Below are positions 1 to 43,280 of a DNA stretch of 43,280 nt, one piece after another. This stretch comes from Gammaproteobacteria bacterium (lineage in GTDB: Bacteria > Pseudomonadota > Gammaproteobacteria > Arenicellales > Poriferihabitantaceae). Within the stretch, counting starts at the first letter, position 1. Every line of letters starts with the position of its first letter. The position numbers were made by a program, and so were the translations under genes. The notes under the pieces were generated by a model. The model was not told where the DNA came from. It searched no databases and was given only the letters and a program-made list of their open reading frames with translations. The stretch is from assembly GCA_030590945.1 (NCBI GenBank), contig JAUVBY010000008.1, forward strand, positions 1 through 43,280, given 5' to 3'.

Positions 1-40
1 CACTTATGTTTAGAGACTTAAAACCTAAATCCCGTTTTAT

Positions 41-117
41 CGTCATCCTCGCGTATGCGGGAATCCATAATACCGTCAGAAACAGGCTTATGGATTCCCG
101 CCTTCGCGGGAATGACG
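41..117. repeat. REP-like imperfect palindrome
   Basis: Two 30-base arms (41-70 and 88-117) are imperfect inverted copies separated by a 17-base loop. The right arm contains GGATTCCCGCCTTCGCGGG, and each arm can itself fold around the CGCGAAG/CGCGTAT core. Palindromes of this GGAATCC...GCGGGAATGACG type are known as dispersed repeats in many proteobacteria. It lies upstream of the OsmC-family gene and ends about 50 bases before its start codon. No second copy was noticed in the window, so its repetitive nature here is inferred from the known type. Confidence 0.7.
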
Positions 118-166
118 CTTTAACCGGACAGTAGCGCTATATAATATTAATTACGGTCTACCCCCT

Positions 167-595
167 ATGGAAATAAGTATCGAACGAAAAGGCAACATGG
201 CTTTTTCCGCCACCGCGAGCGAAAGCGGGCATACCGTATTGATGGATGCGTCATCTGCGGTTGGGGGGGAGAATAAAGGACCACGGCCGATGGAACTGTT
301 GCTGATGGGGCTGGGGGGGTGTACGTCGATTGATGTGGTGATGATGCTGGAGAAAGCACGCCAGGATATTCGAAGCTGTAAAGTAGTGATTAACGCGGAG
401 CGTGCTGAAGCCGAACCCAAAGTGTTTACCGATATTCACGTGCATTTCATTATTTCGGGGAAAGACCTTAACCCTGATCGGGTCGCCCGCGCGATAAAAT
501 TATCAGCGGAGACATATTGCTCCGCATCGATTATGCTCGGTAAAACAGCTAACATTAGCCATGATTTTGAAATCATACCCACAGATGAAAACTAA
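167..595 (+). CDS. OsmC-family peroxiredoxin-like protein
   Basis: The 142-residue protein matches the OsmC/Ohr fold family, whose members reduce organic hydroperoxides or act as thiol-dependent stress proteins in the cytoplasm. The two cysteines expected of the family are visible: C52 in the GLGGCTSIDV segment and C118 in ETYCSAS. The conserved PRPMELLLMGLGGC block precedes the first. The length is normal for the short YhfA-like branch rather than the Ohr branch. The ATG at 167 is the first in frame; its ribosome site is weak. The next gene follows 21 bases later on the same strand, so the two may be co-transcribed. The substrate cannot be told from sequence. Confidence 0.85.
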   Translation: MEISIERKGNMAFSATASESGHTVLMDASSAVGGENKGPRPMELLLMGLGGCTSIDVVMMLEKARQDIRSCKVVINAERAEAEPKVFTDIHVHFIISGKDLNPDRVARAIKLSAETYCSASIMLGKTANISHDFEIIPTDEN

Positions 596-616
596 AACGT
601 GATCTGGTAATAGAGC

Positions 617-1675
617 ATGGATAACATTACACAATGGTTCAGGCGCCAGTCGGCCAACCCGCAAATTGTCTTTTTGACAGTGGCATTACTGGCGTTCATC
701 TTTCTAATAACCTATACCGGCAATATGTTGGCCCCTGTGCTGGCGAGTATTGTCATCGCTTATCTGCTGGAAGGAATCGTTAAATATTTACAGCATTTAA
801 AACTACCCCGCCTGCTAAGCGTCATCATCGTCTACATACTGTTTGTATTTTTCATCCTGCTTATCATGTTTGCTTTGATGCCCTTGCTGTTTAATCAGAC
901 CAAGGAACTGGTACAAAATATACCCGCGATGCTTAGCTCGGGGCAATCCAGCCTGTTGACCTTGCCGGAATTGTATCCGGAATTATTTTCGCAACTACAG
1001 GTCAACGAACTGATTGACGCCATACGCACAGAGTTAACGGCGTATGGTCAGCGCATACTGACACTCTCTCTGTCATCCGTAACCAGCGTCATTTCGGTAT
1101 TGATCTATGCAGTACTGGTTCCCATGATGGTGTTTTTATTTCTAAAGGATAAAGAAAAAATATTAGGCTGGATCCATGACAGGCTGCCCCAGGACAGACA
1201 GTTGGCCGATCAGGTATGGAGTGAGGTCGACATAAAAATTGGTAACTACATTCGCGGTAAGTTCGGGGAAATATTTATTGTCTGGGTGGTGTGCTGGATA
1301 ACTTTTACGCTGATGGGATTACAATGGGCTGCGCTGCTGGCGGTGCTGGTGGGCTTGTCCGTGATCGTGCCGTATGTCGGCGCGGCGGTAGTGACCATAC
1401 CCGTCGCCATGGTAGCCTGGTTCCAGTGGGGGTGGACCACGCCATTTTTCTATTTGATGCTGGCTTACTTTATTATCCAGGCCCTGGATGGTAACGTACT
1501 GGTTCCTCTTTTGTTTTCCGAGGTGGTGAATATCCACCCTATTGCGATCATTGTCGCTATTTTGTTCTTTGGCGGCCTGTGGGGGTTCTGGGGGGTGTTT
1601 TTTGCGATACCCCTGGGCACACTAGTGCAGGCGGTTATAAGCGCCTGGCCGGACAATGAGCGCCGCATGGAATAA
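617..1675 (+). CDS. AI-2E family transporter (PerM-like permease)
   Basis: The 352-residue integral membrane protein has hydrophobic segments at about residues 17-34, 36-55, 66-90 and 150-175, with several more in the C-terminal half. The C-terminal half carries the features typical of the AI-2E exporter/PerM family: the IRGKFGEIFIVW segment, a GLSVIVPYVG motif and a long LDGNVLVPLLFSE-type loop. Despite the family name, members also act as Na+/H+ antiporters or uncharacterised permeases, so the transported substrate is unknown. The gene follows the OsmC-like gene closely and converges with the flavoprotein gene, only 17 bases separating the two stop codons. No terminator was seen between them. 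Confidence 0.88.
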   Translation: MDNITQWFRRQSANPQIVFLTVALLAFIFLITYTGNMLAPVLASIVIAYLLEGIVKYLQHLKLPRLLSVIIVYILFVFFILLIMFALMPLLFNQTKELVQNIPAMLSSGQSSLLTLPELYPELFSQLQVNELIDAIRTELTAYGQRILTLSLSSVTSVISVLIYAVLVPMMVFLFLKDKEKILGWIHDRLPQDRQLADQVWSEVDIKIGNYIRGKFGEIFIVWVVCWITFTLMGLQWAALLAVLVGLSVIVPYVGAAVVTIPVAMVAWFQWGWTTPFFYLMLAYFIIQALDGNVLVPLLFSEVVNIHPIAIIVAILFFGGLWGFWGVFFAIPLGTLVQAVISAWPDNERRME

Positions 1676-1692
1676 GCAAGACCCCCCTTCGG

Positions 1693-3102
1693 TTAAAGTG
1701 GTGTCAGCTCAGCTGGAATTGCATGAACCAGTGTTGTTTTTCCCAGTGCATCGCGAATGGCACCCTGTAGCGCCTCTTCGAATACCGGATGATAAAAAGG
1801 GAAGCGTAGCATTTCCTGCAGACTCAGGTTTTGCTCCAGACACCAGGCGATCAGGTGGGCCAGATGTTCAGCGCGGGGCGCTACCATACTCGCACCTAAC
1901 AAAGTACCGTGCTCCTTATCCGCATACAAATGAATCAAGCCCCGGTTGTTGCCCATAACGAGCGCGCGGCCGTGCGGACCCATCGCAAATTTACCGGTAA
2001 CAATCCCGGCTTCATCCAGTTGATCCGGGGATTGTCCAACCTGACAAATATTCGGCTCACTGAAGGTGATGTGTAAAGGAACATAGCGTTTAAATTCACT
2101 GAGTGTACCCGTACCCGCATTGTGACCGGCAATTTTTCCTTCATAGGAAGCTTCATGCAGTATCGGCGCATCTACGTTAACATCGCCGGCCAAAAAGATA
2201 TGCGGTGCTTCTTTAAGCGCCATCGTATGGATATCGTAGGCGGGCAAACCCTGATCATCAAGCTGTATTCCCAGATTTTCAAGCCCGACCCGATCAATGT
2301 TTGAACGACGCCCGATGCTTACCAGCACGCGTTCTACGTCAAATTGTTGATCGCCTGCCGTGACCCGAATCAGTTCACCCACTTTTTCAAGTTCAGCGGT
2401 TTGCCCGAGGATAAGCGGAAATTCTTTCTGGATAAGATCGATCGCACAACGATTGATTTCAGGATCTTTCAGGCCGGCAATGGTGGTAAGCTCATCGACC
2501 CCGATGACATCAACACCCAATTGGCTTAGCGCCTGCCCCAGTTCCAGGCCGATGACCCCCAGGCCGATGACGGCCATCGATGCGGGTAAGTTTTCCTGCT
2601 CAAAAAAACTGTCGGTGGTAAGAACCTGATCACCCAGACTCTGCCAGGCTTCAGGTACCACAGGCCTGCTGCCGGTAGCGATGATACATTTATCAAACCC
2701 TACGGTCTGATTACCCAATTGCAGGGTGTGGGCGTCGACAAATAGGGCAAATTCATTCACAAACTTATCGCCCATCTTATCGATGGAATTACTAAGTACC
2801 CGGTCGACCAGGATGTCCCTGACGTCCTGTACTCTTTCCATTACTGCAGCGCTATCAATGCTAAGGCTTTCACTACCTTGTATACCTAGTTTCTGAAATT
2901 GTTTCCGCGCGTGAAAATCTTCAGCGATATGAATCATGGCCTTGGAGGGCATGCAGCCAACGCGAGCACACGTGGTACCAAGTTCGTCTTCTGCGGCGCC
3001 GTCTATCAGCAAAAAGTTTTTTGTGTGGCGACGAACCTGCCCCAGTGCATTGAGGCCTGCCGTGCCCGACCCAAGTATGGCGATATCCAGATGGTGACTC
3101 AT
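1693..3102 (-). CDS. dihydrolipoyl dehydrogenase-like flavoprotein disulfide reductase
   Basis: The 469-residue protein is a class I pyridine-nucleotide disulfide oxidoreductase. It shows an N-terminal FAD-binding GSGTAG motif (11-16), the redox-active pair C45 and C50 in TTCARVGCMPSK, an NAD-binding AVIGLGVIGLELGQ segment (about 177-190), and near the C-terminus the HPVFEEAL segment that supplies the catalytic His-Glu pair. Known enzymes of this type transfer electrons from a dithiol to NAD+ via FAD. The TTCARVGC variant recalls the Lpd3-type proteins of pseudomonads rather than the housekeeping E3 (usually TCLNVGC). No E1 or E2 subunit gene is nearby, so its dithiol substrate is open. It lies 69 bases downstream of the fructosamine kinase gene on the same strand. 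Confidence 0.88.
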   Translation of the reverse strand: MSHHLDIAILGSGTAGLNALGQVRRHTKNFLLIDGAAEDELGTTCARVGCMPSKAMIHIAEDFHARKQFQKLGIQGSESLSIDSAAVMERVQDVRDILVDRVLSNSIDKMGDKFVNEFALFVDAHTLQLGNQTVGFDKCIIATGSRPVVPEAWQSLGDQVLTTDSFFEQENLPASMAVIGLGVIGLELGQALSQLGVDVIGVDELTTIAGLKDPEINRCAIDLIQKEFPLILGQTAELEKVGELIRVTAGDQQFDVERVLVSIGRRSNIDRVGLENLGIQLDDQGLPAYDIHTMALKEAPHIFLAGDVNVDAPILHEASYEGKIAGHNAGTGTLSEFKRYVPLHITFSEPNICQVGQSPDQLDEAGIVTGKFAMGPHGRALVMGNNRGLIHLYADKEHGTLLGASMVAPRAEHLAHLIAWCLEQNLSLQEMLRFPFYHPVFEEALQGAIRDALGKTTLVHAIPAELTPL

Positions 3103-3171
3103 TTTCTATTTTAGTGCGTATGGCTAAAGAATCAGGACTATACGTAAATTGCGTCTGTCAGTAAATGTCTG

Positions 3172-4056
3172 TTAGCCAAGTTCACTTAACAGAATAAGAA
3201 TCATTTTATGCGCCTGGTCAGCGTAAGAACCCCCAAACAAATTGAAATGGTTGAGTATATGGTACAGGTTGTAAAAGGTTTCACGGGTAGCGTAGCCTTC
3301 GCGAAGCGGATAGGCGGCCGCATAGGCTGTGTAAAATTCAGGTGGTGCCCGACCGAAGAGAGAGGTCATTGCGATATCGGTTTCACGGTCTCCGAAATAA
3401 TGTGCAGGATCAAATATGACCGCCTTACCCGATTCATTGAAGCCCCAGTTGCCCTGCCATAAGTCTCCATGTAAGCACGAGGCTTTGGGGGGCACATCAA
3501 ACAGCGCTTCAAATTTTTCGTTAAGACGTAGACCATCTTCTATCAAAGCAGAGGGTGCATTATTTTTATGCGCGAGTTTCAGTTGAAAGCCCAGGCGATG
3601 GGTTCGCCAGAAATCAAACCAGCTATTTGACAAAGTGTTACGCTGCGGGGTTATGCCTAGTGTGTTGTTGAAGTCGGCGCCAAAATCTGCTTGTTGATAG
3701 TGATGTAATTCAGCGAGTTGCCGGCCAAAAGAACGATAGTTTGCAGCAGACCCTTCGCGTTGTAAATTAAGTGCCTGCAAGGCGATAAAAGATACCTTTT
3801 CACTGATCCCGGTACACAATACAACAGGGCTCGAAATAGTGCCTGTATTCGCTATGGCAGATAGTCCGGCGGCTTCTGCTTTAAACATCTCAATATGATT
3901 GCGAAGATGAATTTTTATAAAAATTTGTAGCCTGTGAGACCCAAGCAAAAAACTGGAATTTATACTGCCGCCAGAGACGCGCCTGATGTGGCGTGCATCG
4001 GGCGACAGCCCTGTACCCTGTTGGATTTGGTCCAGGATATCAGGCCAGTTATTCAT
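3172..4056 (-). CDS. fructosamine kinase family protein
   Basis: The 294-residue protein belongs to the fructosamine/ketosamine-3-kinase family, which phosphorylates sugar adducts on protein lysines so that they fall off, a deglycation repair step in the cytoplasm. Visible are the N-terminal GGSINSSF nucleotide loop (29-36), the FIKIH lysine region (46-50), the catalytic LHGDLWQGNW block (195-204, with D198 and N203) and the metal-binding FDPAHYFGDRE segment (215-225). Its length is typical. It is transcribed away from priA and is probably followed in the same transcript by the flavoprotein gene. The natural substrate is not evident from sequence. Confidence 0.9.
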   Translation of the reverse strand: MNNWPDILDQIQQGTGLSPDARHIRRVSGGSINSSFLLGSHRLQIFIKIHLRNHIEMFKAEAAGLSAIANTGTISSPVVLCTGISEKVSFIALQALNLQREGSAANYRSFGRQLAELHHYQQADFGADFNNTLGITPQRNTLSNSWFDFWRTHRLGFQLKLAHKNNAPSALIEDGLRLNEKFEALFDVPPKASCLHGDLWQGNWGFNESGKAVIFDPAHYFGDRETDIAMTSLFGRAPPEFYTAYAAAYPLREGYATRETFYNLYHILNHFNLFGGSYADQAHKMILILLSELG

Positions 4057-4114
4057 CGCTTGAATGGGTAGTAATGGGAGCGTTTATTGGTAAACAGGGC
4101 ACTAAATGTAATAT

Positions 4115-4327
4115 TTATTCACATATTAGCATTGACTGGTTCTAATTGATGAATAGTTACGATTATTGCTTGATGTTTACTCCAAACAACACGTGTAACT
4201 AACTGTTTATATGTGTTATATAATAAATTGACTAATTTTTAATCAGGTACCGGTTTAAGGCGTGTGGAGCCCACGGGTTCTTTCGTTAGCGTGGCTTATT
4301 CACAAACTTATCCACAATTACTGTGGA
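4115..4327. promoter_or_regulatory. AT-rich spacer with three DnaA-box matches upstream of priA
   Basis: The 351-base gap 4057-4407 between the divergent fructosamine kinase and priA genes holds no gene. It contains three exact matches to the DnaA-box consensus TTATNCACA: 4115-4123 (TTATTCACA), 4296-4304 (TTATTCACA) and 4308-4316 (TTATCCACA). The last two are three bases apart. The last box is followed by an inverted copy of its core, forming TCCACA-ATTAC-TGTGGA (4311-4327). The stretch 4200-4245 between the boxes is very AT-rich. The boxes are seen directly. Whether they regulate priA, bind DnaA for another reason, or belong to an origin is inference. Confidence 0.5.
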
Positions 4328-4407
4328 ACAAATGTAAAACCCTAATTTTATGAGTTGAACCACTTGATACTCAGAAATAGAGCGTCTGTAAATGGTACAG
4401 TCTTTGC

Positions 4408-6618
4408 ATGTCAGACCACGTAATAAAACCGTTGCCACGCTGTATAGATGTGGCGTTGGAAGTGCCGATGCGACAGCTTTTTTCCTATTTGTACCAGGGC
4501 GCCAAACTTAAGCCGGGTATACGGGTGAGTGTGCCTTTTGGGAGCCGAAACATGGTGGGTGTGGTGGTCGCAAACCGTGAGCAACCACCGGACAATATCA
4601 GGCTTAGAGAGATCCATTCCAAACTTGATGAAGAGGCTCTGTTTTCAGCACAAATTTTACGCCTGACCGCCTGGACCGCCACTTATTATCATCAGCCGCT
4701 CGGTGAGGTTTGGCGAGCCGTTATGCCCGCCGTATTGCGTAAGGGCCGGGAGCATACTCACGGCTTGCTCGAGTGGGTGTATGAATTGAACGACCTGCCT
4801 GAAGACTGGCAGACACAACTTAGCCGAGCGCCGGTTCAACGACGCCTTATCGAGGCGTTTTATGAACCCGACATTAGCCTAAGGCATGCAAACCTGGTAA
4901 AAGCTATTCCAGGCTGTACCGCTGCGATCAAAGCGTTGCTGAATAAAAACTTCCTGAGTCGAGAGCAAAAACTTGCCCCTGTGTTCCCCTTGCCCGGCAC
5001 CGGGATACCGAACACTTTAACCACGGAACAGGCGAGCGCGTACCAAAAGTTAAGTCAGAACAGCCAGGGATTTCAGTGCCGGGTGCTGGAAGGTATTACC
5101 GGCAGCGGTAAAACAGAAGTGTACTTCGCCATGATCGATCACTGCCTTAGCCAGCAGCAACAGATATTGGTGCTGGTGCCGGAGATCGCATTGACCGACC
5201 AGTTGTTTGCCCGTTTCAAGCGTCGTTTTGGCAGTAGTGTTGTGCAGATACATTCGGGCATGAGTGACGTTAATCGATATCGGCGCTGGTGGGAAATTCG
5301 TTCAGGCAGCGTCGAGGTGGTGCTGGCGACACGCTCGGGCGTGTTTCTGGAATTTAAACAACTAGGCCTGATCATTGTAGATGAAGAACATGATTTATCA
5401 TATAAGCAACAGGATGGGGTGCGTTATCACGCCCGTTCAGTAGCGATTAAACGTGCACAAATTCACGATATACCGATAGTACTGGGGTCAGCGACGCCAT
5501 CATTGGAGACCGTGCAAAATTTCAAGTGCGGACGCTACCAGCATGTTCAATTGCTACAGCGCGTTGGCAATAGTAAGCTGCCCGAAATCCAGTTGCTGGA
5601 TCTTAATCAGGCTAAGGTCGAATCAGGTCTGAGCCCAGCAGCCCTCCAGGCAATAAGGCAAACACTGGAACTCGGGCAACAGGCGCTGATATTTATTAAT
5701 CGACGCGGGTATGCACCGGTTTTGTATTGTCCGTCCTGTCAATGGACTGCGCAATGCAAACGTTGTGATGCGCAAATGACACTACACCAGCAAAACCACG
5801 CCTTGCAATGTCATCATTGCGGTGCCAGGCGCGGCGTGCCCCAATCGTGCGATGCCTGTGGCGCACTGGAGTTGATTAATTTGGGCGAAGGCACACAAAG
5901 AGTAGAAGAAAGCTTGCGAGCTTGCTTTCCGCAAGCTCGTATTCAGCGTTTTGATCGAGATGAACTAAATACCGCTCTAAAATTAAAAGCGGCGATGGAT
6001 AAAGTGCATGCCCGCGAAGTGGATATACTGGTTGGTACGCAACTGCTTAGCAAGGGTCACGATTTTTCCAGGGTCAGCCTGGTGCTGGTTATCAATGCGG
6101 ACCAGGGCTTGCATAGCATAGATTTTCGTGCACCGGAGCTACTGGTTCAACAACTAATCCAGGTTGGGGGTAGGGCCGGACGAGGAGCAGATAAAGGCCG
6201 GGTTCTGATTCAGACGTTTTTTCCTGATCATCCTTCATTGCTTGCGGTTAAGCATCACCAATACACCGAGTTTGCCAGCGCAGAGCTGGCGCAGAGAAAA
6301 TTGGCTCACTTTCCGCCCTATTCTCATATGGCACTTTGGCGGGCCAGGGCGGGAGCGGCCAACGAGGTAATGCGGTTTCTAGATTCATTGGCGCATCACG
6401 GACGAAGTATACAGCCGGCTGAGACATTTTGTTATGACCCGGTAAAAAGCCCGATGTTCAAGCGAGGGGGGCAGTATCATGCTCAGCTACTGATTAGTGC
6501 TAACCGACGATCCGCTTTGCATCAATGGCTGGGGGGGTGGGTCGAACAGGTGGAGCAGGATAAACTGGCGCGCAAGATTAAGTGGTCGATAGATGTGGAT
6601 CCTGTGAGCCTGTTTTAG
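4408..6618 (+). CDS. priA: primosomal protein N' (replication restart helicase PriA)
   Basis: The 736-residue protein is PriA, the 3'-5' helicase that recognises stalled forks and loads the primosome so that DnaB can be reloaded. It shows the N-terminal DNA-binding domain (about 1-110), Walker A GITGSGKTE (229-237), the DEEH box (325-328), and eight zinc-binding cysteines at 441, 444, 450, 453, 468, 471, 481 and 484 inside the helicase. The GRAGRGADKGRVLIQT motif lies in the C-terminal part. The length agrees with the E. coli protein (about 730). The ATG at 4408 has no clear Shine-Dalgarno sequence. The gene is divergent from the fructosamine kinase gene and ends just before a strong hairpin. 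Confidence 0.97.
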   Translation: MSDHVIKPLPRCIDVALEVPMRQLFSYLYQGAKLKPGIRVSVPFGSRNMVGVVVANREQPPDNIRLREIHSKLDEEALFSAQILRLTAWTATYYHQPLGEVWRAVMPAVLRKGREHTHGLLEWVYELNDLPEDWQTQLSRAPVQRRLIEAFYEPDISLRHANLVKAIPGCTAAIKALLNKNFLSREQKLAPVFPLPGTGIPNTLTTEQASAYQKLSQNSQGFQCRVLEGITGSGKTEVYFAMIDHCLSQQQQILVLVPEIALTDQLFARFKRRFGSSVVQIHSGMSDVNRYRRWWEIRSGSVEVVLATRSGVFLEFKQLGLIIVDEEHDLSYKQQDGVRYHARSVAIKRAQIHDIPIVLGSATPSLETVQNFKCGRYQHVQLLQRVGNSKLPEIQLLDLNQAKVESGLSPAALQAIRQTLELGQQALIFINRRGYAPVLYCPSCQWTAQCKRCDAQMTLHQQNHALQCHHCGARRGVPQSCDACGALELINLGEGTQRVEESLRACFPQARIQRFDRDELNTALKLKAAMDKVHAREVDILVGTQLLSKGHDFSRVSLVLVINADQGLHSIDFRAPELLVQQLIQVGGRAGRGADKGRVLIQTFFPDHPSLLAVKHHQYTEFASAELAQRKLAHFPPYSHMALWRARAGAANEVMRFLDSLAHHGRSIQPAETFCYDPVKSPMFKRGGQYHAQLLISANRRSALHQWLGGWVEQVEQDKLARKIKWSIDVDPVSLF

Positions 6619-6640
6619 TAACGACAGCACATTAATAAAA

Positions 6641-6666
6641 AAGCCACCGCCGTAAGGCGGTGGCTT
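6641..6666. terminator. bidirectional intrinsic terminator between priA and amtB
   Basis: A perfect 11-bp stem (AAGCCACCGCC, loop GTAA) lies between the convergent stop codons. Read on the minus strand the stem is followed by a T-run (TTTTTTATT), as expected for a rho-independent terminator of glnK-amtB. On the plus strand the hairpin lacks a good T-run, so it would end priA transcription less efficiently. Confidence 0.85.
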
Positions 6667-6695
6667 GAACAGTTCAAAGCTGTTTGTTGTTAATA

Positions 6696-7973
6696 TTATT
6701 TAGTGAACTCCGGATAGGCCTCCATACCACATTCACCAATATCTAGTCCTTCATACTCTTCCTGCTCATCTACTCGAATGCCCATGATTGCCTTAATCAC
6801 GCCCCAAACAATTAAACTGGCGACAAACACCCAGATGAATATCGTGGCCATGCCGATCAACTGAGCGGAGAAGCTGGCATCGCTATTCGTTAAAGGTACG
6901 GCAAGCAGGCCCCAGGCCCCGGCCGCACCGTGAACAGAAATAGCACCCACCGGATCATCAATTCTAAGCTTGTCCGGCGTAACGATGGATAACACCACGA
7001 TTACACCACCCACCGCTCCAATTAAGGTCGCAACCAGGGGTGAAGGTGTATCCGGCCCGGCGGTAATGGCGACCAGACCTGCTAGCGCACCGTTCAGAAT
7101 CATAGTTAAATCTGCTTTGCCAAACATGAGTCGCGCGATGACCATCGCTGCCAGTGCGCCGCCGGCTGCCGCTGTATTCGTATTCAGAAAAACCATCGCT
7201 ACCGAGTTTGCACTGGCGATATCGCCCAGTTTAAGCACCGAGCCACCGTTAAAACCGAACCAGCCTAACCACAGGATAAAGGTGCCCAGGGTTGCCATGG
7301 GCAGGTTCGCCCCGGGGATGGCGTTGACGCTACCGTCGGCATTGTATTTGCCTTTTCGGGCGCCCAGTAATAAGACGCCAGCTAGAGCTGCAGCCGCGCC
7401 GGCCATGTGAACGATGCCGGAGCCGGCGAAATCCAGAAAGCCAATATCACCCAGGCTGTATAAACCAAACACCGATTTTCCGCCCCAGGTCCATGAGCCC
7501 TCCATTGGGTAGATAAATGCGGTTAGCACGATGGCGAATAGAAAAAAGGACCAGAGCTTCATGCGCTCAGCAACCGCACCGGATACGATCGACATGGCGG
7601 TGGCGACAAACACGACCTGAAAGAAAAAGTCTGAAGCGTTTGAATAAACCGATCCACCGTCAAAACCGGCTTCGGCTGATTCTGCGAGAACGGTGCTGAT
7701 CAGCGCATCCGCGTTTTCAGCCCCGTCGAGTGCAATATCAGCGAGAAAAACTCCGCCGTCATACATCACGTCGTAACCCACAACGAGGTACGAAATACAT
7801 GCGATCGCGAACAGCGCGATATTTTTGGTTAAAATTTCAGTGGTGTTTTTTGATCTTACCAGACCGGCTTCGAGCATTGAGAACCCGGCTGCCATCCACA
7901 TAACCAGCGCGCCACATACCAGAAAATAAAAGGTATCAAGCGCATACTGTAATTCAAATATATTGTTTTCCAT
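6696..7973 (-). CDS. amtB: ammonium transporter AmtB
   Basis: The 425-residue polytopic protein is an Amt/Rh-family ammonium channel of the inner membrane. The pore histidine pair lies in GSGIVHMAGAAAALAG and ISVHGAAGAWGLLA, and the GDIGFLDFAGSG segment carries the conserved aspartate near the periplasmic entrance. About eleven hydrophobic helices are present. The gene follows glnK by 14 bases on the same strand, the classic glnK-amtB arrangement in which the PII protein plugs the channel when nitrogen is plentiful. The upstream NtrC-type site indicates induction under nitrogen limitation. The gene ends before a strong terminator hairpin. Confidence 0.96.
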   Translation of the reverse strand: MENNIFELQYALDTFYFLVCGALVMWMAAGFSMLEAGLVRSKNTTEILTKNIALFAIACISYLVVGYDVMYDGGVFLADIALDGAENADALISTVLAESAEAGFDGGSVYSNASDFFFQVVFVATAMSIVSGAVAERMKLWSFFLFAIVLTAFIYPMEGSWTWGGKSVFGLYSLGDIGFLDFAGSGIVHMAGAAAALAGVLLLGARKGKYNADGSVNAIPGANLPMATLGTFILWLGWFGFNGGSVLKLGDIASANSVAMVFLNTNTAAAGGALAAMVIARLMFGKADLTMILNGALAGLVAITAGPDTPSPLVATLIGAVGGVIVVLSIVTPDKLRIDDPVGAISVHGAAGAWGLLAVPLTNSDASFSAQLIGMATIFIWVFVASLIVWGVIKAIMGIRVDEQEEYEGLDIGECGMEAYPEFTK

Positions 7974-7987
7974 TTTTTAATCCTCGA

Positions 7988-8374
<387 letters not shown>

Positions 8375-8382
8375 TTATACAC

Positions 8383-8398
8383 AGCTCAATCAATACCG
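8383..8398 (-). promoter_or_regulatory. possible sigma-54 promoter for glnK-amtB
   Basis: On the minus strand a GG (8397-8396) and a GC (8385-8384) are separated by exactly ten bases, the invariant spacing of sigma-54 -24/-12 elements. The flanking bases match the TGGCAC/TTGC consensus only partly. The position, about 60 bases before the glnK start codon and next to an NtrC box, makes it plausible. The short distance to that box is unusual for an enhancer. Confidence 0.35.
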
Positions 8399-8405
8399 TT
8401 CTGAA

Positions 8406-8422
8406 TGCACTAAAATGGTGCA
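8406..8422. promoter_or_regulatory. NtrC-binding palindrome
   Basis: The 17-base sequence TGCACTAAAATGGTGCA matches the known NtrC operator consensus TGCAC-N7-GTGCA and is close to the sites at enterobacterial glnA. It lies in the divergent spacer between glnK-amtB and rph. NtrC control of glnK-amtB is well established in related bacteria, so that is the likely target. An effect on rph is less likely. Confidence 0.75.
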
Positions 8423-8518
8423 ACCCTACCCAAATGAACCGGATTTGTGTGCAGGAGACCGATCAACCGGCGCTTGAATTGCAGTAAAATCAGGCGTCAC
8501 AAAAAATAAAACAGTTTT

Positions 8519-9238
8519 ATGCCCAGACCCAGTCAACGCCAGGCAGATGAAATGCGAGAAGTGCATTTTGAACGCCACTACACACGCCACGCCGAAGGAT
8601 CGGTGCTGGTTAGCTTCAAGCACACCAAAGTATTATGCACCGCCAGTATTGAAGAGCGCGTACCGCATTTTCTAAAAGGCAAAGGCCGCGGCTGGGTGAC
8701 CGCCGAATATGGTATGTTGCCAAGATCTACCGGTTCGCGTATGGCACGTGAAGCGGCGCGGGGTAAACAATCGGGGCGTACGCAGGAAATACAGCGCTTA
8801 ATCGGGCGCTCTTTACGTGCCGCGGTGGATCTCGAGGCGCTGGGAGAACGCCAGATTCTAATTGACTGTGATGTATTGCAGGCGGATGGCGGCACTCGCA
8901 CGGCTTCAATTACGGGTGCTTACGTCGCCCTGGTAGATGCTATTTCACAATTGATCGACAAAGGCCTGCTCAAGCAAAGCCCGATTCGGCGTCAGATCGC
9001 TTCGGTATCGGTGGGGATTTACAATGGCAGCCCGGTGCTGGATCTGGATTATGATGAAGACAGTAACGCTGAAACGGATATGAATGTGGTAATGGATGAC
9101 CAGGGAGGGTTCATTGAGGTTCAGGGTACTGCGGAAGCAGCGCCTTTCAGCATGGATGAAATGAATACGCTGCTTGCGTATGCGCAAAAAGGAATTTTCG
9201 AATTACACCAAAAACAACGCAACGCACTTGCTTCGTAA
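8519..9238 (+). CDS. rph: ribonuclease PH
   Basis: The 239-residue protein is RNase PH, the phosphate-dependent 3' exoribonuclease that trims tRNA precursors. The family signatures are clear: the opening [13 protein letters not shown], the [17 protein letters not shown] block (about 60-76), [17 protein letters not shown] (85-101) and the [18 protein letters not shown] segment (about 117-134) with the conserved acidic residues. The length equals that of intact family members (about 238), so this is not the truncated K-12-type allele. rdgB follows after 8 bases, a common pairing. The gene is divergent from glnK-amtB. Confidence 0.97.
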
Positions 9239-9246
9239 TTGTTGAT

Positions 9247-9843
9247 ATGAGCAAAGTCGTTTTAGCTACAGGCAATCCCGGAAAGCTTCGCGAAATACGT
9301 GAGATTCTACAGAACATGCCCTGGGAAATCGTGGCACAAAGCGAGTATGCCTGCCCCGAGGCAGTTGAAGACGGCCTGAGTTTTGTCGAGAACGCGATTA
9401 AAAAGGCGCGCCATGCCTGCGCGTTTACCGGCTTGTCGGCCATTGCAGATGATTCCGGTCTTGAGGTTGATGCCCTGCTGGGTGCGCCCGGTATTTATTC
9501 GGCACGTTATGCAGGCGAAGGCGCCAGCGACGAACAGAATATCCACAAACTACTCGACGCATTAAAAGACGTGCCGCCTGCACAACGCAGCGCCCGTTTT
9601 CGCTGTGTCATGGTGTACATGCGCCATGATCTTGATCCCTCCCCGCTGATTTGTGAAGGTAGCTGGGAAGGGCAGATTGCGAGCCATATACAGGGTGAAA
9701 ACGGCTTTGGTTATGATCCTGTATTCTACGTGCCCGCTCACGATTGCAGTTCGGCTCAACTCAGCCCAACACAAAAAAACGCCATCAGCCATCGAGGCCA
9801 GGCCTTGCGTGCTTTGGCAGATAGCTTGTCGGGCACATTGTAA
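9247..9843 (+). CDS. rdgB: XTP/dITP diphosphatase (RdgB/HAM1 family)
   Basis: The 198-residue protein is a house-cleaning nucleotide diphosphatase that hydrolyses dITP, ITP and XTP to monophosphates and so keeps deaminated purines out of DNA. The family start ATGNPGKLREI (7-17), the ADDSGLEVDALLGAPGIYSARYAG block (about 67-90) with catalytic acidic residues, and the GENGFGYDPVFYVP segment are all intact. It is 8 bases downstream of rph and 15 bases upstream of gpmI, so the three genes probably form one transcript. Confidence 0.96.
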   Translation: MSKVVLATGNPGKLREIREILQNMPWEIVAQSEYACPEAVEDGLSFVENAIKKARHACAFTGLSAIADDSGLEVDALLGAPGIYSARYAGEGASDEQNIHKLLDALKDVPPAQRSARFRCVMVYMRHDLDPSPLICEGSWEGQIASHIQGENGFGYDPVFYVPAHDCSSAQLSPTQKNAISHRGQALRALADSLSGTL

Positions 9844-9858
9844 ACAACGACCGAAAAA

Positions 9859-11487
9859 ATGACGCTGAAACTCAAACCGCATGCTACGTTTAAAGGACGG
9901 AAAGGCCCGCTACTGCTAATCGTGATGGATGGCGTAGGTTTGAAAGAGGACCACCCGGGGAATGCCGTTACGCGCGCAAACACTCCGGTGCTGGATCAAT
10001 TATTGAAAAGTGAGCTGAGTATGTCATTGACTACGCACGGAACGGCAGTGGGCCTGGCTAGCGATGGCGATATGGGTAACAGTGAAGTCGGGCACAATGC
10101 GCTGGGGGCCGGGCGAATTATCGCGCAAGGTTCCAGCCTGATCGATAAAGCCATTTCAAGCGGCGCTATTTTTGCAAGCGAGCACTGGAAGGCGAGCATT
10201 CAACGTGCTTTGACGGGTGGCACCCTACATTTTTTGGGTTTGCTCTCGGATGGAAATGTGCACGCTAACATCGGGCATTTGTATGCTTTTCTGCAAGAGG
10301 CTTATGATGCGGGTGTTAAGCGTGTTCGACTGCATGTTCTGTTAGACGGGCGCGACGTCGCGCCGAGATCAGCTTTAACTTACCTGGGCCAGCTTGAGGC
10401 TAAGCTGGCGTACTATAATGCGCAGGGTCGGGATTATTGTATTGCTTCGGGTGGTGGCCGACAGGTCATCACAATGGACCGCTATGACGCAAATCCGGCG
10501 ATGGTGAAACAGGGTTATGATTGCCATGTTCATGGCATAGGTGAAAAAACCGGATCAGCCCGGGCCGCGGTCAATGCGTATTATTCCCAATTTCCGGAAG
10601 GTACCGATCAGGACATGCCTGCGTTCGTGGTGTCTGACGAGCAGGGCCAGGCCGTCGGGCCGATGCGCGATGGTGATGCGGTAATTTTATACAATTACCG
10701 GGGTGACCGCGCGATGGAGATATCGCGCGCGCTGGAACTGGAGCACTTCGATGAATTTGATCGGGGCACGCCACCGGAGCTATATTTTTGCAGCATCATT
10801 GAATATGATGGTGATTTGCACATCCCGAAAAGGTACCTGGTATCGCCGCCCCTTATCGAGCGCACCATGGTGGAATACATGTGCGCAGAAGAAATCAGGA
10901 CATTCGCTATTTCTGAAACCCAGAAATTTGGTCACGTAACTTATTTCTGGAACGGCAATCGTTCGGGATATATTTGTGAAGCGCTCGAACGTTACGATGA
11001 AATTAAATCCGATATAGTACCGTTTAATCAGAAACCGGAAATGAAAGCACGCGAAATTTGCGATGCGACTATCGCACGGCTGAGGGAACCGGGCATGCGT
11101 TTTGGACGAATCAACTTTGCAAACGGGGATATGGTCGGCCATACGGGCGATTTTGAGGCCACCAAAAAAGCCATGCAAGTGGTTGATGCCTGTGTTGGTG
11201 AATTGATTGAAGAAGTAGAAAATCTCGATGGTATTGTTTTAGTCACCGCCGATCATGGCAACGCAGAAGAAGTTTTTTTGCAGAACGGGGAGCTAAAGGT
11301 TATGAAAACCTCGCATACCCTGAACCCGGTACCGTTTACCATTGTTGATCCGGGTTATCAGAATGAATACCACATACGAGAGGATATCCCCTGCCCTGGT
11401 CTGGTTAATGTGGCTGCCACCGTATTCAACCTGATGGGCTTTGAAGCGCCGCTGGATTATGAGGCATCATTGATACGATTTGTTTAG
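9859..11487 (+). CDS. gpmI: 2,3-bisphosphoglycerate-independent phosphoglycerate mutase, long form
   Basis: The 542-residue protein interconverts 3- and 2-phosphoglycerate in glycolysis and gluconeogenesis. It is a metal-dependent member of the alkaline-phosphatase superfamily. Visible are metal-site D24 in LLIVMDGVG, the nucleophile S75 in GDMGNSEVGHNALG, the INFANGDMVGHTGDFEAT block and the TADHGNAEE metal site. It is about 30 residues longer than the E. coli enzyme. The segments HVTYFWNGNRSGY and PGLVNVAATVFNLMGF resemble the plant and kinetoplastid branch as I recall it. The gene is 15 bases after rdgB and converges with the DUF2288 gene. Confidence 0.95.
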   Translation: MTLKLKPHATFKGRKGPLLLIVMDGVGLKEDHPGNAVTRANTPVLDQLLKSELSMSLTTHGTAVGLASDGDMGNSEVGHNALGAGRIIAQGSSLIDKAISSGAIFASEHWKASIQRALTGGTLHFLGLLSDGNVHANIGHLYAFLQEAYDAGVKRVRLHVLLDGRDVAPRSALTYLGQLEAKLAYYNAQGRDYCIASGGGRQVITMDRYDANPAMVKQGYDCHVHGIGEKTGSARAAVNAYYSQFPEGTDQDMPAFVVSDEQGQAVGPMRDGDAVILYNYRGDRAMEISRALELEHFDEFDRGTPPELYFCSIIEYDGDLHIPKRYLVSPPLIERTMVEYMCAEEIRTFAISETQKFGHVTYFWNGNRSGYICEALERYDEIKSDIVPFNQKPEMKAREICDATIARLREPGMRFGRINFANGDMVGHTGDFEATKKAMQVVDACVGELIEEVENLDGIVLVTADHGNAEEVFLQNGELKVMKTSHTLNPVPFTIVDPGYQNEYHIREDIPCPGLVNVAATVFNLMGFEAPLDYEASLIRFV

Positions 11488-11571
11488 CGCGCTCGCCACC
11501 CCCTCTTCACCCGGGTTTTCAAATATAAGGCGTTCAAGCTGCCCGGTCGCCGCGCTTCGTGAATCTGAGAA

Positions 11572-11886
11572 TCAGGGTCCTGATTCCGTAATTTGTTGAA
11601 CCAGAATCAACGGCCTGACCACCACAGACCAGAGCCAGGCGTCGTTCGATAACCAGCATTTCGCCTGTTCATCCTGAACGGGTGCGACCAGTTTTTTATC
11701 CATCCAGTTTTTGATGGCACCACTGTCATCCTGTGCCATACAGTGCGCGACGTCGATCATGTCCAGAGATTCATCCACCCAGATTACCGATCCCCGGGCA
11801 AAAAATTTCTGTAGCTCGGTCCAGGCGACTTGCGCGGTTTCCAGGTTTAGTTTGGCTTTTTCAGTTTCGGCCGAATCTATCATCAT
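11572..11886 (-). CDS. DUF2288 family protein
   Basis: The 104-residue cytoplasmic protein fits the DUF2288 family of short proteobacterial proteins with no known function: LETAQVAWTELQKFFARGSVI, then DESLDMIDVAHCMAQDD, then a DEQAKCWLSNDAWLW C-terminal block. Two ATGs are adjacent (11886 and 11883). The AGGAG ribosome site is only two bases from the first and five from the second, so the second may be the true start. It lies 10 bases downstream of the asparaginase gene and is likely co-transcribed with it. An 8-bp inverted repeat (GAATCAGG, 11569-11586) spans its stop codon. Confidence 0.8.
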   Translation of the reverse strand: MMIDSAETEKAKLNLETAQVAWTELQKFFARGSVIWVDESLDMIDVAHCMAQDDSGAIKNWMDKKLVAPVQDEQAKCWLSNDAWLWSVVVRPLILVQQITESGP

Positions 11887-11896
11887 AACTCCTTGC

Positions 11897-12886
11897 TTAA
11901 CCGCTCATTTCATCGCTTATGTTTAGTTCGAATAACGCCTCAATCTGACTGATCGAGTAACCTAGCCTAAATAAAACCATCAGTTTGGTATAGGCTGCCT
12001 CCAGCGTGATGTCCCGGCCATTGAGTACACCTATTTGGGTAAGTTGCGCGCCGGTGGCGTAGACTGAAAAATCAATGTGGCCGATATAACATTGGGAAAT
12101 GGCTACTATAATGATGCCCTGTTCGTGCGCCTTGCACAGTGCCTCAAGCAGTTCAGTATTGTGATCTGCCAGCGTACCCAGGCCATAAAGCGACAAAATA
12201 ATCGCATTCGGCCGGGTTGCGATTAGCGCATCCAGATACCGGGCCTGGTAACCAGGCATCATGTGGATATTTACGATCTGAATGGATTCCCATTCCCGGG
12301 GCGTGGTCTGCCAGGTAATTTGCGTGGCCGCAATGCTTTCAGTAGAACGCAGTAAGCGGGGCGTATCGAATCCGGCGAAATGAATCGCGTCCTTTTTAAC
12401 AACGCGTGTGGCTGGCATCAGGCGTTGATCAAAGTAAACCCATACACCGGGCTCGGTGTGTCCAGCCTTGAGCATGGCGCCGGCCAGGTTATCCAGCGCA
12501 TCGCCGCCCGGCGCTTCCAGTGGTTTTTGCGAGCCGGTGATAATTACGGGTATATCAATTTTTTGTAGCAAATAGGCCAGCGCACAGGATGTATAAGCCA
12601 GGGTATCCGTGCCATGAACCAGCACGATTGCATCGGCCTGTTTGTGCTCCAGGCACTGGTCCGCCATGCGCTCCCAGTCCGCGGGCACAATATTGGCGCT
12701 GTCAAGTAGTTGCGCACATTCTGTCAGCCCCCAGTTAATTTCCTCAAGCTGGCTTTTGTACTTTCTGGTGTCGCCCAGTAATGCCTTCAGGCGCTGCGCC
12801 AAACCAGATGCAGGAACCAGGCCGTGATCCCCCGCCTGCATACCAAGTGTACCACCGGTATAGATGATGTGTAGTTGAAGGGACAA
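11897..12886 (-). CDS. ansA: type I (cytoplasmic) L-asparaginase
   Basis: The 329-residue protein hydrolyses asparagine to aspartate and ammonia. The catalytic threonine lies in IIYTGGTLGM (T10), and the second triad segment is VLVHGTDTLAY (T93, D94), followed by ITGSQKPLEAPGGDA. There is no signal peptide, and the length fits the cytoplasmic AnsA type rather than the periplasmic AnsB. The start codon is TTG at 12886. The only later ATG would remove the catalytic TGGT motif, so a non-ATG start is required. The first codons overlap the promoter of the divergent gene at 12971. The DUF2288 gene follows after 10 bases. Confidence 0.9.
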   Translation of the reverse strand: MSLQLHIIYTGGTLGMQAGDHGLVPASGLAQRLKALLGDTRKYKSQLEEINWGLTECAQLLDSANIVPADWERMADQCLEHKQADAIVLVHGTDTLAYTSCALAYLLQKIDIPVIITGSQKPLEAPGGDALDNLAGAMLKAGHTEPGVWVYFDQRLMPATRVVKKDAIHFAGFDTPRLLRSTESIAATQITWQTTPREWESIQIVNIHMMPGYQARYLDALIATRPNAIILSLYGLGTLADHNTELLEALCKAHEQGIIIVAISQCYIGHIDFSVYATGAQLTQIGVLNGRDITLEAAYTKLMVLFRLGYSISQIEALFELNISDEMSG

Positions 12887-12902
12887 AGGCTTACGTTATA
12901 AT
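12875..12902 (+). promoter_or_regulatory. sigma-70-type promoter for the gene at 12971
   Basis: A perfect -10 element TATAAT (12897-12902) is preceded at 16 bases by TTGAAG (12875-12880, four of six consensus bases). It would start transcription near 12909, giving an untranslated leader of about 60 bases before the start codon at 12971. The -35 lies within the first codons of the divergent asparaginase gene. Confidence 0.55.
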
Positions 12903-12970
12903 AGCGATGAAATTAGAAAATCGAGTGCTGTTAAAGTATCCCTCTTCTTGAACCTAAAGAGAACTAAAAT

Positions 12971-13357
12971 ATGCGAAAACCAATTATTGTACTGGGTGCA
13001 TTTTTGATGATTTCAAATATCGCCCTGGCTGCAGGCAATGCCGATGTGCTTAAGGCGCAGGCGCGAAACACCAGCCCGGGAGTGTGGTCGTTCAGCGTCA
13101 CCGTCTCCCATCCGGACAGTGGCTGGGAAGATTATGCCGATGGCTGGGACGTGTTGCTGCCGGATGGAACGGTAGTTAAGCCCGCCGCAAATGAAGACTT
13201 CACGCGTACCCTATGGCATCCGCACGTCAATGAGCAGCCCTTCACGCGATCACAGGGGGGGATTGAGATTCCGGTCGAGGTGAAAGAAGTGACGATCCGG
13301 GCGCATGATAAACCCGATGGTTTTGGCGGAAAAACCGTGAGCGTCAAGCTACCCTGA
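12971..13357 (+). CDS. small exported protein of unknown function
   Basis: The 128-residue protein has a clear signal peptide (PIIVLGAFLMISNIALA, cleavage after about residue 21), so it is probably periplasmic or secreted. The mature part of about 107 residues is rich in aromatic and beta-type sequence: SPGVWSFSVTVSHPDSGWED, GWDVLLPDGTVV, then LWHPHVNEQPFTRS and a C-terminal VTIRAHDKPDGFGGKTVSV block. It looks like a single beta-sandwich domain with a histidine and tryptophan cluster. I recognise no named family. It has its own promoter and a ribosome site (AAGAGAAC) before the ATG. Neighbours do not reveal a role. Confidence 0.75.
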   Translation: MRKPIIVLGAFLMISNIALAAGNADVLKAQARNTSPGVWSFSVTVSHPDSGWEDYADGWDVLLPDGTVVKPAANEDFTRTLWHPHVNEQPFTRSQGGIEIPVEVKEVTIRAHDKPDGFGGKTVSVKLP

Positions 13358-13428
13358 GCCATTGCAAAAGAAGATGTGGTGCGACGGGTGTAAGAAATTT
13401 TCAATGACAAGCCACTGAAAGAAGGTTT

Positions 13429-13553
13429 TGGCGGGATAAATCCTTTACATGTGAATGGGCATTCTATTCACGGGCGGTCCCGCCATTCCAATAAGCTAGC
13501 ATCATAATCGCAGTATCGTTACAATAGAATGCCATTTTGGGCGTGATAATCAC
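13429..13553. repeat. nested inverted repeats in intergenic region
   Basis: Between the small exported protein and the cyclase gene (13358-13608, no gene seen), TGGCGGGA (13429-13436) pairs with TCCCGCCA (13478-13485). Inside it GTGAAT (13451-13456) pairs with ATTCAC (13466-13471), and GAATG pairs with CATTC (13453-13464). A separate palindrome GTGATAATCAC lies at 13543-13553. No T-run follows, so this is not a standard terminator. It may be a degraded repeat or an operator region. Confidence 0.4.
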
Positions 13554-13608
13554 CTACCTACCCGGTCAAGCGTGTTTCCTGGTGCAACTACAATAATATT
13601 TATTAGAT

Positions 13609-15246
13609 ATGTCTCATACTGAAAATTTAACCATCATGTTTACTGATATTGCTGATTATTCTGAATCAGTAGCAAAATTGTCACGCAAAGAAAGTGAAGA
13701 GATGCTGAAAGTGCATGACACGACATTGCATAAAGTTATTAAGCAATATAAGGGCAGATGGATCAAATCGATTGGTGATTCCCTTTTAGTGGTCTTTCGG
13801 TCGCCTACCGATGCTGCTCTTTGTGGGATGGCCATGCACGACGCCTTGTGGGAACAGTCGCAGTCGATGGAAGATAAGAGTAAACAGATACGAATCCGTG
13901 TAGCATTGAATCTGGGAGAAGTTCGACTAACCCGGAATGATGTTTTCGGAGAGGCGGTTAATATAGCCGCTCGGCTAGAAGGGGTTACGCCTGCTGACAA
14001 CATTTATCTAACCGAGGCGGTTTATCTGTCAATGAGCAAAGCCGAGGTTCTAGCAGTTAAGGAGGGTTCCGAAAAGTTTAAAGGAAGCACAGAAGAAATA
14101 GTTTATTACAAAATTCCTCGCAGTGTCAGTCGGCGAGTAGTAGTAGACAAAGAAGAAAGTGGACAGTTTTTTGACTATCCGTTTGGCGGGAAACACCTTA
14201 AATCACTAATAACAGAAACCAGCGCTAGATTCAGCATATTTTCAAAAGCCGCGATAGGCTTAGGTGCTCTTTTCCTGATTGGCTTAACCGTGTTTTTCTT
14301 TATGCGTTCGGATGTGCCTACTGAAGCAATCGTTGACCAGGATACCGGCGAATCCTTAGCTAAGTCACCTGCTGAAATCGGTACGCCTGGAGGGGCGGAA
14401 CCCCCGAATAAGGTTGAACCGGTTAGTGTATCTAAGCCTCTCAATGAAACGGAACCCCTGAGTATGCTGGAACCGCTTGCTACATCTGAGCCTCTCGGTG
14501 AAGCTGAATCGGTGAATACGTTTGATCCGCTTAATATAATCTCCCCAGGTGAACCCGATACAGAACTGATTAGCGCCGAAAGTGGTGAAACTGTAATTGT
14601 GTCAGCAGAAGTAGAACAGGCACCATCGAAGGACAAAGATATCAGAGCTGAAGTCGGAATACTTCTGGATGAGGATGACTTTGCCGGATTGCAATTATTC
14701 GCTGATGAGTATGCTCAAACGAACCCGGGTGTTCCCTATTTATTTATTATCCAGGGCCATTTACTTAACCATTCTTCAGATTATCGTGATGCGATTCAAG
14801 CCTATCAAAAAGGTTTGGAAGGAGATCCTACTCTGGCCGCAGATGAGTATTTAGCGGATAAGCTTGTCGTTTTGCTTGAATATCAACCAACGCGAACGAG
14901 AGCATTGCTCAAAGATAATTTAAGCAAAGAGATTATAGACCGGCTTTCAGAAAGAACAGGGCAGCGTGGAATACAAAGCCGGCACTATGCAGTAAAACTA
15001 CTCGAGAAATCGAGTAATGCAGATAAAATAGATAGTGTTGGAATGAATATCTGGGATCTAAGAGAGCTTAAAAAGTGTAAAGAAAAGAAAGTAGCGGTTG
15101 TTGCGCTTAGGAAGCTTAAAGATCCAGCAGCATTGCCGGCATTACAAGAAACGGTCGACGGTAAATTTATAGATAAAGTCCGAAATACATGCTTGTGGAA
15201 TGAAGCTAAAGCGGCTATTTCGGAAATGGAGGCCCCTGAAGGTTAA
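13609..15246 (+). CDS. membrane-anchored class III adenylate cyclase with TPR/HEAT-like C-terminus
   Basis: The 545-residue protein begins with a class III nucleotidyl cyclase domain (about 6-170). The metal aspartates are D13 (FTDIADYS) and D57 (KSIGDS). The purine-specifying residues are K53 and D111, as in adenylate rather than guanylate cyclases. The transition-state residues N118 and R122 lie in FGEAVNIAARLE. All key residues are present, so it should make cAMP. One membrane helix (about 214-232) follows, then a Pro/Glu-rich stretch with repeated EPL units (about 255-305). A C-terminal region (about 340-545) has a TPR-like helix pair and a HEAT-like AVVALRKLKDPAALPALQE unit, probably periplasmic. 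It stands alone, and by eye its codon use is more AT-rich than that of its neighbours. Confidence 0.87.
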   Translation: MSHTENLTIMFTDIADYSESVAKLSRKESEEMLKVHDTTLHKVIKQYKGRWIKSIGDSLLVVFRSPTDAALCGMAMHDALWEQSQSMEDKSKQIRIRVALNLGEVRLTRNDVFGEAVNIAARLEGVTPADNIYLTEAVYLSMSKAEVLAVKEGSEKFKGSTEEIVYYKIPRSVSRRVVVDKEESGQFFDYPFGGKHLKSLITETSARFSIFSKAAIGLGALFLIGLTVFFFMRSDVPTEAIVDQDTGESLAKSPAEIGTPGGAEPPNKVEPVSVSKPLNETEPLSMLEPLATSEPLGEAESVNTFDPLNIISPGEPDTELISAESGETVIVSAEVEQAPSKDKDIRAEVGILLDEDDFAGLQLFADEYAQTNPGVPYLFIIQGHLLNHSSDYRDAIQAYQKGLEGDPTLAADEYLADKLVVLLEYQPTRTRALLKDNLSKEIIDRLSERTGQRGIQSRHYAVKLLEKSSNADKIDSVGMNIWDLRELKKCKEKKVAVVALRKLKDPAALPALQETVDGKFIDKVRNTCLWNEAKAAISEMEAPEG

Positions 15247-15283
15247 TAAATTGTAGACGTTTTCTTCATGGTAAAAGCCGGCT

Positions 15284-15715
15284 TTATATACCTACGTTCC
15301 GTGCCTTTAACATGTGTTTCCACCAGGCCGGTTTTTGATCTTTTTCCAGCGCCCACTCGACCAGATCGATCGGGAGCTGCCTGGAAAGTGTCCATTTAGG
15401 TAACACGGTTGAACCGCTGCTGCCGCACGACGCACCCATCTTTTTGGGGTGGTAGATTTTCATTATGCCGGGGTCGTTTAGATCATCGGCATAGACTACA
15501 CCGCAGTAGTCCACATCGTGTTCCTGATGCAGAAAAGCGTCCATGTGCCTGATGGCTTGTTGCAATGCGCGACTATCGAGCGGCCTGCCGGGCAAATCGG
15601 CGCCAATTTCATACCAATACCAGTCTTCGCTGGCGTCCAGCCTCTGCCAGAGTTTATCCAGTTGTGGCCAGCGTAGTACGCCGCTCATGCGGTCGGTGTA
15701 GGTTTGTAGAAACAT
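15284..15715 (-). CDS. hypothetical protein next to parC
   Basis: The 143-residue soluble protein has no signal peptide or membrane helix. It is tryptophan-rich (LRWPQLDKLWQRLD, EDWYWYEIGADLPG, PAWWKHMLKAR) and carries a MGASCGSSGST segment that could be a functional loop. I do not recognise a named family. It begins 14 bases after the parC stop codon on the same strand, so it is likely co-transcribed with parC. It converges with the cyclase gene. Codon use and a compact amino-acid pattern without low complexity suggest it is real. Confidence 0.75.
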   Translation of the reverse strand: MFLQTYTDRMSGVLRWPQLDKLWQRLDASEDWYWYEIGADLPGRPLDSRALQQAIRHMDAFLHQEHDVDYCGVVYADDLNDPGIMKIYHPKKMGASCGSSGSTVLPKWTLSRQLPIDLVEWALEKDQKPAWWKHMLKARNVGI

Positions 15716-15729
15716 GTTTACGCTTTACT

Positions 15730-17967
15730 TTATTCAATGGCTTCAATTAATTTGGCCTGACGAAACCCGCGTGGCAGGAACTTGCCGCGTTTAGCCCGGC
15801 TACCGATATACGGCTCGAAATCTGCGGGCTTGAGATTGATGTATCGCTTGCCTGCATGCACGCGCAACTTCTGGCCTTCACGGAAGGCGCATACACTAAT
15901 GACAAATTCCTCGCCTTGTGTAAAAAGAGCTTTGGGTATATTCATTAATTTGACCCCTTTGCCGCGAGAAAGTTTGGGTAACTCAAAAGCGGTGAATATC
16001 AACAAGCGGCCGGTATTGGAAATTACCGCAATCCAGTCGTCATCCGTATCCAGTATTTTTTGCGGAGCGAGTACGCGTGCCGCATCAGTCATTTTCAGGG
16101 TAGCCTTACCGGATTTATTGCGTGTCACCATATCGCCAAGTTCAGCGATAAACCCGTAACCTGCGCTGGTAGACAATAGATATTGTTGCTTTGCTTCGGC
16201 GAGCATCATGCCCTGGAACTGCGCGCCGGCCGGCGGGTTAAGGCCGCTGTTCAAGGGTTCGCCCAGACTGCGAGCAGAGGGCAGCGAGTGCGCTGGAATA
16301 CTATAGGCGCGGCCGCTGGAATCAAGCACCACCAACTGATCATTGCTACGCCCGGCAGCACTACATAGCAAGTGATCGCCGGATTTAAAATTCAAATTCT
16401 GCGCATCGATGTCGTGCCCTTTGGCGGCACGAATCCAACCTTTTTCAGAAAGAATTACGGTAATGGATTCGGTCGGTATCAACTGATTTTCTTCCAGCGC
16501 TTTGGCTGCACCGCGCGTAACCAGCGGAGAGCGGCGGTCATCGCCAAATTCTTCGGCGTCCGCTATTAGCTCTTTACGTACCAGTGTTTTTAGCCTGCGA
16601 TTCGAGCTGAGCAGCAGTTCCAGTTTTTGTTGTTCTTCTGCCAGAGCTTCTTGCTCAGCGCGAATTTTTATTTCTTCCAGCTTGGCGATCTGGCGCAGTT
16701 TCAGTTCCAGGATGGCCTCGGCCTGGCGCTCGCTAATGCTAAAAGCCTCGACTAACGCAGGCCCGGGCTCATCTGAATTTCGGATGATACGAATGACTTC
16801 ATCGATGTTTAGAAAGACCACCAACAGGCCTTCGAGTATATGCAGGCGATCGGTGACTTTTTCCAGGCGGTGGGACAAACGCCGGCGTACAGTGCTGAGA
16901 CGGAAATCCAGCCATTCCTGCAGGCACTCTTTGAGACCGAAAACTCGGGGCGCACCGCTGATATCGATCATGTTCATGTTGACGCGATAGGATTTTTCCA
17001 GATCCGTGGTCGCGAACAGGTGCTGCATGAGCATGTCAGCATCGACGCGGTTTGAACGCGGCTCAATTACCAGTCGTATTGGGCTGTCCTGATCGGATTC
17101 ATCACGCAAATCAGATACCATGGGCAGCTTTTTTGCGGCCATCTGCGCGGCAATTTGCTCCAGTATTTTGCTGCCTGATGCCTGGTAGGGCAGTTCCGAT
17201 ACAATAATCTCGCCGGATTCTTTTTCCCATATTGCGCGTTGGCGGAAAGAGCCACGGCCGGATTCGTATATTTCCAGAATTTCCGCCGCCGGGGTAATGA
17301 TTTCACCCCGGGTCGGCATATCAGGGCCAGGCACGTGTTGGCATAAATCAGCCGTGGTGGCTTTGGGGTTTTCGAGCAAATAGATACAAGCAGCGACGAC
17401 CTCGCGCAAGTTGTGCGGGGGTATATCTGTGGCCATGCCGACGGCGATGCCGGATGCCCCGTTGAGTAACACATTGGGTACGCGGGCGGGTAATAGGCGT
17501 GGTTCTTTGAGCGTACCGTCAAAATTAAGCCCCCAATCCACCGTGCCCAGTCCCAGTTCCTGGAGCAGCAGCTTTGCGTATGGCGTCATGCGCGATTCGG
17601 TATAACGCATCGCCGCAAACGATTTGGGATCATCCTGCGAGCCCCAGTTCCCCTGGCCATCGATCAGGGGGTAACGATAACTAAAAGGCTGGGCCATGAG
17701 TACCATGGCTTCGTAGCAGGCCGAATCACCGTGTGGATGAAATTTACCCAACACATCACCCACCGTCCGTGCAGATTTTTTATATTTTGCGGTAGCATGC
17801 AAACCCAGGTCGCTCATGGCGTAGACGATGCGTCGTTGCACCGGCTTGAGCCCGTCTGAGATATGCGGCAGCGCTCGATCCAGTATTACGTACATGGAAT
17901 AGTTCAGATAAGCGCGTTCGGCGAACTCCGCCATGTCCATGCGTTCGAGCGTACGGGAATTTTGCAT
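15730..17967 (-). CDS. parC: DNA topoisomerase IV subunit A
   Basis: The 745-residue protein is ParC, the breakage-reunion subunit of topoisomerase IV, which decatenates daughter chromosomes with ParE. The catalytic tyrosine is Y122 in [10 protein letters not shown]. The quinolone-resistance region reads [12 protein letters not shown], with the susceptible-type S82 and E86 (E. coli S80 and E84). The C-terminal part is a ParC-length pinwheel domain, and the GyrA box (QRRGGKG) was not seen. The length agrees with E. coli ParC (752). parE is not in the window. The gene is preceded by SRPBCC and DUF1820 genes and followed by a small hypothetical on the same strand. Confidence 0.96.
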
Positions 17968-18010
17968 TATTTAAGGCTGATCAGGATGGAGGTGATTTGG
18001 AGGATGACGC

Positions 18011-18541
18011 TTAGCGGGATTCAACCAGAAGTTTAAGATCAGACAAGCCCTGCTCATAGGCGGCACCCACCCATTGATCCAGCATCAAGCCAAAATACCG
18101 AGTAATAGTATTACCCATATAGGTATCAAAAGCCCAGACAATCGTGGTTTGCCCGTCGCTTTCGCTCAAGGTAAAACTCGCGGTGGCAGGCTCGCCAAAA
18201 CCAAAATCCAGCGACGATCTTAAAAACGTATCGGGTATGGATTCCAGAATCTCCTGCGACCCATGGCCCACGTATTCATGTTCGCTTGCCCATTGCATTT
18301 TTGCACCCACACCGCTGCTTGCTCCACTAAATGTATACCTGGTGTCTGGATCAAGCTTTGCCCAGGGAGACCATTCAATGAACTTATGAAAATCGTTGGT
18401 GTACGGAAAAATTTCAGCCGCAGGCGCCGCGACGGTGATTTCCCGTTCGACGTGTTGAGCAGAAGGCAGAAACAGGCCAATGAAGGCAAATAACACCATC
18501 AGACCAAGCAGGGCCAATGCGACATATTTAAAAAACCTCAT
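18011..18541 (-). CDS. SRPBCC (START-like) domain protein with N-terminal membrane anchor
   Basis: The 176-residue protein has one N-terminal hydrophobic helix (about 6-27, VALALLGLMVLFAFIGLFL). A polyketide-cyclase/START-like SRPBCC domain follows: HVEREITVAAPAAEIFPYTNDF, then EWSPWAKLDPDTRYTFSG, and a C-terminal helix. Such folds bind hydrophobic ligands in a deep cavity, but the ligand cannot be read from sequence. Its ATG overlaps the stop codon of the upstream DUF1820 gene by four bases (ATGA, 18538-18541), so the two are probably translationally coupled. parC starts 43 bases downstream on the same strand. Confidence 0.82.
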   Translation of the reverse strand: MRFFKYVALALLGLMVLFAFIGLFLPSAQHVEREITVAAPAAEIFPYTNDFHKFIEWSPWAKLDPDTRYTFSGASSGVGAKMQWASEHEYVGHGSQEILESIPDTFLRSSLDFGFGEPATASFTLSESDGQTTIVWAFDTYMGNTITRYFGLMLDQWVGAAYEQGLSDLKLLVESR

Positions 18542-18885
18542 GGTTTGCTGCCGGGCGAGGAAGAAGATGGAAAAGGCGTGATACGATCACCTGTAGAGGC
18601 TATATTGCCTAGCGGTCGGATTTTATTCGGGCCGGTTTTTTCAACTTCATCAATGCGAATGATGGCATGAACGGGTATATAGGTACTCTTAACATCACCA
18701 AATTCAGCCTTTATTTTTTCCTCGGAGGGATCAATGACTACATCGGTTTTATTATTGAAAATTAAATCGCTGAGTTCGACAAAGGCCATCATGCTGCTCT
18801 GGCTCACGCCGTGGGCGTATAGATCGACCAACTGGTTCTGATGCTGGAACTGAATGCGGAATACCGGTTTGTTTTTTTTCGGCAT
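18538..18885 (-). CDS. DUF1820 family protein
   Basis: The 115-residue cytoplasmic protein matches the DUF1820 family of gammaproteobacteria: FRIQFQHQNQLVDLYAHGV, FVELSDLIFN, the VVIDPSEEKIKAEFGDV block and IPVHAIIRIDEVEKTGPNKI. The C-terminal 20 residues are a Pro/Ser-rich tail. No biochemical role is known to me. The gene overlaps the SRPBCC gene by four bases. Its start codon shares the CATG at 18883-18886 with a possible upstream ATG of the divergent dacB gene, so the two genes are packed back to back. Confidence 0.85.
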   Translation of the reverse strand: MPKKNKPVFRIQFQHQNQLVDLYAHGVSQSSMMAFVELSDLIFNNKTDVVIDPSEEKIKAEFGDVKSTYIPVHAIIRIDEVEKTGPNKIRPLGNIASTGDRITPFPSSSSPGSKP

Positions 18886-18904
18886 GGATTACAATGTGGC
18901 CTAT

Positions 18905-20371
18905 ATGAATGCGCGAAATTATACCACTCTGTTCCGGTTTAGGTTAGCCCGACAATGCTTGTTGCGAAGTTTGGGTGTGGTGGCGGGCATCAGTTTTCTG
19001 GTTGCCAGCGCCCGTGCAGAGCTACCTGAAGAAATACGTAAATCTCTGAGTAAATATAACATCTCCGAATCATCGGTAAGCGCGATAGTCGTTCCGCTGG
19101 ATTCGGGCGAGGCTATATTATCGCATCGCTCGACCACGCCACGTAACCCGGCTTCGGTTATGAAGCTGCTGACAACTTACGCGGCCCTGGAAATCCTGGG
19201 CCCGGCGCACACCTGGCAGACCCGGTTTTACATCCACGGTACGCTTAAAAATGGTGTGCTGGATGGGGATCTGGTGATTAAAGGTGGCGGAGATCCCTAC
19301 CTGGTGCAGGAGCAATTCTGGTTGCAGCTGGCCGCCCTGCGGGAGATGGGGATTGAAACTATCAAGGGTAATCTGCTCATTGACAATTCGTCGTATGATC
19401 TGCCTGATCATGATCGCAGTGAGTTCGATGAGCAACCAACTCGCCTGTATAACGTTGGGCCTTCGGCCACCATGCTCAATTTTAATGCCAGCCGCTTTCG
19501 CCTGCACCCGAAAGACGGAAAAGTAGAGGTGTTGCTTGATCCTCCTGTTCACAATATTGTTGTCAATAACCGTCTAAAGCTGGTCCAAGGCAGGTGCCGG
19601 GGTGCACGGAGTGGCTGGTCCGTTGATGTGACGCAAAAACAAAGTAAAGCCCACGTAGTGTTTAGCGGGCAATACAAAAGCAAATGCGGAAGTTATGATT
19701 TGAGCCGCGCGGTGCTGGATTCAGATGCGTATTTGTACGGCGTTTTCACTTATTTGTGGGGCACGCTGGGAGGTAAATTCCAGGGTGGATACGCCGGTGT
19801 TGAGGTAAAGGAAGATGCAACACCCTTTTATACTGGCGAATCTAAACCCCTGGCAGAAGTGATCAATGGCGCGAATAAATACTCAAATAATTTACTCGCC
19901 AGACAGTTGCTTCTGGCGATTGCTTATCACTATTTTGGCGAAGGGGCCAGCATTAAAGACGGCGTGGATTCGGTGCACGCCTGGTTGAATGACAAAGGAC
20001 TGAGTCTGCCGGGGCTGGTGATGGAAAATGGTTCCGGATTGTCACGCCAGATATCCATGTCTGCGGCGGGCTTGAATCAAATGCTGGTGCACGCGGCAAA
20101 CAGTCTTTATCACCCCGAATTTATGGCATCTTTCTCTCTGAGCGGCATGGACGGCACCATGAAAAAACGGCTTGAGGATCTAAACCTTGGTGGCAGAGCC
20201 CGTTTGAAGACGGGTTATGTGAAAGGCGTGCGCACTCTGGCGGGTTATTTGCGCGCCGACAGTGGCCGTGATTACGCAGTGGTATTATTTATGACGGACG
20301 CCCGGGTTAATTTCAGCAACGGCAATATTATCCAGGACGAATTTATTAAATGGGTGTTAAAGGCGGGGTAA
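18905..20371 (+). CDS. dacB: D-alanyl-D-alanine carboxypeptidase/endopeptidase (PBP4 type)
   Basis: The 488-residue periplasmic protein is a class C low-molecular-mass penicillin-binding protein that trims or cleaves peptidoglycan cross-links. All three active-site motifs are present: SVMK (S84-K87), SNN (327-329) and KTG (435-437). The long insertion between the first and second motifs is typical of DacB. An Arg-rich start followed by a hydrophobic stretch and ASARAELPEE forms the signal peptide. I start at the ATG at 18905 because it gives a normal signal sequence. ATGs at 18854 and 18884 in the same frame would overlap the divergent DUF1820 gene. The promoter must lie inside that gene. Confidence 0.93.
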   Translation: MNARNYTTLFRFRLARQCLLRSLGVVAGISFLVASARAELPEEIRKSLSKYNISESSVSAIVVPLDSGEAILSHRSTTPRNPASVMKLLTTYAALEILGPAHTWQTRFYIHGTLKNGVLDGDLVIKGGGDPYLVQEQFWLQLAALREMGIETIKGNLLIDNSSYDLPDHDRSEFDEQPTRLYNVGPSATMLNFNASRFRLHPKDGKVEVLLDPPVHNIVVNNRLKLVQGRCRGARSGWSVDVTQKQSKAHVVFSGQYKSKCGSYDLSRAVLDSDAYLYGVFTYLWGTLGGKFQGGYAGVEVKEDATPFYTGESKPLAEVINGANKYSNNLLARQLLLAIAYHYFGEGASIKDGVDSVHAWLNDKGLSLPGLVMENGSGLSRQISMSAAGLNQMLVHAANSLYHPEFMASFSLSGMDGTMKKRLEDLNLGGRARLKTGYVKGVRTLAGYLRADSGRDYAVVLFMTDARVNFSNGNIIQDEFIKWVLKAG

Positions 20372-20424
20372 CCCGGATGTTTCACCAATATTTGGCGTAA
20401 ACTATATAGCGACCCCAATTCTGT

Positions 20425-21534
20425 TCAGGCATTCAAACCCTGTTGTATCACGCCGCCGCCCAGGCAATGATCTTCGCTGTAAAACACAAGTGACTGGCCC
20501 GGCGCGATGGCGCGCTGGCTATGCACGAATTCGACCTTGGTGTGCGTATTGCTATACGCCGTAAGCAAACAGGCCTGATCAGCCTGTCGGTACCGCGTCT
20601 TGGCGGTGCAGTACAACGGCAGAATGGGGGGGTGTTTGCCTACCCAGGTTGGTGTCTCGGTTATGACAATCTGTTTGTGCAAAGCCGGGTGGTCGTGTCC
20701 CTGCACCACATAAAGCAAATTTTTATCTACATCTTTACTGGCCACGAACCAGGCTTCTCCAGTATCGCTTTGAGTATCCAGTCCGCCAATTCCAAGGCCG
20801 CCTCGCTGACCAATGGTGTAGTACATAGCACCGCTGTGCGTACCGATGGTCTCGCCTTCCAGTGTTTTAATTTCGCCGGCCTGAGCGGTTAGATACTGAT
20901 TAAGAAAATCCTTAAAGCGCCGCTCACCGATAAAACAGATGCCCGTTGAGTCTTTTTTGCCCTGCACGCTCAAGCCCAGGTCGGCGGCTTTCGCGCGCAC
21001 ATGAAACTTAAGCAGGTGGCCGATTGGAAACAGTGTTTTCTTAAGTTCCTCCTGGCCAAGGGTGTAAAGGAAATAGGATTGGTCTTTTTCAGGATCGGCG
21101 CCTTTTTTCAGACTCAGCCGATGATCTAACACACCGGTTTGTGCATAGTGTCCGGTGGCAATGTAGTCAGCGCCCAGCCATATTGCCCAATCCATGAAGG
21201 TTTTGAACTTTATTTCCCGGTTGCATAAAATATCAGGGTTGGGGGTGCGGCCTGTTTTGTATTCTCGAAGAAAGTGGACAAATACATTCTCCCAGTATTC
21301 ATGTGAGAAATTGACTGTTTCGAGCGGAATTTCAAGCGTGTCGCAGACCTCCTCTGCATCAGCAAGATCTTGTTCAGCCGCACAATACTCGGGATCATCG
21401 TCCTCCTCCCAGTTTTTCATGAACAGGCCAACCACATCGTAACCTGCTTCAAGCAAGAGCGCAGCCGAGACCGCCGAATCGACACCGCCGGACATGCCGA
21501 CAATGACCCGTCGTCCGTTATTAGTTTTCCACAT
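20425..21534 (-). CDS. mnmA: tRNA-specific 2-thiouridylase MnmA
   Basis: The 369-residue enzyme adds sulfur to uridine 34 of tRNA Lys, Glu and Gln, using ATP and sulfur relayed by the Tus proteins. It has the PP-loop SGGVDS (15-20), the catalytic cysteines C104 ([11 protein letters not shown]) and C200 ([11 protein letters not shown]), and the TGHYAQ and DQSYFLYTL segments. The length is normal. The start codon abuts a transposable element: only the duplicated TA separates it from the repeat end, so its leader and ribosome site (GAG, nine bases upstream) now come from the element. Before the insertion the upstream gene's stop would have overlapped this start as TAATG. Confidence 0.97.
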
Positions 21535-21801
21535 TAGTGTCGTCTCAATGTAATAGTGCTGGTTCAGTTAGATTGTCAACGTTCACGGCAAGGCACAGCT
21601 TGCAGATAATGGTCGCTCCCTTTTCAAAAGGTGTAACGCAGACCGTGGGCGTTGACAGTCTAACCCGAAGGGCCTGCCTGTGGTGTCCCGCCGCCGCGTA
21701 GCAGTGTTTGACAAGGGAGCGACCATTGTCTTCACACTGCGCCTTGCGGCGAAACACCACAGGCAGGCTGAATCCAGTATTATTACATTGAGACGACACT
21801 A
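21535..21801. mobile_element. 263-bp MITE with TA duplication (IS630/Tc1-mariner type)
   Basis: The element spans 21537-21799. Its ends are perfect 19-base inverted repeats (GTGTCGTCTCAATGTAATA at 21537-21555 and its complement at 21781-21799). They extend inward imperfectly to about 33 bases (CTGG-TTCAG against CTGGATTCAG). A TA dinucleotide flanks each side (21535-21536 and 21800-21801), the target duplication typical of IS630/Tc1-mariner transposases. Two internal hairpins fill the middle: 21567-21588 with 21643-21664 (19 of 22 matching), and a long one in 21672-21768 with perfect 15-base outer arms. A 15-base inverted pair (21608-21622 and 21713-21727) links the two halves. No reading frame for a transposase is present, so it would need one in trans. 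Confidence 0.88.
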
Positions 21802-22473
21802 CTTAAATATCCTGCTGAAAAAGGACGCAGTTTTTTCAGGTTTAACCTGCGAGCTATCAAGGTTGGCGGTGAAAAATATGTTGATATTCTCCCACTCTTC
21901 GTTTTTTTGAACGTAAGGTAGATAACCATTGTTTTGAAACCACGAATCAATTACCCAACGTTCGCCGCTGTCCAGGACTTCAATTTGCCCGGCCCAGTGT
22001 TGATCCAGGATAGCGCGTCGATATGCTCTATCGACGACTTTATGATATTTAAGCAAATCATTTTGCTCAAATAATTTTAGATAAGTAGTGGTATTGAGTG
22101 ATTCGTCTATGCAATCGAGTTGCCCCGGAAATTCGACATCCAGGTCTGCCAGATCTCCCCCAACATCACGATGCGTGGGGGTATGCCGGCCCACAATGAC
22201 TTCCATCCAGCCAATGGCTTTTTTGATGTTTAGACGTTCGCCCTCAGCATCACCTACTGGCTGGCGCAACCAGTTAGCAATACTGTCCCATTCTTCCGGG
22301 CTAATGGAAATTATTTGTTTGTCTCTGCAGCTGAAATTCATGCATACAGGAATATGGTCTATGCCAGTGGCTGGCGTTTCGGCCCGAGGCGCAGAATAAG
22401 GTAATAGCGTAATCAACAAAACCGCGATTCCAGATATAATACCTGAAGTTTGATGGCCGGGTAGCGATGGCAT
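21799..22473 (-). CDS. hypothetical exported or membrane-anchored protein upstream of mnmA
   Basis: The 224-residue protein begins with a hydrophobic segment (about residues 9-30, GIISGIAVLLITLLPYSA) followed by PRAE, so it is probably exported. The mature part has no family I recognise. Notable stretches are HIPVCMNFSCRDKQ, ISPEEWDSIANWL, PGQLDCIDESLNTTTYL and ERWVIDSWFQNNGYLPYV, with four cysteines that may pair. I use the ATG at 22473, which has an AGGA site ten bases upstream. A longer TTG-started frame reaches 22506. The stop codon TAG is formed by the TA duplication plus the first base of the mobile element. The original stop would have been TAA overlapping the mnmA start. Confidence 0.78.
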   Translation of the reverse strand: MPSLPGHQTSGIISGIAVLLITLLPYSAPRAETPATGIDHIPVCMNFSCRDKQIISISPEEWDSIANWLRQPVGDAEGERLNIKKAIGWMEVIVGRHTPTHRDVGGDLADLDVEFPGQLDCIDESLNTTTYLKLFEQNDLLKYHKVVDRAYRRAILDQHWAGQIEVLDSGERWVIDSWFQNNGYLPYVQKNEEWENINIFFTANLDSSQVKPEKTASFFSRIFK

Positions 22474-22568
22474 GAAGCGAGAGTCCTGCAATTTGAGAGA
22501 GTACAAGTATAAATTGTAGCGCTGTCCTCGTCAAAAATAAGCCTGAATATATGCAACTATTTTATAGC

Positions 22569-22626
22569 TAATGCGAATAACTCTTATTTATATCTCAATA
22601 TGAGTATATAAGAATGGTTCTCATTA
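22569..22626. promoter_or_regulatory. two Fur-box-like sites upstream of fbpA
   Basis: Two AT-rich imperfect palindromes resemble Fur operators: TAATGCGAATAACTCTTATT (22569-22588) and TAAGAATGGTTCTCATTA (22609-22626). Both carry the AATGnGAA/TTCTnATT half-site pattern of proteobacterial Fur boxes. They lie 40-100 bases before a ferric-iron transporter operon, the classic position for iron repression. The match is by eye; no scoring was run. Confidence 0.6.
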
Positions 22627-22667
22627 GCGTTACTATTCGCGCATCCTAATTACGAATCTTAAACTTT

Positions 22668-23678
22668 ATGAAAACAGTTAAACTTATTGCGGGTCTTGCG
22701 CTCGCCACGATTACGGTTTCTACCTTTGCTGCAGAGGAGGTAAATGTTTATTCCTATCGCCAGCCCAGGCTTATCGAGCCGATGCTGGACATATTTACCG
22801 AAGATACCGGTATCAGGGTAAATGTACTCTACGCCAAAAAAGGCATGCTACAGCGCTTAAAAAGCGAAGGCGCCAATACTCCGGCGGATCTGGTTTTTAC
22901 CGTTGATATCGGTCGCCTGGCAGATGTTAAAAACGCGGATCTAACGCAGGCGGTTAGTTCGGACGTCCTGAATGCCAATATTCCGGACAGCCAGCGGGAT
23001 GATGGAGGTCATTGGTATGGTTTGACGCAGCGCGCGCGTATTATTGTGGCGTCTAAAGACCGGGTCAATCTTGACGATATTCTGAGTTATGAAGATTTAG
23101 CTTCTGATAAAATGAAGGGGCGCGTATGTACGCGTTCGGGCAAGCACGCTTATATGATCGGTTTGACGGCGATGATGATCGCGTATCATGGTGAGCCGAA
23201 AGCGGAAATTTGGGCTGCCGGGCTAAAGGCGAATCTGGCGCGAAAGCCTCAGGGCAATGATCGAGCACAGGTAAAAGCGATTAAGGAAGGCGAATGCGAT
23301 GTGGCGGTGATTAATCACTATTATATGTTTAATATGTTAAACGACCCGAAGCAGGTGCCCTGGGCTGAATCCGTTAACGTGATTTTCCCGAACCAGGCAG
23401 ATCGCGGTACACATATGAATATTAGCGGCATGGCGATGACGAAGTATGCAAAAAACAGTGAAAATGCGCTTAAACTAATGGAGTATCTGGCCAGCGAAAA
23501 AGCACAAAAAATGTATTCAGAAGTCAATGGCGAATACCCGGTTCAAGCTGGCGTAGAGTGGTCTGATCAGCTTAGAATGTGGGGCGAATTCAAGCGCGAC
23601 GAGATTGATTTGACCGAGATCGCAGCAAACCGGGGTACGGCAATAAAAATGATGGACCGGGTAGCGTATGACAATTAG
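22668..23678 (+). CDS. fbpA: ferric iron ABC transporter, periplasmic binding protein
   Basis: The 336-residue protein is an FbpA/IdiA-type ferric-binding protein that captures Fe3+ in the periplasm for FbpB and FbpC. A signal peptide (cleavage after about residue 21, STFAA) precedes the VNVYSYRQPRLIEPMLDIF start of the mature domain. The adjacent tyrosines Y218 and Y219 (VAVINHYYMFNM) correspond to the iron-coordinating pair of the family, and Y30 lies in the N-terminal SYR segment. It is the first gene of an fbpABC operon with 31 bases before fbpB, and two Fur-box-like sites lie upstream, so expression is expected under iron limitation. Confidence 0.93.
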   Translation: MKTVKLIAGLALATITVSTFAAEEVNVYSYRQPRLIEPMLDIFTEDTGIRVNVLYAKKGMLQRLKSEGANTPADLVFTVDIGRLADVKNADLTQAVSSDVLNANIPDSQRDDGGHWYGLTQRARIIVASKDRVNLDDILSYEDLASDKMKGRVCTRSGKHAYMIGLTAMMIAYHGEPKAEIWAAGLKANLARKPQGNDRAQVKAIKEGECDVAVINHYYMFNMLNDPKQVPWAESVNVIFPNQADRGTHMNISGMAMTKYAKNSENALKLMEYLASEKAQKMYSEVNGEYPVQAGVEWSDQLRMWGEFKRDEIDLTEIAANRGTAIKMMDRVAYDN

Positions 23679-23709
23679 GCCTATCCCAATTACTATGGCA
23701 GGATGATGT

Positions 23710-25413
23710 ATGCCTGAAACCGGCGCGAAACAGAACACAGCGCCAATCCGGACAGTACGTATGCGAGTCGACCTCTGGCAGGTCGGCTCGTTTTTGTTTG
23801 CTGCGCTGGCGGCACTACCCGTGTTGGCGATTATCTGGCTGGCGTTATTTCCAGAAGAAAATATCTGGCCGCACCTGATCAGCACGTCATTGCCGGGTTA
23901 TCTGAAAAGTACTCTGATTTTGATGCTCGGCGTGGGCGTCAGTGTGTTTTTGACCGGTGTCAGTACAGCGTGGCTCGTCACTCATTATGAGTTCCCGTTG
24001 CGTCGCGAGTTTGAGTGGTTGCTGCTATTGCCTTTGGCCATACCCGCCTACGTGATTGCCTATATGTATACTGACCTGCTCGAGTTCGCGGGCCCGGTAC
24101 AACAATTACTACGCAGTATTTTTGGCTGGGAACTGGCGCGAGACTACTGGTTTCCAAATATTCGCAGCATGGGTGGCGGCATACTCATGATGGGCCTGGT
24201 TCTTTATCCATATGTTTATATGCTCGCCAGGGCCGCGTTTCTGGAGCAATCGCCCAACCAGTTCGAGGCCAGTCGTTTACTGGGCCATAGCCAGTTTAAA
24301 TCATTTCTCAAGGTGTCATTGCCGATTGCCCGGCCGGCGATTGTAGTTGGTGTCGCCCTTGCGTTAATGGAAACGCTGAATGATTTTGGCACCATCGATT
24401 TTTTTGCGATTCAAACCCTGACGGCCGGTTTGTATGATGTGTGGCTGGGTATGGGAAATCTTGGGGGTGCGGCGCAAATTGCGACGACCATGCTGACTTT
24501 TGTTGTCCTGTTATTGTCGCTGGAATATTTTGGCCGTCGCCGCCAGCGTTTTTATCAATCGGGGCAACGCTTTAAAGCGAAAACCCGGATGCGACTGCCC
24601 GGTCACCATGCGTGGTGGTTAACCTTGTTTTGCGCGGTGCCGGTCGTCGCAGGGTTTGTCATTCCGGTTGGCTTATTGGTCAGTCTGGCGATAGACTATT
24701 TTGACGAATCCTGGACACCCCAGTTTCGCCTGTATGCTTTTAACAGTCTGCTGCTATCGAGTTCAGCAGCTTTGATTGCCATACTGATTGCCCTGTTGAT
24801 TAGTTATACGCGCCGCTTGAATCGTCATAGCCGCACCATGCTGGTCGTTTCCCGGGTTGCATCACTGGGTTATGCGGTTCCAGGGGCGGTTCTCGCGATA
24901 GGCGTGATTGTACCGTTTGCGGCGTGGGATAACTGGGTCGACTCCCTGGCACGACAGTGGTTCGGATTTTCAACCGGGCTGCTTCTGAGCGGAACGGTAT
25001 TTGCAGTTGTGTTTGCCTACGTTGTCCGGTTTCTGGCCGTATCGATCGGCTCGATAGAGTCGAGCTTGTCCAAGGTCTCCGATTCAATGGATATGGCCGC
25101 TCGAACGCTGGGTTATCCGGCGCATAAAGTATTAACCAGGTTTCACCTGCCTTTAATAAAAGGCGGGATACTAACCGCGGGCATGGTTGTGTTTGTAGAC
25201 AGCATGAAGGAGTTGCCCGCCACGCTGATCCTACGGCCGTTTAATTTTGAAACCCTGGCGACCTACGTATATCAATTTGCATCGGATGAGATGATTGGCG
25301 AAAGCGCTTTGGGCGCGCTGTTTATTGTATTGGCCGGCCTGGTTCCGGTTATTTTTTTGAGTCGGACGATCTCACGTTCAAATGTAGTTCAGACGAGGCG
25401 TGAAACATTATGA
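23710..25413 (+). CDS. fbpB: ferric iron ABC transporter permease
   Basis: The 567-residue inner-membrane protein is a fused two-domain permease with about twelve helices, typical of FbpB/SfuB. Each half carries an ABC-coupling (EAA-like) loop: FEASRLLGHSQFKSFLKVSLPIARPAI in the first and MAARTLGYPAHKVLTRFHLPLIKGGI in the second. It forms the channel through which FbpA delivers iron. The ATG at 23710 has an AGGATG ribosome site. Its stop overlaps the fbpC start by four bases (ATGA, 25410-25413), indicating translational coupling of the permease and its ATPase. Confidence 0.94.
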   Translation: MPETGAKQNTAPIRTVRMRVDLWQVGSFLFAALAALPVLAIIWLALFPEENIWPHLISTSLPGYLKSTLILMLGVGVSVFLTGVSTAWLVTHYEFPLRREFEWLLLLPLAIPAYVIAYMYTDLLEFAGPVQQLLRSIFGWELARDYWFPNIRSMGGGILMMGLVLYPYVYMLARAAFLEQSPNQFEASRLLGHSQFKSFLKVSLPIARPAIVVGVALALMETLNDFGTIDFFAIQTLTAGLYDVWLGMGNLGGAAQIATTMLTFVVLLLSLEYFGRRRQRFYQSGQRFKAKTRMRLPGHHAWWLTLFCAVPVVAGFVIPVGLLVSLAIDYFDESWTPQFRLYAFNSLLLSSSAALIAILIALLISYTRRLNRHSRTMLVVSRVASLGYAVPGAVLAIGVIVPFAAWDNWVDSLARQWFGFSTGLLLSGTVFAVVFAYVVRFLAVSIGSIESSLSKVSDSMDMAARTLGYPAHKVLTRFHLPLIKGGILTAGMVVFVDSMKELPATLILRPFNFETLATYVYQFASDEMIGESALGALFIVLAGLVPVIFLSRTISRSNVVQTRRETL

Positions 25414-26498
25414 GCAATTTACTGGAAGTCAGAAATATTACCTGTCAGTTTGAAAAGACAAGAGTCGTGGAAGATGTCTCGTTTGACCTGAGTGAAGGGA
25501 CGTTGGCTTGTCTTCTGGGGCCAAGTGGCTGTGGAAAAACCACCATACTTCGGGCGATTGCAGGTTTTCATCCTTTGATATCAGGTGAGATATGCCTCGA
25601 TGGTGAGCGAATTTCGTCCCCCGACTACATTTTGAAGCCGGAATTACGACAACTGGGGATGGTGTTTCAGGATCATGCACTGTTTCCGCATTTGAGCGTG
25701 TTCGATAACGTCGCGGCCGGTTTGCAGGATTTTCGCGGCAAAGCAAAAAAAGCGCTGGTACACAGTATGCTGGAACGCGTACGATTGAACGGCAAAGAGA
25801 GCCGGTTCCCGCATGAACTATCAGGCGGGCAGCAACAGCGTATTGCGCTGGCGCGCGCGTTAGCGCCGCGACCGCGATTGTTGTTGATGGATGAGCCCTT
25901 TTCCAACCTTGATGTCGAATTGCGGGAAACCCTGGGCGTGGAAGTGCGGGATCTATTGCGTGACTCCGGTACGACCTGCCTGCTGGTAACGCACGATCAG
26001 CAGGATGCGTTTACGTTTAGTGATAAAGTGGGTGTAATGAATGATGGGCACATAGAACAATGGGACAATGCGTATACCCTGTACCATGAGCCGGTATCGC
26101 GTTTTGTGGCCGATTTTATCGGCCAGGGCGCGTTCCTGAAAGGCCGGGTCAGGGAAGGTGATATCGTTGAAACAGAGCTGGCCATGCTACACGGTAAAGT
26201 ACCACCGGGTTGTAAGCCGGGCTGTCCGGTTAAGGTGCTGGTGCGCCCTGATGATGTTGTACACAACGATGCGAGCGCGTTTAGCGCGCGCATCGTATCA
26301 CGCAATTTTCGAGGTTCGAGTTATTTATATACTCTGGAACTGGACAGCGGTACACAGCTTCTGTCGATGGTGCATTCACACCATGACCATGCATTGGGAG
26401 AGCAATTAGGAATCGAGCTTGAGCTGGATCACCTGGTCGTTTTTCCGGACGAATCAGCACGCGATGAACAGATTAGCCAAACACCTCACCAGGCATAA
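25410..26498 (+). CDS. fbpC: ferric iron ABC transporter ATP-binding protein
   Basis: The 362-residue ATPase has Walker A GPSGCGKTT (37-45), Q-loop VFQDHALFP (about 85-93), the ABC signature LSGGQQQR (137-144), Walker B LLLMDEPFSNLD (157-168) and the switch histidine in LLVTHDQQDA. A C-terminal domain of about 120 residues resembles the regulatory TOBE domain of the FbpC/PotA group. It powers the FbpB channel and completes the operon. Its start overlaps the fbpB stop codon. The next gene, a TPR lipoprotein, begins 33 bases later. Confidence 0.93.
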   Translation: MSNLLEVRNITCQFEKTRVVEDVSFDLSEGTLACLLGPSGCGKTTILRAIAGFHPLISGEICLDGERISSPDYILKPELRQLGMVFQDHALFPHLSVFDNVAAGLQDFRGKAKKALVHSMLERVRLNGKESRFPHELSGGQQQRIALARALAPRPRLLLMDEPFSNLDVELRETLGVEVRDLLRDSGTTCLLVTHDQQDAFTFSDKVGVMNDGHIEQWDNAYTLYHEPVSRFVADFIGQGAFLKGRVREGDIVETELAMLHGKVPPGCKPGCPVKVLVRPDDVVHNDASAFSARIVSRNFRGSSYLYTLELDSGTQLLSMVHSHHDHALGEQLGIELELDHLVVFPDESARDEQISQTPHQA

Positions 26499-26531
26499 TT
26501 GAAATGCCTTTAAGCTGTTACAATCCTGCTT

Positions 26532-28328
26532 ATGTTTTTTATAAAGACTAAAATTTTACCGGCCGGTAAACCTAAATCAGGCTGGTTCATCGCGAGCCTG
26601 GCATCACTTTTTGTTGTTTTGAGCGCGTGTTCCACACTGGAACCCGTTCCGAATAACGATGCGCAAGCGGCTGCAGATACGCAAGAGCCTCCCGGACAAT
26701 CTTCTTCTGAGGCCATGCCGGCGCCCGGGCAAAATGAGGGGCTGACCGCAGATCTGCTGTATGATTTATTGCTTTCAAACCTCGCTTTTCAAGAAGGCGA
26801 GCTGGAGATTGCTGCACAGGCGCTGATTCGTGCGGCACGCCAGACCGATGATTCTATTGTGATTGCGCGCGCGGTACGCATGGCCGTACACAATAAAAGT
26901 TATGCTGAGGCTGTTGAGCTGGGGCAACGCTGGGTCCGTATGGAGCCACAAAATTATCAAGCCGGCATCATTACCTCTCTGGCTGCCGTCATGAACCAGC
27001 AGCCTGGTATCGCCGAGGGTTTGTTGAACGCGATACTGGAGGTATCCGGAGATAGCATGGGCCTGCGATTTGGGCAAATCGGAGAAACGTTTTTGCAGTA
27101 CGCAGAAGGCCGGACGGCTCAGGATGTATTGTCAAACGTGGCAAATAAGTACCCTGAGTCATCAGAGGCCTGGTTGATCTTTGCCGGCATGGCGCAAAAA
27201 AACAGAGATTTCCCGGCTATGGAACTAGCACTGGACAGGCTTTTATCGCTTGAACCCGGCAGTGAAAAAGCAGCGGCCTATAAATTGCTGGCGCTGGCAG
27301 GTGATCAGGCTGCTCAAACCGCATTTTCAATGCAATTTTTGAAAGACTACCCCGATGCCAATGAATTTCGGCTGCAATATGCGCGCCTGTTACTGCGCCT
27401 TAATGACGAGCCGGCGGCGCTTGATCAGCTGTTGGTTTTGCTTGAGCATAAGCCGAAAAATGCCGAGACCTTAAACCTGGTAGCATTGTTGTATCAGGCG
27501 CGGGAGGATTACGAGCGCGCATCCGGGTATTTTGCGTTGAAATTAAAAGAGGTACCAGGCGATGATAGAAGCCGCCTGTACCTGGCCCATGCATTGCAGG
27601 AGCTAGAACGCTATGACGATGCAAAAGTAAGGTTGGCTGAAATCCGCGACCCGAGCCAGAAATTTGCGGCTGAGCGCCAGATGTCGCGACTCATCGAGCA
27701 GGCTGATGGAGTAGAGCCGGCATTGATTTACCTGCAAAATTTGAGCAGCGAAAGCGAGGCACAGTTGACTCAGCTGATTATTGATCGCGAATTGATGTTA
27801 CAACGCGCAGATCGTTTCGATGAAGCCTACGCTTTGATCAATCAGACATTGGAACAACATCCGGATAACGACACGCTGCGCTATCACCGCGCATTAATTC
27901 TGGTTGAACGTGAGGATTTTGAAGGGCATGAGGCTGATATGCGTGTGTTGCTGTTGCGCAGACCTGAAAACGCACACTACAATAACACGCTGGGGTATTC
28001 GTTGCTTATCATGTCTGATCGTCTGGATGAAGCGACAGAGCTAATTAACACCGCGTTTGAATTGCAGGCGCAAGACCCGTATATTCTAGATAGTAAGGGG
28101 TGGCTTGAATACAAGTTAGGCAATCTGGATTCTGCGCTGGTTTATCTGCATGATGCGTATTCTCTGGATCAGGATGCCGAAATTGCGGCTCATATCGGAG
28201 AGGTGTACTGGATGCAGGGTGATCAGAAGAAAGCGCGGGAATTCTGGCAAAAAGGCGATACAATCGATGCAGATAATAAAGCTTTACAGAATACCAAGGC
28301 CCGATTTTTAGACTTGGAATTAAACTAG
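26532..28328 (+). CDS. TPR-repeat lipoprotein
   Basis: The 598-residue protein starts with a basic and hydrophobic stretch ending in the lipobox LSAC (C33), so it should be lipidated. A Ser/Pro/Gln-rich linker (about 34-75) is followed by tetratricopeptide repeats across most of the protein, for example ETLNLVALLYQAREDYERAS, PYILDSKGWLEYKLGNLDSA and AHIGEVYWMQGDQKKAREFW. Such proteins are common in gammaproteobacteria and probably act as envelope scaffolds; the partner is unknown. It is 33 bases after fbpC without a clear terminator, but a role in iron uptake is not implied by its sequence. Confidence 0.85.
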   Translation: MFFIKTKILPAGKPKSGWFIASLASLFVVLSACSTLEPVPNNDAQAAADTQEPPGQSSSEAMPAPGQNEGLTADLLYDLLLSNLAFQEGELEIAAQALIRAARQTDDSIVIARAVRMAVHNKSYAEAVELGQRWVRMEPQNYQAGIITSLAAVMNQQPGIAEGLLNAILEVSGDSMGLRFGQIGETFLQYAEGRTAQDVLSNVANKYPESSEAWLIFAGMAQKNRDFPAMELALDRLLSLEPGSEKAAAYKLLALAGDQAAQTAFSMQFLKDYPDANEFRLQYARLLLRLNDEPAALDQLLVLLEHKPKNAETLNLVALLYQAREDYERASGYFALKLKEVPGDDRSRLYLAHALQELERYDDAKVRLAEIRDPSQKFAAERQMSRLIEQADGVEPALIYLQNLSSESEAQLTQLIIDRELMLQRADRFDEAYALINQTLEQHPDNDTLRYHRALILVEREDFEGHEADMRVLLLRRPENAHYNNTLGYSLLIMSDRLDEATELINTAFELQAQDPYILDSKGWLEYKLGNLDSALVYLHDAYSLDQDAEIAAHIGEVYWMQGDQKKAREFWQKGDTIDADNKALQNTKARFLDLELN

Positions 28329-28514
28329 CCCGAATAATTTATGAGTATCACACGTCCTCACTTGCCTATTGATTCCACAGCAACCATAGCAGATGATTTC
28401 AGGCTTCAATCGACGGTACACACGAGTACGGCGCTCAATCAGAAAATACGCTGTGAAAACAATACTCTGCGTGATCATCGCGCGAATTCATGAAACATCC
28501 GGGCTAGAGCCAAA

Positions 28515-29105
28515 ATGCAAAAATTTTACATTAGCGCGCAATCGCTGCTACAAGACTCCTTTTTAATGGGTAAGCAAATACTCGAGAGTGATTTTACGCC
28601 CAATTTTATTGTCGGTGTCTGGCGCGGTGGTACGCCCGTGGGCATAGCGGTACAGGAAATGCTGGCTTTTTTTGGCCAGAAATCGGACCATATTGCAGTC
28701 AGAACCTCGCTCTACAAGGGCATAGACAGTCGTGATGATACCGTTCGAGTGCATGGGCTGGATTATCTGATCACAAACATGAATTTCAACGATAGTTTGC
28801 TGATTGTCGACGATGTATTTGATACCGGGCGCAGTATCGACGCCGTTATTAATACACTAGAATCAAAAATGCGCCGAAATTGCCCATCCCAGATCAGGGT
28901 CGCAACACCCTGGTTTAAGCCGAATAAAAATGCCACATCCCGTATACCCGATTTTTATGTACATGAAACAGATGACTGGTTGGTATTTCCGCACGAACTG
29001 GATGGCTTGAGCGTAGAAGAAATTGGCGCGGATAAGGGTGAGTTAGCGCGCATCCTGGAGTCGGTTGATTGCACAGATAACCCCATGCGAAAGAAATCAC
29101 GATGA
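28515..29105 (+). CDS. phosphoribosyltransferase, hypoxanthine type
   Basis: The 196-residue protein has the type I phosphoribosyltransferase fold, with the PRPP-binding loop LLIVDDVFDTGRSI (95-108), an early FIVGVWRGGTPVGI loop (31-44) and a C-terminal DDWLVFPHELDGL hood that likely contacts the base. It most resembles hypoxanthine/guanine phosphoribosyltransferases of purine salvage. The exact base cannot be fixed from sequence. The last four bases overlap the ATG of a tiny membrane protein (ATGA, 29102-29105). The 186-base gap upstream (28329-28514) holds no convincing gene. Confidence 0.82.
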   Translation: MQKFYISAQSLLQDSFLMGKQILESDFTPNFIVGVWRGGTPVGIAVQEMLAFFGQKSDHIAVRTSLYKGIDSRDDTVRVHGLDYLITNMNFNDSLLIVDDVFDTGRSIDAVINTLESKMRRNCPSQIRVATPWFKPNKNATSRIPDFYVHETDDWLVFPHELDGLSVEEIGADKGELARILESVDCTDNPMRKKSR

Positions 29106-29308
29106 AGATCGTCGACAGGCTCAGCTGGCCGATTGTAATCGTTCTGTGTCTGACGCTCGGCCTCGCGCCGTTTACACCCGAGCCGCATGTGTGGCAAAAA
29201 CTACAAATGTTGTTTTCCGGGACGCTGAAGGCCCCCGTCGATATTTTCGATTTCCTTCTTCACGGCGTACCATGGCTGTTGCTGCTTGTTAAAACAATTC
29301 GCAGATAA
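29102..29308 (+). CDS. small two-helix membrane protein
   Basis: The 68-residue protein has two hydrophobic segments (about 9-25, WPIVIVLCLTLGLAPF, and about 48-64, DFLLHGVPWLLLLVKTI) joined by a polar loop with PEPHVWQKLQMLFSGTLKAP. Very similar short proteins occur in pseudomonads and relatives, where some are labelled RND transporter. That label is not supported by a protein this short, and no function is known to me. The start overlaps the phosphoribosyltransferase stop codon by four bases, and a strong terminator follows, so the two genes form one operon. Confidence 0.78.
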   Translation: MKIVDRLSWPIVIVLCLTLGLAPFTPEPHVWQKLQMLFSGTLKAPVDIFDFLLHGVPWLLLLVKTIRR

Positions 29309-29311
29309 ATA

Positions 29312-29339
29312 AAAAAGGCGGCCTTAAGGCCGCCTTTTT
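29312..29339. terminator. bidirectional terminator between the small membrane gene and adk
   Basis: A perfect 28-base palindrome (AAAAAGGCGGCCTT and its complement) lies 3 bases after one stop codon and 20 bases after the other. The stem is GC-rich and ends in a T-run on both strands, so it can terminate transcription from both sides. Confidence 0.92.
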
Positions 29340-29359
29340 GCAGTCATTTTTTAAACGGC

Positions 29360-30028
<669 letters not shown>

Positions 30029-30246
30029 TTATACTAAGTTAGTTGGATGGTTGAATTATGCGGCCTAAGCCGGGCAAAGGCTATTCAAGTAATTCGATGG
30101 CGGGATATAAAGGACTAGTGCTCCTAAATAAGCCGATTAGCCTCACGGTTCCAAACGCGTGATTCATGATGATTGGGTGCTATCGGTTGCCATTCGTTTG
30201 ATTGCTGGGTAGAGTCAGGCGATAAAACTACAGGACCAGGAGCATC

Positions 30247-31830
30247 ATGAACAACATAGACCCGGCCAACATTCCCACCATAGACAATCTCTGGTCGTTT
30301 ATCGCGACGTCATTTGCCCGGTACAAAAAGAAGACAGCCTGGTTGGTGCGTGAAGGCAAGCAAAAGAAACGCAAAATCAGCTACGGCGATCTTGAAAAAG
30401 CGTCGCTGACGATAGCAGCATTACTGCGCGAAGAGGGTGTAGGTGAAGGTGATGCCGTAGGTGTCACTGCGCCAAATGGACCTGAATGGGCCGCGGCGAC
30501 ACTGGCTGCGTGGAAAGTCGGCGCCATGGTTGCACCGATCCATATCGGTAATAGTGAGGCTGAAATAAAAGCCCAGGTAGAAGCGATTAACCCCAAAGCA
30601 ATGCTGGGTTTCAATACGATTCAGCTAACCGACAATCAACACCTGATTTCATTGGATGCAGATAATGACGCGGTGAAAGCAGAACGCAAAATACCCGCAC
30701 CGGCTAACTCGCAGGCGGTCGCCCTGCTTATTTACACCTCGGGCAGTACGGGTAACCCTAAAATCGTAAAACTATCTCATCAGAATCTCGGCTCCAACGC
30801 TTTATCGGCACTCAACGAATTGTCCGCAGACAGTTCCGACCGGTTTATCTCGCTGTTACCTCTATCGCATGCTATGGGCATACTGGCCACTATGATTTTT
30901 CCGCTGCATGTCGGGGCGAGAATTGTCGTTCCACGGGTTATTGCCGCAAGTGAGATTTTGGCGACCATATCTGAAGAGAGAATTAGTATCGTAGTGGCGG
31001 TACCGCGCCTGTATCGAAATATCATGCTCGGTCTGGATAAAAAATTCAGCGAGGCCGGTGGAGGATTGCGGGCTTATCGGGCGCTATTGGAGAAGTTGCC
31101 GATGTGGTTGCGCGTACGTGCTAATGCTCCTATTCGTAAAAAGCTGGGGGGTACGATTAAATGTTGGGTGAGCGGTGGTTCACACCTGGACGGTAAAATA
31201 ACGGAGTTTTATCATAAACTGGGTATACCGCTTCGACAAGGTTACGGCCTGACAGAAACCTCTCCACTCGTGTGCGTGCAAAAAGAATTTGATGAGGCTT
31301 ACGACAGTGTCGGTAAACCCGTACTCTGGTCAGAAGTTAAAATCGTCAATCCCGATGAAATGGGGCGCGGTGAATTGTATTGCCGTGGCCCTAATCTGAT
31401 GCTGGGTTATGCCGAAGAAGCACAAACCGCCGAATCGGTGATCGACGGCTGGTTCAAAACCGGTGATCTGGCGCGCATTGATTCCCATGGGCGTGTTTTC
31501 TTAACCGGGCGCAGTAAGCGATTAATCGTAACCGACGCCGGAAAGAATGTATACCCGGAAGAACTTGAAACCCTGTTGGAGCGGGATCCGCGCATCAAAG
31601 AGGCCGGGGTGTTGGAGCGTAAGGAGAAACCCGTAGTGGTGATGGCGATGGAGGGTGATGATCCGGTTGAGGTAGCGCGCGATGTGTTAAAAGTGTTTAA
31701 CAATTTTGTATCATCGCACAACCAAATCAAACGTTTTGCGATCGTTGATGAGCTGCCGCGTACACCTTTGGGAAAAATTGCCTTGCAGGACCTGCCGGAA
31801 GTGTTTTCAGAAAACGAGGTAAAGCGGTAG
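30247..31830 (+). CDS. AMP-forming acyl-CoA synthetase family enzyme
   Basis: The 527-residue protein is an adenylate-forming enzyme of the ANL superfamily, which activates a carboxylate as an acyl-AMP and usually passes it to CoA. The phosphate loop YTSGSTGNPKIVK (163-175), the GYGLTETSPLV motif, the GWFKTGDLARID block with its ribose-binding aspartate, and the C-terminal PLGKIALQD lysine are all present. Its length and organisation resemble medium- or long-chain fatty-acid ligases, but the substrate is not evident. A strong AGGAG ribosome site precedes the ATG. It converges with glmS. Confidence 0.87.
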   Translation: MNNIDPANIPTIDNLWSFIATSFARYKKKTAWLVREGKQKKRKISYGDLEKASLTIAALLREEGVGEGDAVGVTAPNGPEWAAATLAAWKVGAMVAPIHIGNSEAEIKAQVEAINPKAMLGFNTIQLTDNQHLISLDADNDAVKAERKIPAPANSQAVALLIYTSGSTGNPKIVKLSHQNLGSNALSALNELSADSSDRFISLLPLSHAMGILATMIFPLHVGARIVVPRVIAASEILATISEERISIVVAVPRLYRNIMLGLDKKFSEAGGGLRAYRALLEKLPMWLRVRANAPIRKKLGGTIKCWVSGGSHLDGKITEFYHKLGIPLRQGYGLTETSPLVCVQKEFDEAYDSVGKPVLWSEVKIVNPDEMGRGELYCRGPNLMLGYAEEAQTAESVIDGWFKTGDLARIDSHGRVFLTGRSKRLIVTDAGKNVYPEELETLLERDPRIKEAGVLERKEKPVVVMAMEGDDPVEVARDVLKVFNNFVSSHNQIKRFAIVDELPRTPLGKIALQDLPEVFSENEVKR

Positions 31831-31866
31831 CAGTAGATTCGGCTGGCTGGAAGCGGGATTGCAGGG

Positions 31867-33696
31867 CTATTCTACCGTAACGGATTTCGCCAGATTGCGT
31901 GGTTTGTCGACATCCGTACCCTTGATCAATGCCACATGATAGGCAAGCATTTGCAGCGGAATGGTGAAAACGATCGGTGCGATGATATTGTCGACCCGGC
32001 CAATATTAATAATCTCTACACCGGCGGTTTGATCTATACGCGCCTGATCATCTGCAAACACCAGCATGTGCCCGCCGCGGGCGCGGACTTCTTCAATATT
32101 GGATTTTAACTTTTCCAGCAATCGATTATTGGGCGCAACCGCAATCACCGGCATTTTTTCGTCAACCAGCGCCAGTGGGCCGTGTTTTAGCTCGCCAGCG
32201 GCATAGGCTTCGGCATGAATGTAGGAAATTTCTTTAAGCTTGAGCGCGCCTTCCATTGCAATCGGGTACTGCGTGCCGCGGCCCAGAAACAAAGCGTGCT
32301 CCTTGTCGGCAAACAAGGTCGCCAGCCGGGCGATTTCTTCTTCACGCTTGAGCGTCTCATCGATGATGGACGGTAGTTCGCGTAATTCCTTCACTATTTT
32401 CGTTTCGTCCGCCTGCGTTAAGCGGTGGTGTCTGGTGACCGAAACCACCAGTAGTAGCAGCGATACTAGCTGGGTGGTAAAGGCTTTGGTCGAGGCCACA
32501 CCAATCTCCGGCCCGGCGTGTGTCATGAATACCAGTTCTGACTCGCGTACCAACGTAGATTCGGGTGCATTGCAAATTGTCAGGGTATGCGCGACACCCG
32601 CTTCCCGGGCTATTTTCAGCGCGGCCAGTGTGTCAATGGTTTCGCCCGATTGTGATAAGGTAACCAGCAGCGTGTTATCTGCAATAGTGTGCTTTCGTGA
32701 TCTAAATTCACTGGCAATTTCTACCCGGCAGGCCATGCCGTATTTCTCAAACCAGTATTGTGCAACCAGCCCGGCGTGGTAGGAGGTACCGCAGGCGATA
32801 ATCTGAATGGCCCGGGTTTGTTTGAAAATGGCTTCATCCTGAGCGCCGAAAATACCGGTCAGGACCTGCTGTGCCGCAATCCGACCTTCCAGCGTGTCCG
32901 CAACGGCCTGGGTTTGCTCATGTATTTCCTTGAGCATGTAGTGCCGATATTCGCCCAGATCCGCTGCACCGGCGTGTTGATCGCTGGTAAAAATTTCACG
33001 CTCTACCGTTTCCCCGTCCAGATTACTTATACGCACTCCATCATCATCAATTTCGACCAGCTCGTCATCGTTGATAATATGAAAATCGTGCGTAACGGAT
33101 AACAGGGCGGCCATGTCTGAAGCAATGTAGTGTCCGTCTTCACCCAGGCCGACCACCATAGGAGAGCCCGAGCGGGCGCCGACAATTCGCCGGGGCTCAT
33201 CGCTGCTGATCAGACCAATAGCATACGCTCCTTTGAGCCGTTTAACCGTGGCCCTGACGGCTTCGTACAAATTGCCGGTCTGCTGGTATTGACGATCTAC
33301 TTCGTGCAGAATGACTTCAGTATCCGTTTCAGATTCAAAGTGATATCCCGCTTTGATTAAGCCTTCACGCAGAGACTGGTGGTTTTCGATAATGCCGTTA
33401 TGCACGATCGCCAGCTTGCCCGTCGTAAGATGCGGGTGGGCATTGTTCCGGGTAGGCGCGCCGTGAGTGGCCCATCGGGTATGGGCGATGCCCGCGGTGC
33501 TGGTATTGTTAATACCCGTACCCAGCGCCGCTACCAGATCTGCAATGCGTCCAACGCTGCGGGTTCTTTCAAATCCATCTTCATCCAGCAGGGCAACGCC
33601 TGCGGAATCATAGCCACGATACTCGAGACGCTTTAAGCCCTCTATCAGTAAGGGTAAAACGGGCTGATTTGAGATCGCGCAAACAATGCCACACAT
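31867..33696 (-). CDS. glmS: glutamine--fructose-6-phosphate aminotransferase
   Basis: The 609-residue enzyme makes glucosamine-6-phosphate, the first step of amino-sugar synthesis for peptidoglycan and LPS. The N-terminal glutaminase begins with the nucleophile C2 (MCGIVCAIS) and shows RLEYRGYDSAG and THTRWATHG-type segments. Two SIS sugar-isomerase domains follow (IIACGTSYHAG and LFLGRGTQYPIAMEGALKLKE), and the protein ends in the conserved KSVTVE. The length equals E. coli GlmS (609). It is downstream of glmU on the same strand after 166 bases. The leader shows no feature I can assign to a ribozyme or sRNA target. Confidence 0.97.
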   Translation of the reverse strand: MCGIVCAISNQPVLPLLIEGLKRLEYRGYDSAGVALLDEDGFERTRSVGRIADLVAALGTGINNTSTAGIAHTRWATHGAPTRNNAHPHLTTGKLAIVHNGIIENHQSLREGLIKAGYHFESETDTEVILHEVDRQYQQTGNLYEAVRATVKRLKGAYAIGLISSDEPRRIVGARSGSPMVVGLGEDGHYIASDMAALLSVTHDFHIINDDELVEIDDDGVRISNLDGETVEREIFTSDQHAGAADLGEYRHYMLKEIHEQTQAVADTLEGRIAAQQVLTGIFGAQDEAIFKQTRAIQIIACGTSYHAGLVAQYWFEKYGMACRVEIASEFRSRKHTIADNTLLVTLSQSGETIDTLAALKIAREAGVAHTLTICNAPESTLVRESELVFMTHAGPEIGVASTKAFTTQLVSLLLLVVSVTRHHRLTQADETKIVKELRELPSIIDETLKREEEIARLATLFADKEHALFLGRGTQYPIAMEGALKLKEISYIHAEAYAAGELKHGPLALVDEKMPVIAVAPNNRLLEKLKSNIEEVRARGGHMLVFADDQARIDQTAGVEIINIGRVDNIIAPIVFTIPLQMLAYHVALIKGTDVDKPRNLAKSVTVE

Positions 33697-33862
33697 ATGT
33701 GTACCTCTAATAATTCATGAATGGGCATCTTAAGCCAGAAACGCTCAATCTATGCGTTCCAATCCTTCGCAATAGCCAGCTATTACGTACGGATAGCGCC
33801 TTGATCTTAAACTTTTCTGATCTTAGTCTGGCGCATCCAGAATTAATAGAGGTGCACATGTT

Positions 33863-35242
33863 CTATTCCGCCGGGTCTTTAACCGGCCGCTGCCAGTTAT
33901 TGAGTTGTATCTGCCGGGCGCGGGACAGGCTGAGTTTTCCTGCCGGTGCGTCTTTGGTAATGGTTGAACCCGCGCCGATCGTTGCGCCCGCGCCAATTTC
34001 AACCGGGGCGATCAACTGGCAATCTGAGCCGACGAAAACATCGTCACCGATGATCGTCTGATGTTTGTAGGCGCCATCATAATTACAGGTAATCACCCCT
34101 GCGCCAATATTCACCCTGCGCCCTAGCTTGCTGTCGCCCACGTAAGCGAGATGGTTCACCTTGCTGCCTTCGCCGATTTCACTTTTTTTGATCTCAACAA
34201 AGTTACCAATTTTAGCGCCACTATCCAGGCGTGTATCAGGCCGTATACGAGCAAACGGGCCGACCTGGCATGATGATGCGATGTCTGCGCCATCGACAAT
34301 GCTGTTGGCTTCAATCGTACAATCATCACCCAGAACACTATCACGGATTAATACGTTAGGGCCGATGTTTACGCGATCACCCAGTGTAACCCGACCCTCA
34401 AAGATCGCATTGATATCAATCTGACAATCCCGACCCGTGTTGAGTTTGCCGCGAATATCGATACGATCAGGGTCCGCCAGGCTGACGCCGCTTTCCATCA
34501 GGCGTTCGGCTCGCTGGCGTTGGTAATGTCTTTCCAGTGTTGCCAAATCGCCCCGGCTATTTACGCCACTTACCTGTAAGGTATCTTTGGTAACGAAGGC
34601 GTTGATCGCCTGGTTTTCACGGACGGCCAGCGCGATGATATCCGGCAAATAGTATTCGTTCTGAGCGTTCACATTTTTTACCTGAGACAGCCAGCTTTTA
34701 AGATCGTCTGCTCTGGCGGCCATTACTCCGGTGTTGATTTCCCGGATGGATCGTTGTTTCTCACTGGCGTCTTTATGTTCGATGACGGCGATCGCGGCAT
34801 CTGTTTCGGGGTCTCGTATGATGCGGCCAAACCCGTTGGCATCGGGCAATATTGCGGTGAGAAGATTAACCCCCGATTCGATTTTGCATAGAGGACGCAG
34901 TGTTTCAGGCTGTATCAACGGTACATCTCCCGCTATGATCAGCACGCAGGACGCGGCTTCAATGTGCGGGAGCGCCTGTGCAACCGCATGGCCGGTGCCT
35001 AATTGCTGGTGCTGATTCACCCAGTTTATTTCGGCCCGGGTCAGGTGGCTATCTACGGAGGCACTTACTCGTTCGGACTGATGCCCGATAACGACATGAA
35101 TTTTAGCCGGTTCTAGCGCATCCGCGCAGCGTAGCACATATTCAAGCAGAGATTGGCCTGCCAGAGTATGCAACACCTTGGGCAAATCAGACTTCATCCT
35201 TGAGCCCTGGCCGGCAGCAAGAATTACGATTTCCAGCGTCAT
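33863..35242 (-). CDS. glmU: bifunctional GlmU (GlcNAc-1-P uridyltransferase / GlcN-1-P acetyltransferase)
   Basis: The 459-residue enzyme acetylates glucosamine-1-phosphate and then adds UMP to give UDP-GlcNAc. The N-terminal nucleotidyltransferase has LAAGQGSRMKSDLPKVLH and QHQQLGTGHAVAQALP. The C-terminal half is a left-handed beta-helix of hexapeptide repeats (for example DSGAKIGNFVEIKKSEIGEG), with the acetyltransferase segment VNIGAGVITCNYDGAYKHQT. The length matches E. coli GlmU (456). It sits between bamD (37 bases upstream) and glmS, so the gene order is bamD-glmU-glmS. Confidence 0.97.
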   Translation of the reverse strand: MTLEIVILAAGQGSRMKSDLPKVLHTLAGQSLLEYVLRCADALEPAKIHVVIGHQSERVSASVDSHLTRAEINWVNQHQQLGTGHAVAQALPHIEAASCVLIIAGDVPLIQPETLRPLCKIESGVNLLTAILPDANGFGRIIRDPETDAAIAVIEHKDASEKQRSIREINTGVMAARADDLKSWLSQVKNVNAQNEYYLPDIIALAVRENQAINAFVTKDTLQVSGVNSRGDLATLERHYQRQRAERLMESGVSLADPDRIDIRGKLNTGRDCQIDINAIFEGRVTLGDRVNIGPNVLIRDSVLGDDCTIEANSIVDGADIASSCQVGPFARIRPDTRLDSGAKIGNFVEIKKSEIGEGSKVNHLAYVGDSKLGRRVNIGAGVITCNYDGAYKHQTIIGDDVFVGSDCQLIAPVEIGAGATIGAGSTITKDAPAGKLSLSRARQIQLNNWQRPVKDPAE

Positions 35243-35279
35243 AATGGGTAGTTCAACTCAAATCCAAAAACTTGTTGAC

Positions 35280-36116
35280 CTAAAACAGGCGACCTAACCA
35301 GCCACCAGATGAGTTTATGTTGGCCGTCAAATAATTGCTGTTCGGGAAGTTAAGCGTGAGTATGCGTTGCGTATCCGAAGCAAGATCGCTCATTTGCATT
35401 TGTTGGTAACTCAAGTACATAATGCCGAGTGCATCTTCAATCTCAGGTTTGCCGGCATACTTGCCCAACACCGTTTTTGAACGATTGATGGCGGCAATAT
35501 AAGCACCTCTTGAGTAGTAAAACCGGGCGACATTAATTTGTTGCTCAGCTTGCGCCGCTTCAAGGTAACCAATTCTTTTTTCCGCATCGCTTTTATAACG
35601 ACTGTTTGGAAAGCGCTTAACAATGGTATAAAAAGAATCGAGTGATTTTATGATGGAATCCGGATCCCGATCTGCCAGTGATGAGCGCCCGGTAAGCAGA
35701 CCACGCCAGCTCGATTCTTCCTTAAAGCTGGCCAGACCCTTGATGTAATAGGCGTAATCAACCGAAGGATGGGTAGGATTCAGGGTAATGAATCGATCCG
35801 CTGCCGCAATGGCCAGGCCATCCTGACCCAGTTTATAGTGAGTATAGGCCGTATCCAGTTGCGCCTGTTTGGCGAACCGGCCGTAGGGATATCGCGCCTC
35901 TAACCTTTGCAGCGCGATAATAGCTTTATCCCAGTTTCGCTTTAGCATGGCCTGTTCCGCCTGCCCATAGAGCGCTTCAGCAGAAAGCAACTCGGTGTCG
36001 AGATCGTTTTTAGAGGAAGAGCAACCACTGTTGATCAAAAGGGCCAACAGCATCATAATCATGCTGATTATTCGCAAAGACAGGAGACTGGAATTCATAG
36101 TGTATCTTGATTTCAT
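35280..36116 (-). CDS. bamD: outer membrane assembly lipoprotein BamD
   Basis: The 278-residue lipoprotein is BamD, the essential partner of BamA in inserting beta-barrel proteins. The mature part has the five TPR-like units of the family (AEALYGQAEQAMLKRNWDKA, RYPYGRFAKQAQLDTAYTHY, FNTYVKRFPNS-like FYTIVKRFPNSRYKSDAEKR). The signal peptide ends in INSGC, so C32 should be lipidated. The asparagine at position -3 is atypical of a lipobox (usually leucine). The start could also be the ATG at 36098, which lies closer to the hydrophobic stretch. The gene is divergent from rluD, as in E. coli. Confidence 0.92.
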   Translation of the reverse strand: MKSRYTMNSSLLSLRIISMIMMLLALLINSGCSSSKNDLDTELLSAEALYGQAEQAMLKRNWDKAIIALQRLEARYPYGRFAKQAQLDTAYTHYKLGQDGLAIAAADRFITLNPTHPSVDYAYYIKGLASFKEESSWRGLLTGRSSLADRDPDSIIKSLDSFYTIVKRFPNSRYKSDAEKRIGYLEAAQAEQQINVARFYYSRGAYIAAINRSKTVLGKYAGKPEIEDALGIMYLSYQQMQMSDLASDTQRILTLNFPNSNYLTANINSSGGWLGRLF

Positions 36117-36283
36117 GTGGTGTATTGTACCGCGAATATTTTATCAGGGCGAATCCTGTTATCGAAGCACGATAATTAATTTATCGGGCTAAATTCAGGA
36201 TATCGATCACAAGCCGTAGCGCCGCGCAGATTTTATTCTGCTGGCATCACCTACGGCACGACTATAATTTCAGCTACACGAAT

Positions 36284-37264
36284 ATGGCAAGCATATCTAT
36301 ACAAACCGAGAACGAAATTCAACTTAGCTTCGATGAAGAGGATGCGGGCAAGCGTGTCGACAAAGCGCTATCTGATATTCTACCGGATGTTTCTCGTGCC
36401 ACTATCCAGCACTGGATCAAGGACGGATGTGTATTGCTTGAAGGCCGGCCGTGTAAACCTCGTGATGCTGTATCGGTGGCGCAATCAATTCATATCGACG
36501 TGCCGAAAGTCAAACCTCTGGCGGTAAGCGCGGAAAAAATCAGCCTTGATATCATCTATGAAGACGATAGTCTGCTAGTGTTAAATAAACCGGCAGGCCT
36601 GGTTGTACATCCTGGTGCCGGCAACAACCGGGGCACGTTGCTCAACGGTCTGCTAGCGTATCATGCGCCGCTGGAATTAATTGCGCGCGGCGGCATTGTA
36701 CATCGCCTGGATAAACTTACTTCCGGTTTGATGGTGGTGGCAAAAACCGAAGCAGCGCGGCAACGGTTGATCGAGCAGCTGTCCGAACGCAGCGTTAAAC
36801 GTGAATATCAGGCGCTGGTTTATGGCTCCCTGGTGGCGGGTGGCACGATTCGCGAACCGATTGGCCGGCATTACAAAGACCGCAAAAAAATGGCGGTCAG
36901 GCCAGACGGAAAACCCGCGATCACGCACTATCGAATCGGGAAAAAATTCCGTACCACTACCCTGCTCAAGGTGTCGTTGGAGACCGGGCGCACGCATCAA
37001 ATCCGCGTACATTTGTCGCACAAGGGCTTACCACTGGTCGGTGATCCGGTCTACGGTAAGCGGCTGCATTTGCCGACTGGTGCCGATGAAGCCCTCAAAG
37101 AAAGCATGCGTACGTTCAGACGCCAGGCGCTACATGCGCGCGCACTGGGCCTGATCCACCCCGCCACGGGGGAACAGCTCAGCTGGGAGGTTACAATGCC
37201 TGCGGATATGCAGGCTTTATGCGATTTACTGCAGGCGGATGCAGGTACCCTGTCCACATTATAA
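36284..37264 (+). CDS. rluD: 23S rRNA pseudouridine synthase RluD
   Basis: The 326-residue enzyme converts uridines 1911, 1915 and 1917 of helix 69 in 23S rRNA. An N-terminal S4 RNA-binding domain (about 17-65, GKRVDKALSDILPDVSRATIQ) precedes the catalytic domain. The catalytic aspartate is D143 in VHRLDKLTSGLMVVAKT. The LETGRTHQIRVHL and HARALGLIHPATG segments are also present. The length matches the E. coli protein. bamD is divergent upstream, as in E. coli, but the usual downstream neighbours pgeF and clpB are absent here; a DUF4139 gene follows instead. Confidence 0.95.
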   Translation: MASISIQTENEIQLSFDEEDAGKRVDKALSDILPDVSRATIQHWIKDGCVLLEGRPCKPRDAVSVAQSIHIDVPKVKPLAVSAEKISLDIIYEDDSLLVLNKPAGLVVHPGAGNNRGTLLNGLLAYHAPLELIARGGIVHRLDKLTSGLMVVAKTEAARQRLIEQLSERSVKREYQALVYGSLVAGGTIREPIGRHYKDRKKMAVRPDGKPAITHYRIGKKFRTTTLLKVSLETGRTHQIRVHLSHKGLPLVGDPVYGKRLHLPTGADEALKESMRTFRRQALHARALGLIHPATGEQLSWEVTMPADMQALCDLLQADAGTLSTL

Positions 37265-37351
37265 TGCGGACACGGTACTAATATTCATGGCTAATTCATT
37301 CATCTGTGAGATCATTTCGGTTCTCAAATTCGCCCCGGGGTATATGTAATT

Positions 37352-38773
37352 ATGCTTAAATTGATATGCTCCATCCTGTTGGCGTCTACGCTGCTTGCCA
37401 GCAGTCAGCTTCATGCCGCATCTCAGGATTTAGCCGCAGAAGATCGAGATTCTATTGGTCTGGCTATTTATAACGAAGATCTTGCGCTGCTTAACGAGGT
37501 GTTTACGATTCGGTTGCCTGCGGGGGAAAGTACACTCAATTTTCAGTCAGTCAGCCCTTTGATTAATGCCAGTAGCGCCGTATTGCATCCGTTGCCGGAA
37601 ACGCTTGTGGTTCTCAACCAGTATTTTCGCCAGACGCTGACGCCGGAGGATATGCTTCAGAAATCAGTAGGGCAAGTGGTAAGCCTGGTTAGTACCCACC
37701 CCGTTACGGGTGAGCAAAAACGCGAGCGAGCACGACTGATCTCGGTAAATGGCGGGGTAATATTGGAAATAGACGGTCAGTTTGAAACCAGCCTTGCAGG
37801 TCGAAAAATAGTTTACGGCTCGCTGCCGCCCGGGGTATTGAGCCCGACATTGAGTATTGGTGTCAACAGTACAGTTGACAGCCAGCCCACCTTATCTTTA
37901 AGCTATTTAAGCGGTGGCTTTTCATGGCAGGCCGATTACATTGCACAGCTCAATGAAGCCGGGGATAGCCTCCAGCTACAGGCGATGGCCAGTATAAACA
38001 ACCATAGCGGGATGGATTACCGCGCGGCTGACATCGAACTGATTGCAGGATCGATCAACCGGGTGTCGAGCAACATTAATATCCGAAGTAAGATGGCAAG
38101 CACCGCAATGATGGATAGCGCACCTTCAGTACAGCCCGTACCGCTGGCGGATATATATGTGTATTCATTGCCCCGGCCGGTTGATCTGGCCAATAATAGT
38201 ACACGACAGGTAAAACTGTTTGCGGCGCATGATATCCCGGTAGAGCAACGATATCGGCTTGGCGGGCAACCGAGCGTGTATTATTCACCTGATGTGCCTG
38301 AGCAAACGCTGGACGTTGACAGCTACATTGAGTTTATGAATTTGGCGGATAGCCATCTGGGTAAGCCGATGCCGGCAGGTGTGGTACGGGTATATACGCA
38401 AAATGGAATACAGGCCGATGCACTAAGGTTTATTGGTGAGGACCGTATTAATCATGTCCCATCCGGAGCCCGGGCTCGCCTGAAAATGGGCAAAGCGTTT
38501 GATTTAAGGGGCACACGAAAACAACTGAGCTATCGCCGCCTGCCAGTTGAGGCGCCTTTTCGACAGCATAACGAGGCCCAAATCCAGGTCGTACTTCACA
38601 ACGCCAAAAATAAGCCGGTTGTGGTCCAGGTAGAAGAAACTTTTTCCGGTGAATGGGTGCTGGTTGATGGTCAGAAACCAGTCGTCAGCGATGCGCGTAG
38701 TGCCCGTTGGGATGTACTGGTTCCTGCCCGGGGCAGGACCACACTGGATTTGACGGTCCGTGTAAAGCGTTAA
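37352..38773 (+). CDS. DUF4139 domain-containing exported protein
   Basis: The 473-residue protein has a signal peptide (LICSILLASTLLASSQLHA, cleavage after about residue 22). A long beta-rich region follows that fits the DUF4139 family: LAIYNEDLALLNEVFTIRLP, then SLSYLSGGFSWQADYIAQL with the typical WQADY motif, and a C-terminal VETFSGEWVLVDG-like VQVEETFSGEWVLVDGQ block. The biological role of the family is not known to me. It stands alone between rluD and a convergent regulator gene. Confidence 0.85.
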   Translation: MLKLICSILLASTLLASSQLHAASQDLAAEDRDSIGLAIYNEDLALLNEVFTIRLPAGESTLNFQSVSPLINASSAVLHPLPETLVVLNQYFRQTLTPEDMLQKSVGQVVSLVSTHPVTGEQKRERARLISVNGGVILEIDGQFETSLAGRKIVYGSLPPGVLSPTLSIGVNSTVDSQPTLSLSYLSGGFSWQADYIAQLNEAGDSLQLQAMASINNHSGMDYRAADIELIAGSINRVSSNINIRSKMASTAMMDSAPSVQPVPLADIYVYSLPRPVDLANNSTRQVKLFAAHDIPVEQRYRLGGQPSVYYSPDVPEQTLDVDSYIEFMNLADSHLGKPMPAGVVRVYTQNGIQADALRFIGEDRINHVPSGARARLKMGKAFDLRGTRKQLSYRRLPVEAPFRQHNEAQIQVVLHNAKNKPVVVQVEETFSGEWVLVDGQKPVVSDARSARWDVLVPARGRTTLDLTVRVKR

Positions 38774-38805
38774 GTCCGATAGTTTCCCGGGAACCTTTCT
38801 CCCCT

Positions 38806-39552
38806 CTATTTTCTGTTGAGGCGTTTATCGATGCGTCGTTGTAGGGCGTCGGGTTGAGTAATGATCAGTTGCTTAGAGTGTTTTTCGAGCAGCCCGTCTT
38901 TGATGAGAGCCCGGTAGGTGCGGCTTACCGCTTCACGGTGAGAATGAATCCGGCTCGCAATTTCGGCATGAGTGGGCGGGTTGTTGATAATAATCCGGCC
39001 ATTGTTGATACGACCGTTTTTTGAGATTCGTAATAATTCGGCGTAGATTCGATGGATGCCATCCAGAGCGCTTAACTCATACATGCTGTTTTGCTGGCGG
39101 CGTATCATGGCGGTCATTTGGCGCATGACAAAGTGCGCAAACTCAGGATAGCTTCGAATCCAGGACTCGAAGCTGGCGTGTTTGATGCGCGTTAGCGAAG
39201 TCTCTTCGAGCGCCAGCACATTGGCCGATCTGGATTTCAGGTCGATGGCGGACAGTTCTCCGAAGCTTTGACCCGCGTGCATCTCTGCAAAACTTAATTT
39301 ATCACCCCTCTCGGTGTAAAGGGTCACTAGAACTTTACCGTAATTTATAAAAAAGACGTCTTTAGAGCTGTCTTCCTGGCGCAGGATTTGCGCACCGGCC
39401 GGAAATTTAAGCGTGAATTGTTTGGTTTTTAGTGATTGTGAAATGGATTCAGGCAAGGCTTCCAGCAACGTGGAGGGGGCGTTGCTCGGTGTCGGGTGTT
39501 GTGCCCGGTCGGATTCGCCAAATTGGCGATTACCAGTGGATTCCGGTGCCAA
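38806..39552 (-). CDS. Crp/Fnr-family transcription regulator
   Basis: The 248-residue protein has a cyclic-nucleotide-binding-like beta-barrel (about 45-160, with GAQILRQEDSSKDVFFINYG and GQSFGELSAID, which resembles the cAMP phosphate-binding loop FGEL). A C-terminal winged helix-turn-helix follows (about 195-225, PTHAEIASRIHSHREAVSRTY). There is no cysteine cluster for an FNR-type iron-sulfur site. The start is TTG at 39552, supported by a GAGGG ribosome site eight bases upstream; no ATG is available before the sensor domain. It overlaps the stop of the upstream barrel gene by 23 bases. Confidence 0.85.
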   Translation of the reverse strand: MAPESTGNRQFGESDRAQHPTPSNAPSTLLEALPESISQSLKTKQFTLKFPAGAQILRQEDSSKDVFFINYGKVLVTLYTERGDKLSFAEMHAGQSFGELSAIDLKSRSANVLALEETSLTRIKHASFESWIRSYPEFAHFVMRQMTAMIRRQQNSMYELSALDGIHRIYAELLRISKNGRINNGRIIINNPPTHAEIASRIHSHREAVSRTYRALIKDGLLEKHSKQLIITQPDALQRRIDKRLNRK

Positions 39553-40168
39553 AAAAGATGCCCTCGGTATAACTTTGTTCGCCTCTGCCGCCGGTCAGCG
39601 TATAGTCCAGATTGAGCCTTCGATAAGCGGCTCGAATGGATAAATTTGGCCAGGGGTTAAGTATGACGCCGGTTTCAAATTCAAGCCCGGATAGATTGTC
39701 AAAACCGTTGGATTCAATTAAACCCGGCACCCAGGCTGATTCACCATAAAAGGTTAGAAGGCGGCCAAAGCCCATTTGGCCACGGAGCGAAAGGCGCAAT
39801 CCGTCCCGGTAATCGTTGTTCCCAAAACCAATAGTTTTGATGCCTAGTCCCGCGTCAAGGGTCGTGCTTTGCGAAGTCGAAAGCAGGCGTTGTTTTAGAT
39901 TTAAATTAACGGGGTTGGAATGTTGTCCTAAATCTGCGTAGAGATCAGTCAGGTTAATGGTGTAGTCAGTGCCCCATGGTTGATTCCACCAGTTACTGAC
40001 TCCGCTTCCAGATGACTTTGACTGATTCACACCAATGATGGTGCCTGCGGAGGATTCTAAATCCCATGTGTAGTGGCCGAACGCTGCTTCAGCGGGCTCT
40101 AGCGCGTAGGCTGGTACGCTTAGTCCGAATAAAAATAAACCGGTTATTTCGCGAATCTTTTTCTTCAT
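39530..40168 (-). CDS. outer-membrane beta-barrel protein
   Basis: The 212-residue protein has a signal peptide (ITGLFLFGLSVPAYA) and a mature part of alternating beta-strands ending in the aromatic residue W, as expected for an outer-membrane barrel. Typical strands are LNLKQRLLSTSQSTTLDAGLG, RLSLRGQMGFGRLLTFYGES and LSIRAAYRRLNLDYTL. It resembles the YfaZ-type small barrel group, but this is a fold-level guess. The regulator gene downstream overlaps it by 23 bases and is probably co-translated. A short GGCGGC hairpin (40185-40199) lies in the leader. Confidence 0.7.
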   Translation of the reverse strand: MKKKIREITGLFLFGLSVPAYALEPAEAAFGHYTWDLESSAGTIIGVNQSKSSGSGVSNWWNQPWGTDYTINLTDLYADLGQHSNPVNLNLKQRLLSTSQSTTLDAGLGIKTIGFGNNDYRDGLRLSLRGQMGFGRLLTFYGESAWVPGLIESNGFDNLSGLEFETGVILNPWPNLSIRAAYRRLNLDYTLTGGRGEQSYTEGIFFGTGIHW

Positions 40169-40405
40169 TTCCCTTCCTGCATTAGGCGGCAGAGCCGCCC
40201 TGCCGACCGGGGCGATGTATCAGTATATCTCAAATTTAATCAAATTACACAAATGTTTACATGCAGAATTCGAAGCATAGATTATGATTGTGGTGTAAAC
40301 CTTTGACTGTCCGAACTTAGCCACAAATCCGCCTGGTGAGTAATTGGCAGGTTTAGAAGGCGGCAACGGACAAATTGGTTTGTTTTTTGTTGTAGCATAT
40401 ACCCT

Positions 40406-40789
40406 ATGCAAAATATTAAGACAGTGCGCCTGGACCGGTGGTTGTGGGCGGCGCGTTTTTATAAGACCCGCTCGCTTGCCGTTGCGGCAATAAAGCGCGG
40501 TCAAATCACCATTGATAACGGCAAGGCGAAACCTGCTCGCAGTATTACGTCAGGCGATCGCCTGACGATTCGAAAAGCGCAATTCATCTATGCTGTGACG
40601 GTTCGGGCCTTGAGTGAAAAGCGTCTGAGTGCGTGTCTTGCAAGTGAGTTATACACGGAATTACCTGACAGTGTTGCCGAACGTAAATTGCGCGCGCAAA
40701 CAATAAAGGCTAATCGTCAAATGCTGGTTAACGGGCGACCAAGCAAGAAAGATCGCCGCCTGCAGCAGGCAATTAAGCGGCTGGAATAA
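40406..40789 (+). CDS. hslR: ribosome-associated heat shock protein Hsp15
   Basis: The 127-residue protein is HslR, which binds free 50S subunits carrying a nascent chain through its S4 RNA-binding domain. The S4 motif spans about residues 7-70 (VRLDRWLWAARFYKTRSLA, then IKRGQITIDNGKAKPARSI), and a basic C-terminal tail (RPSKKDRRLQQAIKRLE) follows. The length agrees with E. coli Hsp15 (133). It is divergent from the barrel gene and is not linked here to hslO. Confidence 0.93.
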   Translation: MQNIKTVRLDRWLWAARFYKTRSLAVAAIKRGQITIDNGKAKPARSITSGDRLTIRKAQFIYAVTVRALSEKRLSACLASELYTELPDSVAERKLRAQTIKANRQMLVNGRPSKKDRRLQQAIKRLE

Positions 40790-40893
40790 CGGTGCAGGCC
40801 CGGCTTTTTTCTCCAGTAGATACCATCGCGATAGAATAAACGGGGTACAATAGTGGTCATTATGAGACCTGCCTGGATTGGTTGTCAGGTTTT

Positions 40894-41022
40894 CCCGGGG
40901 GCGCCCCGTAAATAAGATGTTCAATATTCCTCGATGCTCCGGATGAAATATCCCTTACTCAAAGACTACCTGCTTTTATTGCTGGTTGCGGCCATCTGGG
41001 GTACGTCGGGGCGCGCCCCGGG
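40894..41022. repeat. GC-rich inverted repeat pair flanking the EamA-like fragment
   Basis: CCCGGGGGCGCCCCG (40894-40908) and CGGGGCGCGCCCCGGG (41007-41022) are near-perfect inverted copies. The second contains a perfect 14-base palindrome CGGGGCGCGCCCCG. They stand out from the surrounding moderate base composition and could mark a deletion or rearrangement breakpoint. Confidence 0.45.
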
Positions 41023-41053
41023 TTTTGTAATCACGGCTTGCAATATAAAATGA
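40934..41053 (+). pseudogene. truncated EamA-like transporter start overlapping the Omp85-like gene
   Basis: A short frame (ATG at 40934 or 40943) encodes about 36-39 residues containing KDYLLLLLVAAIWGTSG, which strongly resembles the first membrane helix of EamA/DMT transporters with its WG(S/T)S motif. After TSG the similarity stops, and the frame runs out through RAPGFVITACNIK. Its stop TGA overlaps the ATG of the Omp85-like gene (ATGA at 41050-41053). The break coincides with a GC-rich palindrome (41007-41020). It may be a deletion remnant or a coupled leader peptide. Confidence 0.55.
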
Positions 41054-42333
41054 AGCGCCTGGTCGTTCGTCTGGTGGCTCTGATGCTGCTCGGGCTTTGC
41101 CCGTTTCCACTCATGGCAGAGGTGGTTGGTCAGATCGTGGTTGAAGGGAATAAAAAAACGCGCCCGGAGATTATTGAGCAGGAAATGTTGCTCAGGGTTG
41201 GTGATGATCTGAGTGAGCCGGCGATAGAGCAATCACGTCAGGCAATTATGGATCTTGGCTTATTCAGGCGCGTTGAAATTCGCACGGAGCGGAGCGCGGA
41301 TAGCACCCGACTGGTGGTTACGGTAAAAGAGAAAAAACACGACTGGTATATCCTGCCGAAACTGGATCGCAACGCAGACGGCGATATCACGCTGGGGATG
41401 AATCTTCGTGCCAACAATTTCAACGGCCTCAATCAGAGCGTGAAGCTAACGCTGGCGTACAAAAAATTTGAAGATGCAACCACCGATGAGTTATATGGCG
41501 TAAGCTGGAAGTTTACTTATCCGAAGATTATTCATACGCCCTACTCGGTATTTAACTACGCCAGTGTTTCGCAATCGGTACTGGATGAAGAAAGAGACGG
41601 ACTCAAAGGCAGTTATGATCGTACCGAATCAGTATTCGGCCTAAGTCTGGGCAGGTGGTTTTCTCCGACAGGTATTAGTAAGGGCTTGCACGCGGGTCTG
41701 GGTTTAGAATATCAGCGCTTTGAGCACGATCATTTGAGTGGTGATCCCGGGTTATTTGATAATGTAACGGAAATTAGTATGACCGGCAGCCTGACCTACA
41801 CGCTGGTGAATGACTTACTATATAGTCGTAAAGGCTATGCTCTGGGCCTGGTATTAAAACAGGCCAACGAAGTATTGGGCTCTGATCGCCCATATTTTAA
41901 TCAATTCGCGTTTTATCGTCATTACCTGCCGCTACCCTGGCGCGAACACACCAATTTTAATGTTCAGGTGCAAGCAGCATCGGGAAATCAATCAATATTT
42001 GGTGGCCCGATTTTCGAGCTTAGCGGGAATCAGTCCCTGCGCGGGTATCGTCGTGAAACCCTGGAGGGTGATGCTTATTTTCTGGTGAATACGCAATTTC
42101 TGACACCAATTTTTGGTAAAAAAAACTTGCGTGCGGGCGTATTATTTGACTTCGGCAACGCTTATGATAGCTTCTCCGAAATTAAAGACCTTGAGTTTGA
42201 GTCGGGCGCGGGTGTTAGTTTGCGCTGGAAGCTGAAGCAATGGGTGAATACAGAAATCCGCCTTGATTGGGCTCAGGGGCTGGGTGATGAGGGTAGCTCC
42301 CGCATATACGTTTCTGGTGACGCATTCTTTTAG
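41050..42333 (+). CDS. Omp85-family outer membrane protein with one POTRA domain
   Basis: The 427-residue protein has a signal peptide (VVRLVALMLLGLCPFPLMA), one POTRA domain (about 24-95, VVGQIVVEGNKKTRPEIIEQ) and a BamA/TamA-type barrel ending in a C-terminal phenylalanine. The conserved barrel segment GNQSLRGYRRETLEGD corresponds to the inward-folding loop with the (L/V)RGY motif of Omp85 proteins. BamA has five POTRA domains and TamA three, so this is neither. It may insert or export a particular substrate. I start at the ATG at 41050 rather than the TTG at 41038. The following gene is an RND/MMPL exporter, suggesting a joint envelope role. Confidence 0.83.
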   Translation: MKRLVVRLVALMLLGLCPFPLMAEVVGQIVVEGNKKTRPEIIEQEMLLRVGDDLSEPAIEQSRQAIMDLGLFRRVEIRTERSADSTRLVVTVKEKKHDWYILPKLDRNADGDITLGMNLRANNFNGLNQSVKLTLAYKKFEDATTDELYGVSWKFTYPKIIHTPYSVFNYASVSQSVLDEERDGLKGSYDRTESVFGLSLGRWFSPTGISKGLHAGLGLEYQRFEHDHLSGDPGLFDNVTEISMTGSLTYTLVNDLLYSRKGYALGLVLKQANEVLGSDRPYFNQFAFYRHYLPLPWREHTNFNVQVQAASGNQSIFGGPIFELSGNQSLRGYRRETLEGDAYFLVNTQFLTPIFGKKNLRAGVLFDFGNAYDSFSEIKDLEFESGAGVSLRWKLKQWVNTEIRLDWAQGLGDEGSSRIYVSGDAFF

Positions 42334-42445
42334 TTTCTCTGCCAGAATCAATGGCGATCGGCGATCGCAATTGACGTGAGATCCATTTGTATAAAAATGG
42401 TTCTAAATGCGTACTAATTTGTAATGAAAGGTATGGCGAAAGAAA

Positions 42446-43280
42446 ATGGAAAAAATTGGTAACTTTTTAGCAGAGTGGGTAACACAGCACAGAGTGCTGA
42501 GTATCGTGATCAGTATCGTGGTTGCTCTGTCCGCTGCCGCAGGCGGCAAAAACCTGGGGTTTACCAATGATTACCGGGTGTTCTTTTCAGGAGATGACCC
42601 CCACTTGCTGGCGTTTGAAAGTCTGCAGGATACGTATTCAAAAAACGACAACGCGCTGATTGCGCTTGCGCCGGATGACGGTATAGTTTTCAAACCTGCT
42701 ACTCTGGCCGCAATCGCAGATATTACGGAGCGTGCCTGGCAGACGCCTTATTCAATCAGGGTTGATTCCCTGTCAAATTACCAGCATACACAAGCCGAGG
42801 GCGATGACTTGCTGGTAGGCGATCTGTATGAAGATGCCGGTTCAATGGATAGTGCGCAGTTACAGCGTGTGCGGGACATTGCGCTCAATGAACCCTTGCT
42901 GGTTCATCGTCTGATTGCGGCAGATGGTAAAACAGCGGCGGTCAATGTCACGGTCGAACTGCCAGGGATTGACGAGGCAACTGAAGGGCCTGAAGTAGTT
43001 GCTTATATTAGAGAGCTCAGAGATTACATTCGCCAGACGTACCCGGAATTGAAGCCCTATCTGACGGGAATTGTGATGATGAATAATGCCTTTCCAGAGG
43101 CCTCTCTGTGGGATATGACGCACCTGATACCCGCGGCATTCGGGGTGATTTTACTGCTGGTCTTTCTACAGCTCAGAGGGCTGGGCGGCACGCTTGGGAC
43201 ATTTTTGACCATTCTATTATCAATTGCCTCGGCCATGGGCGTGGCGGGTTGGATGGGTATCAAGTTGAGCCCGCCGGCCA
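42446..43280 (+). CDS. RND/MMPL-family exporter, N-terminal part
   Basis: The frame opens at the ATG at 42446 and runs off the window after 278 codons. An N-terminal helix (about 16-32, RVLSIVISIVVALSAAA) is followed by GKNLGFTNDYRVFFSGDDP, a signature of the RND superfamily of MMPL-like proteins. A large periplasmic loop of about 190 residues comes next. Two further helices (PAAFGVILLLVFLQL and TFLTILLSIASAMGVAG) begin the membrane core. It lies 112 bases after the Omp85-like gene on the same strand. The substrate cannot be assigned; lipid or hydrophobic compounds are typical for the group. Confidence 0.83.
   Translation, partial: MEKIGNFLAEWVTQHRVLSIVISIVVALSAAAGGKNLGFTNDYRVFFSGDDPHLLAFESLQDTYSKNDNALIALAPDDGIVFKPATLAAIADITERAWQTPYSIRVDSLSNYQHTQAEGDDLLVGDLYEDAGSMDSAQLQRVRDIALNEPLLVHRLIAADGKTAAVNVTVELPGIDEATEGPEVVAYIRELRDYIRQTYPELKPYLTGIVMMNNAFPEASLWDMTHLIPAAFGVILLLVFLQLRGLGGTLGTFLTILLSIASAMGVAGWMGIKLSPPA

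Follow-up and report, generated by a model that had tools for sequence, protein, structure and literature searches.

How can an insertion enter the junction between two neighbouring genes and leave both of them readable? The question is raised by a 263-bp element that lies between mnmA and the conserved hypothetical gene upstream of it, in a window (the whole stretch of DNA that was analysed) of 43,280 nucleotides. An insertion that falls in an overlapping or tight operon junction would be expected to do damage, and the family to which this element belongs suggests an avoidance rule, by which the termini remake the stop codon and supply a ribosome-binding motif. The element is probably a copy of a widespread, IS630-like MITE family of ~264 bp with translation-compatible ends; by restored stop and substitute ribosome-binding motif, this family is likely to have split tightly packed genes repeatedly without breaking them. 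Features are listed in the table.

Table 1. Coordinates of the element upstream of mnmA, its parts and neighbours, and the other copies in the same genome
Feature	Position	Strand	Remarks
mnmA (tRNA 2-thiouridylase)	20425..21534	-	Pfam confirms
Conserved hypothetical gene	21799..22506	-	TAG stop now uses first element base
MITE body, 263 bp	21537..21799	-	family member, nhmmer 257 bits; right end GACGACAC toward mnmA
Left terminal inverted repeat GTGTCGTCTCAATGTAATA	21781..21799	-	with its first G, TA becomes the upstream gene's TAG stop
Right terminal inverted repeat TATTACATTGAGACGACAC	21537..21555	-	adjoins mnmA ATG
TA, presumed target duplication, side of upstream gene	21800..21801	.	
TA, presumed target duplication, side of mnmA	21535..21536	.	
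Hairpin A, module with GGTGTTTCGCCGCAAGGCGCAG...	21674..21766	-	coordinates approximate, from alignment columns 35-131
Mini hairpin GCCCTTCGGGT	21663..21673	-	almost invariant across family
Hairpin B (GTTAGACTGTCAACG...CGTTGACAATCTAAC)	21569..21662	-	coordinates approximate
Possible outward promoter TTGACA-18-TATTAC toward mnmA	21550..21579	-	weak; sequence inspection
Stranded AGGA, putative native mnmA Shine-Dalgarno (SD)	21810..21813	-	now beyond far side of element
C163 copy (G000:C163, L197)	3000-3165		diverged, internally deleted; between sensor kinase and response regulator
C183 copy (G000:C183, L328)	about 2950-3211		full-length

The element is short and non-coding and carries terminal inverted repeats, as a MITE does. 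Its 19 terminal bases are inverted copies with no mismatch and TA stands on both flanks, as had been claimed from the sequence alone, and the sequence junctions agree with an original prediction of a MITE-like insertion that broke neither reading frame and replaced the leader of mnmA. On the minus strand the upstream gene ends in ...AAG TAG, made of the TA at 21801-21800 and the G at 21799; this stop was not preserved by luck, because the element starts with G, and TA plus G is TAG in the frame of that TA. The mnmA ATG (21534-21532) was kept two bases beyond the element and is backed by the MWK N-terminus of the congener, and the AGGA lies 10 nt before the rejoined ATG. The flanks of the site are GTA and TAA, and it is thus not CTAG. 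The element was folded at -146.7 kcal/mol (shuffles -82.0 +/- 5.4; z -11.9). Its right-end tip reads TTGAGACGACAC where the family consensus is TTGAxGGAGCAC, so that a weak GAG alone remains; since this copy lost the GGAG (TTGAGACGACACTAATG), mnmA may be poorly initiated or may depend on the weak GAG. The outward promoter proposed toward mnmA was not called by the automatic promoter scan. The arms GTTAGAT/GTCTAAC resemble attC cores, and an integron attC site was considered and rejected by eye, the orientation being reversed.

For the state of the junction before insertion, it had been proposed that the stop of the upstream gene and the start of mnmA shared a TAATG overlap, with translational coupling of the pair. 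The arithmetic of this proposal is correct: TA flanks the element on both sides, the rejoined sequence is AAG-TAATG-TGG, preceded by AGGA at 10 nt, and a like event is proven in sister strains described below. The ancestral state itself found no support, because in 22 element-free relatives the spacer to mnmA is 15-218 nt (50 nt in the nearest congener) and the TAATG junction occurs in 0/22; a normal spacer in relatives free of the element is what the prediction had itself named as evidence against coupling. The TAATG at mnmA is therefore a reconstruction from one sequence, and ancestral coupling is, in our judgement, slightly more doubtful than plausible. In congener G002 the homologue of the upstream gene is present but mnmA is not next to it, and no mnmA comparison is available there. 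The hypothetical gene gave no Pfam match. Across the order it is conserved as a neighbour on the upstream side of mnmA, immediately adjacent in most of the relatives examined, and its protein is a possible functional partner.

Insertion of the mnmA type was observed directly in two sister strains of Sedimenticola hydrogenitrophicus (L089/L239), of which SN1189 carries the empty site GGGCAGGATCTATAGTCATG and SB48 the filled site CTATAG-element-TAATCATG. The empty strain reads ...GGG CAG GAT CTA TAG TC ATG and the filled strain CTA TAG(TGTTCC...GGAGCAC)TAATC ATG, with the insertion at the TA of the stop; stop and start are both intact, and the native AGGA is found on the far side. At a second empty site in a sister strain (L109/L242), filled and empty sequences differ by a few bases, and at a third locus (L101/L237) a 59-bp remnant was retained in the sister strain.

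A search with the core pattern gave 72 places in named genomes, and a profile search gave 94 distinct full-length copies of ~264 bp in 85 flank clusters, with terminal ends of about 18-24 bp. Hosts are Nitrosomonas marina, Sedimenticola hydrogenitrophicus, tubeworm endosymbionts, Thiohalobacter and many other Gammaproteobacteria. In a class-wide sample, for which two candidates per genome were scored, 61/369 genomes gave a match, at least 19 of these near full length, and many of the weaker matches are a ~55-bp core common to other elements. Dispersed copies in such number, together with filled and empty sister sites, are again what is seen with MITEs. TA was present on both sides of 36/94 copies, as at mnmA, and missing on at least one side, mostly one side only, in 58/94. 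No match to the element was found with Rfam covariance models at the gathering threshold, and none to the family in plasmid, phage and viral-contig searches or in 5,426 complete E. coli genomes.

In the genome that holds the mnmA locus, three family copies were found, the others being on contigs C163 and C183. The original prediction had relied on further occurrences of the exact 19-base end, of which there is none elsewhere in the genome, even with up to 3 mismatches allowed; this was the wrong test, because the tips vary between subfamilies and the body is conserved, and what the genome does hold are diverged family members. In the C163 copy the first ATG of the regulator (MNT...) lies inside the element tip. 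The same kinase/regulator junction in congener G002 is a 4-nt overlap, ATGA, which favours the view that a coupled pair was parted at this locus. In the C183 copy the downstream start lies 4 nt beyond the right end, and the upstream frame enters the element for about ten codons; the neighbours, named by eye, are an AlaX-like gene upstream and an Fe-S oxidoreductase-like gene downstream. The right end is thus at the start codon of a co-directional gene in 3/3 own-genome copies.

Start-codon bias was measured with gene starts taken from ORF calls (ATG only, >=90 codons) and not from annotations, and the expectation came from intergenic TA sites matched within each locus. In 18/75 clusters an end lies <=8 nt before the ATG of an outward ORF, where 5.5 were expected (P about 5e-6), an outcome robust to settings. 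The bias was replicated with loci from previously unused genomes, at 8/22 versus 1.5 expected (P 5e-6; the own-genome C183 copy is included in these 22). A native SD appears to be stranded on the opposite flank in 15/23 start-adjacent clusters versus 14/124 control flanks (P 1.4e-7; replication 7/13 versus 7/38, P 0.02). Tips with GGAG/AGGA abut an ATG more often than other tips (18/67 versus 17/167, P 0.002), and the spacing from tip GGAG/AGAG to ATG peaks at 7-8 nt. A co-directional upstream ORF also ends at the element for 22/35 start-adjacent ends, and in 14 of those 22 its stop consists exactly of TA and the element's first G, the arrangement seen at mnmA. Starts are faced by the right end in 24 cases and by the left in 11 (P 0.04). 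Nitrosomonas marina copies seldom abut starts, so that the bias depends on the subfamily, and differences between genomes could account for part of it.

On the mechanism that we propose, the element would enter at a TA in tight gene junctions, often within the upstream stop codon and often between SD and start codon of the downstream gene. TA and the G of the element would re-make a TAG for the upstream gene, and the GGAG/AGAG of the tips, which lies about 3-5 nt inside the edge, would usually give the downstream ATG an SD-like motif again, at 7-8 nt; at mnmA, the insertion supplied a new leader of 263 bp. The tip motif is probably used as SD in place of the stranded one, and tolerance of translation would explain the start bias. 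In the full-length readthrough transcript the tip is predicted to be fully paired, so that the mRNA would hide the tip SD in the terminal stem; it could therefore serve only if initiation took place inside the element or the RNA were cleaved. A broader proposal is that the ends form a portable intercistronic junction, composed of a stop-making G, an SD-like tip (possibly with a promoter) and a selected RNA hairpin, which colonises tight operon junctions and rewires coupling genome-wide; we hold this tentatively, at a little under an even chance.

The bias could also arise by plain survivorship, if an ordinary MITE entered any TA, non-coding insertions survived, and the GGAG of the tip were a coincidence with no role in translation. 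Copies are indeed essentially restricted to sites between ORFs, and many are far from starts, above all in Nitrosomonas marina; but the bias is still 3- to 5-fold when intergenic TA sites from those very loci serve as the reference, and SD-like tips exceed other tips at starts with canonical spacing, which makes survivorship as the sole cause improbable. Less probable still is that the start-adjacent layout came from local deletions or rearrangements after insertion and not from direct entry between SD and ATG: the many copies without a clean TA pair, the L109 site a few bases off its empty site and the internally deleted copies (L237, C163) would fit this, but L089/L239 is a clean insertion and the stranded SDs lie <=20 nt into the far flank.

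Pairing within the element is conserved: 32 diverse copies were compared, 96.7% of their paired cells pair, and changes on both sides were seen in 62/88 pairs versus 34 in shuffles, a strong covariation overall. Read on the strand that runs toward the right end, hairpin A departs from Watson-Crick pairing by G-U in 126 cells and by A-C in 7 (25 versus 5 pair columns), which indicates RNA-level selection. The terminal stem (A-C 24 versus G-U 9) and outer hairpin B (A-C 7 versus G-U 2) have no G-U preference, as would be expected if their symmetry is maintained in the DNA. The family might accordingly be kept mainly as an RNA element (an RNase III-processed mRNA hairpin or a leader regulator), with proximity to starts as the product of regulatory selection. 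The covariation and the asymmetry of hairpin A, on the strand toward the end that more often faces starts, argue for such a role; the lack of asymmetry in terminal stem and outer hairpin B, the many copies with no downstream gene nearby and the missing Rfam match argue against it, and as the main explanation we consider it unlikely, if the most serious of these three. Entry at tight junctions with translation-compatible ends is the reading that we prefer. From subfamily to subfamily the two ends of each copy change in step (alignment A1, columns 1-24 against 249-272), and mismatched intermediates are few, as if the ends were kept identical at the DNA level.

IS630 elements prefer CTAG as target. 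The same preference was found here: of the 94 copies, 38 have CTA at the left flank and 43 have TAG at the right. The family is like IS630-family/Tc1-mariner-like non-autonomous elements in being short, with terminal inverted repeats, no functional ORF and, on both sides in 36 of the 94 copies, TA at the ends. It differs from IS630-family MITEs in its covarying symmetric modules, in a body conserved across genera, in SD-like tips that also regenerate the stop, and in that no autonomous partner was found. An IS630-type transposase with matching ends had been anticipated and did not turn up: the transposase domain DDE_3 is present in 4/9 genomes, these genes are few and their ends differ, with matching ends at none of them in the 9 genomes, and pattern searches for family ends at transposase spacing were negative. 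The element was presumably moved by an absent transposase.

Correia/NEMIS elements of Neisseria are palindromic, TA-inserting MITEs near genes that are reported to supply promoters and RNase III sites; as far as the Rfam search shows, the present family is apparently unrelated to them in sequence and host range, and it differs in the translation signal proposed at its tip. ERIC sequences of enterobacteria are palindromic intergenic repeats of 127 bp that insert at TA and are co-transcribed within operons, whereas the present family measures ~264 bp and is absent from the complete E. coli genomes searched. The pneumococcal BOX, RUP and SPRITE repeats are small, folded, interspersed and putatively mobile; they are over-represented between convergent genes, RUP at 50-150 bp from genes (PMC3049150), whereas the present family is enriched at start codons. 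MITEPsy1 of Pseudomonas syringae is likewise short and inserts into CTAG or YTAA, and one of its copies lies 14 nt before a start codon, but it differs in size (100 bp), in its 4-nt duplication and in its kinship to the IS5-type ISPsy2 (PMC3189936). The family was not described in the literature searched and is apparently undescribed until now, a novelty that is provisional because coverage was partial.

If the preferred reading is true, it explains how coupled gene pairs can be parted without gene loss, filled and empty sister strains become natural replicate experiments on translational coupling, and translation initiation signals join promoters and terminators, whose carriage on small repeats is already known.

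The inner ~55-bp core was also seen in repeat families with other arms and ends (L042-L046 in G094; many in G100/G101), which suggests modular exchange of cores between MITE families. Nitrosomonas marina (G102) carries many solo 35-bp palindromes that consist of two overlapping element ends (e.g. C34:40393-40427 and C54:22645-22679) and are apparently minimal derivatives of the element.
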